Source: Bryobacterales bacterium (lineage in GTDB: Bacteria; Acidobacteriota; Terriglobia; Bryobacterales; Bryobacteraceae). Taken from it: a DNA stretch of 64,000 nt. The notes under the pieces were generated by a model. That model made no database searches. It was not told the origin of the DNA and saw only the letters and a list, made by a program, of their open reading frames with translations. Below are positions 1 through 64,000 of the stretch, in pieces. The DNA lies in contig JADZGD010000120.1 in assembly GCA_020854055.1 (NCBI GenBank), positions 1-64,000 on the forward strand. Reading direction: 5' to 3'. The number at the start of each line of letters is the position of its first letter. Position 1 is the first letter of the stretch. Made by a program: the position numbers and the translations under genes.

Positions 1-2
1 AT

Positions 3-542
3 GTAAGTTTGTGCCATCTGTCGAGCACCATTCCAATCGCCTATGGCCTCCGCCACGCCTGGTTGAGCATGGTACGCCCGGGTCACGCAATCTACGGTTA
101 TGTCTCACCGGCCCGCGGCTCCGCCCCAGCCATGACACTGGCTGTAAAGCCGGCATTAAGCTGGAAGGCACAGGTGCTCGCCGTGAAGGATGTACCCGGT
201 GACGCGTTAATCGGCTACGGCGGCATTTTTCGCGCCCCGAAACCGATGCGGATCGCAGTTCTCTCGGTGGGCTACGCCGACGGGCTGCCGCACCGCCTCT
301 CGAATCGTGGCAAGGTGATCGCTAACGGCGAGCTTTGCGATATTCTGGGCGCCGTCTCCATGGACCTTACCACCATTGACGCCAGCCGCTGTCCGGCACT
401 CCGTGTGGGGGATGCAGTGACGATCCTGGGAAACGACGGCTCGGCCAGCATTGACGCCCAGCAGATTGCCCGGCAAGCCGGCACCATCTCTTACAGCGTT
501 CTGTGCGGCATTCACAACCGCGTGCGCCGTCTTTATGTGTGA
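3..542 (+). CDS. alr: Alanine racemase, C-terminal part (5' truncated by window edge)
   Basis: This is the C-terminal half of alanine racemase, the PLP enzyme that makes D-alanine for peptidoglycan in the cytoplasm. The reading frame is open to the window edge, so the PLP-lysine domain is missing. The visible part carries the conserved RPG..IYG stretch, the SVGYADG motif that holds the catalytic tyrosine of the second active site, the GAVSMD segment, and the typical ending HNRVRRLYV. An internal TTG at position 9 is not the true start. It converges on gyrB with only about 23 bases between the stop codons. The identity is well supported by motifs. Confidence 0.93.
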   Translation, partial: VSLCHLSSTIPIAYGLRHAWLSMVRPGHAIYGYVSPARGSAPAMTLAVKPALSWKAQVLAVKDVPGDALIGYGGIFRAPKPMRIAVLSVGYADGLPHRLSNRGKVIANGELCDILGAVSMDLTTIDASRCPALRVGDAVTILGNDGSASIDAQQIARQAGTISYSVLCGIHNRVRRLYV

Positions 543-565
543 GTAGCCAGCGCTGGCGGTCACGC

Positions 566-3013
<2,448 letters not shown>

Positions 3014-3029
3014 TCATCTTTATCTGGCC

Positions 3030-4145
3030 TCATATCCGCATCGGCATGACGACATATCGATTGTTGAAGCCGGTGCCGTCGCCAGCCGGGCGTAGTTCCC
3101 CGGCGCTCTCGCCGTCTTTGAACAGGAAATCGACGCTCTCCTCGCTGGCAGCCCGCAGAAAATCGAGCATATACTGCGCATTGAAGCCGATCTCTACGGT
3201 CGGACCGTCATACTCCAGCGGCATGCTCTCCTCGCTCTCGCCGGTATCGGAAAGCGAAGAGTAAATTTTCAATTCGCCGGGGCCCACCTGAACCTTGACC
3301 GCCCGTGACCGTTCGTCGGCAAACTGAGAAACACGCTCAATGCCAGCCCGGAGTTCCGCGTTCGCTACTCGAATCCGCTGCGGCTGCTCCTTGGGCAACA
3401 CCCGCTCGTAGTCCGGGAAGTTGCCGGTCAGTTTGCGGCTAATCAGAAGCCGCTCGCCGAATCGGAAAAAAAGGTGGTTGTCATCGCTCGAGAACTCGAT
3501 CTGATCATTCTCACCACTGTCAGCCACCAGTTTCAGGATCTCACCCATCGCCTTACGCGGCAGAAGCGCCCTCTCCATTGTCTTCACGCCGGGGATCTCG
3601 GAAAGCGTCTCCACCATCGCCAGCCTGTGCCCATCGGTGGAAACCATCACCATCGTCGCCGGCCGCAACACCAGCAATGCGCCGTTCAGCGTGAAGCGCG
3701 ACTCCTCGTTGGAGATGGCAAAGATCGTGCGCCCGATCATGCCCGCCAGAGTGCTGGCCGGAAACGACGCCACGGGCGCCGGAATAGCCGGCAGCTCCGG
3801 AAAACTCTCCCTGGACATTCCGGCGATCCGCGTCCGGGAGCGTCCGCAGACCAACGACGCCCAGTGGTTCTCCTGAAACTTGACGTTCACATCCGCATCA
3901 GGGAGCAGCCGTACATAATCCAGCAGCCGCTTGGCCGGCACGGTGCCGGCGCCCTTGCGAACGATTCTGGCCGGGCAGCTACATCGAATACCCAGCTCCA
4001 GATCCGTCGCCGTGAGGATGATCTGATCTTCGCCGGTCTCTATCAGAATGTTCGACAGGATCGGGATGGTGGTCTTCTTCTCAACCACGCCTTGGGAGAG
4101 GTTCAGTTCACGAACCAGATCTCCCTTGCTAACGGTGAATTCCAT
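3030..4145 (-). CDS. dnaN: DNA polymerase III sliding clamp (beta subunit)
   Basis: This is the ring-shaped processivity clamp for the replicative polymerase. The 371-residue length is normal, and the sequence covers the three clamp domains. It begins MEFTVSKGDL and ends in the usual VMPMRI, the C-terminal tail bordering the hydrophobic partner-binding pocket. It lies between dnaA and gyrB on the same strand, the classic origin-proximal order. The ATG start gives the family-typical N terminus. Nothing is unusual in the protein itself. Confidence 0.97.
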   Translation of the reverse strand: MEFTVSKGDLVRELNLSQGVVEKKTTIPILSNILIETGEDQIILTATDLELGIRCSCPARIVRKGAGTVPAKRLLDYVRLLPDADVNVKFQENHWASLVCGRSRTRIAGMSRESFPELPAIPAPVASFPASTLAGMIGRTIFAISNEESRFTLNGALLVLRPATMVMVSTDGHRLAMVETLSEIPGVKTMERALLPRKAMGEILKLVADSGENDQIEFSSDDNHLFFRFGERLLISRKLTGNFPDYERVLPKEQPQRIRVANAELRAGIERVSQFADERSRAVKVQVGPGELKIYSSLSDTGESEESMPLEYDGPTVEIGFNAQYMLDFLRAASEESVDFLFKDGESAGELRPAGDGTGFNNRYVVMPMRI

Positions 4146-4316
4146 CGGGCCAGCTCCGTCTTTTTTCAGCAGGATTATATGTTCCTTAATAGGAACCGCC
4201 TTCGTAGGACCTGTGAAAATGTTGAATTCTCTCTAAATTATAGCAAATCAAATAGCTTCTGAGTATCTGAAACTGTTTCATTCCCCTTGCAAAAACGTGT
4301 TGGCCACCGGTGGGCC

Positions 4317-4372
4317 GAAACGGATCCACAGCGATCCACAGGTTTTGACGGGTGGCTCTGTGGAAAACTCAG
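4317..4372. other. DnaA-box-like cluster between dnaA and dnaN (possible part of oriC)
   Basis: The dnaA-dnaN gap (4146-4375) has one perfect match to the DnaA box consensus TTWTNCACA on the minus strand: TGTGGAAAA at 4359-4367. It also has two weaker tandem GATCCACA copies at 4323-4331 and 4333-4341. This could belong to the origin or to dnaN/dnaA autoregulation. The number of boxes is small, so this is tentative. Confidence 0.4.
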
Positions 4373-4375
4373 AAC

Positions 4376-5689
4376 CTAGTTGTTGAATGAGTCAATTACG
4401 CTATGGATCAATTTGTTTAGATCCGCGTTGTCGTTGCGCAGTCCTTCGATTTTCTTGATCGAGTGCAGTACCGTCGTGTGATGCTTGCCGCCGAAGTGCC
4501 GGCCGATCTCGGGGAGCGATGCTTCGGTCAGTTCCTTGACCAGGTACATCGCCACCTGCCGCGGCGCGGCAATATGGCGGGCATTGGTCTTCTGCTTCAG
4601 TTGGCTCGCTTGCAGTCCATGGCGCTCGGCAACTGCCTTGATGATCGCATCGATGCTGATCTTGCGCTCCTGCGGCTGGATCATCGGCTTGAGCAGTTGC
4701 TGCGCCATGGGCAGGGTAATCGGCTCTCCGGATACGGAGGAGTACGCGATCAGCTTGACCAGCGCGCCTTCCAGTTCGCGGACGTTTGATTTGGTCTTGG
4801 TTGCGATGAATATCCGAACGTCCTGCGGTAGATGAATCCCATCGGCTTCGGCCTTCTTGTCCAGGATGGCCATTTTGGTCTCCAGGTCCGGAGGTTGAAC
4901 GTCCACCATCAGCCCCCACTCGAATCGGGATCGAAGGCGTTCCACCAGGCCTGGGATTTCCTTGGGAGAGGAATCGCTGGACATGATGATCTGCTTCTGG
5001 TGATCGAACAGTTCGTTGAAGGTGTGAAAGAACTCTTCCTGCGTGCGTTCCTTGCCGCCGATAATCTGAATATCGTCGATCAACAGTGCGTCGGCTGAGC
5101 GGTAGTGCTGATGGAACAGCGGCATCCGTTCGAGCTTGATGCAGTTGATCATCTCGTTCATGAAGCGCTCGCTGGAGGTGTACACCACTCGCATACCGGA
5201 GAAATTCTCCAGCAGCGAGCGCCCGATAGCGTGCATCAGGTGGGTTTTGCCCATACCCACGCCACCGTAGATGAATAGCGGGTTATAACTCCCCGAAGGC
5301 TGTGTGGCCACCGCTTTGGCAGCCGCGTGAGCGAACTGGTTACAGGAACCCACTACAAATGAATCGAAGGTAAACTTCGGGTTTAACTGCGTCCCCGGGG
5401 TTGCAAACACGGGTTCAACCGGGAATCCGTTAAACGGACGATGAAGTACGGCGCTAGCGCGGATCGTGTAAGATACTTTCCGGATTTCCGGGTGCAGCAG
5501 GCGCGCTTCGGCGAGCACCGCATCTCCGTACTCCTGCTCCAGCCAGCCTCGGTTCGCCTCGCTTGATACCGCCACCCACAGCACACCATCATCGAGGCGC
5601 TCGAACGATGTCGGAGCCACCCAGTTCTGAAAGCTCTCCGCACTCAACTTACGAGCCAGACGACTTTTTATCTCATCCCAAAGGTTCAT
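4376..5689 (-). CDS. dnaA: Chromosomal replication initiator DnaA
   Basis: This AAA+ ATPase binds DnaA boxes and melts oriC. The start at 5689 (MNLWDEIKSRL) gives a 437-residue protein with the normal domain I. The frame stays open upstream to 5848, but that extension resembles no DnaA and overlaps DnaA-box-like DNA, so it is rejected. Domain III has Walker A GGVGMGKT near residue 142 and Walker B LLIDDIQ. Domain IV has the DnaA-box-reading helix-turn-helix with HHTTVLHSIKKIE near the C terminus. dnaN and gyrB follow on the same strand. Confidence 0.97.
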   Translation of the reverse strand: MNLWDEIKSRLARKLSAESFQNWVAPTSFERLDDGVLWVAVSSEANRGWLEQEYGDAVLAEARLLHPEIRKVSYTIRASAVLHRPFNGFPVEPVFATPGTQLNPKFTFDSFVVGSCNQFAHAAAKAVATQPSGSYNPLFIYGGVGMGKTHLMHAIGRSLLENFSGMRVVYTSSERFMNEMINCIKLERMPLFHQHYRSADALLIDDIQIIGGKERTQEEFFHTFNELFDHQKQIIMSSDSSPKEIPGLVERLRSRFEWGLMVDVQPPDLETKMAILDKKAEADGIHLPQDVRIFIATKTKSNVRELEGALVKLIAYSSVSGEPITLPMAQQLLKPMIQPQERKISIDAIIKAVAERHGLQASQLKQKTNARHIAAPRQVAMYLVKELTEASLPEIGRHFGGKHHTTVLHSIKKIEGLRNDNADLNKLIHSVIDSFNN

Positions 5690-5829
5690 CGGTTTGCAAT
5701 CCGGCAGCAAGCGGCGGCTGACAAAACGACGGGACGAGCCGAAAACCAGGACCCTTAATTGAAACCAGCGCCAGTCGAAATCGAGCTGTAACGTTGTAAG
5801 ACGACATACACTCTCAAAACGATCGGATC

Positions 5830-6030
5830 TTTCCCACAACTTTTGCACAGACTGTGGAAAACTTACTATTTTCGTATTGTGACTGGATGATTCGCCGGAG
5901 ATTCAAGTGAACGATCTGTCTTGGCAGCGCCTCATTTCCTCGCTTGCGGAACTTTAGAATAACACATTCGCCGTTTCTGTCCAGTACCACCTAAAACAAT
6001 ATAATTGTCTTAGAATCATTCACTTATACA
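5830..6030. other. Candidate replication origin (oriC) upstream of dnaA
   Basis: The 515-base stretch from 5690 to 6204 has no convincing gene. Just upstream of dnaA it holds two opposed perfect matches to the DnaA box: TTTTGCACA at 5841-5849 and TGTGGAAAA at 5853-5861. A one-mismatch copy, TTTCCCACA, lies at 5830-5838. About 130 bases away is a clearly AT-rich patch (about 5990-6030) with the palindrome ACAAT-ATA-ATTGT at 5996-6008 and repeated TTAGAAT motifs near 5954 and 6010, which could be the unwinding element. Position next to dnaA supports an origin. The proof would be GC-skew inversion. Confidence 0.5.
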
Positions 6031-6158
6031 GGTAGTACCAGCGCTCTATACATGCGCGCCGAGAATTGTTTTTTGGCTCAACCGCCCAGGCGATCCATCA
6101 TTAGAACCACCACCAACTCCATGGGTGTTTTTCACCGAACATGGCGTGCCAAACCGAT

Positions 6159-6188
6159 TTGACATCGGCTCGCACCGTGCGGCAAACT
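6159..6188 (+). promoter_or_regulatory. Candidate promoter of the tRNA-Gly gene
   Basis: A perfect -35 TTGACA lies at 6159-6164. An 18-base spacer follows, then a weak -10 CAAACT at 6183-6188, which would place the transcript start about 10 bases before the tRNA. A short inverted repeat CCGAT/ATCGG flanks the -35. The -10 match is poor (3 of 6). Confidence 0.4.
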
Positions 6189-6204
6189 GAAGTTGCCCAC
6201 CCAA

Positions 6205-6280
<76 letters not shown>

Positions 6281-6292
6281 TCCTTCAGGCTG

Positions 6293-7267
6293 TCAATCAC
6301 TCCGGCGTGTAGTGTACTTCCAGGCGCTGGTGACAATGCCGGTCAACTCGGCATTCTGAGGGGCCCAGCCGAGTTTCCGCTGCAGGCGGCTGGAATTGGC
6401 TACCAGTTCGGCGGGATCGCCGGCCCGTCGCGCTCCCCAAACATAGGGAACCTTCCGGCCGGAAATCTCTTCCACCGCCCGCAGTACTTCGAGCACGGAA
6501 TGACCTTTGCCGGTGCCGCAGTTGAAACGGTCCGAAGTCCCACCGGCCAGTAGGTATTCAAGCGCGGTGACATGCGCCCTGGCCAAATCCATTACGTGAA
6601 TGTAATCGCGGATGCAGGTTCCGTCCGGTGTCGGGTAGTCATTGCCGAATAGCGTGATTGGCTTTCCAGTCTCGATGGCTCGAATCAGCAGTGGGATCAG
6701 GTGAGTCTCCGGCTCATGCTCCTCGCCAAGACCTGCCTGCCAGGCAGCGCCGCAGGCATTGAAGTAGCGCAGGCAAACACTGCGCAACCCGCGCAGTTCA
6801 TCGAGCCAGGCCAGGATCTTTTCCACCATTACCTTGGACTCCCCATACACACTCACCGGCGCGTAGGGAGCCGATTCGGGAATCGGCACCGATTCGGGCG
6901 TGCCGTAGACCGCAGCGGTCGAGGAGAACACTAACTTCCTCACGCCCGCCTCGTGCATGGCGGCAAACAGTGACAGGCTCCCGCCCACGTTGTTTGAAAA
7001 GTACAGCTCCGGTTCGGCAGCCGATTCGCCCACCGCAATATAAGCGGCAAAGTGAACCACCGCGTCCACGCGCTCCTCGACCATGATCCGAGCCAACTCG
7101 CTCGTCTCGGAAAGCGACAGGACTCGCAGCCGTTCGCGTGGAACGTTGTGCTGGTAGCCGCGGGAAAGATTGTCCACCACCACCACGTCGTAGCCGTTTT
7201 CGGCAAGCACATGACAGGTGTGGGACCCAATGTATCCGGCTCCGCCGGTGACCAGGATTTTCGGCAT
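6293..7267 (-). CDS. galE: UDP-glucose 4-epimerase
   Basis: This extended short-chain dehydrogenase interconverts UDP-glucose and UDP-galactose using NAD, feeding polysaccharide synthesis. The 324-residue protein begins with the NAD-binding GGAGYIGSH. It has the catalytic Ser region SSTAAVYG, the YGESK (YxxxK) pair, and the substrate motif LRYFNACGA. It lies 1 kb from galU, with an opposite-strand crotonase gene between them, so both enzymes of UDP-sugar supply are close together. The length is slightly short but normal for the family. Confidence 0.95.
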   Translation of the reverse strand: MPKILVTGGAGYIGSHTCHVLAENGYDVVVVDNLSRGYQHNVPRERLRVLSLSETSELARIMVEERVDAVVHFAAYIAVGESAAEPELYFSNNVGGSLSLFAAMHEAGVRKLVFSSTAAVYGTPESVPIPESAPYAPVSVYGESKVMVEKILAWLDELRGLRSVCLRYFNACGAAWQAGLGEEHEPETHLIPLLIRAIETGKPITLFGNDYPTPDGTCIRDYIHVMDLARAHVTALEYLLAGGTSDRFNCGTGKGHSVLEVLRAVEEISGRKVPYVWGARRAGDPAELVANSSRLQRKLGWAPQNAELTGIVTSAWKYTTRRSD

Positions 7268-7301
7268 CTGCTAATCAGTGTAGGTGAGAAAATAGAGGAT
7301 T

Positions 7302-8081
7302 ATGGCGATGTGGCGAACTCTTTTGACCGAACAGGTTGGCGAAACCACCATAGTTACCCTTAACCGGCCGCAACAGAGGAATGCACTGTCGCTCGCCCTG
7401 ATGGAGGAGTTGATCGCCTGCCTGGGTGAAATTGGCGGCGAGCCACGGACGCGCGCCATCATCCTGGCGGCTTCGGGCAAGGTGTTCTGCTCGGGTCACG
7501 ACCTGTCGGAGATGACCGGCCGCGGCGTGGCCGAATACCGCGAAATCTTCGATGTCTGCACCCAACTGATGACCACGATCCAGTCGGTGCCGCAACCGGT
7601 GATTGCCCGGGTGCAAGGCGTGGCCACCGCGGCCGGTTGCCAGTTGGTAGCCACCTGCGATCTTGCGGTTGCGGCTGAAACGGCCTCCTTCGCCACGCCC
7701 GGCGTGAAGATCGGCCTGTTCTGCACCACGCCGATGGTGGCGTTGACCCGGGCCGTCGGGCGCAAGCGCGCCATGGAGATGCTGCTTACCGGCCGGATGA
7801 TCGACGCCGCCACGGCCGCCTCCTGGGGACTCGTGAACCGCGTGGTTCCGCCGGACAAACTGGACGAAGAGGCCCATGCTCTCGCCGGTAAGGTGGCCTC
7901 CGCCAGCAGGTTCACCGTGAGCCTGGGCAAACAGGCCTTTTATGCCCAGATCGATCTCGACCAGGCCAAGGCCTACGCCTATGCCAAGGAGGTAATGACG
8001 ATGAATTCTCTAGCCGAGGATGCCCAGGAGGGGATCAGCGCGTTCCTCGGCAAGCGTGCGCCCTGCTGGAAAGGTTGCTAA
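7302..8081 (+). CDS. Crotonase-fold protein, ECHDC3-like enoyl-CoA hydratase homologue
   Basis: This 259-residue crotonase-superfamily protein has the oxyanion-hole elements (SGHDLSEM, VQGVATAAGCQLVA) and the ATPGVKIGLFC stretch seen in the ECHDC3 branch. In classical enoyl-CoA hydratases two glutamates do the chemistry, one after GGGC and one in the AxPE motif. Here the aligned positions read Q (AAGCQ) and G (ATPG). It is therefore doubtful that this protein hydrates crotonyl-CoA, and the substrate is unknown. It stands alone on the plus strand between galE and galU, with no fatty-acid oxidation genes nearby. Confidence 0.85.
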   Translation: MAMWRTLLTEQVGETTIVTLNRPQQRNALSLALMEELIACLGEIGGEPRTRAIILAASGKVFCSGHDLSEMTGRGVAEYREIFDVCTQLMTTIQSVPQPVIARVQGVATAAGCQLVATCDLAVAAETASFATPGVKIGLFCTTPMVALTRAVGRKRAMEMLLTGRMIDAATAASWGLVNRVVPPDKLDEEAHALAGKVASASRFTVSLGKQAFYAQIDLDQAKAYAYAKEVMTMNSLAEDAQEGISAFLGKRAPCWKGC

Positions 8082-8105
8082 CGCGGGGTGCGCCGCCAAG
8101 CGGGT

Positions 8106-8987
8106 TCACTTCTTCAGCAGATTTTCCAGGAACGTCCGGAAGCCGGGTCCGTAGGCGGGATCGGCCAGCGCAAACTCTACAAACGTCTCAAAGTAGCTGG
8201 GAAAGTTGCCGATGTCGTAGCGCCGCTCCTCCGCAGGCAGCCGGAACGCCAGCACCCGCCTACCCTCTTCACACAGCATTTGAATAGCGTCGGTCAATTG
8301 GATCTCACCGCGCCGGTCTGCCTCCACCCGGCGCAGCATGTCGAAGATCACCGGCGAGAAGATGTAGCGTGCGGCAATCGCCAGGCGGCTGGGGGCCTGT
8401 TCCGGCGTTGGCTTTTCAATCATGCCGCGCACGCGGAAAACGTCGCCTTTGCCCTCGGCCGGATCTACCACGCCGTACTGCGACACTTCTTCCAGCGGCA
8501 CTTCCTCCACTGCAAGCACACAACTGGCCCTTTGGGACTCAAACAGCTCTGCCATATGCCGCAGGGCATTCGAGGCGCCATTCATGCCAATGATGGAATC
8601 TCCCAGGGCCACGGCGAACGGCTGCTCGCCGGCGAAGCTCTCACCGCACAGAATGGCGTGTCCCAGTCCCTTCTGCTCGCTCTGGCGGGTATAGTAGATG
8701 CTCGCCGCCAGATCGCAATTTTCCAGGTCGCGCAGCAGCCCGGCTTTGTCGTTCGAATTCAGTACCCGAATTAACTCCGGATCGCGGTCGAAGTGATTCT
8801 CGATGGAACTCTTGTTGCGCCCGGTGATGAACAGGATCTCCGAAATCTCGTTGGCCACCAACTCCTCGGCGACATACTGCACAATGGGCTTACGCGCTAC
8901 CGGGAGCATCTCCTTGGGCTGGGACTTGGTAGCCGGCAGCATTCGTGTGCCGTGCCCGGCCACTGGAACGATCGCGTGTCGGATCAC
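8106..8987 (-). CDS. galU: UTP-glucose-1-phosphate uridylyltransferase
   Basis: This enzyme makes UDP-glucose from UTP and glucose-1-phosphate in the cytoplasm. The 293-residue protein has the bacterial GalU nucleotide-binding start (VPVAGHGTRMLPATKSQPKEM), followed by the KPIVQY segment and the ALGDSII metal/nucleotide site in the centre. Near the C terminus, GEIQLTDAI is typical of GalU. It is divergent from the pseudouridine synthase gene, with 55 bases between starts. With galE it forms a small UDP-sugar supply set. Confidence 0.95.
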   Translation of the reverse strand: MIRHAIVPVAGHGTRMLPATKSQPKEMLPVARKPIVQYVAEELVANEISEILFITGRNKSSIENHFDRDPELIRVLNSNDKAGLLRDLENCDLAASIYYTRQSEQKGLGHAILCGESFAGEQPFAVALGDSIIGMNGASNALRHMAELFESQRASCVLAVEEVPLEEVSQYGVVDPAEGKGDVFRVRGMIEKPTPEQAPSRLAIAARYIFSPVIFDMLRRVEADRRGEIQLTDAIQMLCEEGRRVLAFRLPAEERRYDIGNFPSYFETFVEFALADPAYGPGFRTFLENLLKK

Positions 8988-9042
8988 CTCATCATCTTAA
9001 CGGTTTCCCTTCCGGTGGCTGGCGCGTCATCATGGAAAATAC

Positions 9043-9978
9043 GTGAAGCTGGAAGTTACCCCACAGCACGCCGGTAAACGCCTGGACGTCTTTGTCCATG
9101 AGCAACTCCCCGGCTACAGCCGGGAGCGGATCAAGGACTGGGTAAAGAACGGCCGTGTTCTCGTCGGTGGCAGGGCCGCCAAGCCGCGGCTCTTGCTGCG
9201 CGGCGGCGAGACAATCGCCATCGAACCCGCTGAACCGGCTCCGCTCAAGGCAGTTGCCGAAGACATCCCGCTGGTGATTCTCTATGAAGACAGGGATGTG
9301 GTGGCCGTCAACAAGCCGGCCGGAATGGTGGTTCACGAAGGCGCCGGCGTGCGGTCGGGCACCCTGGTCAATGCCATACTCCACCATTTCGACTCTCTCT
9401 CCTCCATCGGCGGAGACCATCGCCCGGGCATCGTACACCGTCTGGACCGCTTCACCAGCGGGGTGATCTTAGTGGCCCGAAGCGACGCGGCGCACCGCAG
9501 CCTGGCCGCCCAGTTTCAATCGCGCCAGGTACGAAAAACCTATCTGGCCCTGGTGCACGGTCTCCCGCGGCAGGATCAGGGGCGAATCTCGAAGCCCATT
9601 GCCCGGGACCCCGTCCACCGTACCCGCATGACCACTCGCCGCCCGGCTGGGCGTGAGGCGCTCACCGAATACAACGTCCTGCGCCGGTTCGCCCGGTTCG
9701 CGCTGCTGGAAATTCGCATCGGCACCGGGCGCACCCATCAGATTCGTGTGCACCTGGCCGGCCTCGGCCATCCGGTGGTGGGCGACAAGCTTTACGGCGC
9801 GCCGGCACAGGTAGCCGGCATGCCGCCGCTCGGCCGCTACTTTCTGCACGCCTGGCGGATCGAGTTCAGGTCGCCATCGAGCGGCGAGAACATCCGCCTC
9901 GAAGCTCCGCTTCCACCGGAACTTGAGGACTGGTTGAGCCACCTGGCAACGGTTCCGCCCCGGCCCGGCATAATATAA
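9043..9978 (+). CDS. rluD: RluD-family 23S rRNA pseudouridine synthase
   Basis: This enzyme isomerises uridines in 23S rRNA. The 311-residue protein starts with an S4 RNA-binding domain (residues 1-75, GKRLDVFVHEQL). The RluA/RluD catalytic domain follows, with VNKPAGMVVH and the active-site motif HRLDRFTSG, whose aspartate is the nucleophile. GRTHQIRVHL is further on. The start is a GTG at 9043; the nearby ATG at 9032 is out of frame and hits a stop at once. Which uridines it modifies cannot be told, so rluD is a best guess within the family. Confidence 0.9.
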   Translation: MKLEVTPQHAGKRLDVFVHEQLPGYSRERIKDWVKNGRVLVGGRAAKPRLLLRGGETIAIEPAEPAPLKAVAEDIPLVILYEDRDVVAVNKPAGMVVHEGAGVRSGTLVNAILHHFDSLSSIGGDHRPGIVHRLDRFTSGVILVARSDAAHRSLAAQFQSRQVRKTYLALVHGLPRQDQGRISKPIARDPVHRTRMTTRRPAGREALTEYNVLRRFARFALLEIRIGTGRTHQIRVHLAGLGHPVVGDKLYGAPAQVAGMPPLGRYFLHAWRIEFRSPSSGENIRLEAPLPPELEDWLSHLATVPPRPGII

Positions 9979-9999
9979 TCGAAAGTGGCACCCTAAAGT

Positions 10000-10968
10000 A
10001 TGAAAAAACTGCTTCCATTTGCGGCGATCGGCGTGTCGATTCTCGCCATTGCGACGCTCTCCGGCCAGCAGACAAAGCAGAAGCCCGCCGCCCCGGCCGC
10101 ATCCAGTGAGACCACACTCCCGGATGCCGAGCGCACCCGTATCATTCTGGATGTCACCCGGGTCAACCTCCTGTTCACAGTCACCGACAAGAAGGGACAC
10201 TTCGTCACCGACCTCAGTAAAGATGACTTCGCGGTTTTCGAGGCCCGGCGGCCCCAGGAAATTCTCGAGTTTACCGCCGAGTCCGATCTCCCTCTGCGCA
10301 TCGGCATCCTGGTCGATACCTCCAACAGTATTCGCGACCGGTTCAAGTTCGAGCAGGAAGCGGCCATCGAGTTCATCAACAGCATCATCCGGCCGCAGCA
10401 GGATAAGGCCGTGGTGGTGAGTTTCGACACCACCACGGAACTGGTTGCCGACCTGACCGGAGACACCGAGAAACTGGCCGCCGGCATCCGCAACCTGCGC
10501 CCCGGCGGCGGCACCTCGCTGTACGACGCCGTCTACTATGTTTGCCGCGACAAGTTGATGATGGATCAACCGCGACACAAGTTCCGCCGCGCCATCGTCA
10601 TCATTAGCGACGGCGAGGATAACCAGAGCACGCACACCCGCGACCAGGCGCTTGAGATGGCGCAGAAGGCGGATGTTGTGATCTACGCCATCTCCACCAA
10701 CATTACCCGTATCGAGTCCGGCGGCGACAAGGTGTTGCGCTACCTCGCTTCAGAGACCGGAGGCGTTCCGTTTTTCCCATTCCGGGTGGAAGACATGTCC
10801 CAGTCTTTCGACAATATCGCCAATGAACTTCGCCACCAGTACAACCTGCTCTACCGGCCGGATCCGGTCAAGACCGATGGTCAATACCACACGGTCGATG
10901 TCCGGGTCGTTTCCCGGAGGGATCTGGTGGTCCGCTCGCGCAAGGGCTACTACGCTCCGCGCATGTAG
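10000..10968 (+). CDS. Secreted VWFA-related protein (Acidobacteria type)
   Basis: This 322-residue protein has an N-terminal hydrophobic signal (KLLPFAAIGVSILAIATLSG) and then a linker rich in Ala, Pro and Lys. The von Willebrand A domain has a complete metal-binding MIDAS: DTSNS, the GGGTSLYDAV threonine, and ISDGED. The segment before it (VNLLFTVTDKKGHFVTDL, DDFAVFEA) is characteristic of the VWFA-related family that is heavily expanded in Acidobacteria, a useful lineage marker. Its ligand is unknown; extracytoplasmic protein binding is the usual guess. It lies upstream of recA with a 63-base gap. Confidence 0.88.
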   Translation: MKKLLPFAAIGVSILAIATLSGQQTKQKPAAPAASSETTLPDAERTRIILDVTRVNLLFTVTDKKGHFVTDLSKDDFAVFEARRPQEILEFTAESDLPLRIGILVDTSNSIRDRFKFEQEAAIEFINSIIRPQQDKAVVVSFDTTTELVADLTGDTEKLAAGIRNLRPGGGTSLYDAVYYVCRDKLMMDQPRHKFRRAIVIISDGEDNQSTHTRDQALEMAQKADVVIYAISTNITRIESGGDKVLRYLASETGGVPFFPFRVEDMSQSFDNIANELRHQYNLLYRPDPVKTDGQYHTVDVRVVSRRDLVVRSRKGYYAPRM

Positions 10969-10976
10969 GGCTCGAC

Positions 10977-11015
10977 AATCTTCGAAAAATCTTCGATACT
11001 GGAGAAGATCTCTCC
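10977..11015 (+). promoter_or_regulatory. Repeat elements upstream of recA (possible regulatory site)
   Basis: Between the VWFA gene and recA, the motif AATCTTCGA occurs twice (10977-10985 and 10988-10996), 11 bases apart, about one helical turn. An imperfect palindrome GGAGA-AGATC-TCTCC follows at 11001-11015. These could be operator sites for SOS-type control of recA, but they do not match a LexA box known to me. Confidence 0.3.
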
Positions 11016-11031
11016 AACACAAGGAACAGGC

Positions 11032-12108
11032 ATGGACGAAAAGGAACGCGAACGCACACTCAGCGCAACGCTGGGCCAGATCGAAAAGCAGTTTGGCAAG
11101 GGCTCGATCCTGCGGTTGGGAGCCAGGGAGGCCGTGATTCCGATCTCCTCCATCTCTACCGGTTCGATTTCGCTGGATGCCGCGCTCGGAATCGGCGGGT
11201 TTCCCCGGGGCCGCATCAGCGAGATTTACGGTCCGGAATCCTCCGGCAAGACGACGGTCGCGTTGCAGGTGGTGGCGGAGGCGCAGAAAGCTGGCGGAAT
11301 GGCGGCGTTCATTGACGTGGAGCATGCGCTCGACCCGATCTACGCCCGCAGGCTGGGCGTCGATGTGGACAACCTGCTGGTCTCCCAACCCGACTTTGCT
11401 GAGCAGGCGCTCGAAATCACCAACGCGCTGATCTCTTCGGGCTCAATCGACGTGCTGGTTGTCGATTCGGTGGCGGCGCTGGTTCCCAAAGCCGAACTGG
11501 ACGGCGAGATGGGCGACACTTTCGTAGGAGTCCAGGCGCGGCTGATGTCCCAGGCCATGCGCAAACTCACCGGGAACGTTTCGAAATCGAACACCTGTCT
11601 CATCTTTATCAATCAGATCCGCGAGAAGATCGGCGTCATGTTCGGCAGCCCGGAAACCACCACCGGTGGCCGTGCGCTGAAGTTCTACTCCTCCGTGCGG
11701 GCCGATATCCGCCGCATCGGCGCCATCAAGGATGGCGAAACGGTGTCGGGTAACCGCACCAAGGTCAAGATCGTGAAGAACAAGCTCGCGCCGCCTTTCC
11801 GTGAAGCCGAGTTCGACATCATGTACGGCGAAGGCATCTCCAAGGAAGGTGATCTGATCGACCTCGGCGTGGCCAACAACGTGGTTGAAAAGAGCGGTTC
11901 CTGGTACAGCTACAAAGGCGAGCGGATTGGCCAGGGGCGCGAGAATGCACGGCAGTTTCTGAAAGATAACGCCGACCTCCGCGCGCAGGTCGACGCCCAG
12001 TTAAGGACGGCGCTCAGGCTGCCCGCAGCCGGAGATCCGGCGCTCGCTGCCGTGCCCGCGCCCGAAACGCAGGCCAAACAGGCCCCCGCCGGCGGGCGCT
12101 CCCGTTAG
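11032..12108 (+). CDS. recA: Recombinase RecA
   Basis: This is the strand-exchange ATPase of homologous recombination and co-protease for the SOS response. The 358-residue protein has Walker A GPESSGKT near residue 67, the [13 protein letters not shown] Walker B region, the L2 loop with [17 protein letters not shown], and the [10 protein letters not shown] motif. The C-terminal tail is rich in Ala and Pro rather than strongly acidic. The start codon at 11032 follows AAGGAACAGG. It converges on mnmE across a 140-base gap in which I see no gene. Confidence 0.98.
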
Positions 12109-12248
12109 TGCGCCGGCCAATCCCGGTACAGCGTGGCCAGCGGCCAGTCTTCCGGCAGGTCTGCCACTTCGCGTTGGGCGCGAATCGATACGCATCCCGC
12201 GCCGGTCGAAACCAACATGATGCCGAATCGCACGGTGGTCCTCCCGGG

Positions 12249-13601
12249 CTATTTGCCGATACAAAAGGTCGAAAAGATTCGATTGAGGATATCATCCGCC
12301 GTCGTCGCGCCCGTGACGGCATCCACTGGTTGGAGCATGGCGTAGAGATCGAGCAGAATCATCTCGTGGGGAATTCCGGCTTCCACTGCCTGCCGGGCCT
12401 TGGCGGCCGCCTCACGGCTCTCGCGCAGTAGGTGCTCATGACGCACGCTCGTCAGAAAACCGGCCTCACGCTCCAAGCCGCCCGAAGGAGCCAGCGTCTC
12501 AATCACCGTCTTGCGCAGCAACGGAACTCCCTCTCCGGTGCGCGCCGAAACGGACAGATATGGCCCTTTGAGCAGGGCGGCGCAAGGGAGATCCGCTTTG
12601 TTGCCGGCCAGCACGGAAGGACCGGAGCCGCGGGCGCGGTCAATCAACTCCAGGTCTTCACCGGTTACCGGCACTGAGAGGTCAACCACCACGATGGTCA
12701 GGTCGGCATCCGCAATCGCCTGGTAGCTGCGTTCGATGCCCAACTTCTCCACCACATCGCCGGAGTGGCGAATGCCGGCGGTATCGACGAACCGCACCGG
12801 AATTCCGTCGAGTGACGCGGTTTCCGACACCAGGTCTCGCGTGGTGCCCGGGATGTCGGTGACGATCGCCCGGTCCTGTTCCAGCAGGCGATTGAACAGG
12901 CTGCTTTTGCCCACGTTCGGCCGGCCAACGATGGCGAGCGTCAGCCCGGAGTGGACCAACTTGCCGTAGGCGAAGCTGGCGATCAGCCGATCCAGGTCCG
13001 CTGCAATCGGGTCGAGTCTCGCCAGAATCTCTTCCGAGGAGGCCACTGCGATATCGTCTTCGGCGAAATCGATACCCGCTTCGAGTACGGCGATCAGATC
13101 GAGCATCTGCTGCTTTACGGGCGCCAGCCGCCGGGAGAGCGATCCATCCACCTGTTGAGCGGCTACCCGCGCCTGGTATAGAGTGGTCGCCTCAATCAGG
13201 TCGCGCACGGCCTCGGCCTGGGGCAGGTCGAGCCGTCCGTTCAGATAGGCGCGCAGCGTGAACTCGCCCGGCTCGGCCAGCCGCGCGCCGGCCGCGCAGG
13301 CCCGCTCAATTGCAAACCGCAACACCACCGGCGCACCGTGGCAACTGATCTCGATCACGTCCTCCGAAGTGTAGGAGCGAGGCGCCTCGAAGCAAGTGAC
13401 TACCACCTGGTCTACCATCGAGCCGTCCTCGTCCACCAGTTCCGCGAGGGCGGCACTCCAACTGCGCCAGGCGAACCCGGCCGGGAATCGAAGGATGGAA
13501 GACGCAACGGCCCGCGCTCCGGGCCCGGAAAGACGGATTACTCCCAGACCGCCGCGGCCAGGCGGCGTGGAGACCGCAACGATGGTGTCGTGAAGCTGGA
13601 T
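12249..13601 (-). CDS. mnmE: tRNA uridine-5-carboxymethylaminomethyl(34) synthesis GTPase MnmE, apparent ATC start
   Basis: MnmE works with MnmG to modify the wobble uridine of tRNAs. The G domain carries [12 protein letters not shown] and DIPGTTRD, and the C terminus ends in the formylated-folate/cysteine motif FCIGK. The first canonical start (GTG at 13436) would delete about 55 residues. The frame upstream clearly encodes the conserved N terminus ([17 protein letters not shown], then RLSG). No ATG, GTG or TTG exists between the preceding in-frame TAA (the jag stop) and that motif. The best start is ATC at 13601-13599, six bases after the jag stop with AAGG upstream. It gives 450 residues, the family length. 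A sequence error is the alternative. Confidence 0.93.
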
Positions 13602-13607
13602 GCCTCG

Positions 13608-14195
13608 TTACCTTCGGCCGTGCGAACGGTTCATCGGCGGGCGGCCCGGCCGTCCCTCATCCATGCTGGGCCTCGATGGCATACCGGCCGGGTAGATGGT
13701 TACCTGCCGGCGAGATCCCATGCCGGAGCTTTCACTGCGAACCGCCGGTTCATTGCGCAGCGCCAGGTGGATAATGCGGCGTTCACGGCTGGTCATCGGC
13801 CCGAACCGGAATGGCGAATGAGAGCTCTTGACGCGGTCCGCCGCGGTCAGCGCGCTGAGGCGAAGCTCCTCGATCCGCAGCATACGGTAATCGTTGACAT
13901 CGAAGCAGATCTTTTCATGATCTTCCGACGGTATCCGCAGCGCTTCCATCGAGAGCTGTTCCACGGCCAGCAGCAGTTCGCCGCGGTTGGCGAGCAGCAG
14001 ATCCAGATCGCGCCCGCCGAACTGTACCAGCAGCTCGGGATTTTCGATTTCCGGATGGGGAGGTTCGCCCTCGGCGAACTCAAATGTCAGGTCGAGGCCG
14101 GCTTTGTCGAACACCTTCCTCAGGAAGGGCTCCAGTCGCGGGCGAAGCTCTTCGATCTTGTACTTTTTCTCTTTCACGCTGCCACCTGAAGCCAT
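13608..14195 (-). CDS. khpB: KhpB/Jag (EloR) RNA-binding protein, R3H domain
   Basis: This RNA-binding protein is usually encoded beside yidC and takes part in cell elongation in Gram-positives. The 195-residue protein has a KH-like central part and a C-terminal R3H domain with the R-x3-H signature (RERRIIHLAL near residue 137). A basic, disordered tail follows, rich in Gly, Pro and Arg. The N-terminal Jag domain seems replaced by a short charged region, so it is a short form. It follows yidC by 10 bases and precedes mnmE by 6, indicating an operon. Confidence 0.85.
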   Translation of the reverse strand: MASGGSVKEKKYKIEELRPRLEPFLRKVFDKAGLDLTFEFAEGEPPHPEIENPELLVQFGGRDLDLLLANRGELLLAVEQLSMEALRIPSEDHEKICFDVNDYRMLRIEELRLSALTAADRVKSSHSPFRFGPMTSRERRIIHLALRNEPAVRSESSGMGSRRQVTIYPAGMPSRPSMDEGRPGRPPMNRSHGRR

Positions 14196-14205
14196 GAACC
14201 GGTTG

Positions 14206-15966
14206 TTACTTCTTCGCCCCTTTCTTCTTGGACGTCACCGCCGGAGCCGTAACCGCGGGGTGAGCCGTCCGGTTAAACAGCCACTGCTGGGCGATGCCAA
14301 CCAGATTTCCGGTGAACCAGTATAGCACCAGGCCGGAAGAGACTCCGTAGAACATGAATCCCAATACCAGAGGCATGAACATCATCATCTTCTGCTGTGC
14401 GGGATCGCCGCCGGCCGGCGGAGTCATCTTCTGCTGAATGAATTGCGAGGCGATCATGGCTACCGGAAGAATCCGTATGGGCAAATGCTCGGGCTGCGAA
14501 AGGTCGGTCACCCACAGCCAGTTGGCGCCGCGCATCTCGATGGCCACGCTCAGCACTTTGTAAAACGCAATGAAAAACGGAAGCTGCAGCAACATCGGCA
14601 TGCAACCGCCCATCGGGTTGACGCCGTTTTTCTTGTACAGCGCCATCACTTCCTGGTTCTGTTCGGCCTTGCGCGGATCCCGCATGCCCAGGCCCTTGTA
14701 CTTCTCGTTGATGGCGGCGATCTGCGGCTGCAAAAGCTGCATCTTTTTCATCGACTTCATGCTGGACATGCGCAGCGGCAGCAGCAGCAGGTTGATGACC
14801 ACAGTCACCAGGACGATGGACCAGCCGTAGTTGTGTACGATGTGGTCGTTCACCCAGTTCAGGGCGAGAAACAGGGGACGCGCCAGAAAGGCGAACCAGC
14901 CGAAATCGACAATCTGCGTCAGTTTGGGATTGATGCGCTTCAGCAGATCGAGGTCCTTCGGACCGACGAACAGGGAGAACTGGTTGTCGGCGCTTCCACC
15001 CACCGCGGCGCCCACGAAGAGTTCTTCTTTTGCGGCTTCCTTGGGATCCGGTTGGATGGAGATCTTGTGGCTGGAGGTCACCAGTTCGGTCGCGCCGTTA
15101 TCGGGCGGCAGAAAGACGGCGGCGAAATAGTTGTCCTCGATACCGGCGAATGAGAACGTGCCGGAGGCATTGACGGGACCGTTCTTTGCGGCCTTGGCGT
15201 CTTTCACTTCCAGCTTGGAGTCGCTGGCGTCGTAGTAGACCGTGTGTTGGCTGCCGAATGCATTCTGTACGCTGAAGTCGCCGAAACCTCCCTGCCAGGT
15301 CACCAGGTGGGGCAGCGGCCCGCCTCCTTGCGTAACGTCGGAACGGAAGGCGGAAAGATAGCTGTCCGGCTGGAAACGGAAAGTTTTTCGCGCCGTGACG
15401 GATCCGCCCGAATACTCAAACTCAATTCCGGTGGCGGATTGCCTGGCGACGAAGAGTGCCTGATTGAGGTCCACCGCCGGTTTCTGCCGGGGGAAAGAAT
15501 AGGAGAATGGCAGGAGCGCAGCGGCGCCGGTGGCCTGGTTCACCAGTTCCACCAACTGACCCGCGCTGTCCTTGTACGCCTTGAGTTTCCAACTTTTTAC
15601 GACTGCGCCACGATTTGAGAATACAATCTTGTACAGACTCGTTTCGATGGTGAAAGCCTGTTCGTCGGGAGCCGCAATCGTTGCCACCGATGGCGGGGTG
15701 GCTTTCCGCGCTGTTTTTGCCGGGGCCGGCGTGCCGGAGGGGGGCGCAGCCGGGATTGGCGCGGGGCTTTGGGCTTGCACTTGCTTTGCCGCGACGGGCG
15801 CCGATGGCTTGCGTCCCGCCGGCGGCTTCGGCTTATTGAAGTATTGCGTTATAAATAGAACGCCGCCCATGAGGACGAAGGCCAACAGCAGCCGCGCCTC
15901 CATGGAGATCTCTTTCTTTTTGCCGGGCGGATTGCCCGGCGGGGTCAGATTACCTGAATCGGCCAT
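14206..15966 (-). CDS. yidC: Membrane protein insertase YidC
   Basis: This protein inserts and folds inner-membrane proteins, alone or with SecYEG. The 586-residue protein has an N-terminal membrane anchor, then a Pro/Ala-rich linker. The large periplasmic P1 domain (about residues 95-350) marks the Gram-negative form. The conserved C-terminal core of transmembrane helices follows, including YGWSIVLVTVVINLLL and the MGGCMPMLLQLPFFIAFYKV segment. The tail is basic (KKKGAKK). It belongs to the rpmH-rnpA-yidD-yidC-jag-mnmE run. Confidence 0.97.
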   Translation of the reverse strand: MADSGNLTPPGNPPGKKKEISMEARLLLAFVLMGGVLFITQYFNKPKPPAGRKPSAPVAAKQVQAQSPAPIPAAPPSGTPAPAKTARKATPPSVATIAAPDEQAFTIETSLYKIVFSNRGAVVKSWKLKAYKDSAGQLVELVNQATGAAALLPFSYSFPRQKPAVDLNQALFVARQSATGIEFEYSGGSVTARKTFRFQPDSYLSAFRSDVTQGGGPLPHLVTWQGGFGDFSVQNAFGSQHTVYYDASDSKLEVKDAKAAKNGPVNASGTFSFAGIEDNYFAAVFLPPDNGATELVTSSHKISIQPDPKEAAKEELFVGAAVGGSADNQFSLFVGPKDLDLLKRINPKLTQIVDFGWFAFLARPLFLALNWVNDHIVHNYGWSIVLVTVVINLLLLPLRMSSMKSMKKMQLLQPQIAAINEKYKGLGMRDPRKAEQNQEVMALYKKNGVNPMGGCMPMLLQLPFFIAFYKVLSVAIEMRGANWLWVTDLSQPEHLPIRILPVAMIASQFIQQKMTPPAGGDPAQQKMMMFMPLVLGFMFYGVSSGLVLYWFTGNLVGIAQQWLFNRTAHPAVTAPAVTSKKKGAKK

Positions 15967-15993
15967 ATTGCATCTACCAATCTCTCACGGGGA

Positions 15994-16203
15994 TTATCGG
16001 ACGGGGTCGAACCCTCCGGCATGAAATGGATGGCACTTGAAAAGACGGCAGACCCCCATCCAGCCTCCACGGAGAAGGCCATGTCGCTCGATCGCCTGTC
16101 TCATGTAATCGGAACACGTGGGGTAAAATCGGCAGGCCGAGGGCAGCAGAGGCGAAACAAATCGCTTGTAGCCGGTCAACAGGAGTATCGCCGCCTTGCG
16201 CAT
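15994..16203 (-). CDS. yidD: Membrane protein insertion efficiency factor YidD
   Basis: This 69-residue amphipathic protein of the inner-membrane face assists YidC-dependent insertion. It has the family core [23 protein letters not shown] and the [10 protein letters not shown] segment, including the three conserved cysteines. It sits in its usual place between rnpA and yidC. An overlapping longer frame at 15974-16240 is a shadow. Confidence 0.93.
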
Positions 16204-16215
16204 TCCGCTTATCTT

Positions 16216-16626
16216 CTAGGCTGTATTCTGCTCCATGCACCGCCTGAAGACCTTCTCGACATCTTTGAGCAGGTCCGGAAACGGCGCCTTCAGAACCAGG
16301 CGGCGCGGATTAAACACAATCCACCAGCCGCGCCCGCTTCGTGGAAGCCGCAAGCGAACCGCTTCCCGCATTCGCCGTTTGACCCGATTGCGAGCCACGG
16401 CGTTTCCAATCGCCCGGGGAACCGTGAATCCGATCCGGAATTCATCACTTTCGTGGCCGGCAAGACAGAATGCGGAGAAGTACGGTCCCGGCACCCGGAT
16501 ACCATCCTGATACACTTTGAGGAAGTCCTTCCTTCGCAACAAACGGTTGTTCCTTGGGAACGAGAACCGTGGAAGGAGTGCGGGCTTCTTACCGCGGCTT
16601 GGCGTAACGGACTGCTCTTTCGTCAC
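16216..16626 (-). CDS. rnpA: Ribonuclease P protein component
   Basis: This protein subunit of RNase P helps the catalytic RNA cut tRNA 5' leaders. The 136-residue protein has the [13 protein letters not shown] start of the fold and the RNR signature in [15 protein letters not shown]. The N-terminal extension of about 20 residues is basic. With its GTG start the gene overlaps the end of rpmH by 38 bases in another frame. No other start between the overlap and the conserved fold is credible, except TTGs that would cut into the fold. Confidence 0.95.
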
Positions 16627-16762
16627 TCACGGTCAGCTTGTGGCGGCCCTTGGCCCGGCGGCGGGACAAAACGGCACGGCCGTCTTTGGTTTTCATTCGC
16701 TCACGGAAGCCGTGAGTTTTCGCCCGCTTATGATTGTTCGGCTGAAAAGTACGTTTTGGCAT
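16589..16762 (-). CDS. rpmH: 50S ribosomal protein L34
   Basis: This 57-residue basic ribosomal protein opens with the invariant [20 protein letters not shown] and contains the RRRAKGR motif. It extends about 12 residues past the common L34 end with an unusual tail ([13 protein letters not shown]). Those final codons overlap the start of rnpA. The larger frame on this strand up to 17545 is a shadow of the plus-strand gene, so the ATG at 16762 is the start. It is first in the rpmH-rnpA-yidD-yidC run. Confidence 0.95.
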
Positions 16763-16912
16763 CTCAGATTTCCGCGCCCGGCACGCAAGCCGAACCGTGG
16801 CGCTTGACACAATTAGGGTATTGAGGTGATAGCCCCGAACTTTCAGTATAGGCAAACCGCTCCGGTGGAGCAACCGGTGCAACTCCGGCGAGCGGCCCGC
16901 GTCTACTCTCCT

Positions 16913-17737
16913 GTGCGTTTCTGCCTGGTTTTGCTTCTGACTTCGGCTGCCTTCGCGGCTCCGGACGCCCGTGACATCGTCCGCCAGTCGGTGGCTCGGG
17001 ACCGGACCAACTGGAAATTGGCCCGCAACTATACCTATGTGGAGCGAGTCCACTTCCGCGAGTTCGATGACGACGGAAAAGTGAAACGGGAGCGCCGCCG
17101 CGCTCACGAGGTGATGAATCTCTACGGCCAGGTGTACCGCAAGCTGGTGGAACGCGACGGCCACCCCCTTCCTGCCGCCGAGGCGCAACTGGAAGACGTA
17201 AAACTCGATCGCGCGATGGCCGAGCGGCGCGCCGAACCTCTCGAAAAGCGCCAGGAGCGGGAGCAGGAGTTCGTGCGGAACCGCGAAAAGATGCGCGCCA
17301 TCGTGGAAGAGATTCCCGACGCCTTTGACTTCCGCCTGGTGGGATCGGAAATCATCAACGGCCGTGATAACTGGGTTATCGACGCCACCCCGCACCCCGG
17401 CTATCATGCAAAAAACTGGCGGAGCGGGATGTTCGCGAAGTTGCGTGGCCGGCTGTGGATCGACAAGCAGGAGTACCAGTGGACCCGCTGTAAGGCCGAG
17501 GCCTTCGACACGTTCTCCTTTTTTCTCTTTCTGGCCCGGGTTCACAAAGGTTCCAGGCTGGAAGTTGAACAGCGCAAAATCAACGACGAGATCTGGATGC
17601 CGGTGAATGCCTACGCCTGGTTTTCGGCTCGCCTGGCGCTAATCAAGAAACTGGTTGGCGACGAACGCATCGAGTACTTCAACTACCGCCGCTTCTCGGT
17701 GGAGTCGCACGTGATGGCCGAGACCGCCGGACGCTGA
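16913..17737 (+). CDS. Secreted protein of unknown function (LolA-like outer-membrane lipoprotein-sorting fold possible)
   Basis: This gene of 274 residues starts at GTG 16913, chosen because it places a clean signal peptide at the N terminus ([14 protein letters not shown] then AP). An upstream GTG at 16826 would add 29 residues before the signal. The mature protein is highly charged ([17 protein letters not shown]). It has the pattern seen in periplasmic lipoprotein-carrier-like proteins: [18 protein letters not shown], then [18 protein letters not shown] do not recognise a named family with certainty. It is divergent from rpmH and precedes a sulfatase by 67 bases. Confidence 0.75.
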
Positions 17738-17804
17738 GACGGGAATCCTGCAGGCCAACAGGCGTCTTCGGTCCGGGGGAGTTTTCGCTACAATCTGCAG
17801 AGGT

Positions 17805-19355
17805 ATGGCTACCACCCGGCGCCAATTTCTTGGGTCGCTGGCCGCTGCTTCGGTTACCCCTACAGCCGGAACGCGTCCCAACATCATTGTCATCATGGCC
17901 GATGATATGGGTTTTTCCGATACCGGGTGTTTCGGTTCGGAGGCGAGGACGCCCAACCTCGACCGTCTGGCCGCGGAGGGCGTACGTTTCACCCATTTCT
18001 ATAACTCCGCTCGTTGCTGCCCTTCGCGTGCCTCGCTGATTACCGGTCTCTACGCCCACCAGGCCGGTGTCGGCCACATGATAAGAACCTCCAAATACCC
18101 CGCCTATCAGGGCTACCTGAACGACCGCTGCGCTACGTTTGCCGAAGTTTTGAACCCGGCAGGATACCGCACGCTGATGGTTGGCAAATGGCACGTCGGA
18201 GAGGACCGGCCGCACTGGCCGCGCGATCGCGGCTTCCAGCGCTACTTCGGGCTCATCAGTGGCGCTTCCAACTATTTCCGGCTGGAGCCTGGCAGGAAGA
18301 TGGCCCTCGATGACCAGCCCTACGCTCTGCCTTCGGAAGGCTTTTATATGACGGACGCTTTCAGCCGGCAGGCCTCGGAGTGGATTACCGAATATGGCGG
18401 CAAGCCTGAGCCGTACTTTCTCTATCTGGCTTACACGGCGCCGCACTGGCCGCTGCACGCACTGCCCGATGACATCGCGCGTTACCGAGGCAAGTACATG
18501 AAAGGATGGGACATTCTACGTCATGAGCGGCATGAGCGGCAAATCGGCCTGGGGGTGGTGGAGCGTCGCTGGCCGTTGACTCCCCGCGACAAACTCGTGC
18601 CCGCCTGGAGCGGCATGGCCGGTAAGGACTCCGAAGATCTACGCATGGCCATCTATGCAGCCCAGATTGACCGGATGGATCAGGGCATCGGCCGCGTGCT
18701 CGATGCCGTCCGTAAGACCGGCAAGGAAGAGAACACGCTGGTGCTGTTTCTCGCCGATAATGGCGCCTGCGCGGAGGAGAATCTCCGATCTGAAAAGCCC
18801 GGCGTGCCCCCCGGTCCGACATCGTCATTCACGAGTTATGGGCGCCGCTGGGCCAACTTGAGCAACACTCCGTTCCGCCTTTACAAGCACTGGGTTCATG
18901 AAGGTGGCATATCGACACCACTCATCGCGCGTTGGCCACGGGGCATCCGTAACCCTAACCGCCTGATTCACCAGCCTGGGCACGAGATCGACATCATGGC
19001 CACGGTGATCGATCTGGCGGGTGCGAAGTATCCGTCCTCCCGTAACGGGGTACCACTTACGCCGCTTGCCGGCCTCAGCCTGCGGCCGGTTCTCGAAGAC
19101 CGGCCGGGCGCGGGGCACTCCTGGCTGTTCTGGGAGCATGAAGGGAACTGCGCGGTGCGGCACGGTCCCTGGAAAGCGGTAAATCGCTACCCGAACCGCT
19201 GGGAGCTGTACAACATCGAAGGGGATCGCACAGAGATGAAAGACCGCGCGGCGGGCGAACAGAGGCGCCTAAACGAAATGATCTCCCGCCATGCCGCCTG
19301 GAGCCGGAAGGTCGGGGTGGTACCGTGGGACCAATACCAGGCACAACCGAGTTGA
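17805..19355 (+). CDS. Tat-exported sulfatase (arylsulfatase family)
   Basis: This is a hydrolase of sulfate esters, probably periplasmic, acting on sulfated glycans or aryl sulfates. The 516-residue protein begins with a Tat signal (TTRRQFLGSLAAAS). It has the N-terminal metal site IIVIMADDMG, then the signature ARCCPSRASLITG, whose first cysteine of CxPSR would be converted to formylglycine. GKWH and LFLADNGA supply the other ligands. A sulfatase-maturing enzyme is not in this window. A second sulfatase lies at 44242-45714. Confidence 0.92.
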   Translation: MATTRRQFLGSLAAASVTPTAGTRPNIIVIMADDMGFSDTGCFGSEARTPNLDRLAAEGVRFTHFYNSARCCPSRASLITGLYAHQAGVGHMIRTSKYPAYQGYLNDRCATFAEVLNPAGYRTLMVGKWHVGEDRPHWPRDRGFQRYFGLISGASNYFRLEPGRKMALDDQPYALPSEGFYMTDAFSRQASEWITEYGGKPEPYFLYLAYTAPHWPLHALPDDIARYRGKYMKGWDILRHERHERQIGLGVVERRWPLTPRDKLVPAWSGMAGKDSEDLRMAIYAAQIDRMDQGIGRVLDAVRKTGKEENTLVLFLADNGACAEENLRSEKPGVPPGPTSSFTSYGRRWANLSNTPFRLYKHWVHEGGISTPLIARWPRGIRNPNRLIHQPGHEIDIMATVIDLAGAKYPSSRNGVPLTPLAGLSLRPVLEDRPGAGHSWLFWEHEGNCAVRHGPWKAVNRYPNRWELYNIEGDRTEMKDRAAGEQRRLNEMISRHAAWSRKVGVVPWDQYQAQPS

Positions 19356-19529
19356 CGGGCCATGGAATATGGAAACCATCGGACTGCCATGTTAGGCTAA
19401 GGTTTTTCCCTAAGAGGAATCCCGATCTGTCGCCGGCTCTCTATATGGTTTGCGCATTTTCCGCCGATTGGCTTTGAAGGAGGAAAGGCGTAGGGTTGAA
19501 GTGAGCCGCCAGTTCGGGCGCTTGTAGTC

Positions 19530-20720
19530 ATGCAACGGGATCCAAAGCTTCCAGGCACAATCGTCACGCCCTTTCTGGAGTGGCGGGCGCACCGGATTCA
19601 TGATCCGGTGGAGAAGCTGAAATTCCTGCGCCATGCCACCGCCCCGAAGCCCGTGCCAAAGGATGCGCCCCGGCCTGTCTGGAATTTCTTTCGCCGCAGT
19701 TGGCGATTCCAGGCCGGCGGTCTTGTCCTGGTGGCGCTACTGATTCCATCTCGAACGTTGATTACCGCCCGGGGCAGCTCCCGGGCGCGTCCGGCGGCCA
19801 CGGTTACCGAAGCCGCACCCCCTGTCATCCCCGGCGCCACGCCGAACGTCTGGCAAGTGGAAAAGACCGGCAGCTATGAGGTATACAGCAACGGCCTGCG
19901 TGTGGAAAATGAATACGCGACGGCAAACGAACCGCGGACCTACTATGTCTTTGAGCGGAATGGCAATTCCACCCAACCGCTACCGGACGCGCGCTTCGTC
20001 CCGGCGGGAATCGTCTACCATACCACCGAGAGCCACCTGGCTCCGTTTGAGCCCCAGCACACCAGACAGCTAAAGAGAATCGGGCGCTCGCTGCTCGATT
20101 ACGTTCGTCAAAACCGCTCCTACAATTTCGTGATCGACCGCTTCGGACGGGTATTCCGGGTGGTGCAGGAATCCGACGCCGCCTACCATGCCGGCAAATC
20201 GGTTTGGGCCGATTCCAACTTCTTTTACGTCAACCTCAACCACAGTTTCCTCGGTATTGCTTTTGAGGCCCAGACCAGCGCTGGCGATCAGAACCCGGTG
20301 GCCAGCCCCGCTCAGATTCACGCCGCCCGGGTGCTGACCGAAATGTTGCGTGCCCGTTACAGCATCTCGCCCGCCAACTGTGTCACGCATGCGCAGGTCT
20401 CGGTAAACCCGGCCAACATGCGGATCGGATATCACACCGATTGGGCGGGAAACTTTCCGTTTGCCGAGCTTGGCCTGACGGATAATTATGCCCAGCCGCT
20501 CCCCAGTCTCTATGCCTTCGGTTTCGGTTATGATCCGTCGTTTGTGACATCTACCGGAACCCGGCTTTGGAAGGGCCTGGAACTCGCCGAATCCCAGCTT
20601 CAGCAGGCCGCTGCCGCGGCGCACCGCCAGCCCGACGAATATCGGAAAATATTACGCAAGAGATATCGTGAAATGTTACGTGTCGTTGATAACAAGGGTG
20701 CCGAGGAGGATCACTCATGA
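19530..20720 (+). CDS. Membrane-anchored N-acetylmuramoyl-L-alanine amidase (Amidase_2/PGRP fold)
   Basis: This is a zinc amidase predicted to cut the muramyl-peptide bond of peptidoglycan. The 396-residue protein has a cytoplasmic N-terminal part of about 60 residues and one membrane helix (AGGLVLVALLIPSR). A linker follows, then the Amidase_2 domain (about residues 145-330). Likely zinc ligands are H in IVYHTTES, H in CVTHAQVS and D in HTDWAGNFPF. Its stop overlaps the start of the actin-like gene by 4 bases (ATGA), so the two are translationally coupled. The topology puts the enzyme outside and a tail inside. Confidence 0.85.
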   Translation: MQRDPKLPGTIVTPFLEWRAHRIHDPVEKLKFLRHATAPKPVPKDAPRPVWNFFRRSWRFQAGGLVLVALLIPSRTLITARGSSRARPAATVTEAAPPVIPGATPNVWQVEKTGSYEVYSNGLRVENEYATANEPRTYYVFERNGNSTQPLPDARFVPAGIVYHTTESHLAPFEPQHTRQLKRIGRSLLDYVRQNRSYNFVIDRFGRVFRVVQESDAAYHAGKSVWADSNFFYVNLNHSFLGIAFEAQTSAGDQNPVASPAQIHAARVLTEMLRARYSISPANCVTHAQVSVNPANMRIGYHTDWAGNFPFAELGLTDNYAQPLPSLYAFGFGYDPSFVTSTGTRLWKGLELAESQLQQAAAAAHRQPDEYRKILRKRYREMLRVVDNKGAEEDHS

Positions 20721-21718
20721 GTAAAAATGGAACCGCTTCGCCCATCGGCCTGGACATCGGTACCAGCCGCATCGTCGCGGCCAGCCAGTCCGATGGGGGC
20801 TATTCGTTTCAGTCCCAGTTGAATGCCTTTGTGATGTTGCCGTACTCGCGGATGACCGAGAACGTGCTGAAGAGGGAGAATGTGCCCTATTCGGTTCGCG
20901 GAGCCGAGATTGTCGTCCATGGCAACGAGTCGGAGAAGTTCGCCGCCCTGCGGCAGGTGGAGACCCGGCGTCCGATGACCAAGGGAATTCTCAATCCGGG
21001 TGAACCGGAGGGTCTCAACCAGATTCGCCAGATTATCACCAGCCTGGTGGGCGAGAAAGCCGCCCCCGGCCAGAAGCTCTGTTACAGCGTGCCCGCCGCG
21101 CCGCTCGGCGCCGATGAGAACCTTACGTACCACGAAGCCAGCCTGCGCCAGTTGCTGGTGCAGAGCGGATTTGAAGTGAAGAGTATCAACGAGGGCCTGG
21201 CGGTAGTGTATGCCGAGATGGAAGACTCCAACTACACCGGCATCGGCATTAGCTGCGGCGGCGGGTTATGCAATGTTTGCCTGGCCTACCTTTCGGTTCC
21301 GGTCATTACGTTTAGCATTGCTAAGGCCGGCGATTTTATTGATGAGAGCGCCGCGTCGGTTACCGGAGAGCTGGCGAATCGCATCCGGCTCACCAAGGAA
21401 GACGGTTTTCATCTGAACGGGCACCACACGAATAAGATTCACCAGGTGCTCGGCGTCTATTACGACGACGTGATTCAGACCCTGGTGAACGCGCTCAAGG
21501 AGACCTTCCTGGCTGAGCGCAACGTGCCACGTCTGGGCCGTCCCGTTCCGCTGGTGCTCAGCGGCGGAACCACACTGCCCGGAGGCTTCCGCGACCGCTT
21601 CGACAAGATCCTCAAGGAGTCCAATTTTCCGATCGAGCTTTCCGAAGTGCGCGTCTCGGAAGATCCGCTCAGCACCACCGCGAAAGGCGCGCTGATCGCC
21701 GCATTAACCGATATGTAA
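20717..21718 (+). CDS. Actin-like ATPase (MreB/FtsA/Hsp70 fold), novel branch
   Basis: This 333-residue protein has the actin fold motifs. Phosphate-1 is GLDIGTSRIVAAS near residue 11, the connect-type helix is SINEGLAVVYAEM, and the adenosine motif is LVLSGGTTLPGGF near the C terminus. The phosphate-2 loop is unusual: ISCGGGLCN instead of the common DxGGGT, so the aspartate is replaced. It has no membrane anchor. I cannot place it in MreB, FtsA, ParM or MamK. Coupling to the upstream amidase suggests a cytoskeletal element linked to cell-wall cleavage, which is an inference from context only. Confidence 0.8.
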   Translation: MSKNGTASPIGLDIGTSRIVAASQSDGGYSFQSQLNAFVMLPYSRMTENVLKRENVPYSVRGAEIVVHGNESEKFAALRQVETRRPMTKGILNPGEPEGLNQIRQIITSLVGEKAAPGQKLCYSVPAAPLGADENLTYHEASLRQLLVQSGFEVKSINEGLAVVYAEMEDSNYTGIGISCGGGLCNVCLAYLSVPVITFSIAKAGDFIDESAASVTGELANRIRLTKEDGFHLNGHHTNKIHQVLGVYYDDVIQTLVNALKETFLAERNVPRLGRPVPLVLSGGTTLPGGFRDRFDKILKESNFPIELSEVRVSEDPLSTTAKGALIAALTDM

Positions 21719-21725
21719 TTGGAGC

Positions 21726-21743
21726 GCCGGCTTATGTGCCGGC
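21726..21743. terminator. Hairpin between convergent genes
   Basis: GCCGGC-TTATGT-GCCGGC can form a 6-base-pair hairpin in the 27 bases between the stops of the actin-like gene and mutS2. There is no T-run on either side, so it is only a possible bidirectional terminator. Confidence 0.35.
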
Positions 21744-21745
21744 CC

Positions 21746-24172
21746 TCATGTCTCCCGCAGCTCGGCGATGGTGGCTCCGGTGCCGCCTTCGCCGGGAGGC
21801 GCCGGATAGTGTTTGGCCACGTGTGGCGAGGCAGTCAGCAACTCGTTCACTGCCCTCTTCAGGATTCCCATCCCGTGGCCGTGGACGATACGTACTCTCT
21901 GCACGCCTCCCAGCACGGCGCTATCCAGGAACTTATCCACCTCTTCAATCGCCTCCTCGGCGCGTTTGCCGATCACGTTGATTTCGCGGTAGGACACGCT
22001 CCAGGCAGGTCCGGCATGGTAGCTGACGTTGGCGGGCAGTTTCGGACCGCCGGCGCCACCGCCGATCACCTCCAGCACCTCTTCAGCTTCCAGCCGCATC
22101 TTCATGAACCCGGCCTGAACCTCCACCTCGCCATTGTCAAACACGCGCAGCACCGTAGCCGGTTCCCGGATGTCGCGCAGGCGTACCCGAGCCCCCTCCA
22201 CAATCTTCGGTTTTGACGCCGCCAGGCCGCCCTGCCGGGCCTCGTCCCGGGTCGAAAGCAGAGTGGCTTCCATCTCCTGTCGGAACTCGCGTTTGGTCTT
22301 CGCCACCGAGCGCCGGGCCTGCACAGCCGCCTTACGCTCACCGGCGCGTTCGAGAATCGAGTGAATCGCTTCACCGGCCTGTTCTTCGAAGCGGGCCATC
22401 AGGGCATCGGAGCGGCGCGCCAGTTCCCGCAGCTTCTCGCTTTCTTTCTGTTGCCACTCCTTGGCCAGACTCTGCTCGCGGGTAGCCAGGGCAGCGCGCC
22501 GGTCCACCACCTCTCGCTCGAGTTCCTGTACGTTGGCCAGCCGCGCCTGGAGTTCGGCGAGAAAGCGCGCAATGTCACGTTCGCTTGAAGACATCGCCGC
22601 CCGCGCCCGTTCGATCACGTCCCGCGGCATACCGAGCCGTTGCGCGATATCGAGGCCCGCCGAACGTCCGGGCGCGCCCATCCGCAGCCCGAACGTGGGC
22701 TCCAGCGTCTGGTCATCGAAGCCCATCGAGCCGTTGACCACCCCGGGCGTATTCGCCCCGAAGATTTTCAACGCCACGAGATGGGTGGATGCCACGGTGA
22801 ACGATCCAGAGCCCAGAAAACGGTCCAGAATCGCCACGCCTAGCGCCCCGCCCTCTTCCGGATCGGTCGCCCGCCCCAGTTCGTCCATCAGCACCAGCGA
22901 GTCGCGGGTGGCCGCCGCCAGCATGTCCCGTACCCGGCTAATGTGGGCCGAAAAAGTGCTGAGGCTCTCTTCGATCGACTGTTGATCCCCAATGTCGGCC
23001 AGAATCTCGTGAAAAATGGGAAATTCCGCCGCTGCGCAGGGAACCGGCAGGGCGCACTGCGCCATCAGTGCAAGCAGCCCGACGGTCTTCATGGTCACCG
23101 TCTTGCCGCCCGTGTTCGGTCCGCTAATCAGCAAGGTGCGTTGTTGTTCGTCGAGCGTTAGCGAGACCGGCACCGGGCGGCGCTGCTGCCGCCGCAGCAC
23201 GTCGTCGAGCAGGGGGTGGCGCGCCTCCGCCAGATGCAACCGGCGGCTGCCCGCAGGGCTAAAGACGGGTATCACGCACTCGAAGTCCAGCGCAAACTGA
23301 GCCTTGGCGAACAGGAACTCCAGGCCGCTCATCACCTCCAGAGCGCGGGCAACCGAGTCCTTGTATCCCCGCAGGTGCCCGGTCATCTCGGCCAGAATCC
23401 GGTAGACCTCGCGCGTCTCTTCTTCGTCCAATCGCACCAGTTCGTTGTTGAGCTCGATGGTTTCCAGCGGTTCCAGAAACAGCGTGTGCCCGGTGCCGCT
23501 GGTGCCGTGAATCACGCCGTCGATGCGGCGCCTGGCGCCAGGCACTACCGGAACGACGAAGCGTTCGTTGCGGATGGTGACAAATTCTTCCTGTAGTACA
23601 CCGTCCTCGCGGTGGAGTTTCAGGAAGCGTTCAAGCGATTCGGCGATCTGTTTTTTCTGCCGTTCGATATCGCGGCGGATACGGCCGAGCGCAACGCTGG
23701 CATGGTCGGCAATGGTGCCATCGGGTAGCACCTTGCCGGAAAGCGCTTTGAGCAGCGGTCGAAACTCGCCGATACTGGCGGCGCGCGCGCTCAACCGCGG
23801 AAAGCGCTCCATCACCGCGGCCAGCAGCGCCCGGGCATCGGCGGCGCGGTCGAGAAATGCGATCAGATGGAGTATCTCCAGCGGTTCGAGCACCACCCCC
23901 TCGATCTGGAGCTTGCGCACGGCGTGGGATGGATCCGGAAGATCAAAGCGCAGACGAACGGCGGTCTCTGCGCCGGTGGTCCGTGGCCGGGCCGCCGCGC
24001 GCAGATAGTCCATCGCTTCCGCGGTTTCTGCCAGTGAGCAAGCCAGCCGGTCTTGGTCGGTACCGGGCGCTAGGGCCTCAACCGCCGCCCGGCCCATCGG
24101 GGTGGACGCGTAGCGGGCGATCAACGCCTTCAGCGAGTCGAATTCGAGCAGTTCACTACTGAAGTACTTCAT
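21746..24172 (-). CDS. mutS2: MutS2 family ATPase/endonuclease
   Basis: This MutS homologue lacks the mismatch-recognition domain. In other bacteria it suppresses recombination or rescues collided ribosomes. The 808-residue protein has the core/clamp helices, Walker A GPNTGGKT near residue 351, and Walker B LVLMDELGRATDPEEG. A long coiled-coil with an RQEMEA-type KOW linker follows. The C-terminal Smr nuclease domain has RIVHGHGMGIL, with the usual HGxG motif. Its start overlaps the end of the NUDIX gene by 4 bases, so the pair is coupled. Confidence 0.95.
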   Translation of the reverse strand: MKYFSSELLEFDSLKALIARYASTPMGRAAVEALAPGTDQDRLACSLAETAEAMDYLRAAARPRTTGAETAVRLRFDLPDPSHAVRKLQIEGVVLEPLEILHLIAFLDRAADARALLAAVMERFPRLSARAASIGEFRPLLKALSGKVLPDGTIADHASVALGRIRRDIERQKKQIAESLERFLKLHREDGVLQEEFVTIRNERFVVPVVPGARRRIDGVIHGTSGTGHTLFLEPLETIELNNELVRLDEEETREVYRILAEMTGHLRGYKDSVARALEVMSGLEFLFAKAQFALDFECVIPVFSPAGSRRLHLAEARHPLLDDVLRRQQRRPVPVSLTLDEQQRTLLISGPNTGGKTVTMKTVGLLALMAQCALPVPCAAAEFPIFHEILADIGDQQSIEESLSTFSAHISRVRDMLAAATRDSLVLMDELGRATDPEEGGALGVAILDRFLGSGSFTVASTHLVALKIFGANTPGVVNGSMGFDDQTLEPTFGLRMGAPGRSAGLDIAQRLGMPRDVIERARAAMSSSERDIARFLAELQARLANVQELEREVVDRRAALATREQSLAKEWQQKESEKLRELARRSDALMARFEEQAGEAIHSILERAGERKAAVQARRSVAKTKREFRQEMEATLLSTRDEARQGGLAASKPKIVEGARVRLRDIREPATVLRVFDNGEVEVQAGFMKMRLEAEEVLEVIGGGAGGPKLPANVSYHAGPAWSVSYREINVIGKRAEEAIEEVDKFLDSAVLGGVQRVRIVHGHGMGILKRAVNELLTASPHVAKHYPAPPGEGGTGATIAELRET

Positions 24173-24657
24173 CGGTCCCGGAGGTCTTTACGTATTTGAA
24201 ATGCTTTGGCGATCACGTCTTCGGCCCCTTCGGTCAACCGGTAGCGGGACAGTTCCTTACGGGTGACCCACGCACAGCGGATTGCATCGTCGGCGGCCTC
24301 CAGTTCGCCTCCCGTCACGCGGCACAGGTAGTCGATCAAAACGTAGTGATATTCGGGCTTGCCACTGCTGTCGCGCAGGATCCGTTCGAACACCACCACG
24401 ATCGAGGCCGGAGCGACCAGAAGTCCGGTTTCTTCCCGTACCTCACGGCGCACTGCATCTTCCAAGCCTTCGCCCACTTCCACAACGCCGCCCGGAAGTG
24501 ACCAGTAACCCTTCAGGGGCTCATGACCCCGCTCCACCAGCAGCACGCGGTTGCCGCGCAGAACCACCGCGCTCACGCCGAGGATGGGCCGCCGGGGATA
24601 GCGCCGGCGGCCGGCTCGGCTCCGTCCGGGTGTGGAACTGGCGGGACGGGCGCTAAT
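24169..24657 (-). CDS. NUDIX hydrolase, apparent ATT start
   Basis: NUDIX hydrolases cleave nucleoside diphosphates linked to another moiety; the substrate here is unknown. The complete Nudix box reads G-x5-E-x7-REVREETG, beginning GGVVEVGEGLEDA. A canonical start exists only at GTG 24576, but the frame upstream encodes RRRYPRRPILGVSAVV, and the YP-RPI-GV part is typical of the family N terminus. No ATG, GTG or TTG occurs there. ATT at 24657-24655 has AAAGGAG nine bases upstream and overlaps the SMP-30 stop (ATTAG), giving 162 residues. From GTG it would have 135. Its end overlaps the mutS2 start by 4 bases. Confidence 0.85.
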   Translation of the reverse strand: MSARPASSTPGRSRAGRRRYPRRPILGVSAVVLRGNRVLLVERGHEPLKGYWSLPGGVVEVGEGLEDAVRREVREETGLLVAPASIVVVFERILRDSSGKPEYHYVLIDYLCRVTGGELEAADDAIRCAWVTRKELSRYRLTEGAEDVIAKAFQIRKDLRDR

Positions 24658-25525
24658 AAGAAACGGCTCCTTTCACGTTCAGCCGGACGCGGTAGACCAC
24701 CGGACCGGAGGTGACGAACAGTGTCTTAAAGTCGGGTTCCCCGAAAGCGCAGTTCGATGCCGCCTGAGCCAACGGAATGGTCGCCAGGGGCTTGCCCTGC
24801 GCGCTGTAAATCTCCACGTTCCTGGCGGCGACATACAGATTACCTCGCTCGTCGGCGCAAATCCCATCGGGAACGCCGGAAATATTTTCTACCACCAGCC
24901 GCTCGTTGGATGCCGTCCCTTTGCGGTCCAAATCGTAGGCGCGAACATTCTTTTCATCCGAGTTGGTGACGTAGAGAATCTTCCCATCGGGGGATAGCGC
25001 TACGCCGTTGGGACGTCCGTGGGGCTTGGCCAACGCCTCAATTGCCCCTTTGGGGTCGACATGATACACCCCGTAGAAATCCAGTTCCCGCTGGTCATTG
25101 GCGACGCCGAAAGCCGGATCGGTGAAGTACACATGACCGTCGCGCCGTACTACCACGTCGTTGGGCTCGTTCAGCCGCTTCCCATGGTAACGTTCGGCAA
25201 TCACCGTGGTTTTGCCCGAGGACTCGGTCCGCACTACCCGCCGTGTACGGGTTTCGCAGCTATACAACCGGCCCCGTTCGTCGTAGGTATTTCCATTGGT
25301 ATTGTTGGAATCCGCCCGCATTACCACCGGCTTGGCGCCGGGAATCCATTTGTACAGCTTTCCGGCGGGAATGTCGCTGAAGACCAGGAAGTTCTCCCGG
25401 CTCCAGACCGGTCCTTCGGTGAACTGGTAGCCCACGGTGAGATGCTCCACCCTGAGGTCGGAGAAATCCTGCGCCGCGGCCGCCGGCACCAACGCCAGTG
25501 TCAGTAGAATCAACCGGAAGGGCAT
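24653..25525 (-). CDS. Secreted SMP-30/gluconolactonase-like beta-propeller hydrolase
   Basis: This 290-residue protein starts at ATG 25525 with a signal peptide (MPFRLILLTLALVPAAAAQ). The frame runs on to 25798, but that extension is not protein-like. It has the six-bladed SMP-30/gluconolactonase/LRE pattern: the metal Glu in YQFTEGPVW, NEPNDVVVRRDGHVYFTDP, the RPNGVALSPDGKILYVTNS blade, and the DGICADERGNLYVA blade with the conserved Asp. It probably hydrolyses a sugar lactone in the periplasm, with unknown substrate. It sits upstream of the NUDIX and mutS2 genes with overlapping stop and start. Confidence 0.88.
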   Translation of the reverse strand: MPFRLILLTLALVPAAAAQDFSDLRVEHLTVGYQFTEGPVWSRENFLVFSDIPAGKLYKWIPGAKPVVMRADSNNTNGNTYDERGRLYSCETRTRRVVRTESSGKTTVIAERYHGKRLNEPNDVVVRRDGHVYFTDPAFGVANDQRELDFYGVYHVDPKGAIEALAKPHGRPNGVALSPDGKILYVTNSDEKNVRAYDLDRKGTASNERLVVENISGVPDGICADERGNLYVAARNVEIYSAQGKPLATIPLAQAASNCAFGEPDFKTLFVTSGPVVYRVRLNVKGAVSY

Positions 25526-25630
25526 GCTGCCATTGTAGCCCCCAGCCAACCACGCGAACAGTCGCGCACCGCGGCACGAGCCTGTCGCGATTTTGTCATC
25601 GGGTTTTAACACTGCGCGGCTAGCCTGAGC

Positions 25631-27193
25631 ATGGCCATGACAAATAAAGGACTCCCGATGGCGATCGTAGCTTTGCTGGCGGCAAGCGCGGGACCGGCCG
25701 CGGATGGCGCGAACCCGCTGGAAGAGAAGATAGAAAAGCTGGCCGCTCAAGTGGCCGCGCAGCAGCGGCAGATCGATGAGTTGCGGCGGTTGCTGCAAGC
25801 GACGGTTCCGCGGCCATCCGGCATCCCGGTTGTGAAGGAATCACCGGTTGCGCCCGAGGAGGGGAAAAAAACTCCGCCGGCGCCATTGCGGTTTGAGATC
25901 GGTGCCGCATCGATTACACCGTTCGGGTTCATGGATCTCACGGCTGTCTACCGCAGCCGGACCGGTGGAAGTGGAATCGGCACCAACTTTGCGGGCATTC
26001 CGTTCGCCAATACGATCCCCGGCCAACTGAGCGAATTCCGCTTCAGCGCCCAGAACTCGCGCGTCGGGATGCGCGTCGATACCTGGGTGCGAGGCGCCCG
26101 GGTGTTGGGCTATTTCGAGACCGACTTCCTGGGCCTGTCGCCGGGCAATGCCGCGGTTTCGAGCAACAGCAACAGCCTGCGCATGCGGCTTTACTGGCTG
26201 GATGTGCGCAAGGGCCGCTACGAGATTCTGGGCGGGCAATCCTGGAGCCTTTTGACACCGAATCGCCAGGGCTTGTCGCCACTGCCGGAGAATATCTTTA
26301 ACACTTACGATATCGACGTGAATTACCAGGCAGGGCTGGTCTGGGCTCGCAATCCCGGGCTCCGGTTCATTTATCACGCAGCGCCGCGCCTGGCCATAGG
26401 AGTGGCGTTGGAAAGCGCGGAGCAGTACGCCGGAGGCTCGGCCGGGGCGGGTGTTATCACGTTGCCCTCGGCGCTTTCGGCGGCCTATGCCAGCCAGTTG
26501 AACAGGGGCGCTAGCACGTTTTCGGTTCCCAACCAGCGGCCCGACGTCATCGTCAAGATCGCCTATGATGGACGGCCCGCCAACCGCCGCCTGCACGCGG
26601 AACTGGCAGGTATCTCGCGCGGCTTCCATTTCCATAACCCGGTGACCCGGCGCAGTTATACCAGGCAGGGGGGTGGCGGTTCCGTAAACCTGAACCTGGA
26701 GTTGGTCAAAAATCTCGTCCTGGTGACAAACAACTATTACAGCAGCGGCGGCGGACGCTGGATTTTCGGTCAAGGGCCGGATCTGATCATCCGCGGCGAC
26801 GGCAGCCCCTCGCTGGTCCACGCGGCATCGACCGTTTCGGGCGTCGAATACCGTCCATCGCCGAATCTGACTCTGTATGCCTATTACGGCGGAGCCTACT
26901 TCCAGAAGAACGCGGCAATCGATCCGGCAACCGGCAAACGGATCGGCTACGGGTATGCGGATTCGCCGGATACCCACAATCGCGCCATTCAGGAGCCCAC
27001 CCTCGGCTTTGTCAATACTTTCTGGCGGGACCCGCGCTGGGGAGCCCTGGAGTTCATGGGGCAGTACAGTTACCTGATGCGAAATCCATGGGCAACGGCG
27101 CCCGGCAGGCCATCAAGCGCAGCTCTCAATATGGTATTTCTCAATCTGCGCTATCTGCTTCCTGGAATGCCGCCGCGCACCGACGACCGGTAG
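25631..27193 (+). CDS. Outer-membrane porin with N-terminal coiled coil
   Basis: This 520-residue protein has a signal peptide (MAIVALLAASAGPAADG) and a heptad-like coiled coil (LEEKIEKLAAQVAAQQRQID). A long beta-barrel of alternating polar and aromatic strands follows, including FGFMDLTAVYRS, FRFSAQNSRVGMRV and LTLYAYYGGAYF. It ends in a strand, LNLRYLL, then a short Arg-Asp tail. The architecture fits the trimeric DcaP-like porins, which pass negatively charged or aromatic compounds, but the substrate cannot be told. It is divergent from the SMP-30 gene across 105 bases. Confidence 0.8.
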   Translation: MAMTNKGLPMAIVALLAASAGPAADGANPLEEKIEKLAAQVAAQQRQIDELRRLLQATVPRPSGIPVVKESPVAPEEGKKTPPAPLRFEIGAASITPFGFMDLTAVYRSRTGGSGIGTNFAGIPFANTIPGQLSEFRFSAQNSRVGMRVDTWVRGARVLGYFETDFLGLSPGNAAVSSNSNSLRMRLYWLDVRKGRYEILGGQSWSLLTPNRQGLSPLPENIFNTYDIDVNYQAGLVWARNPGLRFIYHAAPRLAIGVALESAEQYAGGSAGAGVITLPSALSAAYASQLNRGASTFSVPNQRPDVIVKIAYDGRPANRRLHAELAGISRGFHFHNPVTRRSYTRQGGGGSVNLNLELVKNLVLVTNNYYSSGGGRWIFGQGPDLIIRGDGSPSLVHAASTVSGVEYRPSPNLTLYAYYGGAYFQKNAAIDPATGKRIGYGYADSPDTHNRAIQEPTLGFVNTFWRDPRWGALEFMGQYSYLMRNPWATAPGRPSSAALNMVFLNLRYLLPGMPPRTDDR

Positions 27194-27341
27194 CCGATCC
27201 CTCAGGCACCGTGGCCGGCAACAGAAACTATACTGGCTTCACCGGGACAATTCCATGTCGCCGGCTAATGGAATACACCGAGTGCCATTCCCTTCACTGC
27301 GGTGAAAGAATTATCCGAGCGGAGCAGGTGAGATTATAACC

Positions 27342-27989
27342 ATGTTTGCTGGCCACTATGGAGTTGCGTTTGGATTGAAGGGGGCCAACCGCCGGTTGCC
27401 TCTTGTGTACCTCTTCCTGGCAGTGCAGTTTGTGGACATACTGTGGGCGCTGTTCGTGCTTCTGGGTATCGAGCAGGTTCGCATCGTGCCCGGCCTGATG
27501 AAGGGCAGCTCGCTCGATTTCGTCCACTACCCGTACTCCCACAGCCTGTTCATGACGTTCCTGTGGGCCGGATTGGCCTACGTGCTCTACAAGCGTTTCG
27601 TTGGCCTGGGCCGCCCGGTGGTTTTGGCGCTGGCAGTGGTGTCGCATTTCTTCCTCGATGCCCTGGTTCACCGTCCCGACTTGCCGATCTGGCTTGGCCC
27701 GCATCCCATGCGAATCGGATTTGGCTTGTGGAATCTCCCGGTCATCGAACTGTTGCTCGAAGGGCTGCTGGTTGCGATCGGGTTGAAGGTCTATGCCGGC
27801 GCCACCGTCTGGAGGTCGAAGGCCGGGCGTATCGGACCCTGGCTGGTGGGCGCGTTCCTGCTCATCGTCACGGGGACAGGTGTCCTCATGGCGCCCGCCA
27901 CCGCGCCGAGCGTGATCGCCACGGCGTCGCTTTTAACCAACACCGGCATGGTGGGAATCGCCTACTGGTTCGACCGGCAGCGGGGCTGA
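27342..27989 (+). CDS. Predicted membrane-bound metal-dependent hydrolase (DUF457/YdjM-like)
   Basis: This 215-residue protein has five or six hydrophobic segments and the His-rich pattern of the DUF457/YbcI group: GHYGVAFG near the N terminus, YPYSHSLF near residue 66, and SHFFLDALVHRPDLP near 105. The histidines and aspartates could bind metal at the membrane face. The cellular role is unknown. It follows the porin by 148 bases in which I see nothing. It converges on the DUF4112 gene. Confidence 0.7.
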   Translation: MFAGHYGVAFGLKGANRRLPLVYLFLAVQFVDILWALFVLLGIEQVRIVPGLMKGSSLDFVHYPYSHSLFMTFLWAGLAYVLYKRFVGLGRPVVLALAVVSHFFLDALVHRPDLPIWLGPHPMRIGFGLWNLPVIELLLEGLLVAIGLKVYAGATVWRSKAGRIGPWLVGAFLLIVTGTGVLMAPATAPSVIATASLLTNTGMVGIAYWFDRQRG

Positions 27990-28015
27990 TACTTCAGATC
28001 ATCGGCCTGCTGCCG

Positions 28016-28540
28016 CTAGCGCAGGATGGCGCGAATCAACAGCGCCATCAGCACCACCGGCGTGGCGAGCAGAATCAGCAGGCCGGCGATCACCGTCGCG
28101 ACATACAGCGCATCATGGCGCGGCCGCCCGCGGCCATCGAGCGCCAGTTGATAGAGTTTCAAATTGCGGGTGTTCGACTTGAAGAGAAAGTCGAAAAGAT
28201 CTCCCAAAAAAGGAACGGCGCCGAGGGCCGTATCAATAGCCAGGTTGGCCATCATGCGGGCGATCGTCGCCCGGGGCACTCCGTCGCGGGTGGCGCTGAG
28301 GATAATCCAGGCGCTCAACAGGCTGCCGAGTACGTCGCCCACGCCGGGAATCAGGCCGATCAGTCCGTCAAAGCCGATCGCCCAGGGGCCGATCGGGATG
28401 CACTCATCCAACAGCCAGGCCAGCCGCCGAATCAACTTTGGGGGAAGCCGCTCCGGCAGACCACCCAGATCAATGCCGGCAAACGATTGAGGGGAAGTGC
28501 TCGCAGTTCTCACGACCAATCCTCCTTCGGTTTCTGCCAC
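28016..28540 (-). CDS. DUF4112 membrane protein
   Basis: This 174-residue protein matches the DUF4112 pattern: the RRLAWLLDECIPIG segment, then IGFDGLIGLIPGVGDVLGSLLSAWII, whose Gly-Pro-Gly-Asp motif is the hallmark. The segment IDTALGAVPFLGDLFDFLFKSN repeats that theme, and a C-terminal membrane helix (IAGLLILLATPVVLMALLI) follows. The function is unknown. It is divergent from mtgA across about 58 bases. Confidence 0.85.
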   Translation of the reverse strand: MAETEGGLVVRTASTSPQSFAGIDLGGLPERLPPKLIRRLAWLLDECIPIGPWAIGFDGLIGLIPGVGDVLGSLLSAWIILSATRDGVPRATIARMMANLAIDTALGAVPFLGDLFDFLFKSNTRNLKLYQLALDGRGRPRHDALYVATVIAGLLILLATPVVLMALLIRAILR

Positions 28541-28598
28541 TCATTGTAATCGAGAAGAGGAGTGGAAAAGAGGAGCCGAAAAGGCGCGATAATCGGGC

Positions 28599-29318
28599 TT
28601 GCCCGCTCGAACACTGGTTCGCAAGCCGAAGGGTTTTGCCCGCACCCGCAAAGGTTTCCCGCGGCGCTGGCTGATCCGCCTGCTGGTCTCCGCGGCCGCC
28701 GCCTACCTGGTGTGCTGCCTGGGCTTGCTCTACTTGCGCTGGTTCCGGCCGCTGACCACAATGGTTCAGATACAGCGGCGCGTCGAGGCCATCGCTTCCG
28801 GCGCCAAATACCACAAACAGTGGAAGTGGACGCCCTTGTCCCGCATCTCGCCCAACCTCCAGCACGCCGTCATCGCGGCTGAAGACGGCCGCTTCTACCA
28901 GCACCACGGCATCGACTGGAACCAGGTGCAGAAGGTGCTGGACCAGGATTTCGAAAACGGCCGCCCCAGTCGCGGCGCCTCCACCATCGACCAGCAACTG
29001 GTGAAGAATCTCTTCCTCACCACTCACCGTTGGGCGCTGCGCAAAGCCGTCGAATTCGCTCTGCTACCGGCAGCCGAACTGCTGCTTCCCAAGCAGCGAA
29101 TGCTGGAACTCTATCTGAATGTCATCGAGTGGGGGCCGGGAGTCTATGGCGCCGGAGCCGCAGCGGAATATTACTACCACACCCCGGCCGCCCGGATGGG
29201 CCGTGATCAGGCGGCGCGCCTGGCAGCCTGTATTCCCGCGCCACGCAAGCGGAAGCCCGCCCGGATGAACGAATACTCCCAGGCCATCCAACTCCGAATG
29301 AAGCAGCAGGGCTGGTAG
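28599..29318 (+). CDS. mtgA: Monofunctional peptidoglycan glycosyltransferase
   Basis: This GT51 enzyme polymerises lipid II into glycan strands on the outer face of the inner membrane. The 239-residue protein has a basic cytoplasmic N terminus, one membrane anchor (LLVSAAAAYLVCCLGLLYL), and the GT51 motifs AAEDGRFYQHHG (with the catalytic Glu), RGASTIDQQLVKNLF and ELYLNVIEWGPGVYG. The start is TTG at 28599, which leaves about 25 residues before the anchor. It has no transpeptidase domain, so it differs from class A PBPs. Confidence 0.93.
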   Translation: MPARTLVRKPKGFARTRKGFPRRWLIRLLVSAAAAYLVCCLGLLYLRWFRPLTTMVQIQRRVEAIASGAKYHKQWKWTPLSRISPNLQHAVIAAEDGRFYQHHGIDWNQVQKVLDQDFENGRPSRGASTIDQQLVKNLFLTTHRWALRKAVEFALLPAAELLLPKQRMLELYLNVIEWGPGVYGAGAAAEYYYHTPAARMGRDQAARLAACIPAPRKRKPARMNEYSQAIQLRMKQQGW

Positions 29319-29321
29319 CTG

Positions 29322-30902
29322 CTAATGCGTCTTTTCAGCAATCGACTTGGCCTGCAGGAACTGCAACAGGTAGTCCGGCCCGCCGGCCTTTGAGTCGGTT
29401 CCCGACATGTTGAACCCGCCGAATGGATGAGCGCCCACCATGGCGCCGGTACACTTGCGGTTGATGTACAGGTTGCCGACAAAGAACTGATCGCGGGTCT
29501 TGGCAATCTTCTCCGGGTTACGCGTGTAAACGGCGCCGGTGAGGCCGAACCGCGTATCGTTGGCCAGCCGCAGCGCGTCGTCGAAGTCCGCGGCCCGCGT
29601 CACTGCCAGTACCGGACCGAAGATCTCCTCCTGGAAAATGGTGGCCTTGGAATCCACTCCGGCAATGACCGTCGGCTGAATGAAGTAGCCCTCGCCGCTG
29701 GCAGCGGCGCCCCCGGCCACCAACTGGCCCTCCTGCTTGCCGGCCTCGATATAGCGCAGAATCGACTTCCGTGCCCCGTCGTTGATCACCGGGCCCATGT
29801 AGTTGGCGAAGTCGTCGGCCGCGCCCACCTTCAATCCGGCTACCCGGCTGGTCAACTTCTTGAGAAACGGTTCATAAACCTTCTCGCTGACAATCGCTCG
29901 CGAGCAGGCCGAACACTTCTGCCCCTGGTAGCCGAAGGCCGAAACCAGTACCCCGTCCACGGCCGCGTCCAGGTCGGCCTCATCGTCAACGATAATGGCG
30001 TCCTTGCCGCCCATCTCGGCAATCACCCGTTTGATCCAGATCTGGCCCTTTTGGGGGCGCGCGGCCAGCTCGTTGATGTGCAGCCCCACCTCCATCGAAC
30101 CGGTGAAGGCGATGAATCGCGTCTTGGGGTGCGACACCAGCACATCGCCCACCGCCGAACCGCTGCCCGTGACGAAGCAGAAACTCCGGTCCGGGAAACC
30201 AGCCTCGAGCAGGACTTCAACGAACCGGGCGGCGATGGTGGGCGTATCGCTCGATGGCTTCAGCACCACGGTGTTACCCGCTACCAGCGCCGCCGTGGTC
30301 ATGCCCGCCAGGATGGCCAGCGGAAAGTTCCAGGGCGGAACCACAACGCCCACCCCCAGCGGCAGGTACACCAGCCGCGCCTGTTCTCCGGGAAGTTGGG
30401 AGACCGGCTGCGGCCCGGCGAAACGCTCCATCTGTAGCGCATAGTACTCGCAGAAGTCGATCGCCTCGCTGACATCGGCTTCGGCTTCGGGCCAGGTCTT
30501 GCCGGCTTCGAAGACCTGCCACGCATCCATCTCCATTTTGCGCCGGCGCAAAATCACCGCCGCCCGGCGGAGCATTCCGATCCGTTCGCTAGCCGGTATC
30601 GCCGCCCAGGTAGGAAAGTACTCCCAGGCCGCCTCCACCGCCGCGGCCGCTTGTTCCGGTGATGCCCTCTGGTGCGTTCCGACCACCTCGGAAGGCCGAG
30701 ACGGGTTGAGCGAGCGGAGTCTTGACTCGGTGCGAAAATGCTTGCCCCCAATCAGAAGTTCCGACTCGTCGCCGAACCGCGAGCGCACGAGTTCGGCTGC
30801 CTTCAGCGCCTCGGCGCGCACCTCGGGCCGGGAAAAGTCGGCATAGGGCTCATTCCTGAATTCGGACAGACTTTGAGCGTTGTTTGCGAGTAGAGTGCTC
30901 AC
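29322..30902 (-). CDS. pruA: L-glutamate gamma-semialdehyde dehydrogenase (P5C dehydrogenase)
   Basis: This NAD-dependent aldehyde dehydrogenase finishes proline breakdown by oxidising glutamate semialdehyde to glutamate. The 526-residue protein has the cofactor motif VVPPWNFPLAIL, the catalytic base in VIAEMGGKDAI and the nucleophile in GQKCSACSRAI. The end, HPFGGFNMSGTDSKAGGPDYLLQF, is typical of the RocA/PruA stand-alone branch. No proline dehydrogenase gene is in the window. It stops 3 bases from the mtgA stop, convergent. Confidence 0.94.
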   Translation of the reverse strand: MSTLLANNAQSLSEFRNEPYADFSRPEVRAEALKAAELVRSRFGDESELLIGGKHFRTESRLRSLNPSRPSEVVGTHQRASPEQAAAAVEAAWEYFPTWAAIPASERIGMLRRAAVILRRRKMEMDAWQVFEAGKTWPEAEADVSEAIDFCEYYALQMERFAGPQPVSQLPGEQARLVYLPLGVGVVVPPWNFPLAILAGMTTAALVAGNTVVLKPSSDTPTIAARFVEVLLEAGFPDRSFCFVTGSGSAVGDVLVSHPKTRFIAFTGSMEVGLHINELAARPQKGQIWIKRVIAEMGGKDAIIVDDEADLDAAVDGVLVSAFGYQGQKCSACSRAIVSEKVYEPFLKKLTSRVAGLKVGAADDFANYMGPVINDGARKSILRYIEAGKQEGQLVAGGAAASGEGYFIQPTVIAGVDSKATIFQEEIFGPVLAVTRAADFDDALRLANDTRFGLTGAVYTRNPEKIAKTRDQFFVGNLYINRKCTGAMVGAHPFGGFNMSGTDSKAGGPDYLLQFLQAKSIAEKTH

Positions 30903-30967
30903 TTGACGCGCCTCCCGGGCGCGGACTGTTTCGACTCAGAAGCGCAACGGCTGACCGCCCGCGGGCG

Positions 30968-31237
30968 TCAGCCCTCCATAAGCTGGCGGCCGCGCTCAAA
31001 CAGTTCAGCGGTTTCACCGGCCACTTTGCGGCCTTTCTCATACAACTCCCGTCCGCGATCCATTACTTCGCGGCTGGTCTTGCTGACAGCGTCCCTGCTT
31101 TGCCGGGATTTATCGCTAAGAAAACGCCGGGTGGTCTTGCCCGAGGCGGGAGCGTAAAGGAGAGCGATGGAGGCGCCAAGCGCCGCGCCGGCGATGAACC
31201 AGATGAGATTTTCGGAAAAGTCCGACCCTTCCTGCAT
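30968..31237 (-). CDS. YtxH-like membrane protein
   Basis: This 89-residue protein has one N-terminal membrane helix (LIWFIAGAALGASIALLYAP), followed by ASGKTTRRFLSDK, which is the YtxH/gas-vesicle-like signature. The basic-acidic helical tail (GRELYEKGRKVAGETAELFERGRQL) shows near-repeats of a Gly-Arg-x-Leu-Tyr/Phe-Glu theme. It is often stress-induced in other bacteria, but the exact role is unknown. It sits upstream of pruA by 65 bases and may be co-transcribed. Confidence 0.8.
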   Translation of the reverse strand: MQEGSDFSENLIWFIAGAALGASIALLYAPASGKTTRRFLSDKSRQSRDAVSKTSREVMDRGRELYEKGRKVAGETAELFERGRQLMEG

Positions 31238-31320
31238 GAGCTATCCTCCTTCCCCATTTTACAACCCGATTCAAGGCTCCTCTCCGCCGAATCCGTCGAT
31301 CCTCGCGGTATGCTCGAAGT

Positions 31321-31839
31321 ATGGCTGACCAACCAGAACTGGTAACCGTTTTCCGATCCGCCGAACCGAGCGCCCGCAGGGAAGCCGAGCAGATCCACAA
31401 CGTCCTGGTGGAAGCCGGCTTACACTCCAGCATGTTTGATGATTCGACTCCCGGGGTTGTGGTGGGAACCTGGGAAGTCCGCGTGCCGGAGGCGGAGACG
31501 GCGAGTGCCGAGCAGGTTCTGGCGGCCCACGCCGGCGCGGAGCAGGATGAGGAAGACCAGGACGGCAGGGTCGATCCTTCACGCCAACTGGACACCGAAT
31601 CGGTCTACCAGTCACTGGGAACGAATGCCGAGATGGAAGCCATGGCCATTCAGGGACTGCTGCAGTCCAATGGCATCGATGCCATCGTGGTGGGCGACAG
31701 CATTCTTCCACAATTCGGCTTTGAGGTTCGTGTCGCCCGCGAACTTCTGGAGCAGGCCAGGGAGTTGATCGCTAAAGCCGAAGCCGAAGGCCCTCAGGCC
31801 GCCTCGGAAGAGGCGGAAGAACCCGCTCCTGAAGTTTGA
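31321..31839 (+). CDS. Tandem DUF2007-like putative signal-transducing protein
   Basis: This acidic 172-residue soluble protein seems to hold two copies of a small ferredoxin-like module of the DUF2007 type. The first is about residues 6-65 (LVTVFRSAEPSARREAEQIHNVLVEAG, EVRVPEAE). The second is about residues 92-155 (SVYQSLGTNAEMEAMAIQGLLQSNG, GFEVRVARELLEQA). Each ends in a VRV strand followed by a helix. The tail is rich in Glu and Ala. The role is unknown; DUF2007 proteins are annotated only as putative signal transducers. It is divergent from the YtxH gene across 83 bases. Confidence 0.7.
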   Translation: MADQPELVTVFRSAEPSARREAEQIHNVLVEAGLHSSMFDDSTPGVVVGTWEVRVPEAETASAEQVLAAHAGAEQDEEDQDGRVDPSRQLDTESVYQSLGTNAEMEAMAIQGLLQSNGIDAIVVGDSILPQFGFEVRVARELLEQARELIAKAEAEGPQAASEEAEEPAPEV

Positions 31840-31859
31840 TAGCGCCGCACTGGCGTCTG

Positions 31860-32318
31860 CTAGAGCGCCTTCAGCGCTTCCAGCACCTGTGCGGCATGTC
31901 CGGCGGGTTTTACCTTGTTGAAGATCTTCGCGATGTGACCGTTCTTGTCGATCAGGAAGGTGGTGCGCTCGACGCCCATCGACTTCCGGCCGCACATATT
32001 CTTCTCCTTCCATACACCGTATGCCTCGGCCGCGGCATGCTCCACGTCGGCCAGCAGCGGGAATGGAAGCGAGTACTTGGCCTGGAACTGATCCTGTGCC
32101 CGAACCGTATCGGGAGACACGCCGGCCACCACCGCCCCGGCGAATTTCGGCAGCGCATCGCGGAACTCGCAGGCCTCCGTGGTGCAGCCGGGCGTATTCG
32201 CTCGCGGGTAGAAGTACAAAACCACGTTGGCGCCGCGGTGATCTTTCAAACGGAACTGCTCACCCCGGTTCGTTTCCAGGTGGATATCCGGCGCCAGGTC
32301 GCCCTCTCTCAGTGCCAT
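31860..32318 (-). CDS. bcp: Thioredoxin-dependent peroxiredoxin, Bcp/PrxQ type
   Basis: This enzyme reduces hydrogen and organic peroxides using thioredoxin. The ATG at 32318 (MALREGDLAPD) gives 152 residues, the family length; an upstream in-frame start at 32360 adds a non-conserved stretch. The active site reads YPRANTPGCTTEACEFRD, with peroxidatic and resolving cysteines five residues apart as in Bcp. SPDTV and GVERTTFLIDKNG follow. It converges on the DUF2007-like gene and is divergent from the cytochrome gene. Confidence 0.94.
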   Translation of the reverse strand: MALREGDLAPDIHLETNRGEQFRLKDHRGANVVLYFYPRANTPGCTTEACEFRDALPKFAGAVVAGVSPDTVRAQDQFQAKYSLPFPLLADVEHAAAEAYGVWKEKNMCGRKSMGVERTTFLIDKNGHIAKIFNKVKPAGHAAQVLEALKAL

Positions 32319-32377
32319 ACCCAAGATTGTAAACTGGAGGTTATCTCGGATCGTTCGCAAACACAGAGGAGCTTATC

Positions 32378-32713
32378 TTGGGAATCAGGGGATCGCTGGT
32401 CATTCTAGGCTTGGCCGCCTTCGTTGCCTCCGGGGCTCCGGCGCGGAAAAAGGCAGGCAATGCCGCTCAAGGCAAAGCGTTGTTCGACGAGCAGTGTGCG
32501 GTCTGTCATGATGACACCGGCACCGACAAGAAACTTGGACCGGAACTGAAGGGTCTGTTTAAGCGGGCTAAGATGGCTGACGGCAAGCCGGTCACCAGGG
32601 CCAACGTCCGCGCGCGCATCCACAGTGGCGGCAATGGCATGCCCGCGTTTCCGGATCTCACGGCCGGCGATCTCGATAACCTGTTGGCATACCTGATGTC
32701 GATTTCGCGATAA
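32378..32713 (+). CDS. Small secreted c-type cytochrome
   Basis: This 111-residue protein has a signal peptide (MGIRGSLVILGLAAFVASGAPA) and one heme-binding CAVCH motif near residue 40. The likely distal ligand is Met in NGMPAFPDLT near residue 89. It ends in the class I helix LDNLLAYLMSI. The start is TTG 32378, supported by AGAGGAG about 8 bases upstream. It probably carries electrons in the periplasm. No oxidase lies nearby. Confidence 0.9.
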   Translation: MGIRGSLVILGLAAFVASGAPARKKAGNAAQGKALFDEQCAVCHDDTGTDKKLGPELKGLFKRAKMADGKPVTRANVRARIHSGGNGMPAFPDLTAGDLDNLLAYLMSISR

Positions 32714-32780
32714 TCGAGATTGAGGCCGCCAACTCCCGGCTGCTGCCGCGGTGCGCTGGCCTCAACCTTCAGGAGATCGC

Positions 32781-33908
32781 TTGCAGAGCCGCAGAAGTTT
32801 CCTCTCCCTGGCCATGGCGCCGCTTGTTCGCCAGACCCCTTTTGCCTGGAGCGGCATCGCTCCGGGGAAATGGGTTCGCATTTCAGCCGATGGCCCGCCC
32901 GCGCCAAAAATCTTCCATGGCGGTGCGGCCATTGCGGCCAGCCGCGGCGAGGTGTACTTTTTCGGTTCCGATACTCATGAGGTCAGTCCCGCGGAAAAAG
33001 TGGAATCAAACAGCGTCTGGCGTCTGGACCTGGTCACCATGACCTGGAGCCAGGATTACCAGCCCGATCCCAAGTCTACCTATCGTCTGCTCGACGACGG
33101 GCAGACGGTTACCACCGCCAGCCGTCCCTGGGCCATGCACACCTTTGCCGCCATGAAATGGGACCCAAGCGTCAACCGGCTGATGGTGGTGAGCCATCCC
33201 GCTCACGCCCGCTTCGAGCCTCACAAGCGCTTCCCGATGTTCAAGGGCGACTGGTACAAACATCTGAAGCCGATGCATTGGGAATACGATCCGGCGGCCA
33301 AACAGTGGATGCGCCTGGAGACCGATCCCCCTGCGCTTTTTGCCGAGGCCATGGTCTGGGACCCGGACCATAAGCAGATGATTGGTCACAACGGAACCCG
33401 GACGTTTCATTTCGAACGGGACCGCAACCGCTGGGTGGCCTACGACGCCGCCACCGTGGCCGGAGGCTGGCATCGCAGCCTGGTCTACGATACATACGCC
33501 CACCGCGTCCTGCTTCTCGGCCTGAACTCGGGCAGCAACGTGCTGTGGTCTTACGATCCGGAAAAGCACCGTTGGGAACAGGTCCAGGTGAAGGGCTGGT
33601 GCATGCCGGCTAACGGGGCAACCATCGCGTACAGCATCCGCCAAAGCCGTATGCTCTATCTGGCCAACGACAATCCCGACCAGTACAACAATCCCGGCGG
33701 CAAATCGGCAACGTTCGTCTACGATTCGGCCGACTGTTACTGGAACCGCCTCGACGGCGATTCACCGGAGCTTTACGGCATGAATTACCTGATGCAGTAT
33801 GTCCCTGGGCACGACGCCTTCCTACATTTTGAAAAGTCGAAAGACTCGGCGAACCGCATCGTAATCCATGGCTTCCGCTTAGATCCAGGCGCGAAAACGG
33901 GCGTTTAG
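32781..33908 (+). CDS. Secreted kelch-type beta-propeller protein
   Basis: This protein of 375 residues starts at TTG 32781, chosen because AGGAG sits 5 bases upstream and it yields a Tat-like signal (QSRRSFLSLAMAPLV). The body shows kelch-like blades: GGAAIAASRGEVYFFGSDT, then SNSVWRLDLVTMTW, HWEYDPAAKQWMRLE, LWSYDPEKHRWEQV and FVYDSADCYWNRL. Each ends in an aromatic W or Y strand. No catalytic residues are recognisable. Its 3' end overlaps the DUF6807 gene on the other strand by 30 bases. Confidence 0.78.
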   Translation: MQSRRSFLSLAMAPLVRQTPFAWSGIAPGKWVRISADGPPAPKIFHGGAAIAASRGEVYFFGSDTHEVSPAEKVESNSVWRLDLVTMTWSQDYQPDPKSTYRLLDDGQTVTTASRPWAMHTFAAMKWDPSVNRLMVVSHPAHARFEPHKRFPMFKGDWYKHLKPMHWEYDPAAKQWMRLETDPPALFAEAMVWDPDHKQMIGHNGTRTFHFERDRNRWVAYDAATVAGGWHRSLVYDTYAHRVLLLGLNSGSNVLWSYDPEKHRWEQVQVKGWCMPANGATIAYSIRQSRMLYLANDNPDQYNNPGGKSATFVYDSADCYWNRLDGDSPELYGMNYLMQYVPGHDAFLHFEKSKDSANRIVIHGFRLDPGAKTGV

Positions 33909-34745
33909 TGCCTCAGCGCGTGGTTCGCCGGCAAAGGCCAGTACTGCCCAACGGAAGCGAATCTTCTGCTTCGCCGCCAGGTCGAAGGGAGCGTAAAAGG
34001 TAGGCGCGGCGCTCAAGTAACCGAACTTGTTGTTCATCACGAAAAACGGGTTCGGATGGCGTGGGTTTGAGGGGTGGTCGAACATGACGATGGTCTTCGC
34101 CGCCCCGTGATAAGCGCACCACAATGCCTTCTCGCCATTGGCCTTGTCAATCGTTGCCGTGCCGTTCGAGTTCAACACGCCACCGCCATCCATGGGGGGT
34201 ATCACACGCACCCCCAGGCCGTCATACACGTGTTGCCCGGCGGCCAGCTTCACCGGGCCGTTCACCGCTTCCAACTCGGTAATCCATTCCAGCCAGGTAG
34301 CGCCGCCAGTGGGTTCCGGCACACGGATTGCACGGCGCTCCAAAAGCAGCAGTCTGCCTTCGGCCACCCAGCGGTTCCGCTCCACAATCTCGATGGGCGG
34401 CTTCGAGCGCAGTCTCTCGAACCGCTCGTGGACGATCTGCCCGTGGCGTCCGGGATTGGTTTCGCCCCAGAAGTCGATACCATCTACCTCGGACCAGGCC
34501 ACCATCAGTCCGCGATGATGCACGTGGTCGTGCGGGCTGTCCAGCGTCACCGGCTCACCGCCCGGCAGGCACAGCGGATGGATATACGTCTTCGGCCGTG
34601 CCGCTGTGTAGCGGTGCTCCATCAGCACCGCGCCGTCGTAGCGGATGGTCAGCTTCTCGCCCGGCGTATCGGTGAGCGTCAGGCGCGGCTTACCGGCCGC
34701 AACCGCGGCACCGGCCGCAAACAACAAAGCACGCCTGGTATGCAC
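33879..34745 (-). CDS. Secreted DUF6807 (PmoA-like) protein
   Basis: This 288-residue protein has a Tat-like or Sec signal (HTRRALLFAAGAAVAAG) and the DUF6807/PmoA-like pattern. It opens as a jelly-roll with YIHPLCLPGGEPVTLDSP, and the metal-like HDHVHHRGLMVAW motif near residue 72 is the family hallmark. FWGETNPGRHGQIVHERF follows. The family name comes from a methane-monooxygenase-like label and is not evidence of methane oxidation; it is probably a carbohydrate-related enzyme or binding protein. It is the last gene of a four-gene operon, 2 bases after a nitrilase-family gene. Confidence 0.82.
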   Translation of the reverse strand: MHTRRALLFAAGAAVAAGKPRLTLTDTPGEKLTIRYDGAVLMEHRYTAARPKTYIHPLCLPGGEPVTLDSPHDHVHHRGLMVAWSEVDGIDFWGETNPGRHGQIVHERFERLRSKPPIEIVERNRWVAEGRLLLLERRAIRVPEPTGGATWLEWITELEAVNGPVKLAAGQHVYDGLGVRVIPPMDGGGVLNSNGTATIDKANGEKALWCAYHGAAKTIVMFDHPSNPRHPNPFFVMNNKFGYLSAAPTFYAPFDLAAKQKIRFRWAVLAFAGEPRAEALNARFRAWI

Positions 34746-34747
34746 AT

Positions 34748-35581
34748 TTACCTCGTAATCTCTATCTCTTTATAGATCTCCGGCCGCCGGAAGCGTATGG
34801 GTCCGGAGCCGACGCGCTTGTCGAGTTCGATCTTCGCCATTACGACCTGGTCTTCATCGCCGGGCGTGTCCTGGGCGATGATCTTCCCCGTCGGGTCGAT
34901 GAACAGGCAGCGGCGCGGGTGGATGAAAACCACCCAGACCCCGTTCTCGTAAGCCCGGGTGCGCATCATCGTATCGTTCATCTCTCCGTGCGAGCCCCAG
35001 GCCGGAACCAGAATCAACTGCGCGCCCTTGATGGCCAGAATGCGCGAGGTCTCCGGCAACTGCCGGTCCATGCAAATCAGGGTGCCCCAGCGGCCCAGCG
35101 GCGTGTCCACCACCGGAAACACCGTGCCCTGAGTGTTGAAAGGTTCATCCCGGGCGGTGTGCGTCTTTGAGTAGTGCGTTACAATCTCGCCGGCCGGCGA
35201 AAAAACCACCAGTGAGTTGTATGCCTTCCCCTCACGTTTCTCGGCAAACCCGATCAGCAGGAAGATCCTCAACTCCCTGGCCAGGTTCCGTACCCGTGTC
35301 AGCAGCGGCCCGTTAATTGGTTCGGCCACGGCCATGTAGCGTTCCGGGGTCAGGTCCGTCACTCTCTTGATATTGGCAACGTACCCCTCCAGGAAGCCCT
35401 CGGGCGTGGCGACTACCTGAGCGCCCCGGGAAGCGGCGATTCTCGCGTACCGGTCGAGCTTGGCGAAGTTCGCCTCCTTGTCCCACTCGGTAGCCATCAC
35501 CCGCAGGCCGGCCACGTTGAAGGAGATGTCCCCTGCGGCCGCGAGCGAAACGAAAAGCGATAAGGCAATCAGTAGCTTCAT
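34748..35581 (-). CDS. Secreted carbon-nitrogen hydrolase (nitrilase superfamily), paralogue 1
   Basis: This 277-residue amidohydrolase has a signal peptide (KLLIALSLFVSLAAAG), so it acts outside the cytoplasm. The complete catalytic triad of the superfamily is visible: Glu in VVATPEGFLEG, Lys in HYSKTHTARDE and Cys in GTLICMDRQLPE. The substrate is unknown. It lies in tandem with a second, leaderless paralogue 28 bases upstream and 2 bases before the DUF6807 gene. The two paralogues share the ending pattern RFRRPE-Y. Confidence 0.9.
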   Translation of the reverse strand: MKLLIALSLFVSLAAAGDISFNVAGLRVMATEWDKEANFAKLDRYARIAASRGAQVVATPEGFLEGYVANIKRVTDLTPERYMAVAEPINGPLLTRVRNLARELRIFLLIGFAEKREGKAYNSLVVFSPAGEIVTHYSKTHTARDEPFNTQGTVFPVVDTPLGRWGTLICMDRQLPETSRILAIKGAQLILVPAWGSHGEMNDTMMRTRAYENGVWVVFIHPRRCLFIDPTGKIIAQDTPGDEDQVVMAKIELDKRVGSGPIRFRRPEIYKEIEITR

Positions 35582-35609
35582 CGAAGAACTCGCTCCCCGG
35601 TTGTCTATC

Positions 35610-36488
35610 TTATTCGATCAGTGACCGGTAGAGTTCCGGGCGGCGGAAGCGGAACAGGTATTCGGGTTCGGCACGGGCGGCGGTCAGATCCTCAGCCTTC
35701 AACTCCACCATCAGCATCGTATCCTGGTCATCCTCGCGCAGGTTCTGCGCCACTACCTCGCCCCGTGGACCACAGGCCAGCGCTCCACCGGGGAACGATT
35801 GTTCGGCGTCGGCGCACTCGACATATCCAAAGTAATTGCACGCCACACCGAACACGCCATTCTCCTGGCAGCGCGCGCGCACCGCTCCCGAAGCCCAATC
35901 GAACCAGGCTTGCGGTGTTCCCGGCGCCGGGTCGGCGGCAAAGGGAAACAGCACGATCTCCGCGTTTTGCACCGCCAGTAAGCGCGTGGACTCGGGCAGC
36001 AGGGCGTCGAAGCAGATATTGATTCCAACCCGTCCGAACGGCGTCGCCACCACGGGCGGGGCCGGACCGCCGTTATAGAACGGCATCTCGAACATAGGGA
36101 TGTGCATCTTGCGCCAGGCGCCCAGCAGGCCGCCGGGCCCCACCAGCACGTGCGTGTTGTAAAGCACGTTGCCGGCGTCTTCCAACATTCCGGCGGCAAT
36201 ATGAATGCCGGAGCCGGCGGCGATCTCGATCAGCGTATGGATGGCGGGTCCGGGAACCGGCTGCGCCGCCTTGCGCGCGGCGACCAGCGCCTGCCGCAGC
36301 CAGGCCGAGTGGTCGCCCACGGGATGGTTCGGAATGAACCCGGTGATGGACAGTTCCGGGAATAAAATGAGAGCCGCGCCTTCGTTGGCGGCATGGGCGG
36401 CCGAGGCGGCGATCTTCTTCAGGTTGTCGCCCGTCTCGCCCGGCTTGCTCTCCACACTGGCGGCGGCGGCGTGTACGGATTCAATCAC
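35610..36488 (-). CDS. Carbon-nitrogen hydrolase (nitrilase superfamily), paralogue 2
   Basis: This 292-residue cytoplasmic member of the nitrilase superfamily has no signal peptide. The triad is complete: Glu in LILFPELSITGF, Lys in AWRKMHIPMFE and Cys in GINICFDALLPE. It probably hydrolyses an amide or carbamoyl compound. Its start overlaps the end of the upstream TIM-barrel-like gene by 8 bases, and its exported paralogue follows, so both likely serve the same pathway. Confidence 0.9.
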   Translation of the reverse strand: MIESVHAAAASVESKPGETGDNLKKIAASAAHAANEGAALILFPELSITGFIPNHPVGDHSAWLRQALVAARKAAQPVPGPAIHTLIEIAAGSGIHIAAGMLEDAGNVLYNTHVLVGPGGLLGAWRKMHIPMFEMPFYNGGPAPPVVATPFGRVGINICFDALLPESTRLLAVQNAEIVLFPFAADPAPGTPQAWFDWASGAVRARCQENGVFGVACNYFGYVECADAEQSFPGGALACGPRGEVVAQNLREDDQDTMLMVELKAEDLTAARAEPEYLFRFRRPELYRSLIE

Positions 36489-38016
36489 TGGGCGCTCCTT
36501 CGATGTCCCTCAGCAAAGCGGTATCCAAGGGACCCACGCGTACCTGCCGCACATTTCCCTTTAGCGCCACCGAGAAGGACTCGCTTCGATTTGACAGATT
36601 CCACAAAAGCACTGACCGCGCGCCTGGATACCACGCGCACACAGCCGGCTTGTCTTCCTTGATAAGCGGCACATTCCCGAGTTGCGGGAGCAGCTTAGCC
36701 TTCAGCCGGAACAGATCCTCGAGCGTTTCCGGAGTGTATTTGCGCGAAACGAACCCGGCGCCGCCGGGCAGAGAGGCGGCATCCGCGTCCGAAAGGAACG
36801 TCCTTCCGGCGTGGGTGGGCTTATCGGTTACCTCGAAGGGAACGCCCGTCGCCAGAAACAGGCTGAACGGCTTGTCGTCGCCAACGTAGCGGCTGGCCTC
36901 GCCCCAGTAGTGTTTGAACGGCCCTCTCGGGCGATGTCCGGCCAATACCTGATGGATGGCAGCCTGCTTCTTCATGGCCGGAGCCAGCGTATCCCAGTGA
37001 GTCACCGGAAATGGATCGAGGCCGCTCATGAACATCGTGTTCCGAACGTCAGCCAGGGTGGAGATCACCAGTTTAGCCGCCATGTTGGCGGCCGAGAGGC
37101 GGTTCTCGGGGAAAGCCGTGGTTTCACTAAATGCCAGTTCCGGACTCACGAACCGCCGGTGGAACAGGGCGCTGAACAGTTCGTCCGTTTTGCCTTTCAC
37201 CGGATCGAAAGACCGGTCGTCGAACATCAACTCACCCACCCGGAATGGTACGCCCGCATAGTCAGCCATCCGGATGCCGGCCTTTTCGGCGCCCAGATAC
37301 ATCACCATGATCCCCATTGTGACGCTGGAGGTTGCCCGCTGCTGGGCGCGGAAGCAGGCCGTCAACTCGCTGGCATGGAACTCCACCCAGGCCCTCAGCA
37401 TGGGTGAGAGGCGGCGGGCGGTGATGTCGCCGCGGAGCGGATCGGCAAAATTCGCAGGATAGCCGTGCAAGCGTCGGAAGCGCGCCTGGTGTTCGGGACA
37501 GAAGCAGCCGCCGATCACCCCCGGGCCGCGCGCCAGGCGAAAGTCATCATCCAGGAAGATCCTGCTGGTGCCGAGCGTCGCCAGTTTCCGCACCGCCGCC
37601 ACGTTCTCCTCGGTCGCCGGCGGGTGCAGGGAGGTGCCCCAATAAGGGGCACCCGACGCCGGGATACACTGCTTCCAATGCGGGGGCGGAATCAACATCA
37701 CGGCCTTGGGGTCGGAGCTGAGGGAGTTGCCTGGATGGCCCAGCGGCACATTGCCAATCTGCGCCTCCATGCCCGCCTTGCGGATCATTCCCACCATTCG
37801 TCCTATCTGTTCAAGCGGATAGGGCCAGTGACCGTATAAAAAACCGGTAGTCCACACATGGCCGACACCGGCCCGGTGGACCGTCTCCAGGATCCCGGGA
37901 TGACCTTCAATCGCGGTCGCCGACAGACAGACATGGAATTGCCGGCCGGCAGTCGCTGCCGGGACGAACATAGCAGCAGAGCTTTGGAGCAGCCGGCGTC
38001 GCGTGAGTGTTGGCAT
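36481..38016 (-). CDS. Tat-exported protein, probable glycoside-hydrolase-like TIM barrel, family not recognised
   Basis: This 511-residue protein has a Tat signal (LTRRRLLQSSAAMFVPAA). The body reads like a (beta/alpha)8 hydrolase: ETVHRAGVGHVWTTGFLYGHW, TSRIFLDDDFRLARG (a strand ending in three Asp), WVEFHASELTACFRAQQ. A C-terminal beta-sandwich-like tail (VLLWNLSNRSESFSVALKG) resembles the all-beta domain of glycosidases. I cannot assign a family or catalytic residues. It is first in the four-gene operon with two nitrilase-family genes and DUF6807. Confidence 0.7.
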   Translation of the reverse strand: MPTLTRRRLLQSSAAMFVPAATAGRQFHVCLSATAIEGHPGILETVHRAGVGHVWTTGFLYGHWPYPLEQIGRMVGMIRKAGMEAQIGNVPLGHPGNSLSSDPKAVMLIPPPHWKQCIPASGAPYWGTSLHPPATEENVAAVRKLATLGTSRIFLDDDFRLARGPGVIGGCFCPEHQARFRRLHGYPANFADPLRGDITARRLSPMLRAWVEFHASELTACFRAQQRATSSVTMGIMVMYLGAEKAGIRMADYAGVPFRVGELMFDDRSFDPVKGKTDELFSALFHRRFVSPELAFSETTAFPENRLSAANMAAKLVISTLADVRNTMFMSGLDPFPVTHWDTLAPAMKKQAAIHQVLAGHRPRGPFKHYWGEASRYVGDDKPFSLFLATGVPFEVTDKPTHAGRTFLSDADAASLPGGAGFVSRKYTPETLEDLFRLKAKLLPQLGNVPLIKEDKPAVCAWYPGARSVLLWNLSNRSESFSVALKGNVRQVRVGPLDTALLRDIEGAPSD

Positions 38017-38175
38017 GGCGGCGGTCAGAGAGCATCGTATCGCAGCCGCGAGCGATTCGGAAGCAGCGACGGCGCGATGAGCGATTTCCCCCAGTGCCGT
38101 TCGCCTGGCCAGCCCGTCGCTCTACCGCCTAACACGCTGTATCTGTGGCAGTTAGGCAATACCAGGCAGATCTGT

Positions 38176-38190
38176 CCGGGGTTGGCCCCG
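38176..38190. other. Hairpin upstream of the acyl-CoA dehydrogenase gene
   Basis: The 265-base gap (38017-38287) between divergent genes contains CGGGG-TTGG-CCCCG, a perfect short hairpin about 100 bases before the downstream start. No clear promoter could be placed. I see no gene in the gap. Confidence 0.3.
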
Positions 38191-38287
38191 CGATTGCATT
38201 ATTCCTCAGCCTGACGACCGATTTCCGCGGATCGAATGGAGGTGACTGGGGAATTTCACTCACTTCCGGGAAGAAGAAGAGGTGGAC

Positions 38288-40492
38288 ATGGCAACGATAG
38301 CCAAAACGAATCACGCGAGTCTACGCACGCTTCCGGGAGACGATTTCCGGCAGATCATGTGGCGGTTCGCCGGCCGGTATGACCTGCAGATGATCGTACA
38401 GTCTTCGCGTCAGGTGGCGCGCGGGCCGGTCGCGCGCCTGGTCGCGGCAGGCGCCCGGAATACACATGACTGGACCCCGGAAAAGGCTTCGCTGCTGGAG
38501 GCCTTCGACGAGGCCGGAATCACGGCCGCCTTCATGGATCCACATCAGGGCGGCTTCATCGAAGGACCCAAGAACCTGGCTCTCGCGCTGATCGCTTTCG
38601 AACTGGCCTGGGTGGACGCGGGCGCGGCCACCGGCAGCCTGGCCGGTTGCCTGGCGCTGGCGCCGATTCATGAGCGCGGCACCAGCGAGCAGCGGGATTA
38701 CTACCTTTCCAAGTGCGCGCCGCCTCAACCGGGCGAGAACCGGAAACCATGGCGGGGCGCCTTCGCGCTTACCGAGCCCATCCCCTACGTCGGTGTCGAG
38801 ACCGGACTGCTCAATGGCAAGGTTCGGGTGGTCGCGTGGGAGGAAGGAAAAGAGCCGCTGCTCGAAGTCACCAAGCGCGGGCGCTTCATCACCAACATGG
38901 GCTTTGCCAACTTCGTCACCGCCGCTGTCGATAGCGCTGACGAGCGGTTTAAGGGCAGTTGCATGATCATCCTCGAGGAATCCGATCCGGGCTCCTGGGA
39001 TCGCGGCACGCCCACGCGGAAACTGGTACACCAACTCTCTTCCACCTCCGACCCGGTACTTCAGGTTCGCGTTCCGGCCAGCCGCATCATCGGCGGCTAC
39101 AGCATCAGGAACGGCCAGATTGTACCCAAGTACACCCACGGCGAGATTATCGACGCCGTCTTCAGCCACACCCGCGTCACCGTGGGCCTGATGACGTCGG
39201 CCAAACTGCTCTCGGCCGTGGAGCCCGTTTTGCGCTACCAACGCGGGCGGTTCCGCGGCGGCGAAGCCGTGGCACCCGGAACGCCGCGCTACGAACTGGG
39301 CCTGCAGCAGCGGGCCGACAGCGTCCATCGGCTGGTAGATGTCTGGGCGACCGGCGAAGCCAGCGCGTCGCTCGGTTTCGCCGCGGCGCGGATTTTCGAT
39401 GTTCTCGACCCGTTGGAGAAGCGCAAGGACGAGATTTTCGCCCAACGCGGCGTGGAGGGAGCCCGGGCGCAACTGAAGGCCCTGATGCGGGTGGAGAAGG
39501 ACGCCCTCGAACTGCTACAGGATGGCGAGCACAGCGCGCGCTACAGCCAGCTTCAGCAGGACGAACTGGTGCAATTCCTCATTGCCAGCTCGCTCGCCAA
39601 CGTCCTTTGTCCGGCCTGTAAGTTGTGGAACACCGGCTATGGCGCCACGATGATGCGTGAAGCCGTCAGCCTGATGGGCGGCTACGGCATTACTGAGGAC
39701 TGCCCCGGCTTTCTCGGCCATAAATGGATGGACTCGCAGTTGGAGGCCACCTATGAGGGACCCGAAGCCGTCCAGCGCCGGCAGTTGACGCTCACCATGA
39801 CCAATAGCGTCTTTCTGGCGCAGTTTCATGAGTGGATTCGTGAGATGCGCGAGATCGGCTCCACCCATCCGGCCACGGGCGCCTGCACGCTGGCCAGCGC
39901 CATGCAGATGTGGCTGTGGACGCTGAATCATCTTCAGAAGACCGCCGACGCCGACGGAGTCAAGCTCTACCATGGAACGCGGCAGGGCGTGACCTTCCCG
40001 CTGGCCGATTCCCTCTGCTGGCTGCTCGCTTCGCGGCAGTTCATTCTGGATGTCCTCGAATTGGAAGCCTACGGGCCGGATCACCCGGCGGTGGCCGAGG
40101 GCCTCGAGGGCACCGTCCGGTTTTACACCGACCTGGCGCATGTCCAGGTGGCCCGGGCCGCGGGTGAACTGGGGCGAATCTGTGCCTCGCTGGTGTTCGG
40201 CTATATGCGGCATCCGGTGTGGGAATCCTGCAACTGCTACCAGAGCGACGAATTGATCGAGCTGGAATCGATGATACCGGGCATCTGCAGTTGTGCCGTC
40301 GACGTGGTCGATGCCGAAGGCGCCCATCCAGCCAAGGCCGGTCCGTGCGCCAAAGCGGATGGGCTGGAGGCCTTCACCCGGCTCCGCACACGGCTGGATT
40401 GCTGCCTGACCGGATCGCAGTTGGCCAAAGACCGGGCAGCCGAAGCGCTTACCAGGGTGATGATTCCCGAAGCGCTGGACTACCCGGCGTAG
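38288..40492 (+). CDS. Large acyl-CoA dehydrogenase family protein (first gene of ETF module)
   Basis: This flavoprotein of 734 residues starts at ATG 38288, with AGAGG 5 bases upstream. The middle follows the acyl-CoA dehydrogenase pattern: GAFALTEP for flavin/substrate contact, MREAVSLMGGYGITED, and YEGPEAVQRR, whose Glu aligns with the catalytic base of short-chain ACADs. It is much longer than the usual 380 residues, with a C-terminal extension of about 200 that contains cysteines (ESCNCYQ, GICSCAVD). The substrate is unknown. It is followed by ETF:QO, ETF beta and ETF alpha with gaps of 10 to 60 bases. Confidence 0.85.
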   Translation: MATIAKTNHASLRTLPGDDFRQIMWRFAGRYDLQMIVQSSRQVARGPVARLVAAGARNTHDWTPEKASLLEAFDEAGITAAFMDPHQGGFIEGPKNLALALIAFELAWVDAGAATGSLAGCLALAPIHERGTSEQRDYYLSKCAPPQPGENRKPWRGAFALTEPIPYVGVETGLLNGKVRVVAWEEGKEPLLEVTKRGRFITNMGFANFVTAAVDSADERFKGSCMIILEESDPGSWDRGTPTRKLVHQLSSTSDPVLQVRVPASRIIGGYSIRNGQIVPKYTHGEIIDAVFSHTRVTVGLMTSAKLLSAVEPVLRYQRGRFRGGEAVAPGTPRYELGLQQRADSVHRLVDVWATGEASASLGFAAARIFDVLDPLEKRKDEIFAQRGVEGARAQLKALMRVEKDALELLQDGEHSARYSQLQQDELVQFLIASSLANVLCPACKLWNTGYGATMMREAVSLMGGYGITEDCPGFLGHKWMDSQLEATYEGPEAVQRRQLTLTMTNSVFLAQFHEWIREMREIGSTHPATGACTLASAMQMWLWTLNHLQKTADADGVKLYHGTRQGVTFPLADSLCWLLASRQFILDVLELEAYGPDHPAVAEGLEGTVRFYTDLAHVQVARAAGELGRICASLVFGYMRHPVWESCNCYQSDELIELESMIPGICSCAVDVVDAEGAHPAKAGPCAKADGLEAFTRLRTRLDCCLTGSQLAKDRAAEALTRVMIPEALDYPA

Positions 40493-40504
40493 CGAGGAGA
40501 ATCC

Positions 40505-42352
40505 ATGGAGCCGGAACGTCAGCAGATGGATGTCGATATCGTGTGCGTCGGCTTTGGGCCGGCCGCGGGCGGCTTCCTCACTACGCTCTCGCGCGGGCTC
40601 GCGGCCGGAGATGGCGCCCCGGCGCTGGAAAGCATCGTTGCGCCCGGAATGCCGCCCCAGGTGATCTGCTACGAGCGTTCCGACGATGTCGGCTTCGGCG
40701 TGTCGGGCATCGTGACGCGCGCGCGGGGTATCCGGGCCACGTTTCCCGATCTCGACCCGGCGGCCATTCCGATGGCGGCGCCGGTTCGCGAGGAAAAGGT
40801 GATCTACCTGCTTGACCCGGTTGGGGCCAGCCGGCGCTCGATTGGATTGCGTGCCATCGACTCGCTCATCCGCTCGTTCCGCTTCGGCTTGCCGCTGGAC
40901 CACGGTGCAATCGAATTGCCCTATACACCTGAGTTTCTCCGAAAGCACGGCGGAATGGTGATGTCCATCGGGCAATTCAACCAGTGGGTCGGATCGCAGT
41001 TGATGGCTTCGGGCGCAGTGCAGGTGTGGCCGGGAACGCCGGTAGCCCAAGCCCTGATCGAAGACGGAAAAATCGCCGGTGTCCGGTTAGTGGACCAGGG
41101 CGTGGAGAAGGACGGCGCGCCCGGTCCCGGCTTCCTGCCGGGAATGGACATTCGGGCCGCATTGACCGTGGTGGCCGATGGTCCGGTGGGCGCCGTATCG
41201 CGCCAGATCGACGCCGAACTCGGCGTGCCCCAAGGTTACCAACGCAGGGACTGGGCGGTGGGCTGCAAGTTTGTCATCGACCTGCCCGAAAGCTGCAATC
41301 TGGAGCCGGGCACGGTGTTCCACACCCTGGGCTATCCGGAGCCGGAGATTTTCGGTTTCTTCTATGTTCATCCGGAGCGGGTCGCCTCGGCCGGCATTTT
41401 CGTGCCCTCCTGGTTCACCAGCCCGGTGCGTACTTCCTATCGCTATTTGCAGCATTTCCTGTTGCACCCCTTCTTCTGGCGGTATGTCCAGGGCGGGCGC
41501 CTGCGTTCCTGGGGCGCCAAGAGTTTACAGGAATCGGGACGGCGCGGAGAGCCGTTTCTGGCTGGCGACGGTTACGCGCGCATCGGTGAAGGTTCGGGCA
41601 GCACCAACGTGCTGACCGGTTCCGGCGTGGACGAGGCTTGGACCACCGGCACGCAATTGGCCGAGGCCGTTCTGGAATTGCTCAGGGAGGGGCGGTCGTT
41701 TACAAGGGCCAATCTCGAAAGCACGTACGTAGCCCGCCGCCGGCGAAGCTGGGTGGAAAAGGAGGGCCGGATTGCCGAAAAGGCGCGCGACGGCTTTCAG
41801 CGGGGTTTTCTCACCGGACTCGCCGGCATGGCCCTGAGCGGATTTACCAAGGGAATCTTCACCATGCCTGCCCGCGTCGAAGAGCCCTATGAAACCATTC
41901 CCACGCCTTACGAATATTATCGCGGCCGGATTAGCGATCATGAAATTGCCAAAATCCGCGAGCAGTGCGCCGCCCGCTGCATCCCGCTTCACGACGCGCT
42001 GATGGAACGCGCCGGCTGGCCGGCGATTGAATACGACGGCCAACTGCTGGTGTCGCACCAGGATGCGTTGCTGATGGGCGGTAAGGTGCAGGCGCCACCG
42101 GGTTACGCCGACCATGTGGTTTTCATTGATCCGGCGCTTTGCAAAACCTGCGGGTCTCCGGTTTGTGTGGAGATCTGCTCGGCCGAGGCGATTACCCCGG
42201 GTCCGGACGGGGTCCCGGTCTTCGATCGCGAAAAATGCGTTCACTGCGGCGCCTGCCTGTGGAACTGTACCCGGGCACTGCCCGATGATTCGGGCCGCAC
42301 CAATGTGGAGTTCCGCGCCGGCGCCGGGGGGCTCCATTCGGTCGAAAACTAG
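40505..42352 (+). CDS. ETF:quinone oxidoreductase-like flavoprotein with C-terminal FixX-type ferredoxin domain
   Basis: This 615-residue protein looks like FixC fused to FixX. The N terminus has the FAD site VDIVCVGFGPAAGG, and the central part has the geranylgeranyl-reductase/FixC fold with GDGYARIGEGSGS. The C-terminal 75 residues have eight cysteines in two groups: C-x2-C-x4-C-x3-C near 546-558, and C-x2-C-x2-C-x3-C near 578-588. The second (EKCVHCGACLWNC) is the standard [4Fe-4S] site; whether the first binds a cluster is open. It should pass electrons between ETF and the quinone pool at the membrane. It sits between the dehydrogenase and the ETF genes. Confidence 0.88.
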   Translation: MEPERQQMDVDIVCVGFGPAAGGFLTTLSRGLAAGDGAPALESIVAPGMPPQVICYERSDDVGFGVSGIVTRARGIRATFPDLDPAAIPMAAPVREEKVIYLLDPVGASRRSIGLRAIDSLIRSFRFGLPLDHGAIELPYTPEFLRKHGGMVMSIGQFNQWVGSQLMASGAVQVWPGTPVAQALIEDGKIAGVRLVDQGVEKDGAPGPGFLPGMDIRAALTVVADGPVGAVSRQIDAELGVPQGYQRRDWAVGCKFVIDLPESCNLEPGTVFHTLGYPEPEIFGFFYVHPERVASAGIFVPSWFTSPVRTSYRYLQHFLLHPFFWRYVQGGRLRSWGAKSLQESGRRGEPFLAGDGYARIGEGSGSTNVLTGSGVDEAWTTGTQLAEAVLELLREGRSFTRANLESTYVARRRRSWVEKEGRIAEKARDGFQRGFLTGLAGMALSGFTKGIFTMPARVEEPYETIPTPYEYYRGRISDHEIAKIREQCAARCIPLHDALMERAGWPAIEYDGQLLVSHQDALLMGGKVQAPPGYADHVVFIDPALCKTCGSPVCVEICSAEAITPGPDGVPVFDREKCVHCGACLWNCTRALPDDSGRTNVEFRAGAGGLHSVEN

Positions 42353-42409
42353 GATGGCTTCGGTTGTCTGCCATGAAGATAATCTGACCTGAAAATATCG
42401 ATAGATCCC

Positions 42410-43213
42410 ATGCCGCAATTCCAAATCGTCGTCTGCGGGAGCATCGTACCCGATCCGCTGCAGACACTTGAACCGGTGACCGGCCCCGCTGGTCCCTCCC
42501 TGAAGAATGAACTGATGTTGCCGGCCGTGCTTGACCCCTGGGCGGGCCACGCCCTTTATGAGGCGGCTAACCTTGCCCGGAACCATCCGGGCAGCAAGGT
42601 TTACCTGGTCAGCGCGGCACCGAAAGCGAAACTGCAACAAGTGATGATGACCGTTGGCCAGAAGGCGCCCTTCGAGTTGGTGGCAATCGATGCCTCGGCC
42701 AGCGGCTTTACCGAGGCCGCCGATGTGGCCGCCCTGCTGGCCGGCGCCATCGCGGCGATTCCCGGCCTGGACCGCTCACGGCTGCTCGTGTTCGGCGGCT
42801 GGGAGTCGGCATCGCGCGGAGCGGGCGTCACCATGCAAATGGTGGGCGAACGGCTCGGCATTGCGGAGCAGTTCCTGGCGGTCGACCAACTGACGGTGGG
42901 CGAGGACGGCACGCTGGAGGTTCTGGAACGTATCGAGGGGGGCAGTCACCAGATTTCCAGTTGCCAGGGCGCTCCGGCCGTCTTCGGTTGGGCCACCGGC
43001 AACCTGCCCGAGCCGCGTAACAACCCGCAGGTTGGCATGCAAAACATGCGAGCCATCATGCCCGCCCTGCAGAAGGCTAAGCCCGCCAGTACCGGTGTGC
43101 CTTCCTTTGTCTCCGTCTCACTGCCCAAACAGCAGCGCGAGACGAGGGTGGTGAAAGATCTGACCCCGGACGAGGTAGCGCGGGAAATCGTGGCGTGGAT
43201 CGGGGAGAACTGA
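42410..43213 (+). CDS. etfB: Electron transfer flavoprotein beta subunit
   Basis: This 267-residue protein pairs with the next gene product to form ETF, a soluble carrier of electrons from dehydrogenases. It follows the EtfB/FixA pattern: VVCGSIVPDPLQTLEPV at the N terminus, LDPWAGHALYEAANLA, and the nucleotide-binding segment after ADVAALLAGAIAA. The ending LTPDEVAREIVAWI is usual. It lies 58 bases after the ETF:QO gene and 10 before etfA. It cannot be sorted into bifurcating or conventional groups from sequence reading alone. Confidence 0.9.
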   Translation: MPQFQIVVCGSIVPDPLQTLEPVTGPAGPSLKNELMLPAVLDPWAGHALYEAANLARNHPGSKVYLVSAAPKAKLQQVMMTVGQKAPFELVAIDASASGFTEAADVAALLAGAIAAIPGLDRSRLLVFGGWESASRGAGVTMQMVGERLGIAEQFLAVDQLTVGEDGTLEVLERIEGGSHQISSCQGAPAVFGWATGNLPEPRNNPQVGMQNMRAIMPALQKAKPASTGVPSFVSVSLPKQQRETRVVKDLTPDEVAREIVAWIGEN

Positions 43214-43223
43214 GACGGCGGAA

Positions 43224-44249
43224 ATGGACAGGATTCTTGTACTTTTGCACACGGATGCCGATGGCGTCCTCTCGAAGACGGCGCTCGAGGTTTTGAGTGC
43301 TGCTAATGCCCTGGGCGGCGAGTTCGTGGTGGGCCTGTGCGGGCGTGACGTGCAGGCGGCAGCAGACTCAATTGCCGGATGCGGCGCAAGCCGCCTGCTG
43401 GCGGTGAGCGGGGACACGTTCGGTGAATCGCGCTACGCCACTGATGCAGCGGCTGCCGAAGCGTTGTGCCGGGCCGCGGGCGCCGGGCTGATTCTGGCTC
43501 CGGCAAGTGTTCGCTGGGCGCGCGCCCTGCCGGGAGTGGCGCACCGGCTCGCGGGTGTCATCGACACGCACGTTACGTCCATCTCTATGGAAGACGGCGC
43601 CCCAAGGGTTGGACGCTGGTACTATCGCCAGCGAATTGAAGCGGCGTTGACGCGCACAAAGCGGCCGTGGATCGTGGTGCTCGAATCGGGGTGCGCGCCA
43701 GCCTGGCAAGGCGAGGCCGGCCGGGTGGTATTGGAAAGCGTGGAAGTGGCAAACGCCGCCACGCGGACCCGGGTTCTCGGCGTGCATTCGCCCAAGGCCA
43801 ATGAGCAGACCATTCGTCCGGACGCGGCGCTGCTGTTTGTGGCCGGTGCCGGCTGGACCAAGAAACAGGCCGACGGCCAGCCGCACGTGGACGTCGCGGG
43901 CGAGCTGATCCTCGGCTTTCTGCGGAATTCCGCGGCATCGCTCGGCTCGAGCAAATCGCTGGTTGATCTGAGCGGAGAGGGCCAGGCGGTACTGCCATTT
44001 CTAACCCACATGAACCAGGTGGGGCAGACCGGCTCCACTCCCCGCCATCCTAAAGGGTTGGCCACCTGCTGCCACGGCGAGGAGCCGCACGTGGTGGGCT
44101 GGCGCTTCATCAACGACCGGCGGGCGGTAAACCTGGATGCCAATTGCGGCTGGGCCCGCGGTAAGGCCGATGTTGTCTACGTCGCTGATGCGTTTGCCGT
44201 GATGGCACGTGTCAACGAGATTCTGAAAACCCGTTCCGCCGCTACGTAG
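43224..44249 (+). CDS. etfA: Electron transfer flavoprotein alpha subunit, divergent FAD domain
   Basis: This 341-residue EtfA/FixB homologue has an N-terminal ETF domain (ILVLLHTDADGVLSKTALEVL) and a C-terminal FAD domain (about residues 215-335). The C-terminal domain keeps QVGQTG and the ending VNLDANCGWARGKADVVYVADAF. It departs from the common pattern after QVGQTG: STPRHPKGLATCCHGEE replaces the usual V.P.LYIA.GISGA.QH stretch, including loss of the SGA motif. Flavin contacts may differ. The 3' end overlaps the sulfatase gene on the other strand by 8 bases. Confidence 0.88.
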   Translation: MDRILVLLHTDADGVLSKTALEVLSAANALGGEFVVGLCGRDVQAAADSIAGCGASRLLAVSGDTFGESRYATDAAAAEALCRAAGAGLILAPASVRWARALPGVAHRLAGVIDTHVTSISMEDGAPRVGRWYYRQRIEAALTRTKRPWIVVLESGCAPAWQGEAGRVVLESVEVANAATRTRVLGVHSPKANEQTIRPDAALLFVAGAGWTKKQADGQPHVDVAGELILGFLRNSAASLGSSKSLVDLSGEGQAVLPFLTHMNQVGQTGSTPRHPKGLATCCHGEEPHVVGWRFINDRRAVNLDANCGWARGKADVVYVADAFAVMARVNEILKTRSAAT

Positions 44250-45714
44250 CAGGCGGTGAAATCAGCGTGGACTCCCAGTCCCCCCACGGGCTCCGGGTGA
44301 ACTGCGTCTTCACTTTCAACTCACGATAGTGGCCTGCCCCGGCACGCTCAACGTAGCGATCCGCCGGAAGAAACTCGTCTCCCAGTGTTCGAAGACGCGC
44401 GTCGAGTTCGCGTTCCAGTTTCGCCTGTACATCGCGATAGCGCGGGTTCCCGCACAGGTTGTGCATCTGGTAGGGATCCCGCCGGTTGTCATAGAGCAGC
44501 CAGGGACCGTGAATCGAACGGACGAAGGTGTGCGCGGGCGAGCGCAGGCCGCGATACTCGGCGAAGCCATAACGCACGGCGTTATGGAACGGAACGGGCA
44601 GATTGAGGAATGCGGTGTCGTTCGCTCTTGTTGAAAAGAGGTCGGAACCCTGCACCGAACCTGGTACCGGTAAACCGGCCAGACCCAAAAGCGTCGGCAT
44701 CACGTCGGGAGTGTTCATGGCGCCGCGGAAACGGCGGGCTCTGCCGCCAAAACGGGCGGGATATCGCAACAGAAAGGGAACGCGGATCGACTCCTCCCAC
44801 GGGTAGAGCTTCGCCTCCAGCCCCTGGGAAAGCATCATGTCGCCGTGATCGGAGGTGAAGACAAAGACGGTGTCACCGGCGATATGTGCCCGATCCAGCG
44901 AGTTCAACAACCGGGCCAGGCACTCATCGAGCGCGGCGATGTGAGCGTAATAGCCCCGAAGGATGTGCGCCGCCTCCGCCTGGCGTTCTTTGGGAACGTT
45001 CGGGCGAAAATGAATTTCCTGCCCCTCAAACTGCTTGCGATAGCGTTCCGGAGCGGTCTCGTACGGCATGTGTGGCGGACCGAGCGACAGACACAGAAAG
45101 AACGGATCGCGGGCGCGGGCCGAGGATTCGATGAAACGGCAGGCATCGTCCGTTTGGGCGAGAGCATCGTAGCCGGACCAGTGTCTCGGCGCGGGGTCGT
45201 TGCCCTCGTAGTAAAGCGAGTTGTTGTATTCGTGTGTACACTCGCAGGCTTTCCAGTAGTCGAAGCCGAAGCGGTGATCGGGAGGTATGTAAGCCAGACG
45301 CCGGCCGTAGTGTCCGTCCGGGCTGCCGTAGAGGTGCCACTTTCCGATGTACCCGGTGCGGTATCCGCCGGCGGTGAATGCCTGGCCCAATGTAATGCCG
45401 TTCGGCTTCAACTCGACGTCGTTCATGTAGACGCCGTTTGTTACCGAATACTGCCCGGTCATCAGGCTGGCCCGGGCCGGACAACAGACCGGGCAACTGG
45501 AAGCGGCGTTATCAAAGCTGACGCTCTCGCCCGCCAACCGGTCCAGCACGGGCGCCTGCACGTTGACGTCGCCGTTGTAGTGGGTAGCCTGGGCCCGCCA
45601 CTCGTCGGTCAGAACGAACACGAAGTTGGGGCGCCGCGGTTTGCCTGCGAGAACGGCCGGGGCCGCACCGGCCGCCATCACTGCCGATTCAAGAAAGTGA
45701 CGTCGCGTAACCAT
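44242..45714 (-). CDS. Tat-exported sulfatase, second copy
   Basis: This 490-residue sulfatase has a Tat-type leader (VTRRHFLESAVMAAGAAPAVLAG). It has the metal site FVFVLTDEWRA, the formylglycine motif CCPARASLMTGQ and GKWHLYG. Further on are FVFTSDHGDMM and the Lys in LEAKLYPWEES, so all usual active-site elements are present. It belongs to the family that acts on carbohydrate or choline-type sulfate esters, but no substrate can be named. The nearest likely substrate genes are the sugar-acid operon about 400 bases upstream on the same strand. Confidence 0.92.
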   Translation of the reverse strand: MVTRRHFLESAVMAAGAAPAVLAGKPRRPNFVFVLTDEWRAQATHYNGDVNVQAPVLDRLAGESVSFDNAASSCPVCCPARASLMTGQYSVTNGVYMNDVELKPNGITLGQAFTAGGYRTGYIGKWHLYGSPDGHYGRRLAYIPPDHRFGFDYWKACECTHEYNNSLYYEGNDPAPRHWSGYDALAQTDDACRFIESSARARDPFFLCLSLGPPHMPYETAPERYRKQFEGQEIHFRPNVPKERQAEAAHILRGYYAHIAALDECLARLLNSLDRAHIAGDTVFVFTSDHGDMMLSQGLEAKLYPWEESIRVPFLLRYPARFGGRARRFRGAMNTPDVMPTLLGLAGLPVPGSVQGSDLFSTRANDTAFLNLPVPFHNAVRYGFAEYRGLRSPAHTFVRSIHGPWLLYDNRRDPYQMHNLCGNPRYRDVQAKLERELDARLRTLGDEFLPADRYVERAGAGHYRELKVKTQFTRSPWGDWESTLISPPAT

Positions 45715-46079
45715 GAAACTGTTGCCCGGGGTGGGACTTGGACCGCACTCCCGTTGCCGTAGAAAAGTTCTTGAGTCCTCACAGGCTTCCTATAAATAAC
45801 TCATTCTAGGTTGCCAATATGTTCAGACTGTGAAGCTGTGCAAGAAACGGCTCCGAGCCCCGCTCTCCTGAACTCATTCTATAGTGATCCCCGGAATTCA
45901 GACCAGGCAATCAGCTAACATTCCGGCGGAGTCGAGGATGGTACGCCGGCGCGGCCATGGTGGCCGCAAGACCTTCGGCTCCGGAGCGATGACAAAACAA
46001 GATTGGCGCGGATGCGCTCCGGATGATCGCACGCCGCAGCCGGCGGGCTGCGTCAGTGTCCGGTCATTCACGGCCGGGT
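45715..46079. other. Gene-free region between second sulfatase and sugar isomerase
   Basis: The 365 bases hold no convincing gene on either strand. The AT-richer left half (45780-45890) contains an 11-base direct repeat, AACTCATTCTA, at 45798-45808 and 45871-45881. The second copy runs into TATAGT, a fair -10 box, with no good -35. The right half is GC-rich and its short open frames lack protein-like character. Confidence 0.45.
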
Positions 46080-46928
46080 CTATCCTTCCGGCTCGCGAGC
46101 CGGCATGTGCAGCAGGGCGCGCAGACGATCGCGCAGCAGGATGGTCTCCGATAGGTTGTCCACCTGGTTGCAGCCCATCCACTCGGTCCAAACGTATTCG
46201 AGACACAGGAAGCCCTGGAACTGCTGTTCCCGAAGCAGAGTCGTGATCGCGTCGAAATCCACACGGTTTGCGTCTGCCGCGCACTGGAGCAGCCCGGGAG
46301 CCGCGCAGCGCATGTGCATGTGTGAGGCGTGGCGCAGCAGCGGGTGGACCTGCTCGTTCGAGGAGCCCACGCAAAGGAAATGGCCGTAGTCGAGTGTGAG
46401 CGTGAGGCCGGGCACCTGGCGCAGGAAGGCATCTGCGGAGCCGGTGCTCGGACAGATGGAGCCGTGGTGGGCTTCCACCGCGTACCGGACGCCGGCCCTG
46501 GCGGCCTTCTCCAACCGCCAGGCCGCTGCTTCGGCCGCCAGGCCGAGTGCCGATTCAGCGGACAGAGCGGGATGATTGACACCCGGCAAGCCCGTCATGT
46601 GGCGGCATCCGAGCGCCGTCGTGAAGTCGAGAGCTCGCAGGAAGGTCTCACGGCCGGCTTCGCGCGTAGCGGGGTCGGGATCGTTGACGGAGCACTCCGC
46701 GGGATGGATTCCGATCTGCAAAAATACGTCGGATGCTATGAGGCCGCGACCGTCGAGCTCCTGACGGATCTCGCGTCCGGCCGTCACATCGCGGATGGGA
46801 TAGTGGGTGCTGCGCCCGAATAGTCCGATGTCGATGGCATCCAACTGCAGCATGCGAATCAGGTCCAGCGCTTGGGCGCGGTCCAGCAGAGGGAATGCGT
46901 AGTCAGCGCAGGAGAGGTTTATCGGCAT
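46080..46928 (-). CDS. Sugar phosphate isomerase/epimerase-like TIM barrel protein
   Basis: This protein of 282 residues starts at ATG 46928 (MPINLSCADYAFP), whose first bases overlap the stop of the solute-binding gene. It belongs to the xylose-isomerase-like AP endonuclease-2 superfamily. Likely metal ligands are Glu in YAVEAHHGS, Asp in LTLDYGHF, the HMHMR histidines and Glu in LCLEYVW. It would isomerise or epimerise a sugar or cyclitol derivative. It is the last gene of a minus-strand operon with a dehydratase, a Gfo/Idh dehydrogenase and a binding protein, all overlapping or nearly so. Confidence 0.85.
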   Translation of the reverse strand: MPINLSCADYAFPLLDRAQALDLIRMLQLDAIDIGLFGRSTHYPIRDVTAGREIRQELDGRGLIASDVFLQIGIHPAECSVNDPDPATREAGRETFLRALDFTTALGCRHMTGLPGVNHPALSAESALGLAAEAAAWRLEKAARAGVRYAVEAHHGSICPSTGSADAFLRQVPGLTLTLDYGHFLCVGSSNEQVHPLLRHASHMHMRCAAPGLLQCAADANRVDFDAITTLLREQQFQGFLCLEYVWTEWMGCNQVDNLSETILLRDRLRALLHMPAREPEG

Positions 46929-48085
46929 GCCGCGGTGCTCCGGCCGCAATCGAGATAGAGGCGGTTGATCTCATCGACAGCCGCCTCGGGGTTGCCGCCG
47001 GCGCGCAGGAACTCCACAATGGGATGGCCGGCGCGCTGCTGGAAGGCGACGTAGCCGGGATGCCGCGGCCGAACGAACGAGCGCTGCATGGCGGCGAGCG
47101 TCTGTGAGAAGAAGTCGTGTGTCAAGGCGTTGGCGGCGCCATCCAGCCAGGCTTGCCGGTGGGCCGGCTGGCCGCCCGCCTGGACATAGAGCGTACGTTG
47201 GCACGTTTCGCCGGTGACGTACGTGGCGAAACGCAGCGCCACTTCCCGTTGGCGGCATTGCGCGGACAGGGCCAGGCCGGTGCCGCCGATGACGCTGCAC
47301 ATGCGGGTCCCGGACCGGATGCCGGCGAGATCCGCGAAATGAACCGGATGAGCGGCAAATCCGGAGCGCGCGTAGTTGCTGTAGGAAAAGGCGAAAGGGC
47401 AGTAGGCGAACTCGTCGTTCCGGGCCAGCATTTCATAGATGCAGATCGGGTTCAGCGCGTAGATTCGGCCGGGCATGAGCGCGGCCAGCGCGCGCAGGCG
47501 CAGCAGAGACTCGGTACCGGCCGCGCGGTCGAGAGTCGTGTCGGGCCCGGTCTGCGGCATCCCGCCCAGAGAGTGATAGAGGCCGAGGAAGTTGAGGTAG
47601 AGGTCCGCCGGAAAGGCGGGCATCACGGCCAACCCTTCGCGCGCCAGGTTGAGGACCTCTTCCCAATTCCGCGGTACCGGGAGGCCGGCGCGATCGAGCA
47701 GGTCCGGGCGGTAGCTCGCCACCGGCGCCGCGGCGTCCAGCGGCAGGGCCCAGAGCCGTCCTTCATAGCGGTAGCTACCGAACGACGGGCCGACCGAGTT
47801 CGTCTCCAGGCCGGTCAGCAGTGGCTGCGGTAAAAGGTCATCTAACGGCAGCAGGATGCCTTGCCCGAAGGCGTCGCCCAACATCGGGTGATCGATCACC
47901 AGCAAGTCATAGGCGCGAGCCAAGGGGGCCAGCGGCGCGTGGCCGAAGTCGTCGAGGCTCCGCCGTTCCCAATGGATGGTGACACCGGGGTTCTCCTCCT
48001 CGAAACGCTGTGCAGCCGCGACCAATGGCGGGTACGCACGGCTGTGATTCCACGTCATCCCGGTGAGGCGGAGTGGCTCAGACAT
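46919..48085 (-). CDS. Extracellular solute-binding protein family 1 homologue without signal peptide
   Basis: This 388-residue protein has the sugar-binding SBP family 1 pattern: ERFEEENPGV-like VAAAQRFEEENPGVTIHW, YDLLVIDHPMLGDAF, YEGRLWALPLDAAAPVASYRPDLLDRAGLPVPRNWEE, given here in pieces. It begins directly with the first strand (MSEPLRLTGMTWNHS). No signal peptide or lipobox is present, and the ATG overlaps the upstream gene by 8 bases, so no hidden leader is likely. No permease or ATPase gene is nearby. It may be a cytoplasmic sensor or scavenger rather than a transport component. Confidence 0.82.
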   Translation of the reverse strand: MSEPLRLTGMTWNHSRAYPPLVAAAQRFEEENPGVTIHWERRSLDDFGHAPLAPLARAYDLLVIDHPMLGDAFGQGILLPLDDLLPQPLLTGLETNSVGPSFGSYRYEGRLWALPLDAAAPVASYRPDLLDRAGLPVPRNWEEVLNLAREGLAVMPAFPADLYLNFLGLYHSLGGMPQTGPDTTLDRAAGTESLLRLRALAALMPGRIYALNPICIYEMLARNDEFAYCPFAFSYSNYARSGFAAHPVHFADLAGIRSGTRMCSVIGGTGLALSAQCRQREVALRFATYVTGETCQRTLYVQAGGQPAHRQAWLDGAANALTHDFFSQTLAAMQRSFVRPRHPGYVAFQQRAGHPIVEFLRAGGNPEAAVDEINRLYLDCGRSTAACR

Positions 48086-49163
48086 CGACGGCCTCCGTCA
48101 GCTCCCGGACGGCGACGTTGCGGCCTGCGCGTGCGGAGATACACGCCGCCTCGACGATCTGCATACTGGCCAGGCCAAGCGTGCCGGGTGATTCGTTACT
48201 GGCGCGACCAGCGGCGCAGTCCACCAGGTTCCATGCGGGCGCCTGTTCCGGATAGATCGCTTCCGCCGGCAAATCCGGAACGGTCAAGGGTTCGCCGCCG
48301 GCCATCGGCCAGTAGCTCATGCGGCCGTTCCACAGATCGAGGAACAGCAACCCGCCGGTACCGAAGACGCGGACTTCATAGTCGCGGCGGGCCAACGGAG
48401 TCTCTCCGGTGCTGGCGATGGCAGCGATGCAATCGTTCGCCAGCCGGACGTTCAGCGTATCGTAGAGATCCAGCGGGCTGCCGCCGCAATGAAATCGAGC
48501 GAAGACGTCGGTGGGCGCGGATCCGGTGAGATAGGCGAGGTATGCGGCGGCGTGGGAGACCTGCGTATAGATCTGTCCGCCACCCGCGACGGCGGCATCG
48601 CTGTAAGTGGACGCGTGCGGGTGCAGGTAGGGCTGACCGTGGGTGGGGATGGTGCTGGTGCCGCGGATGAGGTGCGCGACGGGGTTGGTCATGATGACGC
48701 TGATCATCCCCAGGGCGCCAAGCGCGCCGTCGCGAATCAGCCGGCGGGCTACACGGGCATGCTCGGTGTAGTGCCATGGGCAACTGATGAGCAGATGGCA
48801 CTCCTTGCGGGCGGCGAGGCTGACGAGGTCTCCGGCCTGGGCTGCCGTGATGGTCATGGGCTTCTCGACCAGCACATGGAGGCCGTGTTCCAGGGCGGCT
48901 CGCGTGGAGTGGTAGTGCTGGTCCGCGCTGCTACTCACGACGACCGCGTCCAGCTCGAGCGCCAGTACCTCTTCGATGGACGTGCAGGCGTGGGGAACGC
49001 CGAAGTCCTGTGCGACCTTTTGGGCTGCCGCGCGGTCGCGCTTCTGCAGTGCCACCAGGTCGGCGGCGGGGTGCGCCAGGAGCGCGGGGATGTGGGCGTA
49101 GGTCGCCCACCAGCCGGCGCCGAGGACGGCGCATCTCACGTTCCGGCCTTCCACGCGGCGCAT
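48078..49163 (-). CDS. Gfo/Idh/MocA family oxidoreductase (cytoplasmic)
   Basis: This 361-residue NAD(P)-dependent dehydrogenase has the Rossmann motif CAVLGAGWWATYAHIP near residue 11, the family motif VLVEKPMTIT near 98, and the conserved His region GGGQIYTQVSHAAAYLAYL. It would oxidise a sugar, sugar acid or cyclitol. It lies 4 bases after the enolase-superfamily gene and overlaps the solute-binding gene by 8 bases, so it is part of one catabolic operon. It has no export signal, unlike its relative at 60886. Confidence 0.9.
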   Translation of the reverse strand: MRRVEGRNVRCAVLGAGWWATYAHIPALLAHPAADLVALQKRDRAAAQKVAQDFGVPHACTSIEEVLALELDAVVVSSSADQHYHSTRAALEHGLHVLVEKPMTITAAQAGDLVSLAARKECHLLISCPWHYTEHARVARRLIRDGALGALGMISVIMTNPVAHLIRGTSTIPTHGQPYLHPHASTYSDAAVAGGGQIYTQVSHAAAYLAYLTGSAPTDVFARFHCGGSPLDLYDTLNVRLANDCIAAIASTGETPLARRDYEVRVFGTGGLLFLDLWNGRMSYWPMAGGEPLTVPDLPAEAIYPEQAPAWNLVDCAAGRASNESPGTLGLASMQIVEAACISARAGRNVAVRELTEAVDV

Positions 49164-49167
49164 ATCG

Positions 49168-50364
49168 TCAGTCTAATCCCGAGACCGGCTCCAGGTAATC
49201 GCGGTTGAGTTCGACCCCGAAGCCGGGCTTGTCGCCGAGATCGATCATGCCGTCTACCGGAAGGGGCTCGCCCACGATCGTGTCGAAGGTAGAGCGCACC
49301 TCTGTGCCGTCGCCCACCGCCAGGTACTCGGCGTAGGGCGAGTTCAGGTTGGAGATGACGAAGTGGTAGGTGTATGCGCCGGCGCCGTGCGGAATGACCG
49401 GGATATCGTAGGCCTTGGCCATTGCGGCGATCCGCCGCACCGCGGTGAGGCCGCCGCACCACTGGAGCTCCGGCTGGATGATGTCGCAGGCGCGGTTGAC
49501 GAGGATGGAATGGAACGCCTTGTAGTCGAACTCCAGGTTGCCGATGGCGACCAGAACCGGGTTCACGCGCGATCGCAATTCGCGGTTGAGCGGCTCCGCC
49601 CAGCCGTTCTGCAGCGGGTCCTCAAACCACATGACGTCATAGTCGCGCACGCGGGCCGCCAGCCGGGAGGCGAATTCGAGGTCCCAGGACATGTAGCAGT
49701 CAATCATCAACTCCATCTCGTCGCCGATGGCTCTTCTGGTTTCGCGGATGCAGGATTCCATGCGGCGCAGACCGTCGCGGCCGGACGAGACGCCCCACGG
49801 AGCGGCAATCTTCACGCCGAGGAAGCCTCGGTCCTTCCAGCTTGACGCGGTGTCGGGGTGGGTGGTGACGTAGCAGGGAATGCGGTCTTTGGTCTTGCCG
49901 CCGCAGAGCCGGTAGACGGGCTGTCCCAGCGCACGGCCCACGAGGTCCCATAGCGCGAGGTCGACTCCGCTGATGGCCATCGAAGTGACGCCGCCCAGTC
50001 CGTAGGGCATGACGGAGCGGTACATCTGATCCCACAGGCGCTCGATGTCGAAGGGGTCCTGTCCGATGAGGAAGCGGCGGAAGTGCTGCTGGATGACGGC
50101 GCAGGCGAAGGGCCCACCGCCATAGTTGACGGCCGCGCCGACGACGCCGTCGTCGGTGAAGATCTCGATCGCGTACGGATCCTGGCCCGGCCCCATCCAG
50201 CGCGTACGCACGGACGCATAGTCCGGATAGACGGACATCGGATTGGCGATCAGCGCGTGGGTCTGCCACCCGCCACCCCAATACTGCGACTCGCCGAAGC
50301 GCGCGCCTTTCTCTCCGGTATTTCCGGAACGGATCCGGTAGACTTTCACGTCGGTGATCTTCAT
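49168..50364 (-). CDS. Enolase-superfamily sugar-acid dehydratase (L-rhamnonate dehydratase-like)
   Basis: This 398-residue mandelate racemase/muconate lactonizing enzyme family member resembles rhamnonate-type dehydratases. The capping domain comes first. The barrel then has GVKIAAPWG, metal ligands Asp in LMIDCYMSW and Glu in MWFEDPL, NLE near AIGNLEF, and the His in VIPHGAGAYTYH. It ends GFGVELNRDYLEP, typical of the dehydratases. It would remove water from an aldonate to give a 2-keto-3-deoxy acid. It is first in a four-gene operon, divergent from the IclR-type regulator. Confidence 0.85.
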   Translation of the reverse strand: MKITDVKVYRIRSGNTGEKGARFGESQYWGGGWQTHALIANPMSVYPDYASVRTRWMGPGQDPYAIEIFTDDGVVGAAVNYGGGPFACAVIQQHFRRFLIGQDPFDIERLWDQMYRSVMPYGLGGVTSMAISGVDLALWDLVGRALGQPVYRLCGGKTKDRIPCYVTTHPDTASSWKDRGFLGVKIAAPWGVSSGRDGLRRMESCIRETRRAIGDEMELMIDCYMSWDLEFASRLAARVRDYDVMWFEDPLQNGWAEPLNRELRSRVNPVLVAIGNLEFDYKAFHSILVNRACDIIQPELQWCGGLTAVRRIAAMAKAYDIPVIPHGAGAYTYHFVISNLNSPYAEYLAVGDGTEVRSTFDTIVGEPLPVDGMIDLGDKPGFGVELNRDYLEPVSGLD

Positions 50365-50484
50365 CGGCTTACCCCACGCGCCGGCAGGCGGCGTCTCCCT
50401 AGCAAACCCCGAAAGCGAGCCTCGCTCAATAGAAACGTCAGAGTCATCTTCGATTGCGGAAAACGCACTTCCCGGCAGTGAGCT

Positions 50485-50515
50485 GATTCGTCACAATTCA
50501 CTGAAAAGACGAATC
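50485..50515. promoter_or_regulatory. Inverted repeat in the divergent control region
   Basis: GATTCGTC at 50485-50492 and GACGAATC at 50508-50515 form a perfect 8-base inverted repeat with a 15-base spacer. It lies between the regulator gene and the dehydratase operon. It shares GACGAA with the palindrome over the regulator promoter and may be a second site for the same protein. Confidence 0.4.
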
Positions 50516-50557
50516 GGCGGCACCTCCGCCGGGAGTGGTCTCCAAAGTGCAACTCGA

Positions 50558-50587
50558 TTGACGAAATTGCGATTTCAGCAATACAAT
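50558..50587 (+). promoter_or_regulatory. Promoter of the IclR-PBP regulator with overlapping palindromic operator
   Basis: A strong promoter is visible: -35 TTGACG at 50558-50563, an 18-base spacer and -10 TACAAT at 50582-50587, about 20 bases before the ATG at 50606. The same DNA is a palindrome. TTGACGAAAT (50558-50567) and ATTTCAGCAA (50572-50581) match in 8 of 10 positions around TGCG. The GAAAT-N4-ATTTC core resembles IclR-family operators, so autoregulation is likely. Confidence 0.6.
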
Positions 50588-50605
50588 GAGACCGGAATCG
50601 CTGTG

Positions 50606-51733
50606 ATGCAGACGCCAGGCCATTACCGACTGGAGACCGTGAGCCGGGCGTGCGCAGTGCTGAAGGCGTTTTGCAGCGAGGACGAGCCGTTGACGCTCTC
50701 CGAGTTGATCGCGCGGACGGGGCTGGAGAAGACGATCGTCTTCCGGTTGGTTCACACGCTGGCCGAGGAGGGACTACTGCGGCGGACCGGCGGCCGGCGT
50801 TATGTGCCGGGTTACCGTCTGTTGGACCGGACCAGGTTTCGCATCGGTTTTGCCGCGCAAACGGGGGCGTCGCCATTCTCTTCCGCCGTCACCGACAGTA
50901 TCCGCTGGGCGGCGGAAAAGAACGCAGTCGATCTGGTGGTGCTGGACAACCGGTACAGCGAGAAGGCGGCGCTGCGGAACGCGCGCGCTCTGATCGCGGC
51001 GAGGGTGGACCTTGCCATCGAGTTCCAGACCTATGAAAAGGCCGCACCGATGGTATCGTCGCTATTCGGTGCGGAGGGAATTCCCCTGATCGCCGTCGAG
51101 ATTCCGCATCCCGGCGCGACATACTTTGGCGTCGACAACTACCGGGCGGGCATGCTCGCCGGATCGACGCTCGCCAGGTGGTGCAAGCAGCGCTGGAATG
51201 GCGATGTGGACGAGGTACTTCTGCTGGAACTCGGCATCGCGGGGACGTTGCCCCACCTGCGGCTGTCCGGTGCGGAAGCGGTGCTGCGGGCGTCGCTCGT
51301 CCCGGGTGGCCGGTTCCGCTATATCGAGACGCGCGGCGAGTTTGGAAAGGCGCAGGAGGCGGTTCGGAAGCATCTCAGGGACAACAAACGGCACCGGACA
51401 CTCATCGTGGGAGTCAACGACCCGGCGGTGCTGGGCGCGTTGCGAGCGTTTGAGGAAGCCGGGCGAGCGGAATGGTGCGCGGCGGTCGGCATGGGCGCCA
51501 TTCCGGATGCGTGCGACGAACTGCGGCGGCCGGCTACGCGGCTGGTCGGGTCCGTCGCGTTCTTCCCGGAGCGCTACGGCGAGGACCTGATCCGTCTGGC
51601 CATCGATATCCTGCAAGGCAAACCCGCGCCGCCGGCTGTCTACGCGCAGCACCGCCTGGTCACGGCACAGAACGTGGAGCAGTACTATCCGGCAGCGATT
51701 GCGCGGTCCGGGCAGAGCGGAGAGAATTCATGA
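50606..51733 (+). CDS. Chimeric regulator: IclR-type winged HTH fused to a periplasmic-binding-like sensor domain
   Basis: This protein of 375 residues starts at ATG 50606, just after a good promoter; the frame is open upstream to 50354 but that part precedes the promoter. Residues 5-75 are an IclR-type winged helix (ETVSRACAVLKAF, LTLSELIARTGLEKTIVFRLVHTL). Instead of the IclR effector domain, the rest (about 85-360) is a type 1 periplasmic-binding/LacI-like sugar-binding domain (GVDNYRAGMLAGSTLARW, IVGVNDPAVLGALRAFEEAG). This pairing is unusual. Position divergent from the sugar-acid operon makes it the probable regulator of that operon. Confidence 0.85.
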   Translation: MQTPGHYRLETVSRACAVLKAFCSEDEPLTLSELIARTGLEKTIVFRLVHTLAEEGLLRRTGGRRYVPGYRLLDRTRFRIGFAAQTGASPFSSAVTDSIRWAAEKNAVDLVVLDNRYSEKAALRNARALIAARVDLAIEFQTYEKAAPMVSSLFGAEGIPLIAVEIPHPGATYFGVDNYRAGMLAGSTLARWCKQRWNGDVDEVLLLELGIAGTLPHLRLSGAEAVLRASLVPGGRFRYIETRGEFGKAQEAVRKHLRDNKRHRTLIVGVNDPAVLGALRAFEEAGRAEWCAAVGMGAIPDACDELRRPATRLVGSVAFFPERYGEDLIRLAIDILQGKPAPPAVYAQHRLVTAQNVEQYYPAAIARSGQSGENS

Positions 51734-51940
51734 CCGTTCGACAGGTCTTAGCCCTTCCTCTTCCATGATCGCATTGAACAGTTCGCGGTGAGCTTTCGGA
51801 AAGACCAGGACGGCCGGCTGCAGGGGCGTGTTCCGTTCGGTCAAGCGCTCGAATGGGCGCACGGCTGCGCTGGTCCTCTTGCAATAACCGGCGCCGCGCT
51901 TACCGCGAACCTCGATCCCAAGAATGGTTTCCCTGGTCAT
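51728..51940 (-). other. Doubtful small open frame downstream of the histidine kinase
   Basis: The 313-base stretch 51734-52046 between the regulator and the kinase has no clear gene. On the minus strand a frame ends at 51728 and could start at ATG 51940, giving 70 residues (MTRETILGIEVRGKRG at the start, KAHRELFNAIMEEEG near the end). It lacks a ribosome binding site. The longer version starting at 52141 overlaps the kinase 3' end. It resembles no family I know and may be chance. Confidence 0.2.
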
Positions 51941-52046
51941 GAACAGCGCGTGGCCGTGGAGCTGCTCGGACTCCCATTTGAGACGATTTGTCTTGAGGTT
52001 CTTCGCGCACTCGCGTGTTGCCGTGTAGAGATGCTGGTCGCCTTCT

Positions 52047-53270
52047 TCAGGCGCGGGGGAGCGTAAAGAAGAAACTCGCGCCCAGGCCGGGCTCCGATTC
52101 CACCCAAATCCGTCCGCCAAATTGTTCCACAACTCGCTCACAGATGGCTAGCCCCATTCCGGTTCCCGAATACTGACTTTGCGTGTGTAACCGGCGGAAC
52201 AGCCCGAAGATATAGCGGTGATACTGAGGGTCGATTCCAATGCCGCTGTCCCGCACGCAAAATGTCACTTCCGTGTCGCCGGCAGTGGCCGACACAAAGA
52301 TGCGCGGCGCCTCGCCGGCGGTCTGATACTTGAGGGCGTTAGCCAACAGGTTCTGAAAGACCTGACCGAGCGGTGCAGCCCGGGCGAGAACGTCGGGAAG
52401 TTCACCGACGTCGACGATCGCGTGGCATTCCCGAATCTGCGGTTCCAGATCCTGCAACACTGCTTGGAGCACGGTCTGAGGATGGATCGCTTGGAGCGGG
52501 CGTCCGCTTTCATGCCCGGCGCGGGTGTACTCGATCAGATCATGAAGCAGGTTCTGCATCCGATGCGACCCTTCGATGGCGTAACCTATGAATTCCCGCG
52601 CCGCCGGATCAAGATGCGGGCCGTAGCGGCTTTCGAGCAATTTCACATAGGAAGACACCATCCGCAGCGGCTCCCGCAAATCATGCGACGCGGAATAGGC
52701 AAACTGGTTCAGATTTTCATTTGCCCGGGTTAAGGCCTGGTTGGTCTCGCGCAGGGCGCGAACGGTATTCTCCAGTTCGCGCGTACGGTCGCGAACCCGC
52801 TGTTCCAGTTCCGCATTCAAAGCGCGAACCCGGTCTTCGGCGTCCTTGCGAACCAGAATCTCCTGGGCCAGTTTGCCGTTAGCTGTCTTCAGTTGGCTCG
52901 GGCTGGGTAGTTCGAGGACGCCCGGAATCTGGCGGTATAACAGGATCGCGGTAGGGAGTGAGGCGAGCGCCGTAAGCGCCTTGATCACGCCCTCCAGCCG
53001 GTAGGTGCCGTGCCACAGCGTCCAGATCGACATCAGGTGCGTCGTTCCGCAAGTCAGGATGAAAAGTCCAAACAACAGGAACATCCACTGGAATTCCAGG
53101 TCTTTGCGCTTCTTCACCAGGTAGACCAGTCCGAAGGGAATCAGGTAGTAGGAGAATGCCGTAACGGCGTCCGAAGAAACGTGTAGCCAGACGATCTCAG
53201 GCCGCCAGAAATAGCAGTGCCCATGGGGCATAAAATCGGATTGAAACAAGCGCCGGAAAAACTCAACCAT
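52047..53270 (-). CDS. Sensor histidine kinase with ethylene-receptor-like transmembrane domain
   Basis: This protein of 407 residues starts at ATG 53270 with GGAGGGG just upstream. The N terminus has three membrane helices matching the plant ETR1 sensor: Asp34 and Tyr41 in the first, and FGLFILTCGTTH with Phe70, Ile71, Cys74 and His78 in the second. Spacing equals ETR1 D25, Y32, F61, I62, C65 and H69 with a constant offset of 9; C65 and H69 hold copper in ETR1. A coiled coil follows. Then come HisKA (SASHDLREP, His196) and HATPase_c (LLANALKYQ, DSGIGID, GTGMGLAI). No response regulator gene is adjacent. Confidence 0.92.
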   Translation of the reverse strand: MVEFFRRLFQSDFMPHGHCYFWRPEIVWLHVSSDAVTAFSYYLIPFGLVYLVKKRKDLEFQWMFLLFGLFILTCGTTHLMSIWTLWHGTYRLEGVIKALTALASLPTAILLYRQIPGVLELPSPSQLKTANGKLAQEILVRKDAEDRVRALNAELEQRVRDRTRELENTVRALRETNQALTRANENLNQFAYSASHDLREPLRMVSSYVKLLESRYGPHLDPAAREFIGYAIEGSHRMQNLLHDLIEYTRAGHESGRPLQAIHPQTVLQAVLQDLEPQIRECHAIVDVGELPDVLARAAPLGQVFQNLLANALKYQTAGEAPRIFVSATAGDTEVTFCVRDSGIGIDPQYHRYIFGLFRRLHTQSQYSGTGMGLAICERVVEQFGGRIWVESEPGLGASFFFTLPRA

Positions 53271-53622
53271 CAGACCCCTCCCAGACAGTACCGAATCGAA
53301 CCAACCCAGTGGCCCGTGGCAGTAATGCTTCACTCCACTATACGCCGCCACACCCGCGGCCACCGGCAACTGCGTTGCGCCATCCGGCTCCGCTGTTTCT
53401 TAACAACTCGACCTTGTCCCGCGGGGTGAGGATTCGATGGGAGGTTTTCCGTCGTTTGGCGGCTCACCGGGGCTCAGCCCCTTAATGATCCACGTTCACT
53501 CCGCTACATTGACCTTCACTTTCCGCGGTTTTCTGAAACGCCGAACGGGGCCGTTTGCGCATCCGGCTGGGGGTGAGTTAGCATAAGTAGAAGACTTTTC
53601 ACGAGGATTGGAAAGAGAGTAG
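53271..53622. other. Intergenic region between histidine kinase and rpsT
   Basis: This 352-base divergent gap has no gene I can support. A 5-base-pair hairpin, GGGGC-TCA-GCCCC, lies at 53469-53481. A possible rpsT promoter is TTGCGC at 53555-53560 with TAGCAT at 53579-53584 (18-base spacer), 38 bases before the ATG. Short frames across it look random. Confidence 0.4.
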
Positions 53623-53901
53623 ATGGCAAACCATTTTTCTGCGCTGAAGCGGGTTCGGCAGACCGAGCGGCGCACCGTAGTAAATCGCGCCCGCCGATCT
53701 CGTCTGCGGCACCAGATTCGCGCAATGCGGCGCCTGCTCGACCAGAAGGATACGGCAGCGGCTCAGGCAGCGGTTCCGGCGACATTTTCGGTGGTGGATC
53801 GCGCGGCAAAGTGGGGCATTATCAAGCAGAATACGGCGGCTCGCTACAAGAGCCGGCTGGTGCTCCGGTTAAAGGGACTGACCGGGACAGCCGCCGCTTA
53901 A
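53623..53901 (+). CDS. rpsT: 30S ribosomal protein S20
   Basis: This 92-residue basic protein binds the 5' domain of 16S rRNA. It shows the S20 three-helix pattern: [21 protein letters not shown] at the start, here [19 protein letters not shown], and the ending [19 protein letters not shown]. It starts at an ATG preceded by GGAAAGAGAG. It converges on holA, which is its common neighbour in many genomes. Confidence 0.96.
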
Positions 53902-53937
53902 CGGTGGTCATCAAGCCGGAACCTCGTGTTTCCGGTG

Positions 53938-55023
53938 CTATCCTTCAGCCTTTCCTGAAGTCAACGAGAAGATTAAGTTCTCCATCACAATGCGGTCATC
54001 CGGCCGCGCATCCCGAAACCCGACGTCTGCGTCGTAGGTTGCACGAATCGCCCTGGCTAGCTGCCGCGAATTGAACTTCGATGCGGTGGCGGCAACCTGT
54101 TCGGCGCGGGCGCGAAACATCGGTGGTCCTCCCCCGCGTGAGAAGTGGTTCTGAATCTGATGGGCATCCCGCAGGCCGGCCTCCTTCGCCATCAGGGCAA
54201 AGCGGAGCTGGCCCTCCAGAAAACTAAGCGCCAACGGCAGGTACTCCCCTTCCCGCACCAGGTTCTCCAGCGTTTCCAGAGCCGCGGTGCGGTCCTTGCG
54301 TCCTAGCGCCTCCACCAGGTTGAAAATGTTGCTGACGCGGGCGTCGGGAATCAGCAGCATCAGGTCATTGGCGGTGATAGGCCGGCCGCCGGTGTCGAAC
54401 AGCCGCAACTTCTCAATCTCCACCGCGATTCTGGCAGCCTCATTATCGAGCGACTCAACCAGTAGTTCCAGTTCCGCGCCGCCGATAGAGAGCCCCGCCT
54501 GCGCGCTGAGTTCGCGCGCCAGGCGCATCGCCTCGCCATGGTCGAACGGACGAAATTCCACCTGCGCGGTAACGGGCGCGAAGAACTTCAGCAAACGGTC
54601 AAGCTTCGATTTGCCATCGCGGTCAAACGTCACCCCCGGCGCGTCGAAGACGATCACCGTACCGGGCATCGGGTTCTTCATATAGGCTGCCAGGTTGTGA
54701 GCCGGCGACAGCCCACCTTCGTCGTCTTCACTGTCCGCGGCAGAACTTCGTCCCCGAGGCAGCACGGCATCGGCATTGGCTACCCAGATCAGCCGCTCCC
54801 GGGTAAACAACGAGAGTGAGCGGGCATCGTCGAGCACCTGGGCCAGAGTGACTTCATCCAGGTCGGCGCGAGTAACACCCTCGATTCTCTCTTCGGCCGG
54901 CAATACCTTGGCGATGAGAGCCTGCCGGCACTGATCGCGGCCATAGGATTCCGGCCCCAGGAACAAATAGGCCGTCGCCGGCGCCTGCTTCTTTAACTGG
55001 TTGAGCAACTGGCCGGGTGTCAC
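53938..55023 (-). CDS. holA: DNA polymerase III delta subunit
   Basis: This clamp-loader subunit opens the sliding clamp. The 361-residue protein has the HolA fold: an N-terminal ATPase-like domain (ATAYLFLGPESYGRDQCRQ, lacking Walker A as expected), the LFTRERLIWVANAD strand, and PGTVIVFDAPG. The delta C-terminal helical part has ALSFLEGQLRFALMAKE. It directly follows lptE (stop and start adjacent), as in many bacteria where lptE and holA are paired. Confidence 0.92.
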   Translation of the reverse strand: MTPGQLLNQLKKQAPATAYLFLGPESYGRDQCRQALIAKVLPAEERIEGVTRADLDEVTLAQVLDDARSLSLFTRERLIWVANADAVLPRGRSSAADSEDDEGGLSPAHNLAAYMKNPMPGTVIVFDAPGVTFDRDGKSKLDRLLKFFAPVTAQVEFRPFDHGEAMRLARELSAQAGLSIGGAELELLVESLDNEAARIAVEIEKLRLFDTGGRPITANDLMLLIPDARVSNIFNLVEALGRKDRTAALETLENLVREGEYLPLALSFLEGQLRFALMAKEAGLRDAHQIQNHFSRGGGPPMFRARAEQVAATASKFNSRQLARAIRATYDADVGFRDARPDDRIVMENLIFSLTSGKAEG

Positions 55024-55536
55024 CTAAAAGTTCTCCAGAATGGCGCTGACCACCGAGCGGGCGACATCGCGGCTCATACGCGCCAGCGCCACGTCGCTCT
55101 CCTCGAAATACGCCCGGGCATCACCGCTGATTTCATAGCGCTCCCGGACCTCCATGGAAGGCCGTTCAAACAATGCCTTACCGTTGCGGTCACGCAACAC
55201 CAACTGAAGCGTGACCATCAACTGAACCGCGCTGGCGCGCCCCCCAATGGCGTCGTACACGGTCGGGATAGCCGAGTAGCTGATCACCGATCCTTGCAAC
55301 ACGGCATCGGCCGCTTTCGCATCCGGCGTGATGCTGTAGCGCGTCCTCAGGATAAACTCCTTCGAGATCGCTTCCGGCAGAGAGTCGGTCAGGCGATAAC
55401 GGATCGTGTTGTTGGAGAACGCGGGAACGGCAATGGTGTGAATGGATTTTGGCAGCAGATCGGCGTGCCCCGACATGTGATACCCACAACCGGCGGTCAG
55501 GCTCAGCGCCACCAGCGCGGGTCCGAACAGTCTCAC
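55024..55536 (-). CDS. lptE: LptE-like LPS-assembly lipoprotein
   Basis: This protein of 170 residues starts at GTG 55536 (MRLFGPALVALSLTAGC), giving a lipoprotein signal with lipobox LTAGC. A longer frame upstream is a shadow of the preceding gene. The mature part follows the LptE pattern: GYHMSG, KSIHTIAVPAFSNNTIRYRLTD, ISKEFILRTRYSITPDAKAADAVLQGSVISY. In the outer membrane LptE plugs LptD for lipopolysaccharide insertion. It overlaps the upstream gene by 4 bases (GTGA) and is followed by holA. Confidence 0.85.
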   Translation of the reverse strand: MRLFGPALVALSLTAGCGYHMSGHADLLPKSIHTIAVPAFSNNTIRYRLTDSLPEAISKEFILRTRYSITPDAKAADAVLQGSVISYSAIPTVYDAIGGRASAVQLMVTLQLVLRDRNGKALFERPSMEVRERYEISGDARAYFEESDVALARMSRDVARSVVSAILENF

Positions 55537-56558
55537 GCCACGCTCCCGCCGGAAAGACTCAGTTCCGCGCGGGCCGCCATGGCGGCATTGTCGGCCGTGA
55601 TCCGTAGATTGTCCGCCGCCACCCAGAACCAGACTGCCTGCCGGTTGTTCGGATCGGCGTCGATGGCGCCCACGGTCAGCCCGCTCTGTCCGGCAACCCC
55701 GGCGTTCGACGGCGCCTCCACATCCGGCCCGCGCACCTCGATGAACGGCGTGTCGAGCAGATTGGCCAAAGCCTCCACCGGCGGCGCCTCTTCGAACTCC
55801 ACCCAAACCGAAAACGTGTAGCCGTGGAAAACGGGAGCCTGAATCAGCCGCAAGGCCGGCAGAGGCACTCCGGCAAGCGGCCCAAGCAAGCTGGCCAGAT
55901 GCCGTTCCAGCCGGCCCTGAATACTCTGTATGGATTCGGGCGCCTCGGCGCCGTAACGCGCCACCAGGTTAAAGCTCACCTGTGTATCGTAGATCTCTTT
56001 CGGGAGGGTCTTGAACGAGAGCAGGTTCACGGTCTGGCGTTGCAGTTCGTCAATTCCCGGCTGCCCCCGCTCGCTGGCCGGTTCAAACACCTGAACGACC
56101 GAACGGCGAATCGCCGACAATTGCCGCAGATGCTTGTACAGCAGCGTCAGCGCGGTAGCCGCCGGGTGGGCGATCACGTGAATCGTTCCCGGCAGCCAGA
56201 GTGCGGGCGCCGCCTCCACCAATGGCGAACGCAACCGGGCCATAGCGCGGTCTTCCAGCGAACCGGTGCAATCAATGACGGTGGGCGGGTGCTCCAGATC
56301 CGCAATCAACTCCATCGCCCTGCGGCAGGTGTGGGGGCCCCCGGCCAGAATTGCCACGCCCGCGCCGGCCAGCGCCTCCTGTTCGAGCGGGCTGATGAAA
56401 CCAGCCTCTTCGTCCTCCGCGGTGAGGATACCAACTCCCTCTTCCAGCGTGCCAATAAGCCGAATCCCGGCCTGGCGTAGACCGCTGCCGAGCACGTCGC
56501 GAAGTTCGCGGCCGAGCAGCGTCTCCCCCCCAACAATCGCAATCAATGGTTTTGTCAT
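55533..56558 (-). CDS. Aspartate-semialdehyde dehydrogenase paralogue lacking the catalytic cysteine (Usg-like)
   Basis: This 341-residue protein has the ASADH layout: Rossmann start LIAIVGGETLLGRELRDVL, then the dimerisation domain (LIQAPVFHGYTFSVWVEFE). In working enzymes the motif NPNC.T supplies the nucleophile. Here the aligned stretch is VIAHPAATALTLLYKHL, with no cysteine, so it should not catalyse the reaction. E. coli Usg is a known protein of this kind with no proven role. The start is ATG 56558, overlapping the pssA stop by 4 bases. It lies in a phospholipid/LPS operon. Confidence 0.82.
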   Translation of the reverse strand: MTKPLIAIVGGETLLGRELRDVLGSGLRQAGIRLIGTLEEGVGILTAEDEEAGFISPLEQEALAGAGVAILAGGPHTCRRAMELIADLEHPPTVIDCTGSLEDRAMARLRSPLVEAAPALWLPGTIHVIAHPAATALTLLYKHLRQLSAIRRSVVQVFEPASERGQPGIDELQRQTVNLLSFKTLPKEIYDTQVSFNLVARYGAEAPESIQSIQGRLERHLASLLGPLAGVPLPALRLIQAPVFHGYTFSVWVEFEEAPPVEALANLLDTPFIEVRGPDVEAPSNAGVAGQSGLTVGAIDADPNNRQAVWFWVAADNLRITADNAAMAARAELSLSGGSVA

Positions 56559-57454
56559 ACTGCCTCCGCAGGACGATGGCGGCGCAAAAGGCGCCGTAGC
56601 GAACCGCCGATCCGGATGACGATGCCGCTGCCGACGTAGGCGACCGCCATCCCCAGCAACACCGGCCGGGAGTAGTTCAGAACCAGGTAGATGATCGCGG
56701 CTACCAGGATGAACGACAGGGGGGACCGGGGTCGCATGAGATTCAAGTCTTTGAAACTGCGGTAGCGCCAGGTGCTGACCATCAAAAATCCGACAATGGC
56801 GATCAGGGTCATCCACAGGATGGCGAAGGGCCAGTTGACGATCGGGGCGGAATTGGCCGCAAAGACCACCGCCGCCAATAGAGAGGCCGCGGCCGGAATG
56901 GGCAGGCCGACGAAGTACTTCCGATCGGGGCGGCCCGGATTCTTCGGTATTGGATTGGTCTGCACGTTGAACCGTGACAGCCGCGCGGCGCCGCAAACCA
57001 GGTACATGAAGGCAGCAAAGTAACCGGTGTTCTGCAACTGCTCCCGAAACGATGGTTCGATACCGGCGCCGATGAACTGCACTCCCCAGGTGTAGGCCAG
57101 CACCGCCGGCGCGATGCCGAAGGTGATCACATCGGCCAGCGAATCGAGTTCCCGCCCGAAATCGCTGACGGTGTTGGTAATGCGGGCAATACGGCCGTCC
57201 AGGCCATCCAGTACCATGGCGATGCCGATCATCTTCGCCGCCACCTCGAAATGGGAATTCCAGCCAAAGTCCTGTAAGGTAGCTGCGAGTAGCGCGCCTT
57301 TGACGGACTGAAGTATCGAAACGAATCCGAGAAAGATGTTTCCCGCAGTAAAAAAGGTGGGCAAAACGTACGCGGCGCGCCGTGGACGCCGGTTGGCGGA
57401 GCGGGGATCGATGAAACGCTCGGAGAGCCGTAGGCGCGGCATGGGGTTTCTCAT
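56555..57454 (-). CDS. pssA: CDP-diacylglycerol-serine O-phosphatidyltransferase
   Basis: This membrane enzyme makes phosphatidylserine from CDP-diacylglycerol and serine. The 299-residue protein has the CDP-alcohol transferase signature D-G-x2-A-R-x8-G-x3-D-x3-D, in [10 protein letters not shown] and [12 protein letters not shown]. About six to eight membrane helices surround it. Its start overlaps the psd stop by 4 bases, so the two enzymes of phosphatidylethanolamine synthesis are coupled. A longer frame running from 57503 in another phase is a shadow. Confidence 0.93.
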
Positions 57455-58071
57455 GAGCAGTTGGAAGAGTCACCGCGGCGGCGGGCGATGATGCTCGCTC
57501 CACCCGCCACGCGATCGCCGGGCTTTACCGTGATCTGCCATTCGGGGCCGAAGGTAACATCGGTACGCGAGCCGAACTTGATCAGGCCGACGCGCTCGCC
57601 GATGGCCACATGGTCGCCCGGCTTCTTCGTACACACGATGCGGCGGGCAATCAGACCGGCAATCTGTTTGAACACCACCCGGGTATCGCGGCCATCCACG
57701 GTAATGGTGTTTTGTTCGTTCGAGGCGGATGCGGCTTCCTTGCTGGCGACGAGAAATTTACCTGGAGAGTACTTCACCTCGGTCACCGTGCCGGCGACCG
57801 GAGAGCGGTTGACGTGCACATCAAAGACGTTAAGAAAAATACTGATTCGCGTGAGCGCGGGAGATTCCGCAACGATTGCAACCACCTTGCCATCGGCCGG
57901 TGAAACCGCTACCGGTCCTTCCGGGATCACACGTTCCGGATCGCGGAAAAAATACAGGCAAAAGGCAGCCAGCAGGTACAGCGGGATTCCGAGCGCCGGG
58001 TGCAAAAAAAAGGATACAATCCCGCCTCCAGCCACAAAAGCCAAGGCGTAGTAGATACCGTCGCGAACCAT
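57451..58071 (-). CDS. psd: Phosphatidylserine decarboxylase (short form)
   Basis: This enzyme converts phosphatidylserine to phosphatidylethanolamine. The 206-residue protein is the short soluble/anchored form: an N-terminal hydrophobic pair ([31 protein letters not shown]), the SPADGKV motif, and [13 protein letters not shown]. The self-cleavage site is FGSR, the equivalent of LGST, from which the pyruvoyl group arises. It is the first gene of psd-pssA-asd paralogue-lptE-holA. The start is ATG 58071 preceded by AGGTAG. Confidence 0.94.
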
Positions 58072-58283
58072 TTGCTACCTGTATTATGCATTGTCTCACG
58101 CCGGAAACCAGCCCCGGCCGCTTCATCGGCGGTGGAGTAAGCACGGCGGCGCCCGCCGCCGGGGCCAACGGGACCATTCCGTAGCGAGCCATAAGACTCA
58201 CCCGACGTGATCGCACTATACCCCGGTGGCCGTTTGCTCCCGGATGGGCGCTTGTTCCATACTCGGCAGAAGGCGAACCGGTC
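58072..58283. other. Divergent intergenic region with a GC-rich hairpin
   Basis: The 212 bases between psd and the fucosidase gene hold no gene. A strong GC hairpin (CGGCGG near 58143 with CCGCCG near 58153) lies in the middle. Nothing there resembles a known riboswitch, and no confident promoter can be placed. Confidence 0.35.
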
Positions 58284-59753
58284 ATGCTTGGAAAACTCTT
58301 CTCCTGCTTCCTGCTTGCGTCGATGCTCTTTGGCGGCGCGGCGTATCAACCTAACTGGCAATCTATCGATTCACGCCCGGTCCCCAAGTGGTTTACCGAT
58401 GCCAAGTTCGGTATCTTCATTCACTGGGGAGTGTATTCGGTCCCCGCCTACGCGCCGGTGATTCCCGGACGGCTGGCATACGCCGAGTGGTACTGGCACG
58501 CCATCACCGAGGGCCGGAAGCCGGGCGCCAATCCGGTGGAGACTGGCTCATGGGACTACCATCAGCGGGTCTATGGAGCCGATTTCCCTTACCACAACTT
58601 CGCGCCATGGTATCGCGCCCAATTGTTCGACCCCGCCCACTGGGCCGATGTTTTTCAACGCTCCGGAGCGCGCTACGTGGTCCAGACCTCGAAACATCAT
58701 GAGGGCTTCGCCATGTGGCCCAGCGCCGAAGCCTCCCGAACCTGGGGACGCCCGTGGAACGCGGTGGAGATTGGCCCCAAGCGAGACCTGCTGGGGGATC
58801 TCGCCGCCGCCGTGCGGGCCAAGGGATTGGAGATGGGAATCTACTACTCGCTGTATGAGTGGTACAACCCGCTGTGGCTGACCGATAAGCCGCGTTACGT
58901 GCGCGAGCACATGACTCCGCAATTCAAAGACGTAGTGACACGCTACAGTCCCAGCATCATCTTTGCCGACGGCGAGTGGGACTTGCCCTCCTCCGAATGG
59001 CACAGCCCGGAACTGCTGGCCTGGCTGTTCAACGACTCGCCGGTGAAGGACCGGGTGGTGATTAATGACCGTTGGGGCAAGGAGACACGCCACAAGCACG
59101 GCGGCTATTGGACCACCGAGTATACGCCCGGTATGACCGCAACCACGCATCCCTGGGAGGAAAGCCGCGGCATGGGCTTTTCCTATGGTTATAACCGGGC
59201 CGAACGGTTCGATAACTATCGCTCCGGCCGCGATCTGGTGATTCTGCTGGTGGATCTGGTAAGCCGCGGCGGCAACTTGCTGCTGGACATCGGGCCGGCT
59301 GCCGATGGCACCATTCCGGTGATCATGGAAGAGCGGCTCATTCAAATCGGCGACTGGCTGAAGGTGAACGGCGAAGCAATCTACGAGACGCACCCCTGGA
59401 CCGCGGCGCGGCAGTGGAGCGCGGGCGAGGTGCCCCAGATCGACTACAATGCGCGCTTCAACTCCCAGTACGAAGTTACGAAACTGGTGGCCAAACCGGC
59501 TCCCGGCAAGGCCGCGATCGAAGCCTTTTACACGGCAAAGGATTCGAATGTATACGCGATTCTTCCCCGTTGGCCGGGGCGCTTCTTCACCCTGAAACAG
59601 GTGGACCCGGCGGGTGTGAAGTCCATATCGCTGCTGGGCTCCGGCAAACCCCTGCCGTTCTCCGTTGAAGGAAAGACGATTCGTGTGACCTTGTTGGACC
59701 TGCCGGAGCAGTTGCTGGCGCAGCCGGCCTGGGTGCTGAAAGTGTCTCACTGA
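58284..59753 (+). CDS. Secreted alpha-L-fucosidase (GH29)
   Basis: This enzyme removes L-fucose from glycans. The 489-residue protein has a signal peptide (MLGKLFSCFLLASMLFGGAA). The GH29 barrel has WFTDAKFGIFIHWGVYSVPAY, RYVVQTSKHHEGFAMWPS and IIFADGEWDLP, where the Asp of ADGEW aligns with the family nucleophile. RGGNLLLDIGPAADG is further on. It is a retaining hydrolase in the periplasm or outside. It is followed 51 bases later by an esterase and then a Gfo/Idh protein, which fits a small glycan-use group. Confidence 0.95.
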   Translation: MLGKLFSCFLLASMLFGGAAYQPNWQSIDSRPVPKWFTDAKFGIFIHWGVYSVPAYAPVIPGRLAYAEWYWHAITEGRKPGANPVETGSWDYHQRVYGADFPYHNFAPWYRAQLFDPAHWADVFQRSGARYVVQTSKHHEGFAMWPSAEASRTWGRPWNAVEIGPKRDLLGDLAAAVRAKGLEMGIYYSLYEWYNPLWLTDKPRYVREHMTPQFKDVVTRYSPSIIFADGEWDLPSSEWHSPELLAWLFNDSPVKDRVVINDRWGKETRHKHGGYWTTEYTPGMTATTHPWEESRGMGFSYGYNRAERFDNYRSGRDLVILLVDLVSRGGNLLLDIGPAADGTIPVIMEERLIQIGDWLKVNGEAIYETHPWTAARQWSAGEVPQIDYNARFNSQYEVTKLVAKPAPGKAAIEAFYTAKDSNVYAILPRWPGRFFTLKQVDPAGVKSISLLGSGKPLPFSVEGKTIRVTLLDLPEQLLAQPAWVLKVSH

Positions 59754-59804
59754 GGCCCTGCCACCTCATTCCGAGACCTTGCGAAAGCTGATTGAATAGG
59801 ACGT

Positions 59805-60821
59805 ATGAATCGTCTTTGCGTTGCCTTTGCCGGGGTACTGCTGCTTGGTTCCGGCCTGTTGGTGCGGGCGGCGGACAGCCCGTTTGCCACCGTCAGCCGC
59901 CGGGTGTTCGCTGATCTTCTCAAGGTGCCACTGGAGCCGCCCGCGGTTTCCGCCGTGGTACGGAGTACCAGGGAAGAAGAAGGTCTGGTCATCGAGGACA
60001 TTACCTGGAAGTCGCTGGAAGGAGACCAGGTAGAGGCATACCTGGTGCGTCCGGCCCGGGTGGCCAAGCCGCTGCCGGCGATTGTCTGCCTGCACGGCAG
60101 TTCCACCAATCGTGAACCGGGCATCGCCGCCAAGTATGAGTACGGCGAATGGACGCCGCGCTCCGGCAAGGCCCGCAAAATGACCACGCTCTACGGCTGG
60201 GCGCGTGAACTGACACGGCAAGGCTACATTACGATATCGATCACGCAGCGCGGACTCGACACACGGGAGCCGGAGACCGAGCCGCTCGATAAGATTCTGC
60301 TGGTGCATGGCCGCAACGTGATGGGCACCATCATCGAGGAGATTCGCCAGTCGGTCACCTACCTCCAACAGCGTCCCGAGGTCGAGCGGGAGCACATTGG
60401 AATGACGGGCATCTCCTTTGGCGGCATCACCAGCTTTTACACCTGGCTGGTGGATGATCGTGTCGCCGCCGCGGCGCCTATCTGCGGTGGCGTGGGGTCG
60501 ATCGAGGAGTTCATCAAGCACGGATCCATTGGCTATCACGGCATCTACTGGTGGATACCGGGAATGCTCACCAAGGGCGATCAGGGCGATTTTGCAGCCG
60601 CCATGGCTCCGCGCCCGCTGATGCTGTGGGCGCCCACCGAGGATGTGGGAATGCCGAACCAGGGTGTGGACCGGTTCCTGCAAGTCGTGGCGCCCGCCTA
60701 CAAACAGGCCGGCGCGGCCGACCACCTGGTGGTACACCGCCCTCCGGCCAGGCATGCCCTGACCAAAGAATCGGTGTCCGCGGCCAAGACCTTTTTTGAC
60801 CGGTTCCTGTATAACAGGTGA
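59805..60821 (+). CDS. Secreted alpha/beta hydrolase (dienelactone hydrolase/acetyl xylan esterase-like)
   Basis: This 338-residue esterase has a signal peptide (MNRLCVAFAGVLLLGSGLLVRA). The alpha/beta fold has the oxyanion strand PAIVCLHGSSTNRE and the nucleophile elbow GISFGG near residue 204. The acid is probably Asp in WAPTEDVGMP, and the His is in PPARHALTKE. It may deacetylate glycans or act on small esters. It lies directly after the fucosidase on the same strand. Confidence 0.85.
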   Translation: MNRLCVAFAGVLLLGSGLLVRAADSPFATVSRRVFADLLKVPLEPPAVSAVVRSTREEEGLVIEDITWKSLEGDQVEAYLVRPARVAKPLPAIVCLHGSSTNREPGIAAKYEYGEWTPRSGKARKMTTLYGWARELTRQGYITISITQRGLDTREPETEPLDKILLVHGRNVMGTIIEEIRQSVTYLQQRPEVEREHIGMTGISFGGITSFYTWLVDDRVAAAAPICGGVGSIEEFIKHGSIGYHGIYWWIPGMLTKGDQGDFAAAMAPRPLMLWAPTEDVGMPNQGVDRFLQVVAPAYKQAGAADHLVVHRPPARHALTKESVSAAKTFFDRFLYNR

Positions 60822-60885
60822 ATAATTCACCTCATAGCGCCGGCTATTGTTTGTGATGGAATGAAATCCGGCAAGGAGAACCCGA

Positions 60886-62214
60886 ATGCAGTCACAGAAG
60901 CACTCAGCGTTGTTATCCCGCCGGAATTTTGTGGTAACCACCGGCGCCACGCTCGCCGCCGCAAGCAGCGGGGCCGCGTCCCAAAGCTCGAAACGGCTGC
61001 GCCTGGCGCTGGTGGGCACCGGGATGCGCGGTACGCTCACCTGGGGAATCCCGGTAGCGAAAAACTATAGCGACGTGGTGGAGTTTGTCGGGCTCTGTGA
61101 CATCAACTCGAAACGGGTGAAGATGTCGCGGGAAATGATCGGCGTCAACGTGCCGGTGTTCACCGATTTCGACGAGATGGTGAAGACGACCCGGCCCGAT
61201 GCCGTGATGATTACTACCATCTGTGCCACCCACTACCGTTACATCGTGCGGTCGCTCGAACTGGGCGTACATCCAATCACGGAAAAGGCCATGTGTACCG
61301 ACGAACAGCAGTGCCAGGCCATTCTCGATGCGCAACGGCGTAGCGGCAGGAACGTCACGGTCACCTTCAACGCCCGCCACGGCGTGGAAGACAAGAAGGT
61401 GAAACAGTTGCTGATGGAGAGGGCCGTCGGTGATGTAATCGCCGTCGATTTTCATGAGTACCTGAACACCTCGCACGGCGCCGATTACTTCCGGCGCTGG
61501 CACCGGCTGAAGGAGAACTCCGGCACGCTGCTGGTTCACAAAGCGTGCCATCACTTCGATCAGGCTAACTGGTGGCTCGAGTCGGACCCGGTGGAAGTCT
61601 CGGCCTGGGGCCAGTTGAAGTACTACGGCCACAACAATTCCTTCCGCGGCACACACTGCCGCGCCTGTCCCTACCGGAAGCAATGCAAGCTCTACTATGA
61701 CGTCACGAAGAACCCGCAGTTTGTGAAGCTGTACGTCGATTGCGAATCGGAAGACGGCTACCTGCGCGATGGCTGCGTATGGGCGGAAAGCACCAACATC
61801 TACGATTCGATGTCGGTGCGGGTGCGCTACCGGAACGGCGTCATTCTCACCTACACCGCCAACACCTATCAGCCCTACGAAGGACAATCCATCTCGTTCA
61901 TGGGAAACAAGGGGCGGCTCGATTATCAGACCTTCGGCGGAGGTGGGCACAAAGTGAGCGAAGTGCGGCTGACGCGCACCTTCGGCAAGTCGGAGATCGT
62001 GCCGATGACCGAACAGGCACGCGCCGGCGAACATGGCGGCGCCGATGCCGGCATCCGCGACCTGGTGTTCCGTAACCTGCCCAACCCGGACCCGCTCAGC
62101 CTGCGCGCCGGCATGCGCGCCGGGGCGCTCAGCAGCTTAATCGGTATCGCGGCCTATCGAAGCATCGAACAAAACGGCCGGCTGGTCAGGATCAACGACC
62201 TGGTGAAGCTGTAG
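60886..62214 (+). CDS. Tat-exported Gfo/Idh/MocA oxidoreductase with a cysteine cluster
   Basis: This 442-residue protein has a Tat signal (LSRRNFVVTTGATLAAASS). A Rossmann domain (LALVGTGMRGTLTWG) and the family motif PITEKAMCTDE (EKP variant, with A for P) follow. The C-terminal part has HCRACPYRKQC with Cys258, Cys261 and Cys267, and later Cys286 and Cys297, which could bind metal. The exported form suggests a tightly bound cofactor, as in GH109-like hydrolases of the same fold, so it may be a hydrolase rather than a dehydrogenase. It follows the esterase by 64 bases. Confidence 0.85.
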   Translation: MQSQKHSALLSRRNFVVTTGATLAAASSGAASQSSKRLRLALVGTGMRGTLTWGIPVAKNYSDVVEFVGLCDINSKRVKMSREMIGVNVPVFTDFDEMVKTTRPDAVMITTICATHYRYIVRSLELGVHPITEKAMCTDEQQCQAILDAQRRSGRNVTVTFNARHGVEDKKVKQLLMERAVGDVIAVDFHEYLNTSHGADYFRRWHRLKENSGTLLVHKACHHFDQANWWLESDPVEVSAWGQLKYYGHNNSFRGTHCRACPYRKQCKLYYDVTKNPQFVKLYVDCESEDGYLRDGCVWAESTNIYDSMSVRVRYRNGVILTYTANTYQPYEGQSISFMGNKGRLDYQTFGGGGHKVSEVRLTRTFGKSEIVPMTEQARAGEHGGADAGIRDLVFRNLPNPDPLSLRAGMRAGALSSLIGIAAYRSIEQNGRLVRINDLVKL

Positions 62215-62221
62215 GGCCATT

Positions 62222-62238
62222 CGGGCGGATTTCGCCCG
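62222..62238 (+). terminator. Possible terminator hairpin after the Gfo/Idh gene
   Basis: CGGGCG-GATTT-CGCCCG forms a perfect 6-base-pair stem 8 bases after the stop codon. There is no T-run, so it may be a weak or Rho-aided terminator ahead of ppk. Confidence 0.45.
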
Positions 62239-62286
62239 GCGCTGCTAGTCTGAGATGACGGCACCCGCCGCAGGGGGAGCGTGCAC

Positions 62287-64000
62287 TTGAGCCGGAAATC
62301 GCCCGCCGGGCCACCTGACCACCTGGATGATCCGCACCTTTATGTGAATCGCGAACTCGGCCTGCTGGCTTTTCAATGGCGGGTTCTCGAGGAGGCGCGC
62401 GATAGTGACAACCCGCTGCTTGAGCGGGTCAGGTTTCTTTCCATCGTCGGATCAAATCTCGACGAGTTCTTCATGGTGCGGGTAGCGGGTTTACGGGCTC
62501 AGATGGACGCCGGGATTTTGGAATTCGGCCCGGACCGCATGAGCCCAAGCGCTCAATTGACGGCCATCCGGCGCGAGGTGAAGCGGCTCCAGGACGCCGC
62601 CTCCACCTGCTTTGAGACGGAACTGAAGCCACTGCTCGCAGCCGAAGGAATCCGGATTCTGTCCTGGTCCGAACTGACGGCGCACCAGACCGCGGCCGCC
62701 AGGCGCCATTTCTCAGAAATCATCTTTCCCGTGCTCACGCCGCTCGCCTTTGACCTTGGGCGTCCGTTTCCACACATCTCTAATCTGAGCCTGAATCTGG
62801 CTGTCTCCATCCGCGACCAGGAGGGCGTGGAACATTTCGCCCGGGTCAAAATTCCCCACTCGCTGCCCGCCCTCGTACCGCTGGCTCACCCCCGCAAACC
62901 CGCGGCCAAGCGCGGCGCGCGTCCAAAACCGGAGACGTTTGTCTGGCTGGAAGATGTCATCGCCGCCAACCTGGGCGCTCTGTTTCCCGGCATGGAGGTG
63001 GTGGAGGCTCATCCGTTCCACGTCATTCGCGACGCCGACATCGCCATTAAGGAACTGGAAGCCGAAGACCTGCTTGAAACCATGGAGGAGGGTGTCCGCC
63101 AACGCAAGTTCGGTAGCGTGGTGCGGCTGGAAGTCAACCGGCAGATGCCCAGGAGTATTCTGAACATCCTGATGCAGAACCTGGAGGTGGACTCGAGCGA
63201 GGTCTTCCGTGGTAATGGTTTGCTGGGCATGAGCCGCGTGGAGGCGATTGCGGCGATGGACCGCCCCGAGCTGAAGTACCGCCCTTTCACGCCTGCTCAT
63301 CCGCCCGAATTTCGCTCGCCGGTGGATGAGGACCTGTTCACCGTCATCCGCCGGCGCGATGTTCTGCTGCATCACCCGTTCCAGTCCTTCCAGCCGGTGG
63401 TGGATTTCCTCCGGAAAGCCGCGCACGATCCCGATGTGCTTGCCATCAAGGTGGTACTGTACCGCGTGGGGCGGAATTCGCCGGTAGTGGAGGCGCTGCT
63501 CGATGCGGTGGAGGAGGGCAAGCAGGTCGCTGTACTGATGGAACTGAAGGCCCGGTTCGACGAGGAGAGTAACATCGAGTGGGCCAAGACGTTGGAAAGC
63601 GCCGGGTGCCACGTCGTCTATGGTCTGGTTGGACTGAAGATCCATGCCAAGGCGGCGATCGTTTTCCGCCGCGAGGGTGAACGCATCCAGCCCTATGTCC
63701 ACCTGGCCACCGGCAATTACAACGTGGTTACGGCGCATCTTTACACCGATCTGGGGATGTTCACCTCCAACGCCACACTGGCGGCCGACACCAGCCATCT
63801 GTTCAACTTTCTTACCGGATACTCGGCCAAGCGCGACTACGCCAAGCTGCTGGTGGCGCCGGCCAATCTGCGGGAACGGTTTGAGGCGCTGGTTCGCAGG
63901 GAGATTGCGCTCCACAAACGGGAAGGCGGCGGCCACCTCATATTCAAGATGAACGCCCTGGTGGATCCTGGCATTATCCGGCTGCTTTATCAAGCCTCCC
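62287..64000 (+). CDS. ppk: Polyphosphate kinase 1 (3' truncated by window edge)
   Basis: PPK1 reversibly makes polyphosphate from ATP. The visible 571 residues start at TTG 62287, preceded at ideal spacing by AGGGGGAG; the GTG at 62281 is too close to that site. The N-terminal domain has LYVNRELGLLAFQWRVLEE and IVGSNLDEFFMVRVAGL. The head domain has PLAFDLGRPFPHISNLSLNLA. The C1 domain has KVVLYRVG, VLMELKARFDEESNI and LKIHAKAAIV, whose His aligns with the autophosphorylated His435 of E. coli. HLATGNYN follows. The frame is open at the right edge. Confidence 0.96.
   Translation, partial: MSRKSPAGPPDHLDDPHLYVNRELGLLAFQWRVLEEARDSDNPLLERVRFLSIVGSNLDEFFMVRVAGLRAQMDAGILEFGPDRMSPSAQLTAIRREVKRLQDAASTCFETELKPLLAAEGIRILSWSELTAHQTAAARRHFSEIIFPVLTPLAFDLGRPFPHISNLSLNLAVSIRDQEGVEHFARVKIPHSLPALVPLAHPRKPAAKRGARPKPETFVWLEDVIAANLGALFPGMEVVEAHPFHVIRDADIAIKELEAEDLLETMEEGVRQRKFGSVVRLEVNRQMPRSILNILMQNLEVDSSEVFRGNGLLGMSRVEAIAAMDRPELKYRPFTPAHPPEFRSPVDEDLFTVIRRRDVLLHHPFQSFQPVVDFLRKAAHDPDVLAIKVVLYRVGRNSPVVEALLDAVEEGKQVAVLMELKARFDEESNIEWAKTLESAGCHVVYGLVGLKIHAKAAIVFRREGERIQPYVHLATGNYNVVTAHLYTDLGMFTSNATLAADTSHLFNFLTGYSAKRDYAKLLVAPANLRERFEALVRREIALHKREGGGHLIFKMNALVDPGIIRLLYQAS

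Follow-up and report, generated by a model that had tools for sequence, protein, structure and literature searches.

How might an actin-like protein inside the cell take part in cutting the wall on the other side of the membrane? This question is raised by two overlapping genes in a 64,000-nucleotide stretch of DNA (hereafter the window) from a Bryobacterales bacterium, the first encoding a membrane-anchored amidase and the second a protein of the actin fold. Our analysis indicates that the two proteins very probably act together. The model in which the actin-like protein forms a filament, the cytoplasmic tail of the amidase docks on it and wall cleavage is thereby placed is, as a whole, our preferred reading, with a probability of roughly 0.6.

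Organisation of the gene pair

The features of the locus are as follows (all on the + strand).

19530..20720, +, membrane-anchored N-acetylmuramoyl-L-alanine amidase (Amidase_2) with N-terminal cytoplasmic tail; 396 aa; PF01510, E 3.7e-15
19575..19631, +, conserved cytoplasmic tail motif LEWRAHRIHDPVEKLKFLR, residues 16-34; putative site of docking on the actin-like protein
19713..19769, +, transmembrane segment (predicted), residues ~62-80; top hydropathy score 1.72 over a 19-residue window
20001..20399, +, Amidase_2 domain, residues 158-290; invariant H164, E246 and H287, with D304 just beyond
20703..20709, +, Shine-Dalgarno sequence GAGGAGG of the actin-like gene, read from the sequence; 7 nt before the ATG, within the amidase gene
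20717..20720, +, 4-base ATGA shared by the amidase stop and the actin start (cactcATGAgt)
20717..21718, +, Volactin/Mad28-family actin-like protein; 333 aa; PF25216 Volactin, 2.5e-80
20747..20767, +, phosphate-1 motif GLDIGTS; G11, L12, D13, G15 and T16 invariant, and G11, D13, G15 and T16 conserved family-wide
21239..21274, +, phosphate-2 position GIGISCGGGLCN; Ser179 where MreB and MamK carry Asp
21557..21586, +, adenosine motif LSGGTTLPGG; G283, G284 and G290 conserved family-wide

The initial annotation had described an amidase and an actin-fold frame joined by an ATGA, and both frames were found at these positions. A chance origin of the two frames is excluded, because they are conserved in about 100 relatives. 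Among 76 distinct pairs with the amidase upstream on the same strand, the -4 overlap occurs in 21 and other overlaps in 11. Promoter and terminator scans at the window gave nothing above chance, and profile matches to PIN_5 and Fer2 were rejected as below cut-off.

The amidase likewise has the described character, with an Amidase_2 match to PF01510 (56.8 bits, cut-off 26), one hydrophobic segment and an N-terminal tail that is basic (13 K+R vs 5 D+E in residues 1-61). The sequence of the transmembrane segment itself is not conserved. In an alignment of 17 diverse relatives the columns of H164, E246, H287, H302 and D304 are invariant; the catalytic positions are thus intact, their assignment as zinc ligands and catalytic residues being by analogy with AmiD/AmpD. 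The window protein aligns with AmiD (2bh7) over 207-291, and AmpD/AmiD is also the match for the predicted fold of a close amidase relative. It has the catalytic domain in common with the Amidase_2 enzymes AmiD, AmpDh2 and AmpDh3, but here that domain comes with a membrane-spanning segment and a conserved tail in the cytoplasm; to our knowledge, those enzymes are all lipoproteins or secreted.

The actin-like protein is a member of the Volactin family

The downstream product had been regarded as an unclassified actin-like ATPase. This view cannot be maintained, because the protein scores 270.8 bits against PF25216 Volactin (cut-off 35) over profile positions 3-321 of 321, which makes it a strong member of the volactin/Mad28 family. 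Plasmid-encoded haloarchaeal proteins are 37-38% identical to it over 96-97% of the length, a comparison made with proteins of Haloarcula and Natrinema; for the Haloarcula plasmid proteins the figure is 37.9% identity over 96%. This full-length homology to haloarchaeal members is accompanied by common phosphate-1, Ser-type phosphate-2 and adenosine motifs, and the H. volcanii genome, used as a control, is by inference above the PF25216 cut-off as well.

The three nucleotide motifs were present as first read, namely GLDIGT, the phosphate-2 variant and LSGGT. The altered phosphate-2 motif, in which a peculiarity of this protein had been seen, proved to be a trait of the whole family: S179 (GIGISCGGG) is kept throughout, haloarchaea included, and the change from Asp to Ser has already been published for Mad28 (PMC10653835). 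The serine could mean that hydrolysis is weak.

The protein shares the actin fold with MreB, but its score against the MreB profile is weak (PF06723, 11.5 bits, cut-off 27) and membership of MreB/Mbl was rejected, as was membership of MamK (NF040964, 26.2 bits against a threshold of 400). Canonical MreB is separately present in all 15 volactin-family genomes tested, which rejects the actin-like protein as an MreB replacement. A PDB sequence search with the window protein alone gave no match; for a close relative (L076), the solved structures most similar to the predicted fold are those of MamK, BeeR and MreB.

Two relatives have been characterised. Volactin of Haloferax volcanii (VolA), from the same Pfam family and with the same phosphate-2 serine, forms dynamic filaments in vivo and affects cell shape (PMC10869688). 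Mad28, known as the second actin-like protein in magnetotactic bacteria of deep-branching lineages, polymerises in vitro and in vivo (PMC10653835), binds liposomes and localises in dependence on curvature (PMC10653835, PMC12713370). Mad28 and archaeal volactin are one Pfam family, and in the open-access literature searched (no bioRxiv collection) we found no paper joining the two. The window protein falls within the Mad28 sequence family but lacks the MamK-containing magnetosome cluster, and Mad28 proper was rejected as its identity: no MamK was found above cut-off in the window's genome, and the neighbouring genes in the window are unrelated. In Ca. Magnetobacterium casense a volactin-family gene adjoins a MamK gene of 505 bits (L144:3763-6978); we took its product as Mad28 because of this position. 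With the window protein it shares 42.7% identity and the Asp-to-Ser change.

In the tree of the family, the base of which is without resolution, the window protein lies among amidase-linked proteins. Mad28 lies in one amidase-free branch (support 97/90), and the haloarchaeal proteins group with planctomycete and phage members, not with the window's clade, in another (100/100). The Mad28 branch is concerned with magnetosome positioning and lacks the amidase with which the window protein is paired. Haloarchaea have no peptidoglycan, and at the two haloarchaeal loci read no amidase partner was found, unlike in the window.

An alternative to a filament is that the protein stays monomeric and, as a nucleotide-dependent switch, stimulates or holds back the amidase across the membrane with no scaffold involved, in the manner of PilM acting on PilN or FtsEX acting on amidase activators. 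A single span plus a short conserved element on the cytoplasmic side has the shape of PilN-type signalling, the phosphate-2 serine could suit a slow switch, and tight translational coupling suits a defined stoichiometry. Against this, both characterised relatives form filaments (PMC10869688, PMC10653835), and the predicted fold is nearest to the MamK and BeeR filaments and MreB, not to PilM or FtsA. We give such a switch a low but appreciable probability.

Conservation and co-occurrence of the pair

Conservation of the gene neighbourhood, which the initial annotation had singled out for checking, extends far beyond close relatives. PF25216 matches above cut-off were found in 29 of the 61 nearest relatives, covering many genera of the window's own family, and in 15 of 297 Acidobacteriota genomes. 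When the specific amidase was sought by profile in the same 297 genomes, independently of the actin-like gene, both genes were found in 13, the actin alone in two (G060 and G138), the amidase alone in one (G140) and neither in 281 (Fisher p 8e-20, not corrected for kinship; both genes are held in eight families). The amidase of G140 is a fragment, 56% identical to the window amidase, in a genome with no actin above cut-off, and is probably what is left of a decayed pair. The fragment stands at a contig end (L198, G140:C90:1-4000) and is followed by an IS21-type transposase pair.

Among 112 distinct loci the amidase lies near the actin-like gene in 85, upstream on the same strand in 76, divergent in six and downstream in three. 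Linked pairs occur in Acidobacteriota, Steroidobacter, other Gammaproteobacteria and Desulfobacterota, and carriers of the two-gene unit are numerous among bacteria of soil and fresh water. A dependence of this clade's actin on the amidase would predict that the enzyme is still present where the genes are unlinked, with no such requirement in the Mad28 and volactin branches. This is what was observed: all seven genomes of the window's clade that have no neighbouring amidase carry one elsewhere, and in all ten genomes from other branches it is absent. One of these ten, a Geminicoccaceae MAG (L147), sits on a long branch near the window's clade and is a possible exception to the rule. Since the volactin and Mad28 lineages do without an amidase, the basic job of the family does not need one. 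Within the amidase-bearing lineages, inheritance of the two genes is conserved and mutually dependent, and their association is well supported.

The same distribution speaks to a further possibility, a mobile or defence-type module with the amidase as lytic effector and the actin as sensor. The patchy occurrence among Acidobacteriota (15/297) and the presence of a distant family member in huge phages would fit such a module. Its spread over many genera of the window's family and nearly half of the nearest relatives, the single copy that is the rule, and conserved neighbours among which, short of a scan with dedicated defence profiles, no recombinase or defence genes were seen all argue against it, and we consider it very improbable.

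A conserved motif in the cytoplasmic tail

Conservation in the cytoplasmic tail of the amidase is poor except in one element, E..[AS]..[IF].DPV.[RK]L[RK][FY][LI]R. The strict pattern is matched by 72 of 97 amidase relatives, and P26 and L30 are invariant in two alignments spanning phyla. Five amidase-bearing genomes searched with a profile of the motif yielded exactly one significant match apiece, in every case the amidase itself, and the actin-only genomes G060 and G138 yielded none. In a genome where the amidase lies on a different contig from the actin (G259) the motif is kept. On the sequence evidence, it is the natural candidate for a site at which the enzyme docks on the actin-like protein.

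Structure prediction gave a helix-turn-helix for the motif of a relative (L076, residues 54-79; pLDDT 79-94) with disordered flanks. In a relative the amidase, a stop codon and the actin lie in one frame, and the stop was read as Trp so that an artificial fused chain could be modelled; there the motif reached pLDDT 74-84 against 79-94 in the amidase alone, the two being compared on pLDDT alone. In the predicted structures the motif orders itself without the actin, and on this measure the fused chain showed no sign of docking. A search for residues that distinguish amidase-linked from amidase-free actins yielded only S17, L35, L161, C185 and L281; we name no docking surface on the actin, because these positions are too confounded with ancestry.

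These observations also have to be weighed against a reading without contact. The amidase and the actin could contribute to one process, be it cell separation, envelope remodelling or another, and be inherited together without ever touching, with the motif used for membrane targeting or for binding a third protein. That the motif is basic and is predicted to fold alone, and that its pLDDT was no higher in the fused model, is what this reading would expect. Its restriction to the amidase, being absent from the other proteins of the five genomes and from both actin-only genomes, and the keeping of the pair while gene order was rearranged, speak against it, and we regard it as unlikely.

Proposed mechanism and precedent

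A filament or switch inside the cell that acts on a wall hydrolase outside it, as initially suggested, is the best reading of the locus, because the pair is conserved, co-occurs when unlinked and has a conserved tail motif. From the joint presence and absence of the two genes it is probable that wall cutting on the outer side is steered by a filament within the cell. In the filament model, the ATP-binding actin-like protein would lie against the cytoplasmic side of the membrane, probably as a filament. Anchored in that membrane, the amidase would have its N-terminus in the cytoplasm and the catalytic domain in the periplasm, and its cytoplasmic helical hairpin (short form E..A..I.DPV.RLR[FY]LR) would dock on the actin. 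The filament, or its nucleotide state, would then determine the sites at which the wall loses stem peptides. Filament formation in amidase-bearing species is proposed by analogy with volactin and Mad28; binding of the tail to the actin, and positioning rather than activation of the enzyme, are what we infer for the pair. The likely process would be a localised remodelling of the wall, during division or where the cell has a defined curvature; in some relatives a neighbouring SPOR protein hints at a role in division or shape.

The closest known way of working is that of bactofilin and LmdC, in which BacA binds the N-terminal cytoplasmic tail of the bitopic M23 hydrolase (PMC10945521). The two systems share overlapping genes for a cytoskeletal polymer-type protein and a bitopic wall hydrolase, and the window pair is likewise a conserved gene pair of this type. 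Binding of tail to polymer has been demonstrated for BacA and LmdC, whereas for the present pair it is putative. Furthermore, the proteins are unrelated, an ATP-binding actin with an Amidase_2 enzyme here and a bactofilin with an M23 endopeptidase there, so that the window pair would work like bactofilin-LmdC without being a member of that system.

According to the initial annotation, no system with this pairing was known. No paper on an amidase paired with a volactin-family actin was found in the open-access literature searched (no bioRxiv collection), and the exact pair was not found described; the same logic, by contrast, had been published for bactofilin and LmdC (PMC10945521). The actin family and a precedent for the logic are known already; the pairing, its breadth, the tail motif and, in searches on the pairing and on the two characterised actins, the HU-actin form treated below were not found described. 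If the model is true, volactin/Mad28 actins would have a wall-directed role in ordinary bacteria, and the literatures on archaeal volactin and magnetosome Mad28 would be tied together. Bactofilin with LmdC would then also have an independent counterpart, another route by which a cytoskeleton inside the cell positions a wall hydrolase, and one that uses a nucleotide-binding polymer. The named strains Steroidobacter agaridevorans and Peristeroidobacter agariperforans (L135 and L136), both of which carry the pair, make the system testable.

Neighbouring genes and fusions in relatives

In several families the gene immediately upstream of the amidase specifies a membrane protein that has a SPOR domain (PF05036) at its C-terminus. 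The ligand of SPOR domains is glycan lacking stem peptides, which amidases produce at the septum (PMC6895207). The window has no SPOR neighbour, and its genome has three SPOR proteins elsewhere, together with one Amidase_3. The upstream SPOR proteins (L033:2880-4298, L035:4067-5047, L037:3555-4769, L044:3159-4397 and others) have an N-terminal CxxC zinc-ribbon-like segment.

In ten distinct relatives (L036, L042/L117, L043, L044, L112, L115, L118, L125, L132 and L139) an HU/IHF-type DNA-binding domain (PF00216) stands in frame before the actin, in all ten with no stop between. Because the HU start has no recognisable Shine-Dalgarno sequence and the internal actin ATG has GGAGG in all ten, the sequence suggests that a single gene yields both an HU-actin fusion and plain actin. 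An extended form of the model can be put forward tentatively. In it, the membrane-associated volactin/Mad28-type actin would dock the amidase by its tail and work in some lineages with a SPOR protein recognising the product of the enzyme, and in Blastocatellia-type relatives a long HU isoform made from two in-frame starts would help to coordinate nucleoid position with wall splitting; we hold this elaboration to be improbable.

Other arrangements were seen at single loci. In the amidase-free genome G060 the actin carries a fused response-regulator receiver domain (PF00072), and a MinD-type ATPase gene comes next (L041:5751-7442 and 7447-8358); a MinD-type ATPase gene also follows the actin at a further amidase-free locus (L145:4311-6687). 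At L128:772-2875 two volactin-family actins stand in tandem, with the amidase further downstream. The records of uncultured huge phages L156 (LR756511.1, 595 kb) and LR745208.1 (485 kb) contain volactin-family actins with 32-33% identity to the window protein. Finally, genes typical of the window's acidobacterial family occur in records titled Bordetella parapertussis (L095, CALQCC020000014.1), Arcobacter (L119) and Nevskia soli (L120), titles which look wrong.

Follow-up and report, generated by a model that had tools for sequence, protein, structure and literature searches.

An ethylene-receptor-type sensor histidine kinase predicted from the genome of a Bryobacterales bacterium

Described receptors and the kinase compared with them

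Ethylene is a plant hormone that is met by bacteria too. Putative ethylene receptors with diverse outputs have already been reported from several bacterial phyla, among which the literature found does not name Acidobacteriota (PMC11819568, PMC7700396). In AzoEtr1 of Azospirillum brasilense, residues 1-130, expressed in Pichia, bind ethylene saturably; disruption of the gene abolishes the ethylene binding of the cells, the protein mediates responses to ethylene, its D35A and C75A variants were intended not to bind, and an overlapping gene just downstream encodes a 135-aa response regulator (PMC11819568). SynEtr1 (slr1212) of Synechocystis also binds ethylene (PMC6682694) and is a dual receptor for ethylene and light (PMC11819568).

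The kinase analysed in the present work is encoded in a window of 64,000 nucleotides, this being the whole stretch of DNA that was analysed, from a Bryobacterales bacterium. Like AzoEtr1, it has an ETR1_N domain with the seven residues associated with binding, followed by HisKA and HATPase_c domains, and the key residues of the two proteins occupy near-identical positions (D35, C75, H79 and K98 in AzoEtr1; D34, C74, H78 and K97 in the window kinase). The A. brasilense protein used for the comparison has 525 aa, the same length and architecture as the published AzoEtr1, and its domain is about 52-55% identical to that of the window kinase. The two proteins differ in that the PAS domain of AzoEtr1 is replaced by a simple helix in the window kinase, and in that AzoEtr1 has an overlapping regulator gene whereas the window kinase has no adjacent regulator; of the two, ethylene binding is proven for AzoEtr1 only. 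The identity of the ETR1_N domain is 68% to the nearest relative, L032, 53% to a cyanobacterial copy from Kovacikia and about 33% to Arabidopsis ETR1, and by these alignments AzoEtr1 and other bacterial copies resemble it more closely than the plant receptor does.

Arabidopsis ETR1 shares with the window kinase the three-helix domain, the copper-site residues and the character of a kinase-type receptor. ETR1 carries GAF and receiver domains; it differs in having no PHGxC motif (in the sequence used here) and in being placed by the tree with cyanobacteria. SynEtr1 and the Geitlerinema proteins GeiEtr1/2 are, like the window kinase, bacterial proteins with an ethylene-binding domain, but SynEtr1, compared here by its description, senses light, and Pfam detects no photosensory domain in the window protein. 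The bacteriophytochrome-type kinases that work with Rcp1-type regulators have a kinase core like that of the window kinase (8f71), which is coupled in them to a phytochrome sensory domain and here to a membrane ETR1_N sensor instead.

Gene and domain architecture

The gene is a single open frame on the minus strand, running from 53270 to 52047, and the coordinates given by the initial annotation hold. Its start is likely the ATG at 53270, which is preceded by TCTGGGAGGGGTCTG with GGGAGGGG just upstream, rather than an in-frame TTG extension that reaches upstream to 53369. Because the GC content of the gene (58.4%) is just about 1.3 SD below that of stretches of the same size (61.6 +/- 2.5%), its composition gives no clear sign of recent import. 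Two open reading frames just downstream (51731-52051, minus; 51788-52063, plus) have no Pfam match and are probably spurious.

Table 1. Coordinates of the kinase gene, its domains and selected residues in the window
Feature	Position	Strand	Basis or remark
Ethylene-binding-domain sensor histidine kinase ORF	52047..53270	minus	407 aa + stop
PHGHCY motif, residues 15-20 (H16, C19)	53211..53228	minus	conserved in bacterial members
ETR1_N ethylene-binding domain, residues 26-121	52908..53195	minus	Pfam PF25487, 130.7 bits
HisKA dimerisation/phosphoacceptor domain, residues 187-253, H196	52512..52712	minus	Pfam, 44.3 bits
HATPase_c catalytic domain, residues 299-406	52053..52376	minus	Pfam, 99.4 bits
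Codon of D34 (ETR1 D25)	53169..53171	minus	alignment
Codon of Y41 (ETR1 Y32)	53148..53150	minus	alignment
Codon of C74 (ETR1 C65, Cu ligand)	53049..53051	minus	alignment
Codon of H78 (ETR1 H69, Cu ligand)	53037..53039	minus	alignment

The search against the ethylene-binding-domain family that the initial annotation had proposed puts the sensor inside that family: the Pfam match (E = 2.4e-38) covers model positions 2-97 of 97 at a score far above the curated cut-off of 27 bits, exceeding the score of Arabidopsis ETR1 and equalling that of AzoEtr1. A match of this strength lies far beyond chance, and membership of the family is solid by this measure. When the 4.96-Mb genome was searched with the ETR1_N profile, the window kinase was the sole match, at 134.5 bits. 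The kinase core had been described as intact, which the Pfam domains, the phosphoacceptor H196 and the boxes bear out (N311, DSGIGI at 341, GLFRRL at 356 and GTGMGL at 369, conforming to the N, G1, F and G2 boxes).

The AlphaFold2 model (mean pLDDT 88.6) contains three helices of transmembrane length, at residues 24-54, 61-87 and 90-119, which are also peaks of hydropathy, followed by a continuous helix (124-219) that runs into the HisKA hairpin and by a normal catalytic domain. The sequence KKRK after helix 1 suggests a topology in which three transmembrane helices precede a cytoplasmic kinase. The nearest PDB match to the kinase core is the kinase domain of RpBphP2 (8f71), together with other bacteriophytochromes; a sequence search for a solved structure of an ETR1_N domain found none.

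Binding residues, distribution and descent

The ETR1 sequence used for the alignment is supported by its own match to ETR1_N, at 115.7 bits (1.2e-33). In this alignment D34, Y41, I44, P45, F70, I71, C74 and H78 correspond to ETR1 D25, Y32, I35, P36, F61, I62, C65 and H69 at an offset of 9 throughout, while K97, the equivalent of K91, is offset by 6 because the loop between helices 2 and 3 differs in length. All seven residues required for binding in ETR1 are therefore kept (D34, Y41, I44, P45, I71, C74 and H78), together with the D25/K91 pair. The initial annotation had given a constant offset of 9 for D34, Y41, F70, I71, C74 and H78, which is exact as far as H78, and had correctly named five of the seven required residues in addition to F61; it omitted I35 and P36, which are present as well. 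Its description of the domain as a match to the plant ethylene receptor stands as regards family and residues but not as regards a special resemblance to plants, since most bacterial members share these residues: among 121 aligned ETR1_N domains the seven are complete in 92 and the copper pair is present in 114. Agreement with ETR1 at these positions is what a functional member of the family should show, and is not evidence of a special kinship with plants; judged from the alignment, it is a matter of family-wide conservation. Six acidobacterial loci (L011, L015, L016, L017, L027 and L028) have divergent ETR1_N-like domains without the C/H copper pair, which may sense another ligand or be in decay.

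The initial annotation had also proposed a tree with cyanobacterial and plant receptors. In a domain tree of 112 rows, the cyanobacterial domains and ETR1 form one group (97/92) and the window protein groups with the Bryobacterales protein L032 (94/81). Resolution is weak at many forks, to the extent that forcing the window domain into the cyanobacterial and ETR1 group is not rejected (p-AU 0.097), nor is forcing it together with ETR1 alone (0.198).

The ethylene-binding domain is common yet patchy across bacteria. It occurs in 14 of 297 acidobacterial genomes and in 49 of the 237 genomes of the family to which the window belongs, with one to four copies in each genome that has it. A scan of species genomes, for which a five-sequence alignment and the pattern HGHCY[FY]W were used, a 13-sequence alignment being too diverse, yielded 75 loci from Acidobacteriota, Bacteroidota, Myxococcota, Verrucomicrobiota, Pseudomonadota, Cyanobacteriota and others. 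The window kinase is thus a new copy of a known and bacterially widespread family, with members in plants, cyanobacteria and Azospirillum, and not a plant-like oddity. In this one acidobacterial family about every fifth genome encodes a canonical receptor-type kinase, which suggests that the ability to perceive ethylene reaches far outside the cyanobacteria and plant-associated proteobacteria studied to date. Searches of a largely open-access literature found no acidobacterial ethylene receptor; what gives the kinase its moderate interest is that the same literature yielded no test of whether Acidobacteriota sense ethylene.

In one acidobacterial genome (locus L013) the reading frame of the ethylene-binding domain breaks off after some 33 domain residues, likely through pseudogene formation or an assembly error. 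A search of viral contigs turned up no relative of the window domain. A hypothetical protein of Maribacter phage Molly_1 (MT732451.1, 36990-37859; L029:3932-4801; QQO97550.1) matches ETR1_N at 60.9 bits; it has no kinase, sits between tail and terminase genes, keeps the copper-ligand C and H but has D25 replaced by N and P36 by S, and was found only in the Molly/Colly phages.

Proposed function and response partner

Taking together the sequence, the structural model and the analogy with described receptors, we consider it likely that the window protein is a functional sensor histidine kinase of the ethylene-receptor type, for which we infer the copper, the ligand and the output. Ethylene would bind in the membrane to a Cu(I) ion coordinated by C74 and H78, binding would alter the packing of the helices, and the signal, passing down the helix 124-219, would change the autophosphorylation of H196. 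The phosphate would then pass to a response regulator of the CheY/Rcp1 type, which is placed elsewhere in the genome because none is adjacent. A first guess for the output, by analogy with SynEtr1 and AzoEtr1, would be a role in how cells behave on surfaces, for example in forming biofilms or attaching. The genome has three genes for Cu-type P1B ATPases above the curated cut-off, which makes a supply of copper to the envelope plausible. Two features count against this reading: the gene is an orphan whose neighbourhood is not conserved, and the family is patchily distributed. Since the protein is compact and has neither PAS nor GAF, it suits tests of how the membrane site drives the kinase.

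A Cu(I) site in the membrane could also respond to copper or to other small unsaturated ligands, and the kinase might accordingly be a sensor that depends on Cu(I) and is naturally triggered by copper itself or another small ligand, with ethylene binding incidental or absent in this lineage. A possible second metal site in the bacterial members speaks for such a role: an extra H-x2-C before helix 1 is found in 42 of 45 domains that have the copper pair and in none of 6 that lack it (Fisher p 5e-6, relatedness ignored), the counts being restricted to loci found without a motif-based search because the pattern used in the genome scan itself contains the motif. We regard this alternative as unlikely, given that the window kinase keeps the full set of seven ETR1 binding residues and that AzoEtr1, which shares them in a domain about 52-55% identical, binds ethylene and mediates responses to it. 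The motif is absent from ETR1 (in the sequence used here), and one may speculate, though we rate it as doubtful, that bacterial ethylene-binding domains possess a second conserved metal-capable site that could load copper or tune the choice of ligand, copper then being acquired differently from the way it is in plant receptors.

The orphan state of the gene raises the further question of whether an intact sensor is wired to a response at all. As the initial annotation had noted of the output partner, there is no receiver (REC) gene within 600 bp of the kinase, and none is fused to it; moreover, the lptE-holA-rpsT block is conserved in family members, where other genes occupy the place of the kinase. 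A recently acquired or decaying orphan could have both of these features, but the frame is open, the ribosome-binding site and all sensor and kinase motifs are intact, and the closest relative, L032, is likewise an intact orphan with neither an adjacent nor a fused receiver, so that this explanation appears very improbable. It is common for an orphan kinase to have its regulator encoded far away. Among the 71 relatives with enough flanking sequence, 36 have a same-strand receiver ORF within 600 bp (a few may be spurious, the ORFs having been called mechanically) and 10 have a fused receiver.

For a functional receptor, the partner could be sought among the 72 receiver-domain matches of the genome, which also has 35 HisKA matches. 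Orphan-looking Rcp1-type regulators are found on contigs C137 (22326-22700) and C10 (8654-9016), with a further orphan Rcp1-like regulator on C42 (41806-42168). The C137 protein shares 65% identity with the regulator adjacent to L065, an acidobacterial kinase with an ethylene-binding domain. Because other Rcp1-type regulators cross-match at 30-58%, the C137 regulator is a candidate partner only in the sense of a lead. Just past the window (L145:4488-7623; contig C120, about 64.5-67.6 kb), some 11-14 kb from the window kinase, lies a large sensor kinase whose core resembles that of bacteriophytochromes, with an Rcp1-type regulator directly behind it.

Of the immediate neighbours, rpsT (53623-53901, plus) diverges from the kinase gene, and a regulator gene of the IclR/periplasmic-binding-protein type (about 50585-51733, plus) converges on it. 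The latter is the divergent regulator of a group of four minus-strand genes (46080-51733 in all) that encode a xylose-isomerase-like TIM barrel, a solute-binding protein, a GFO/IDH/MocA oxidoreductase and an enzyme of the mandelate-racemase family. The group is probably a sugar-acid catabolic cluster, and its regulator combines an IclR-type HTH with a sugar-binding (periplasmic-binding-protein) domain, which is an unusual fusion.
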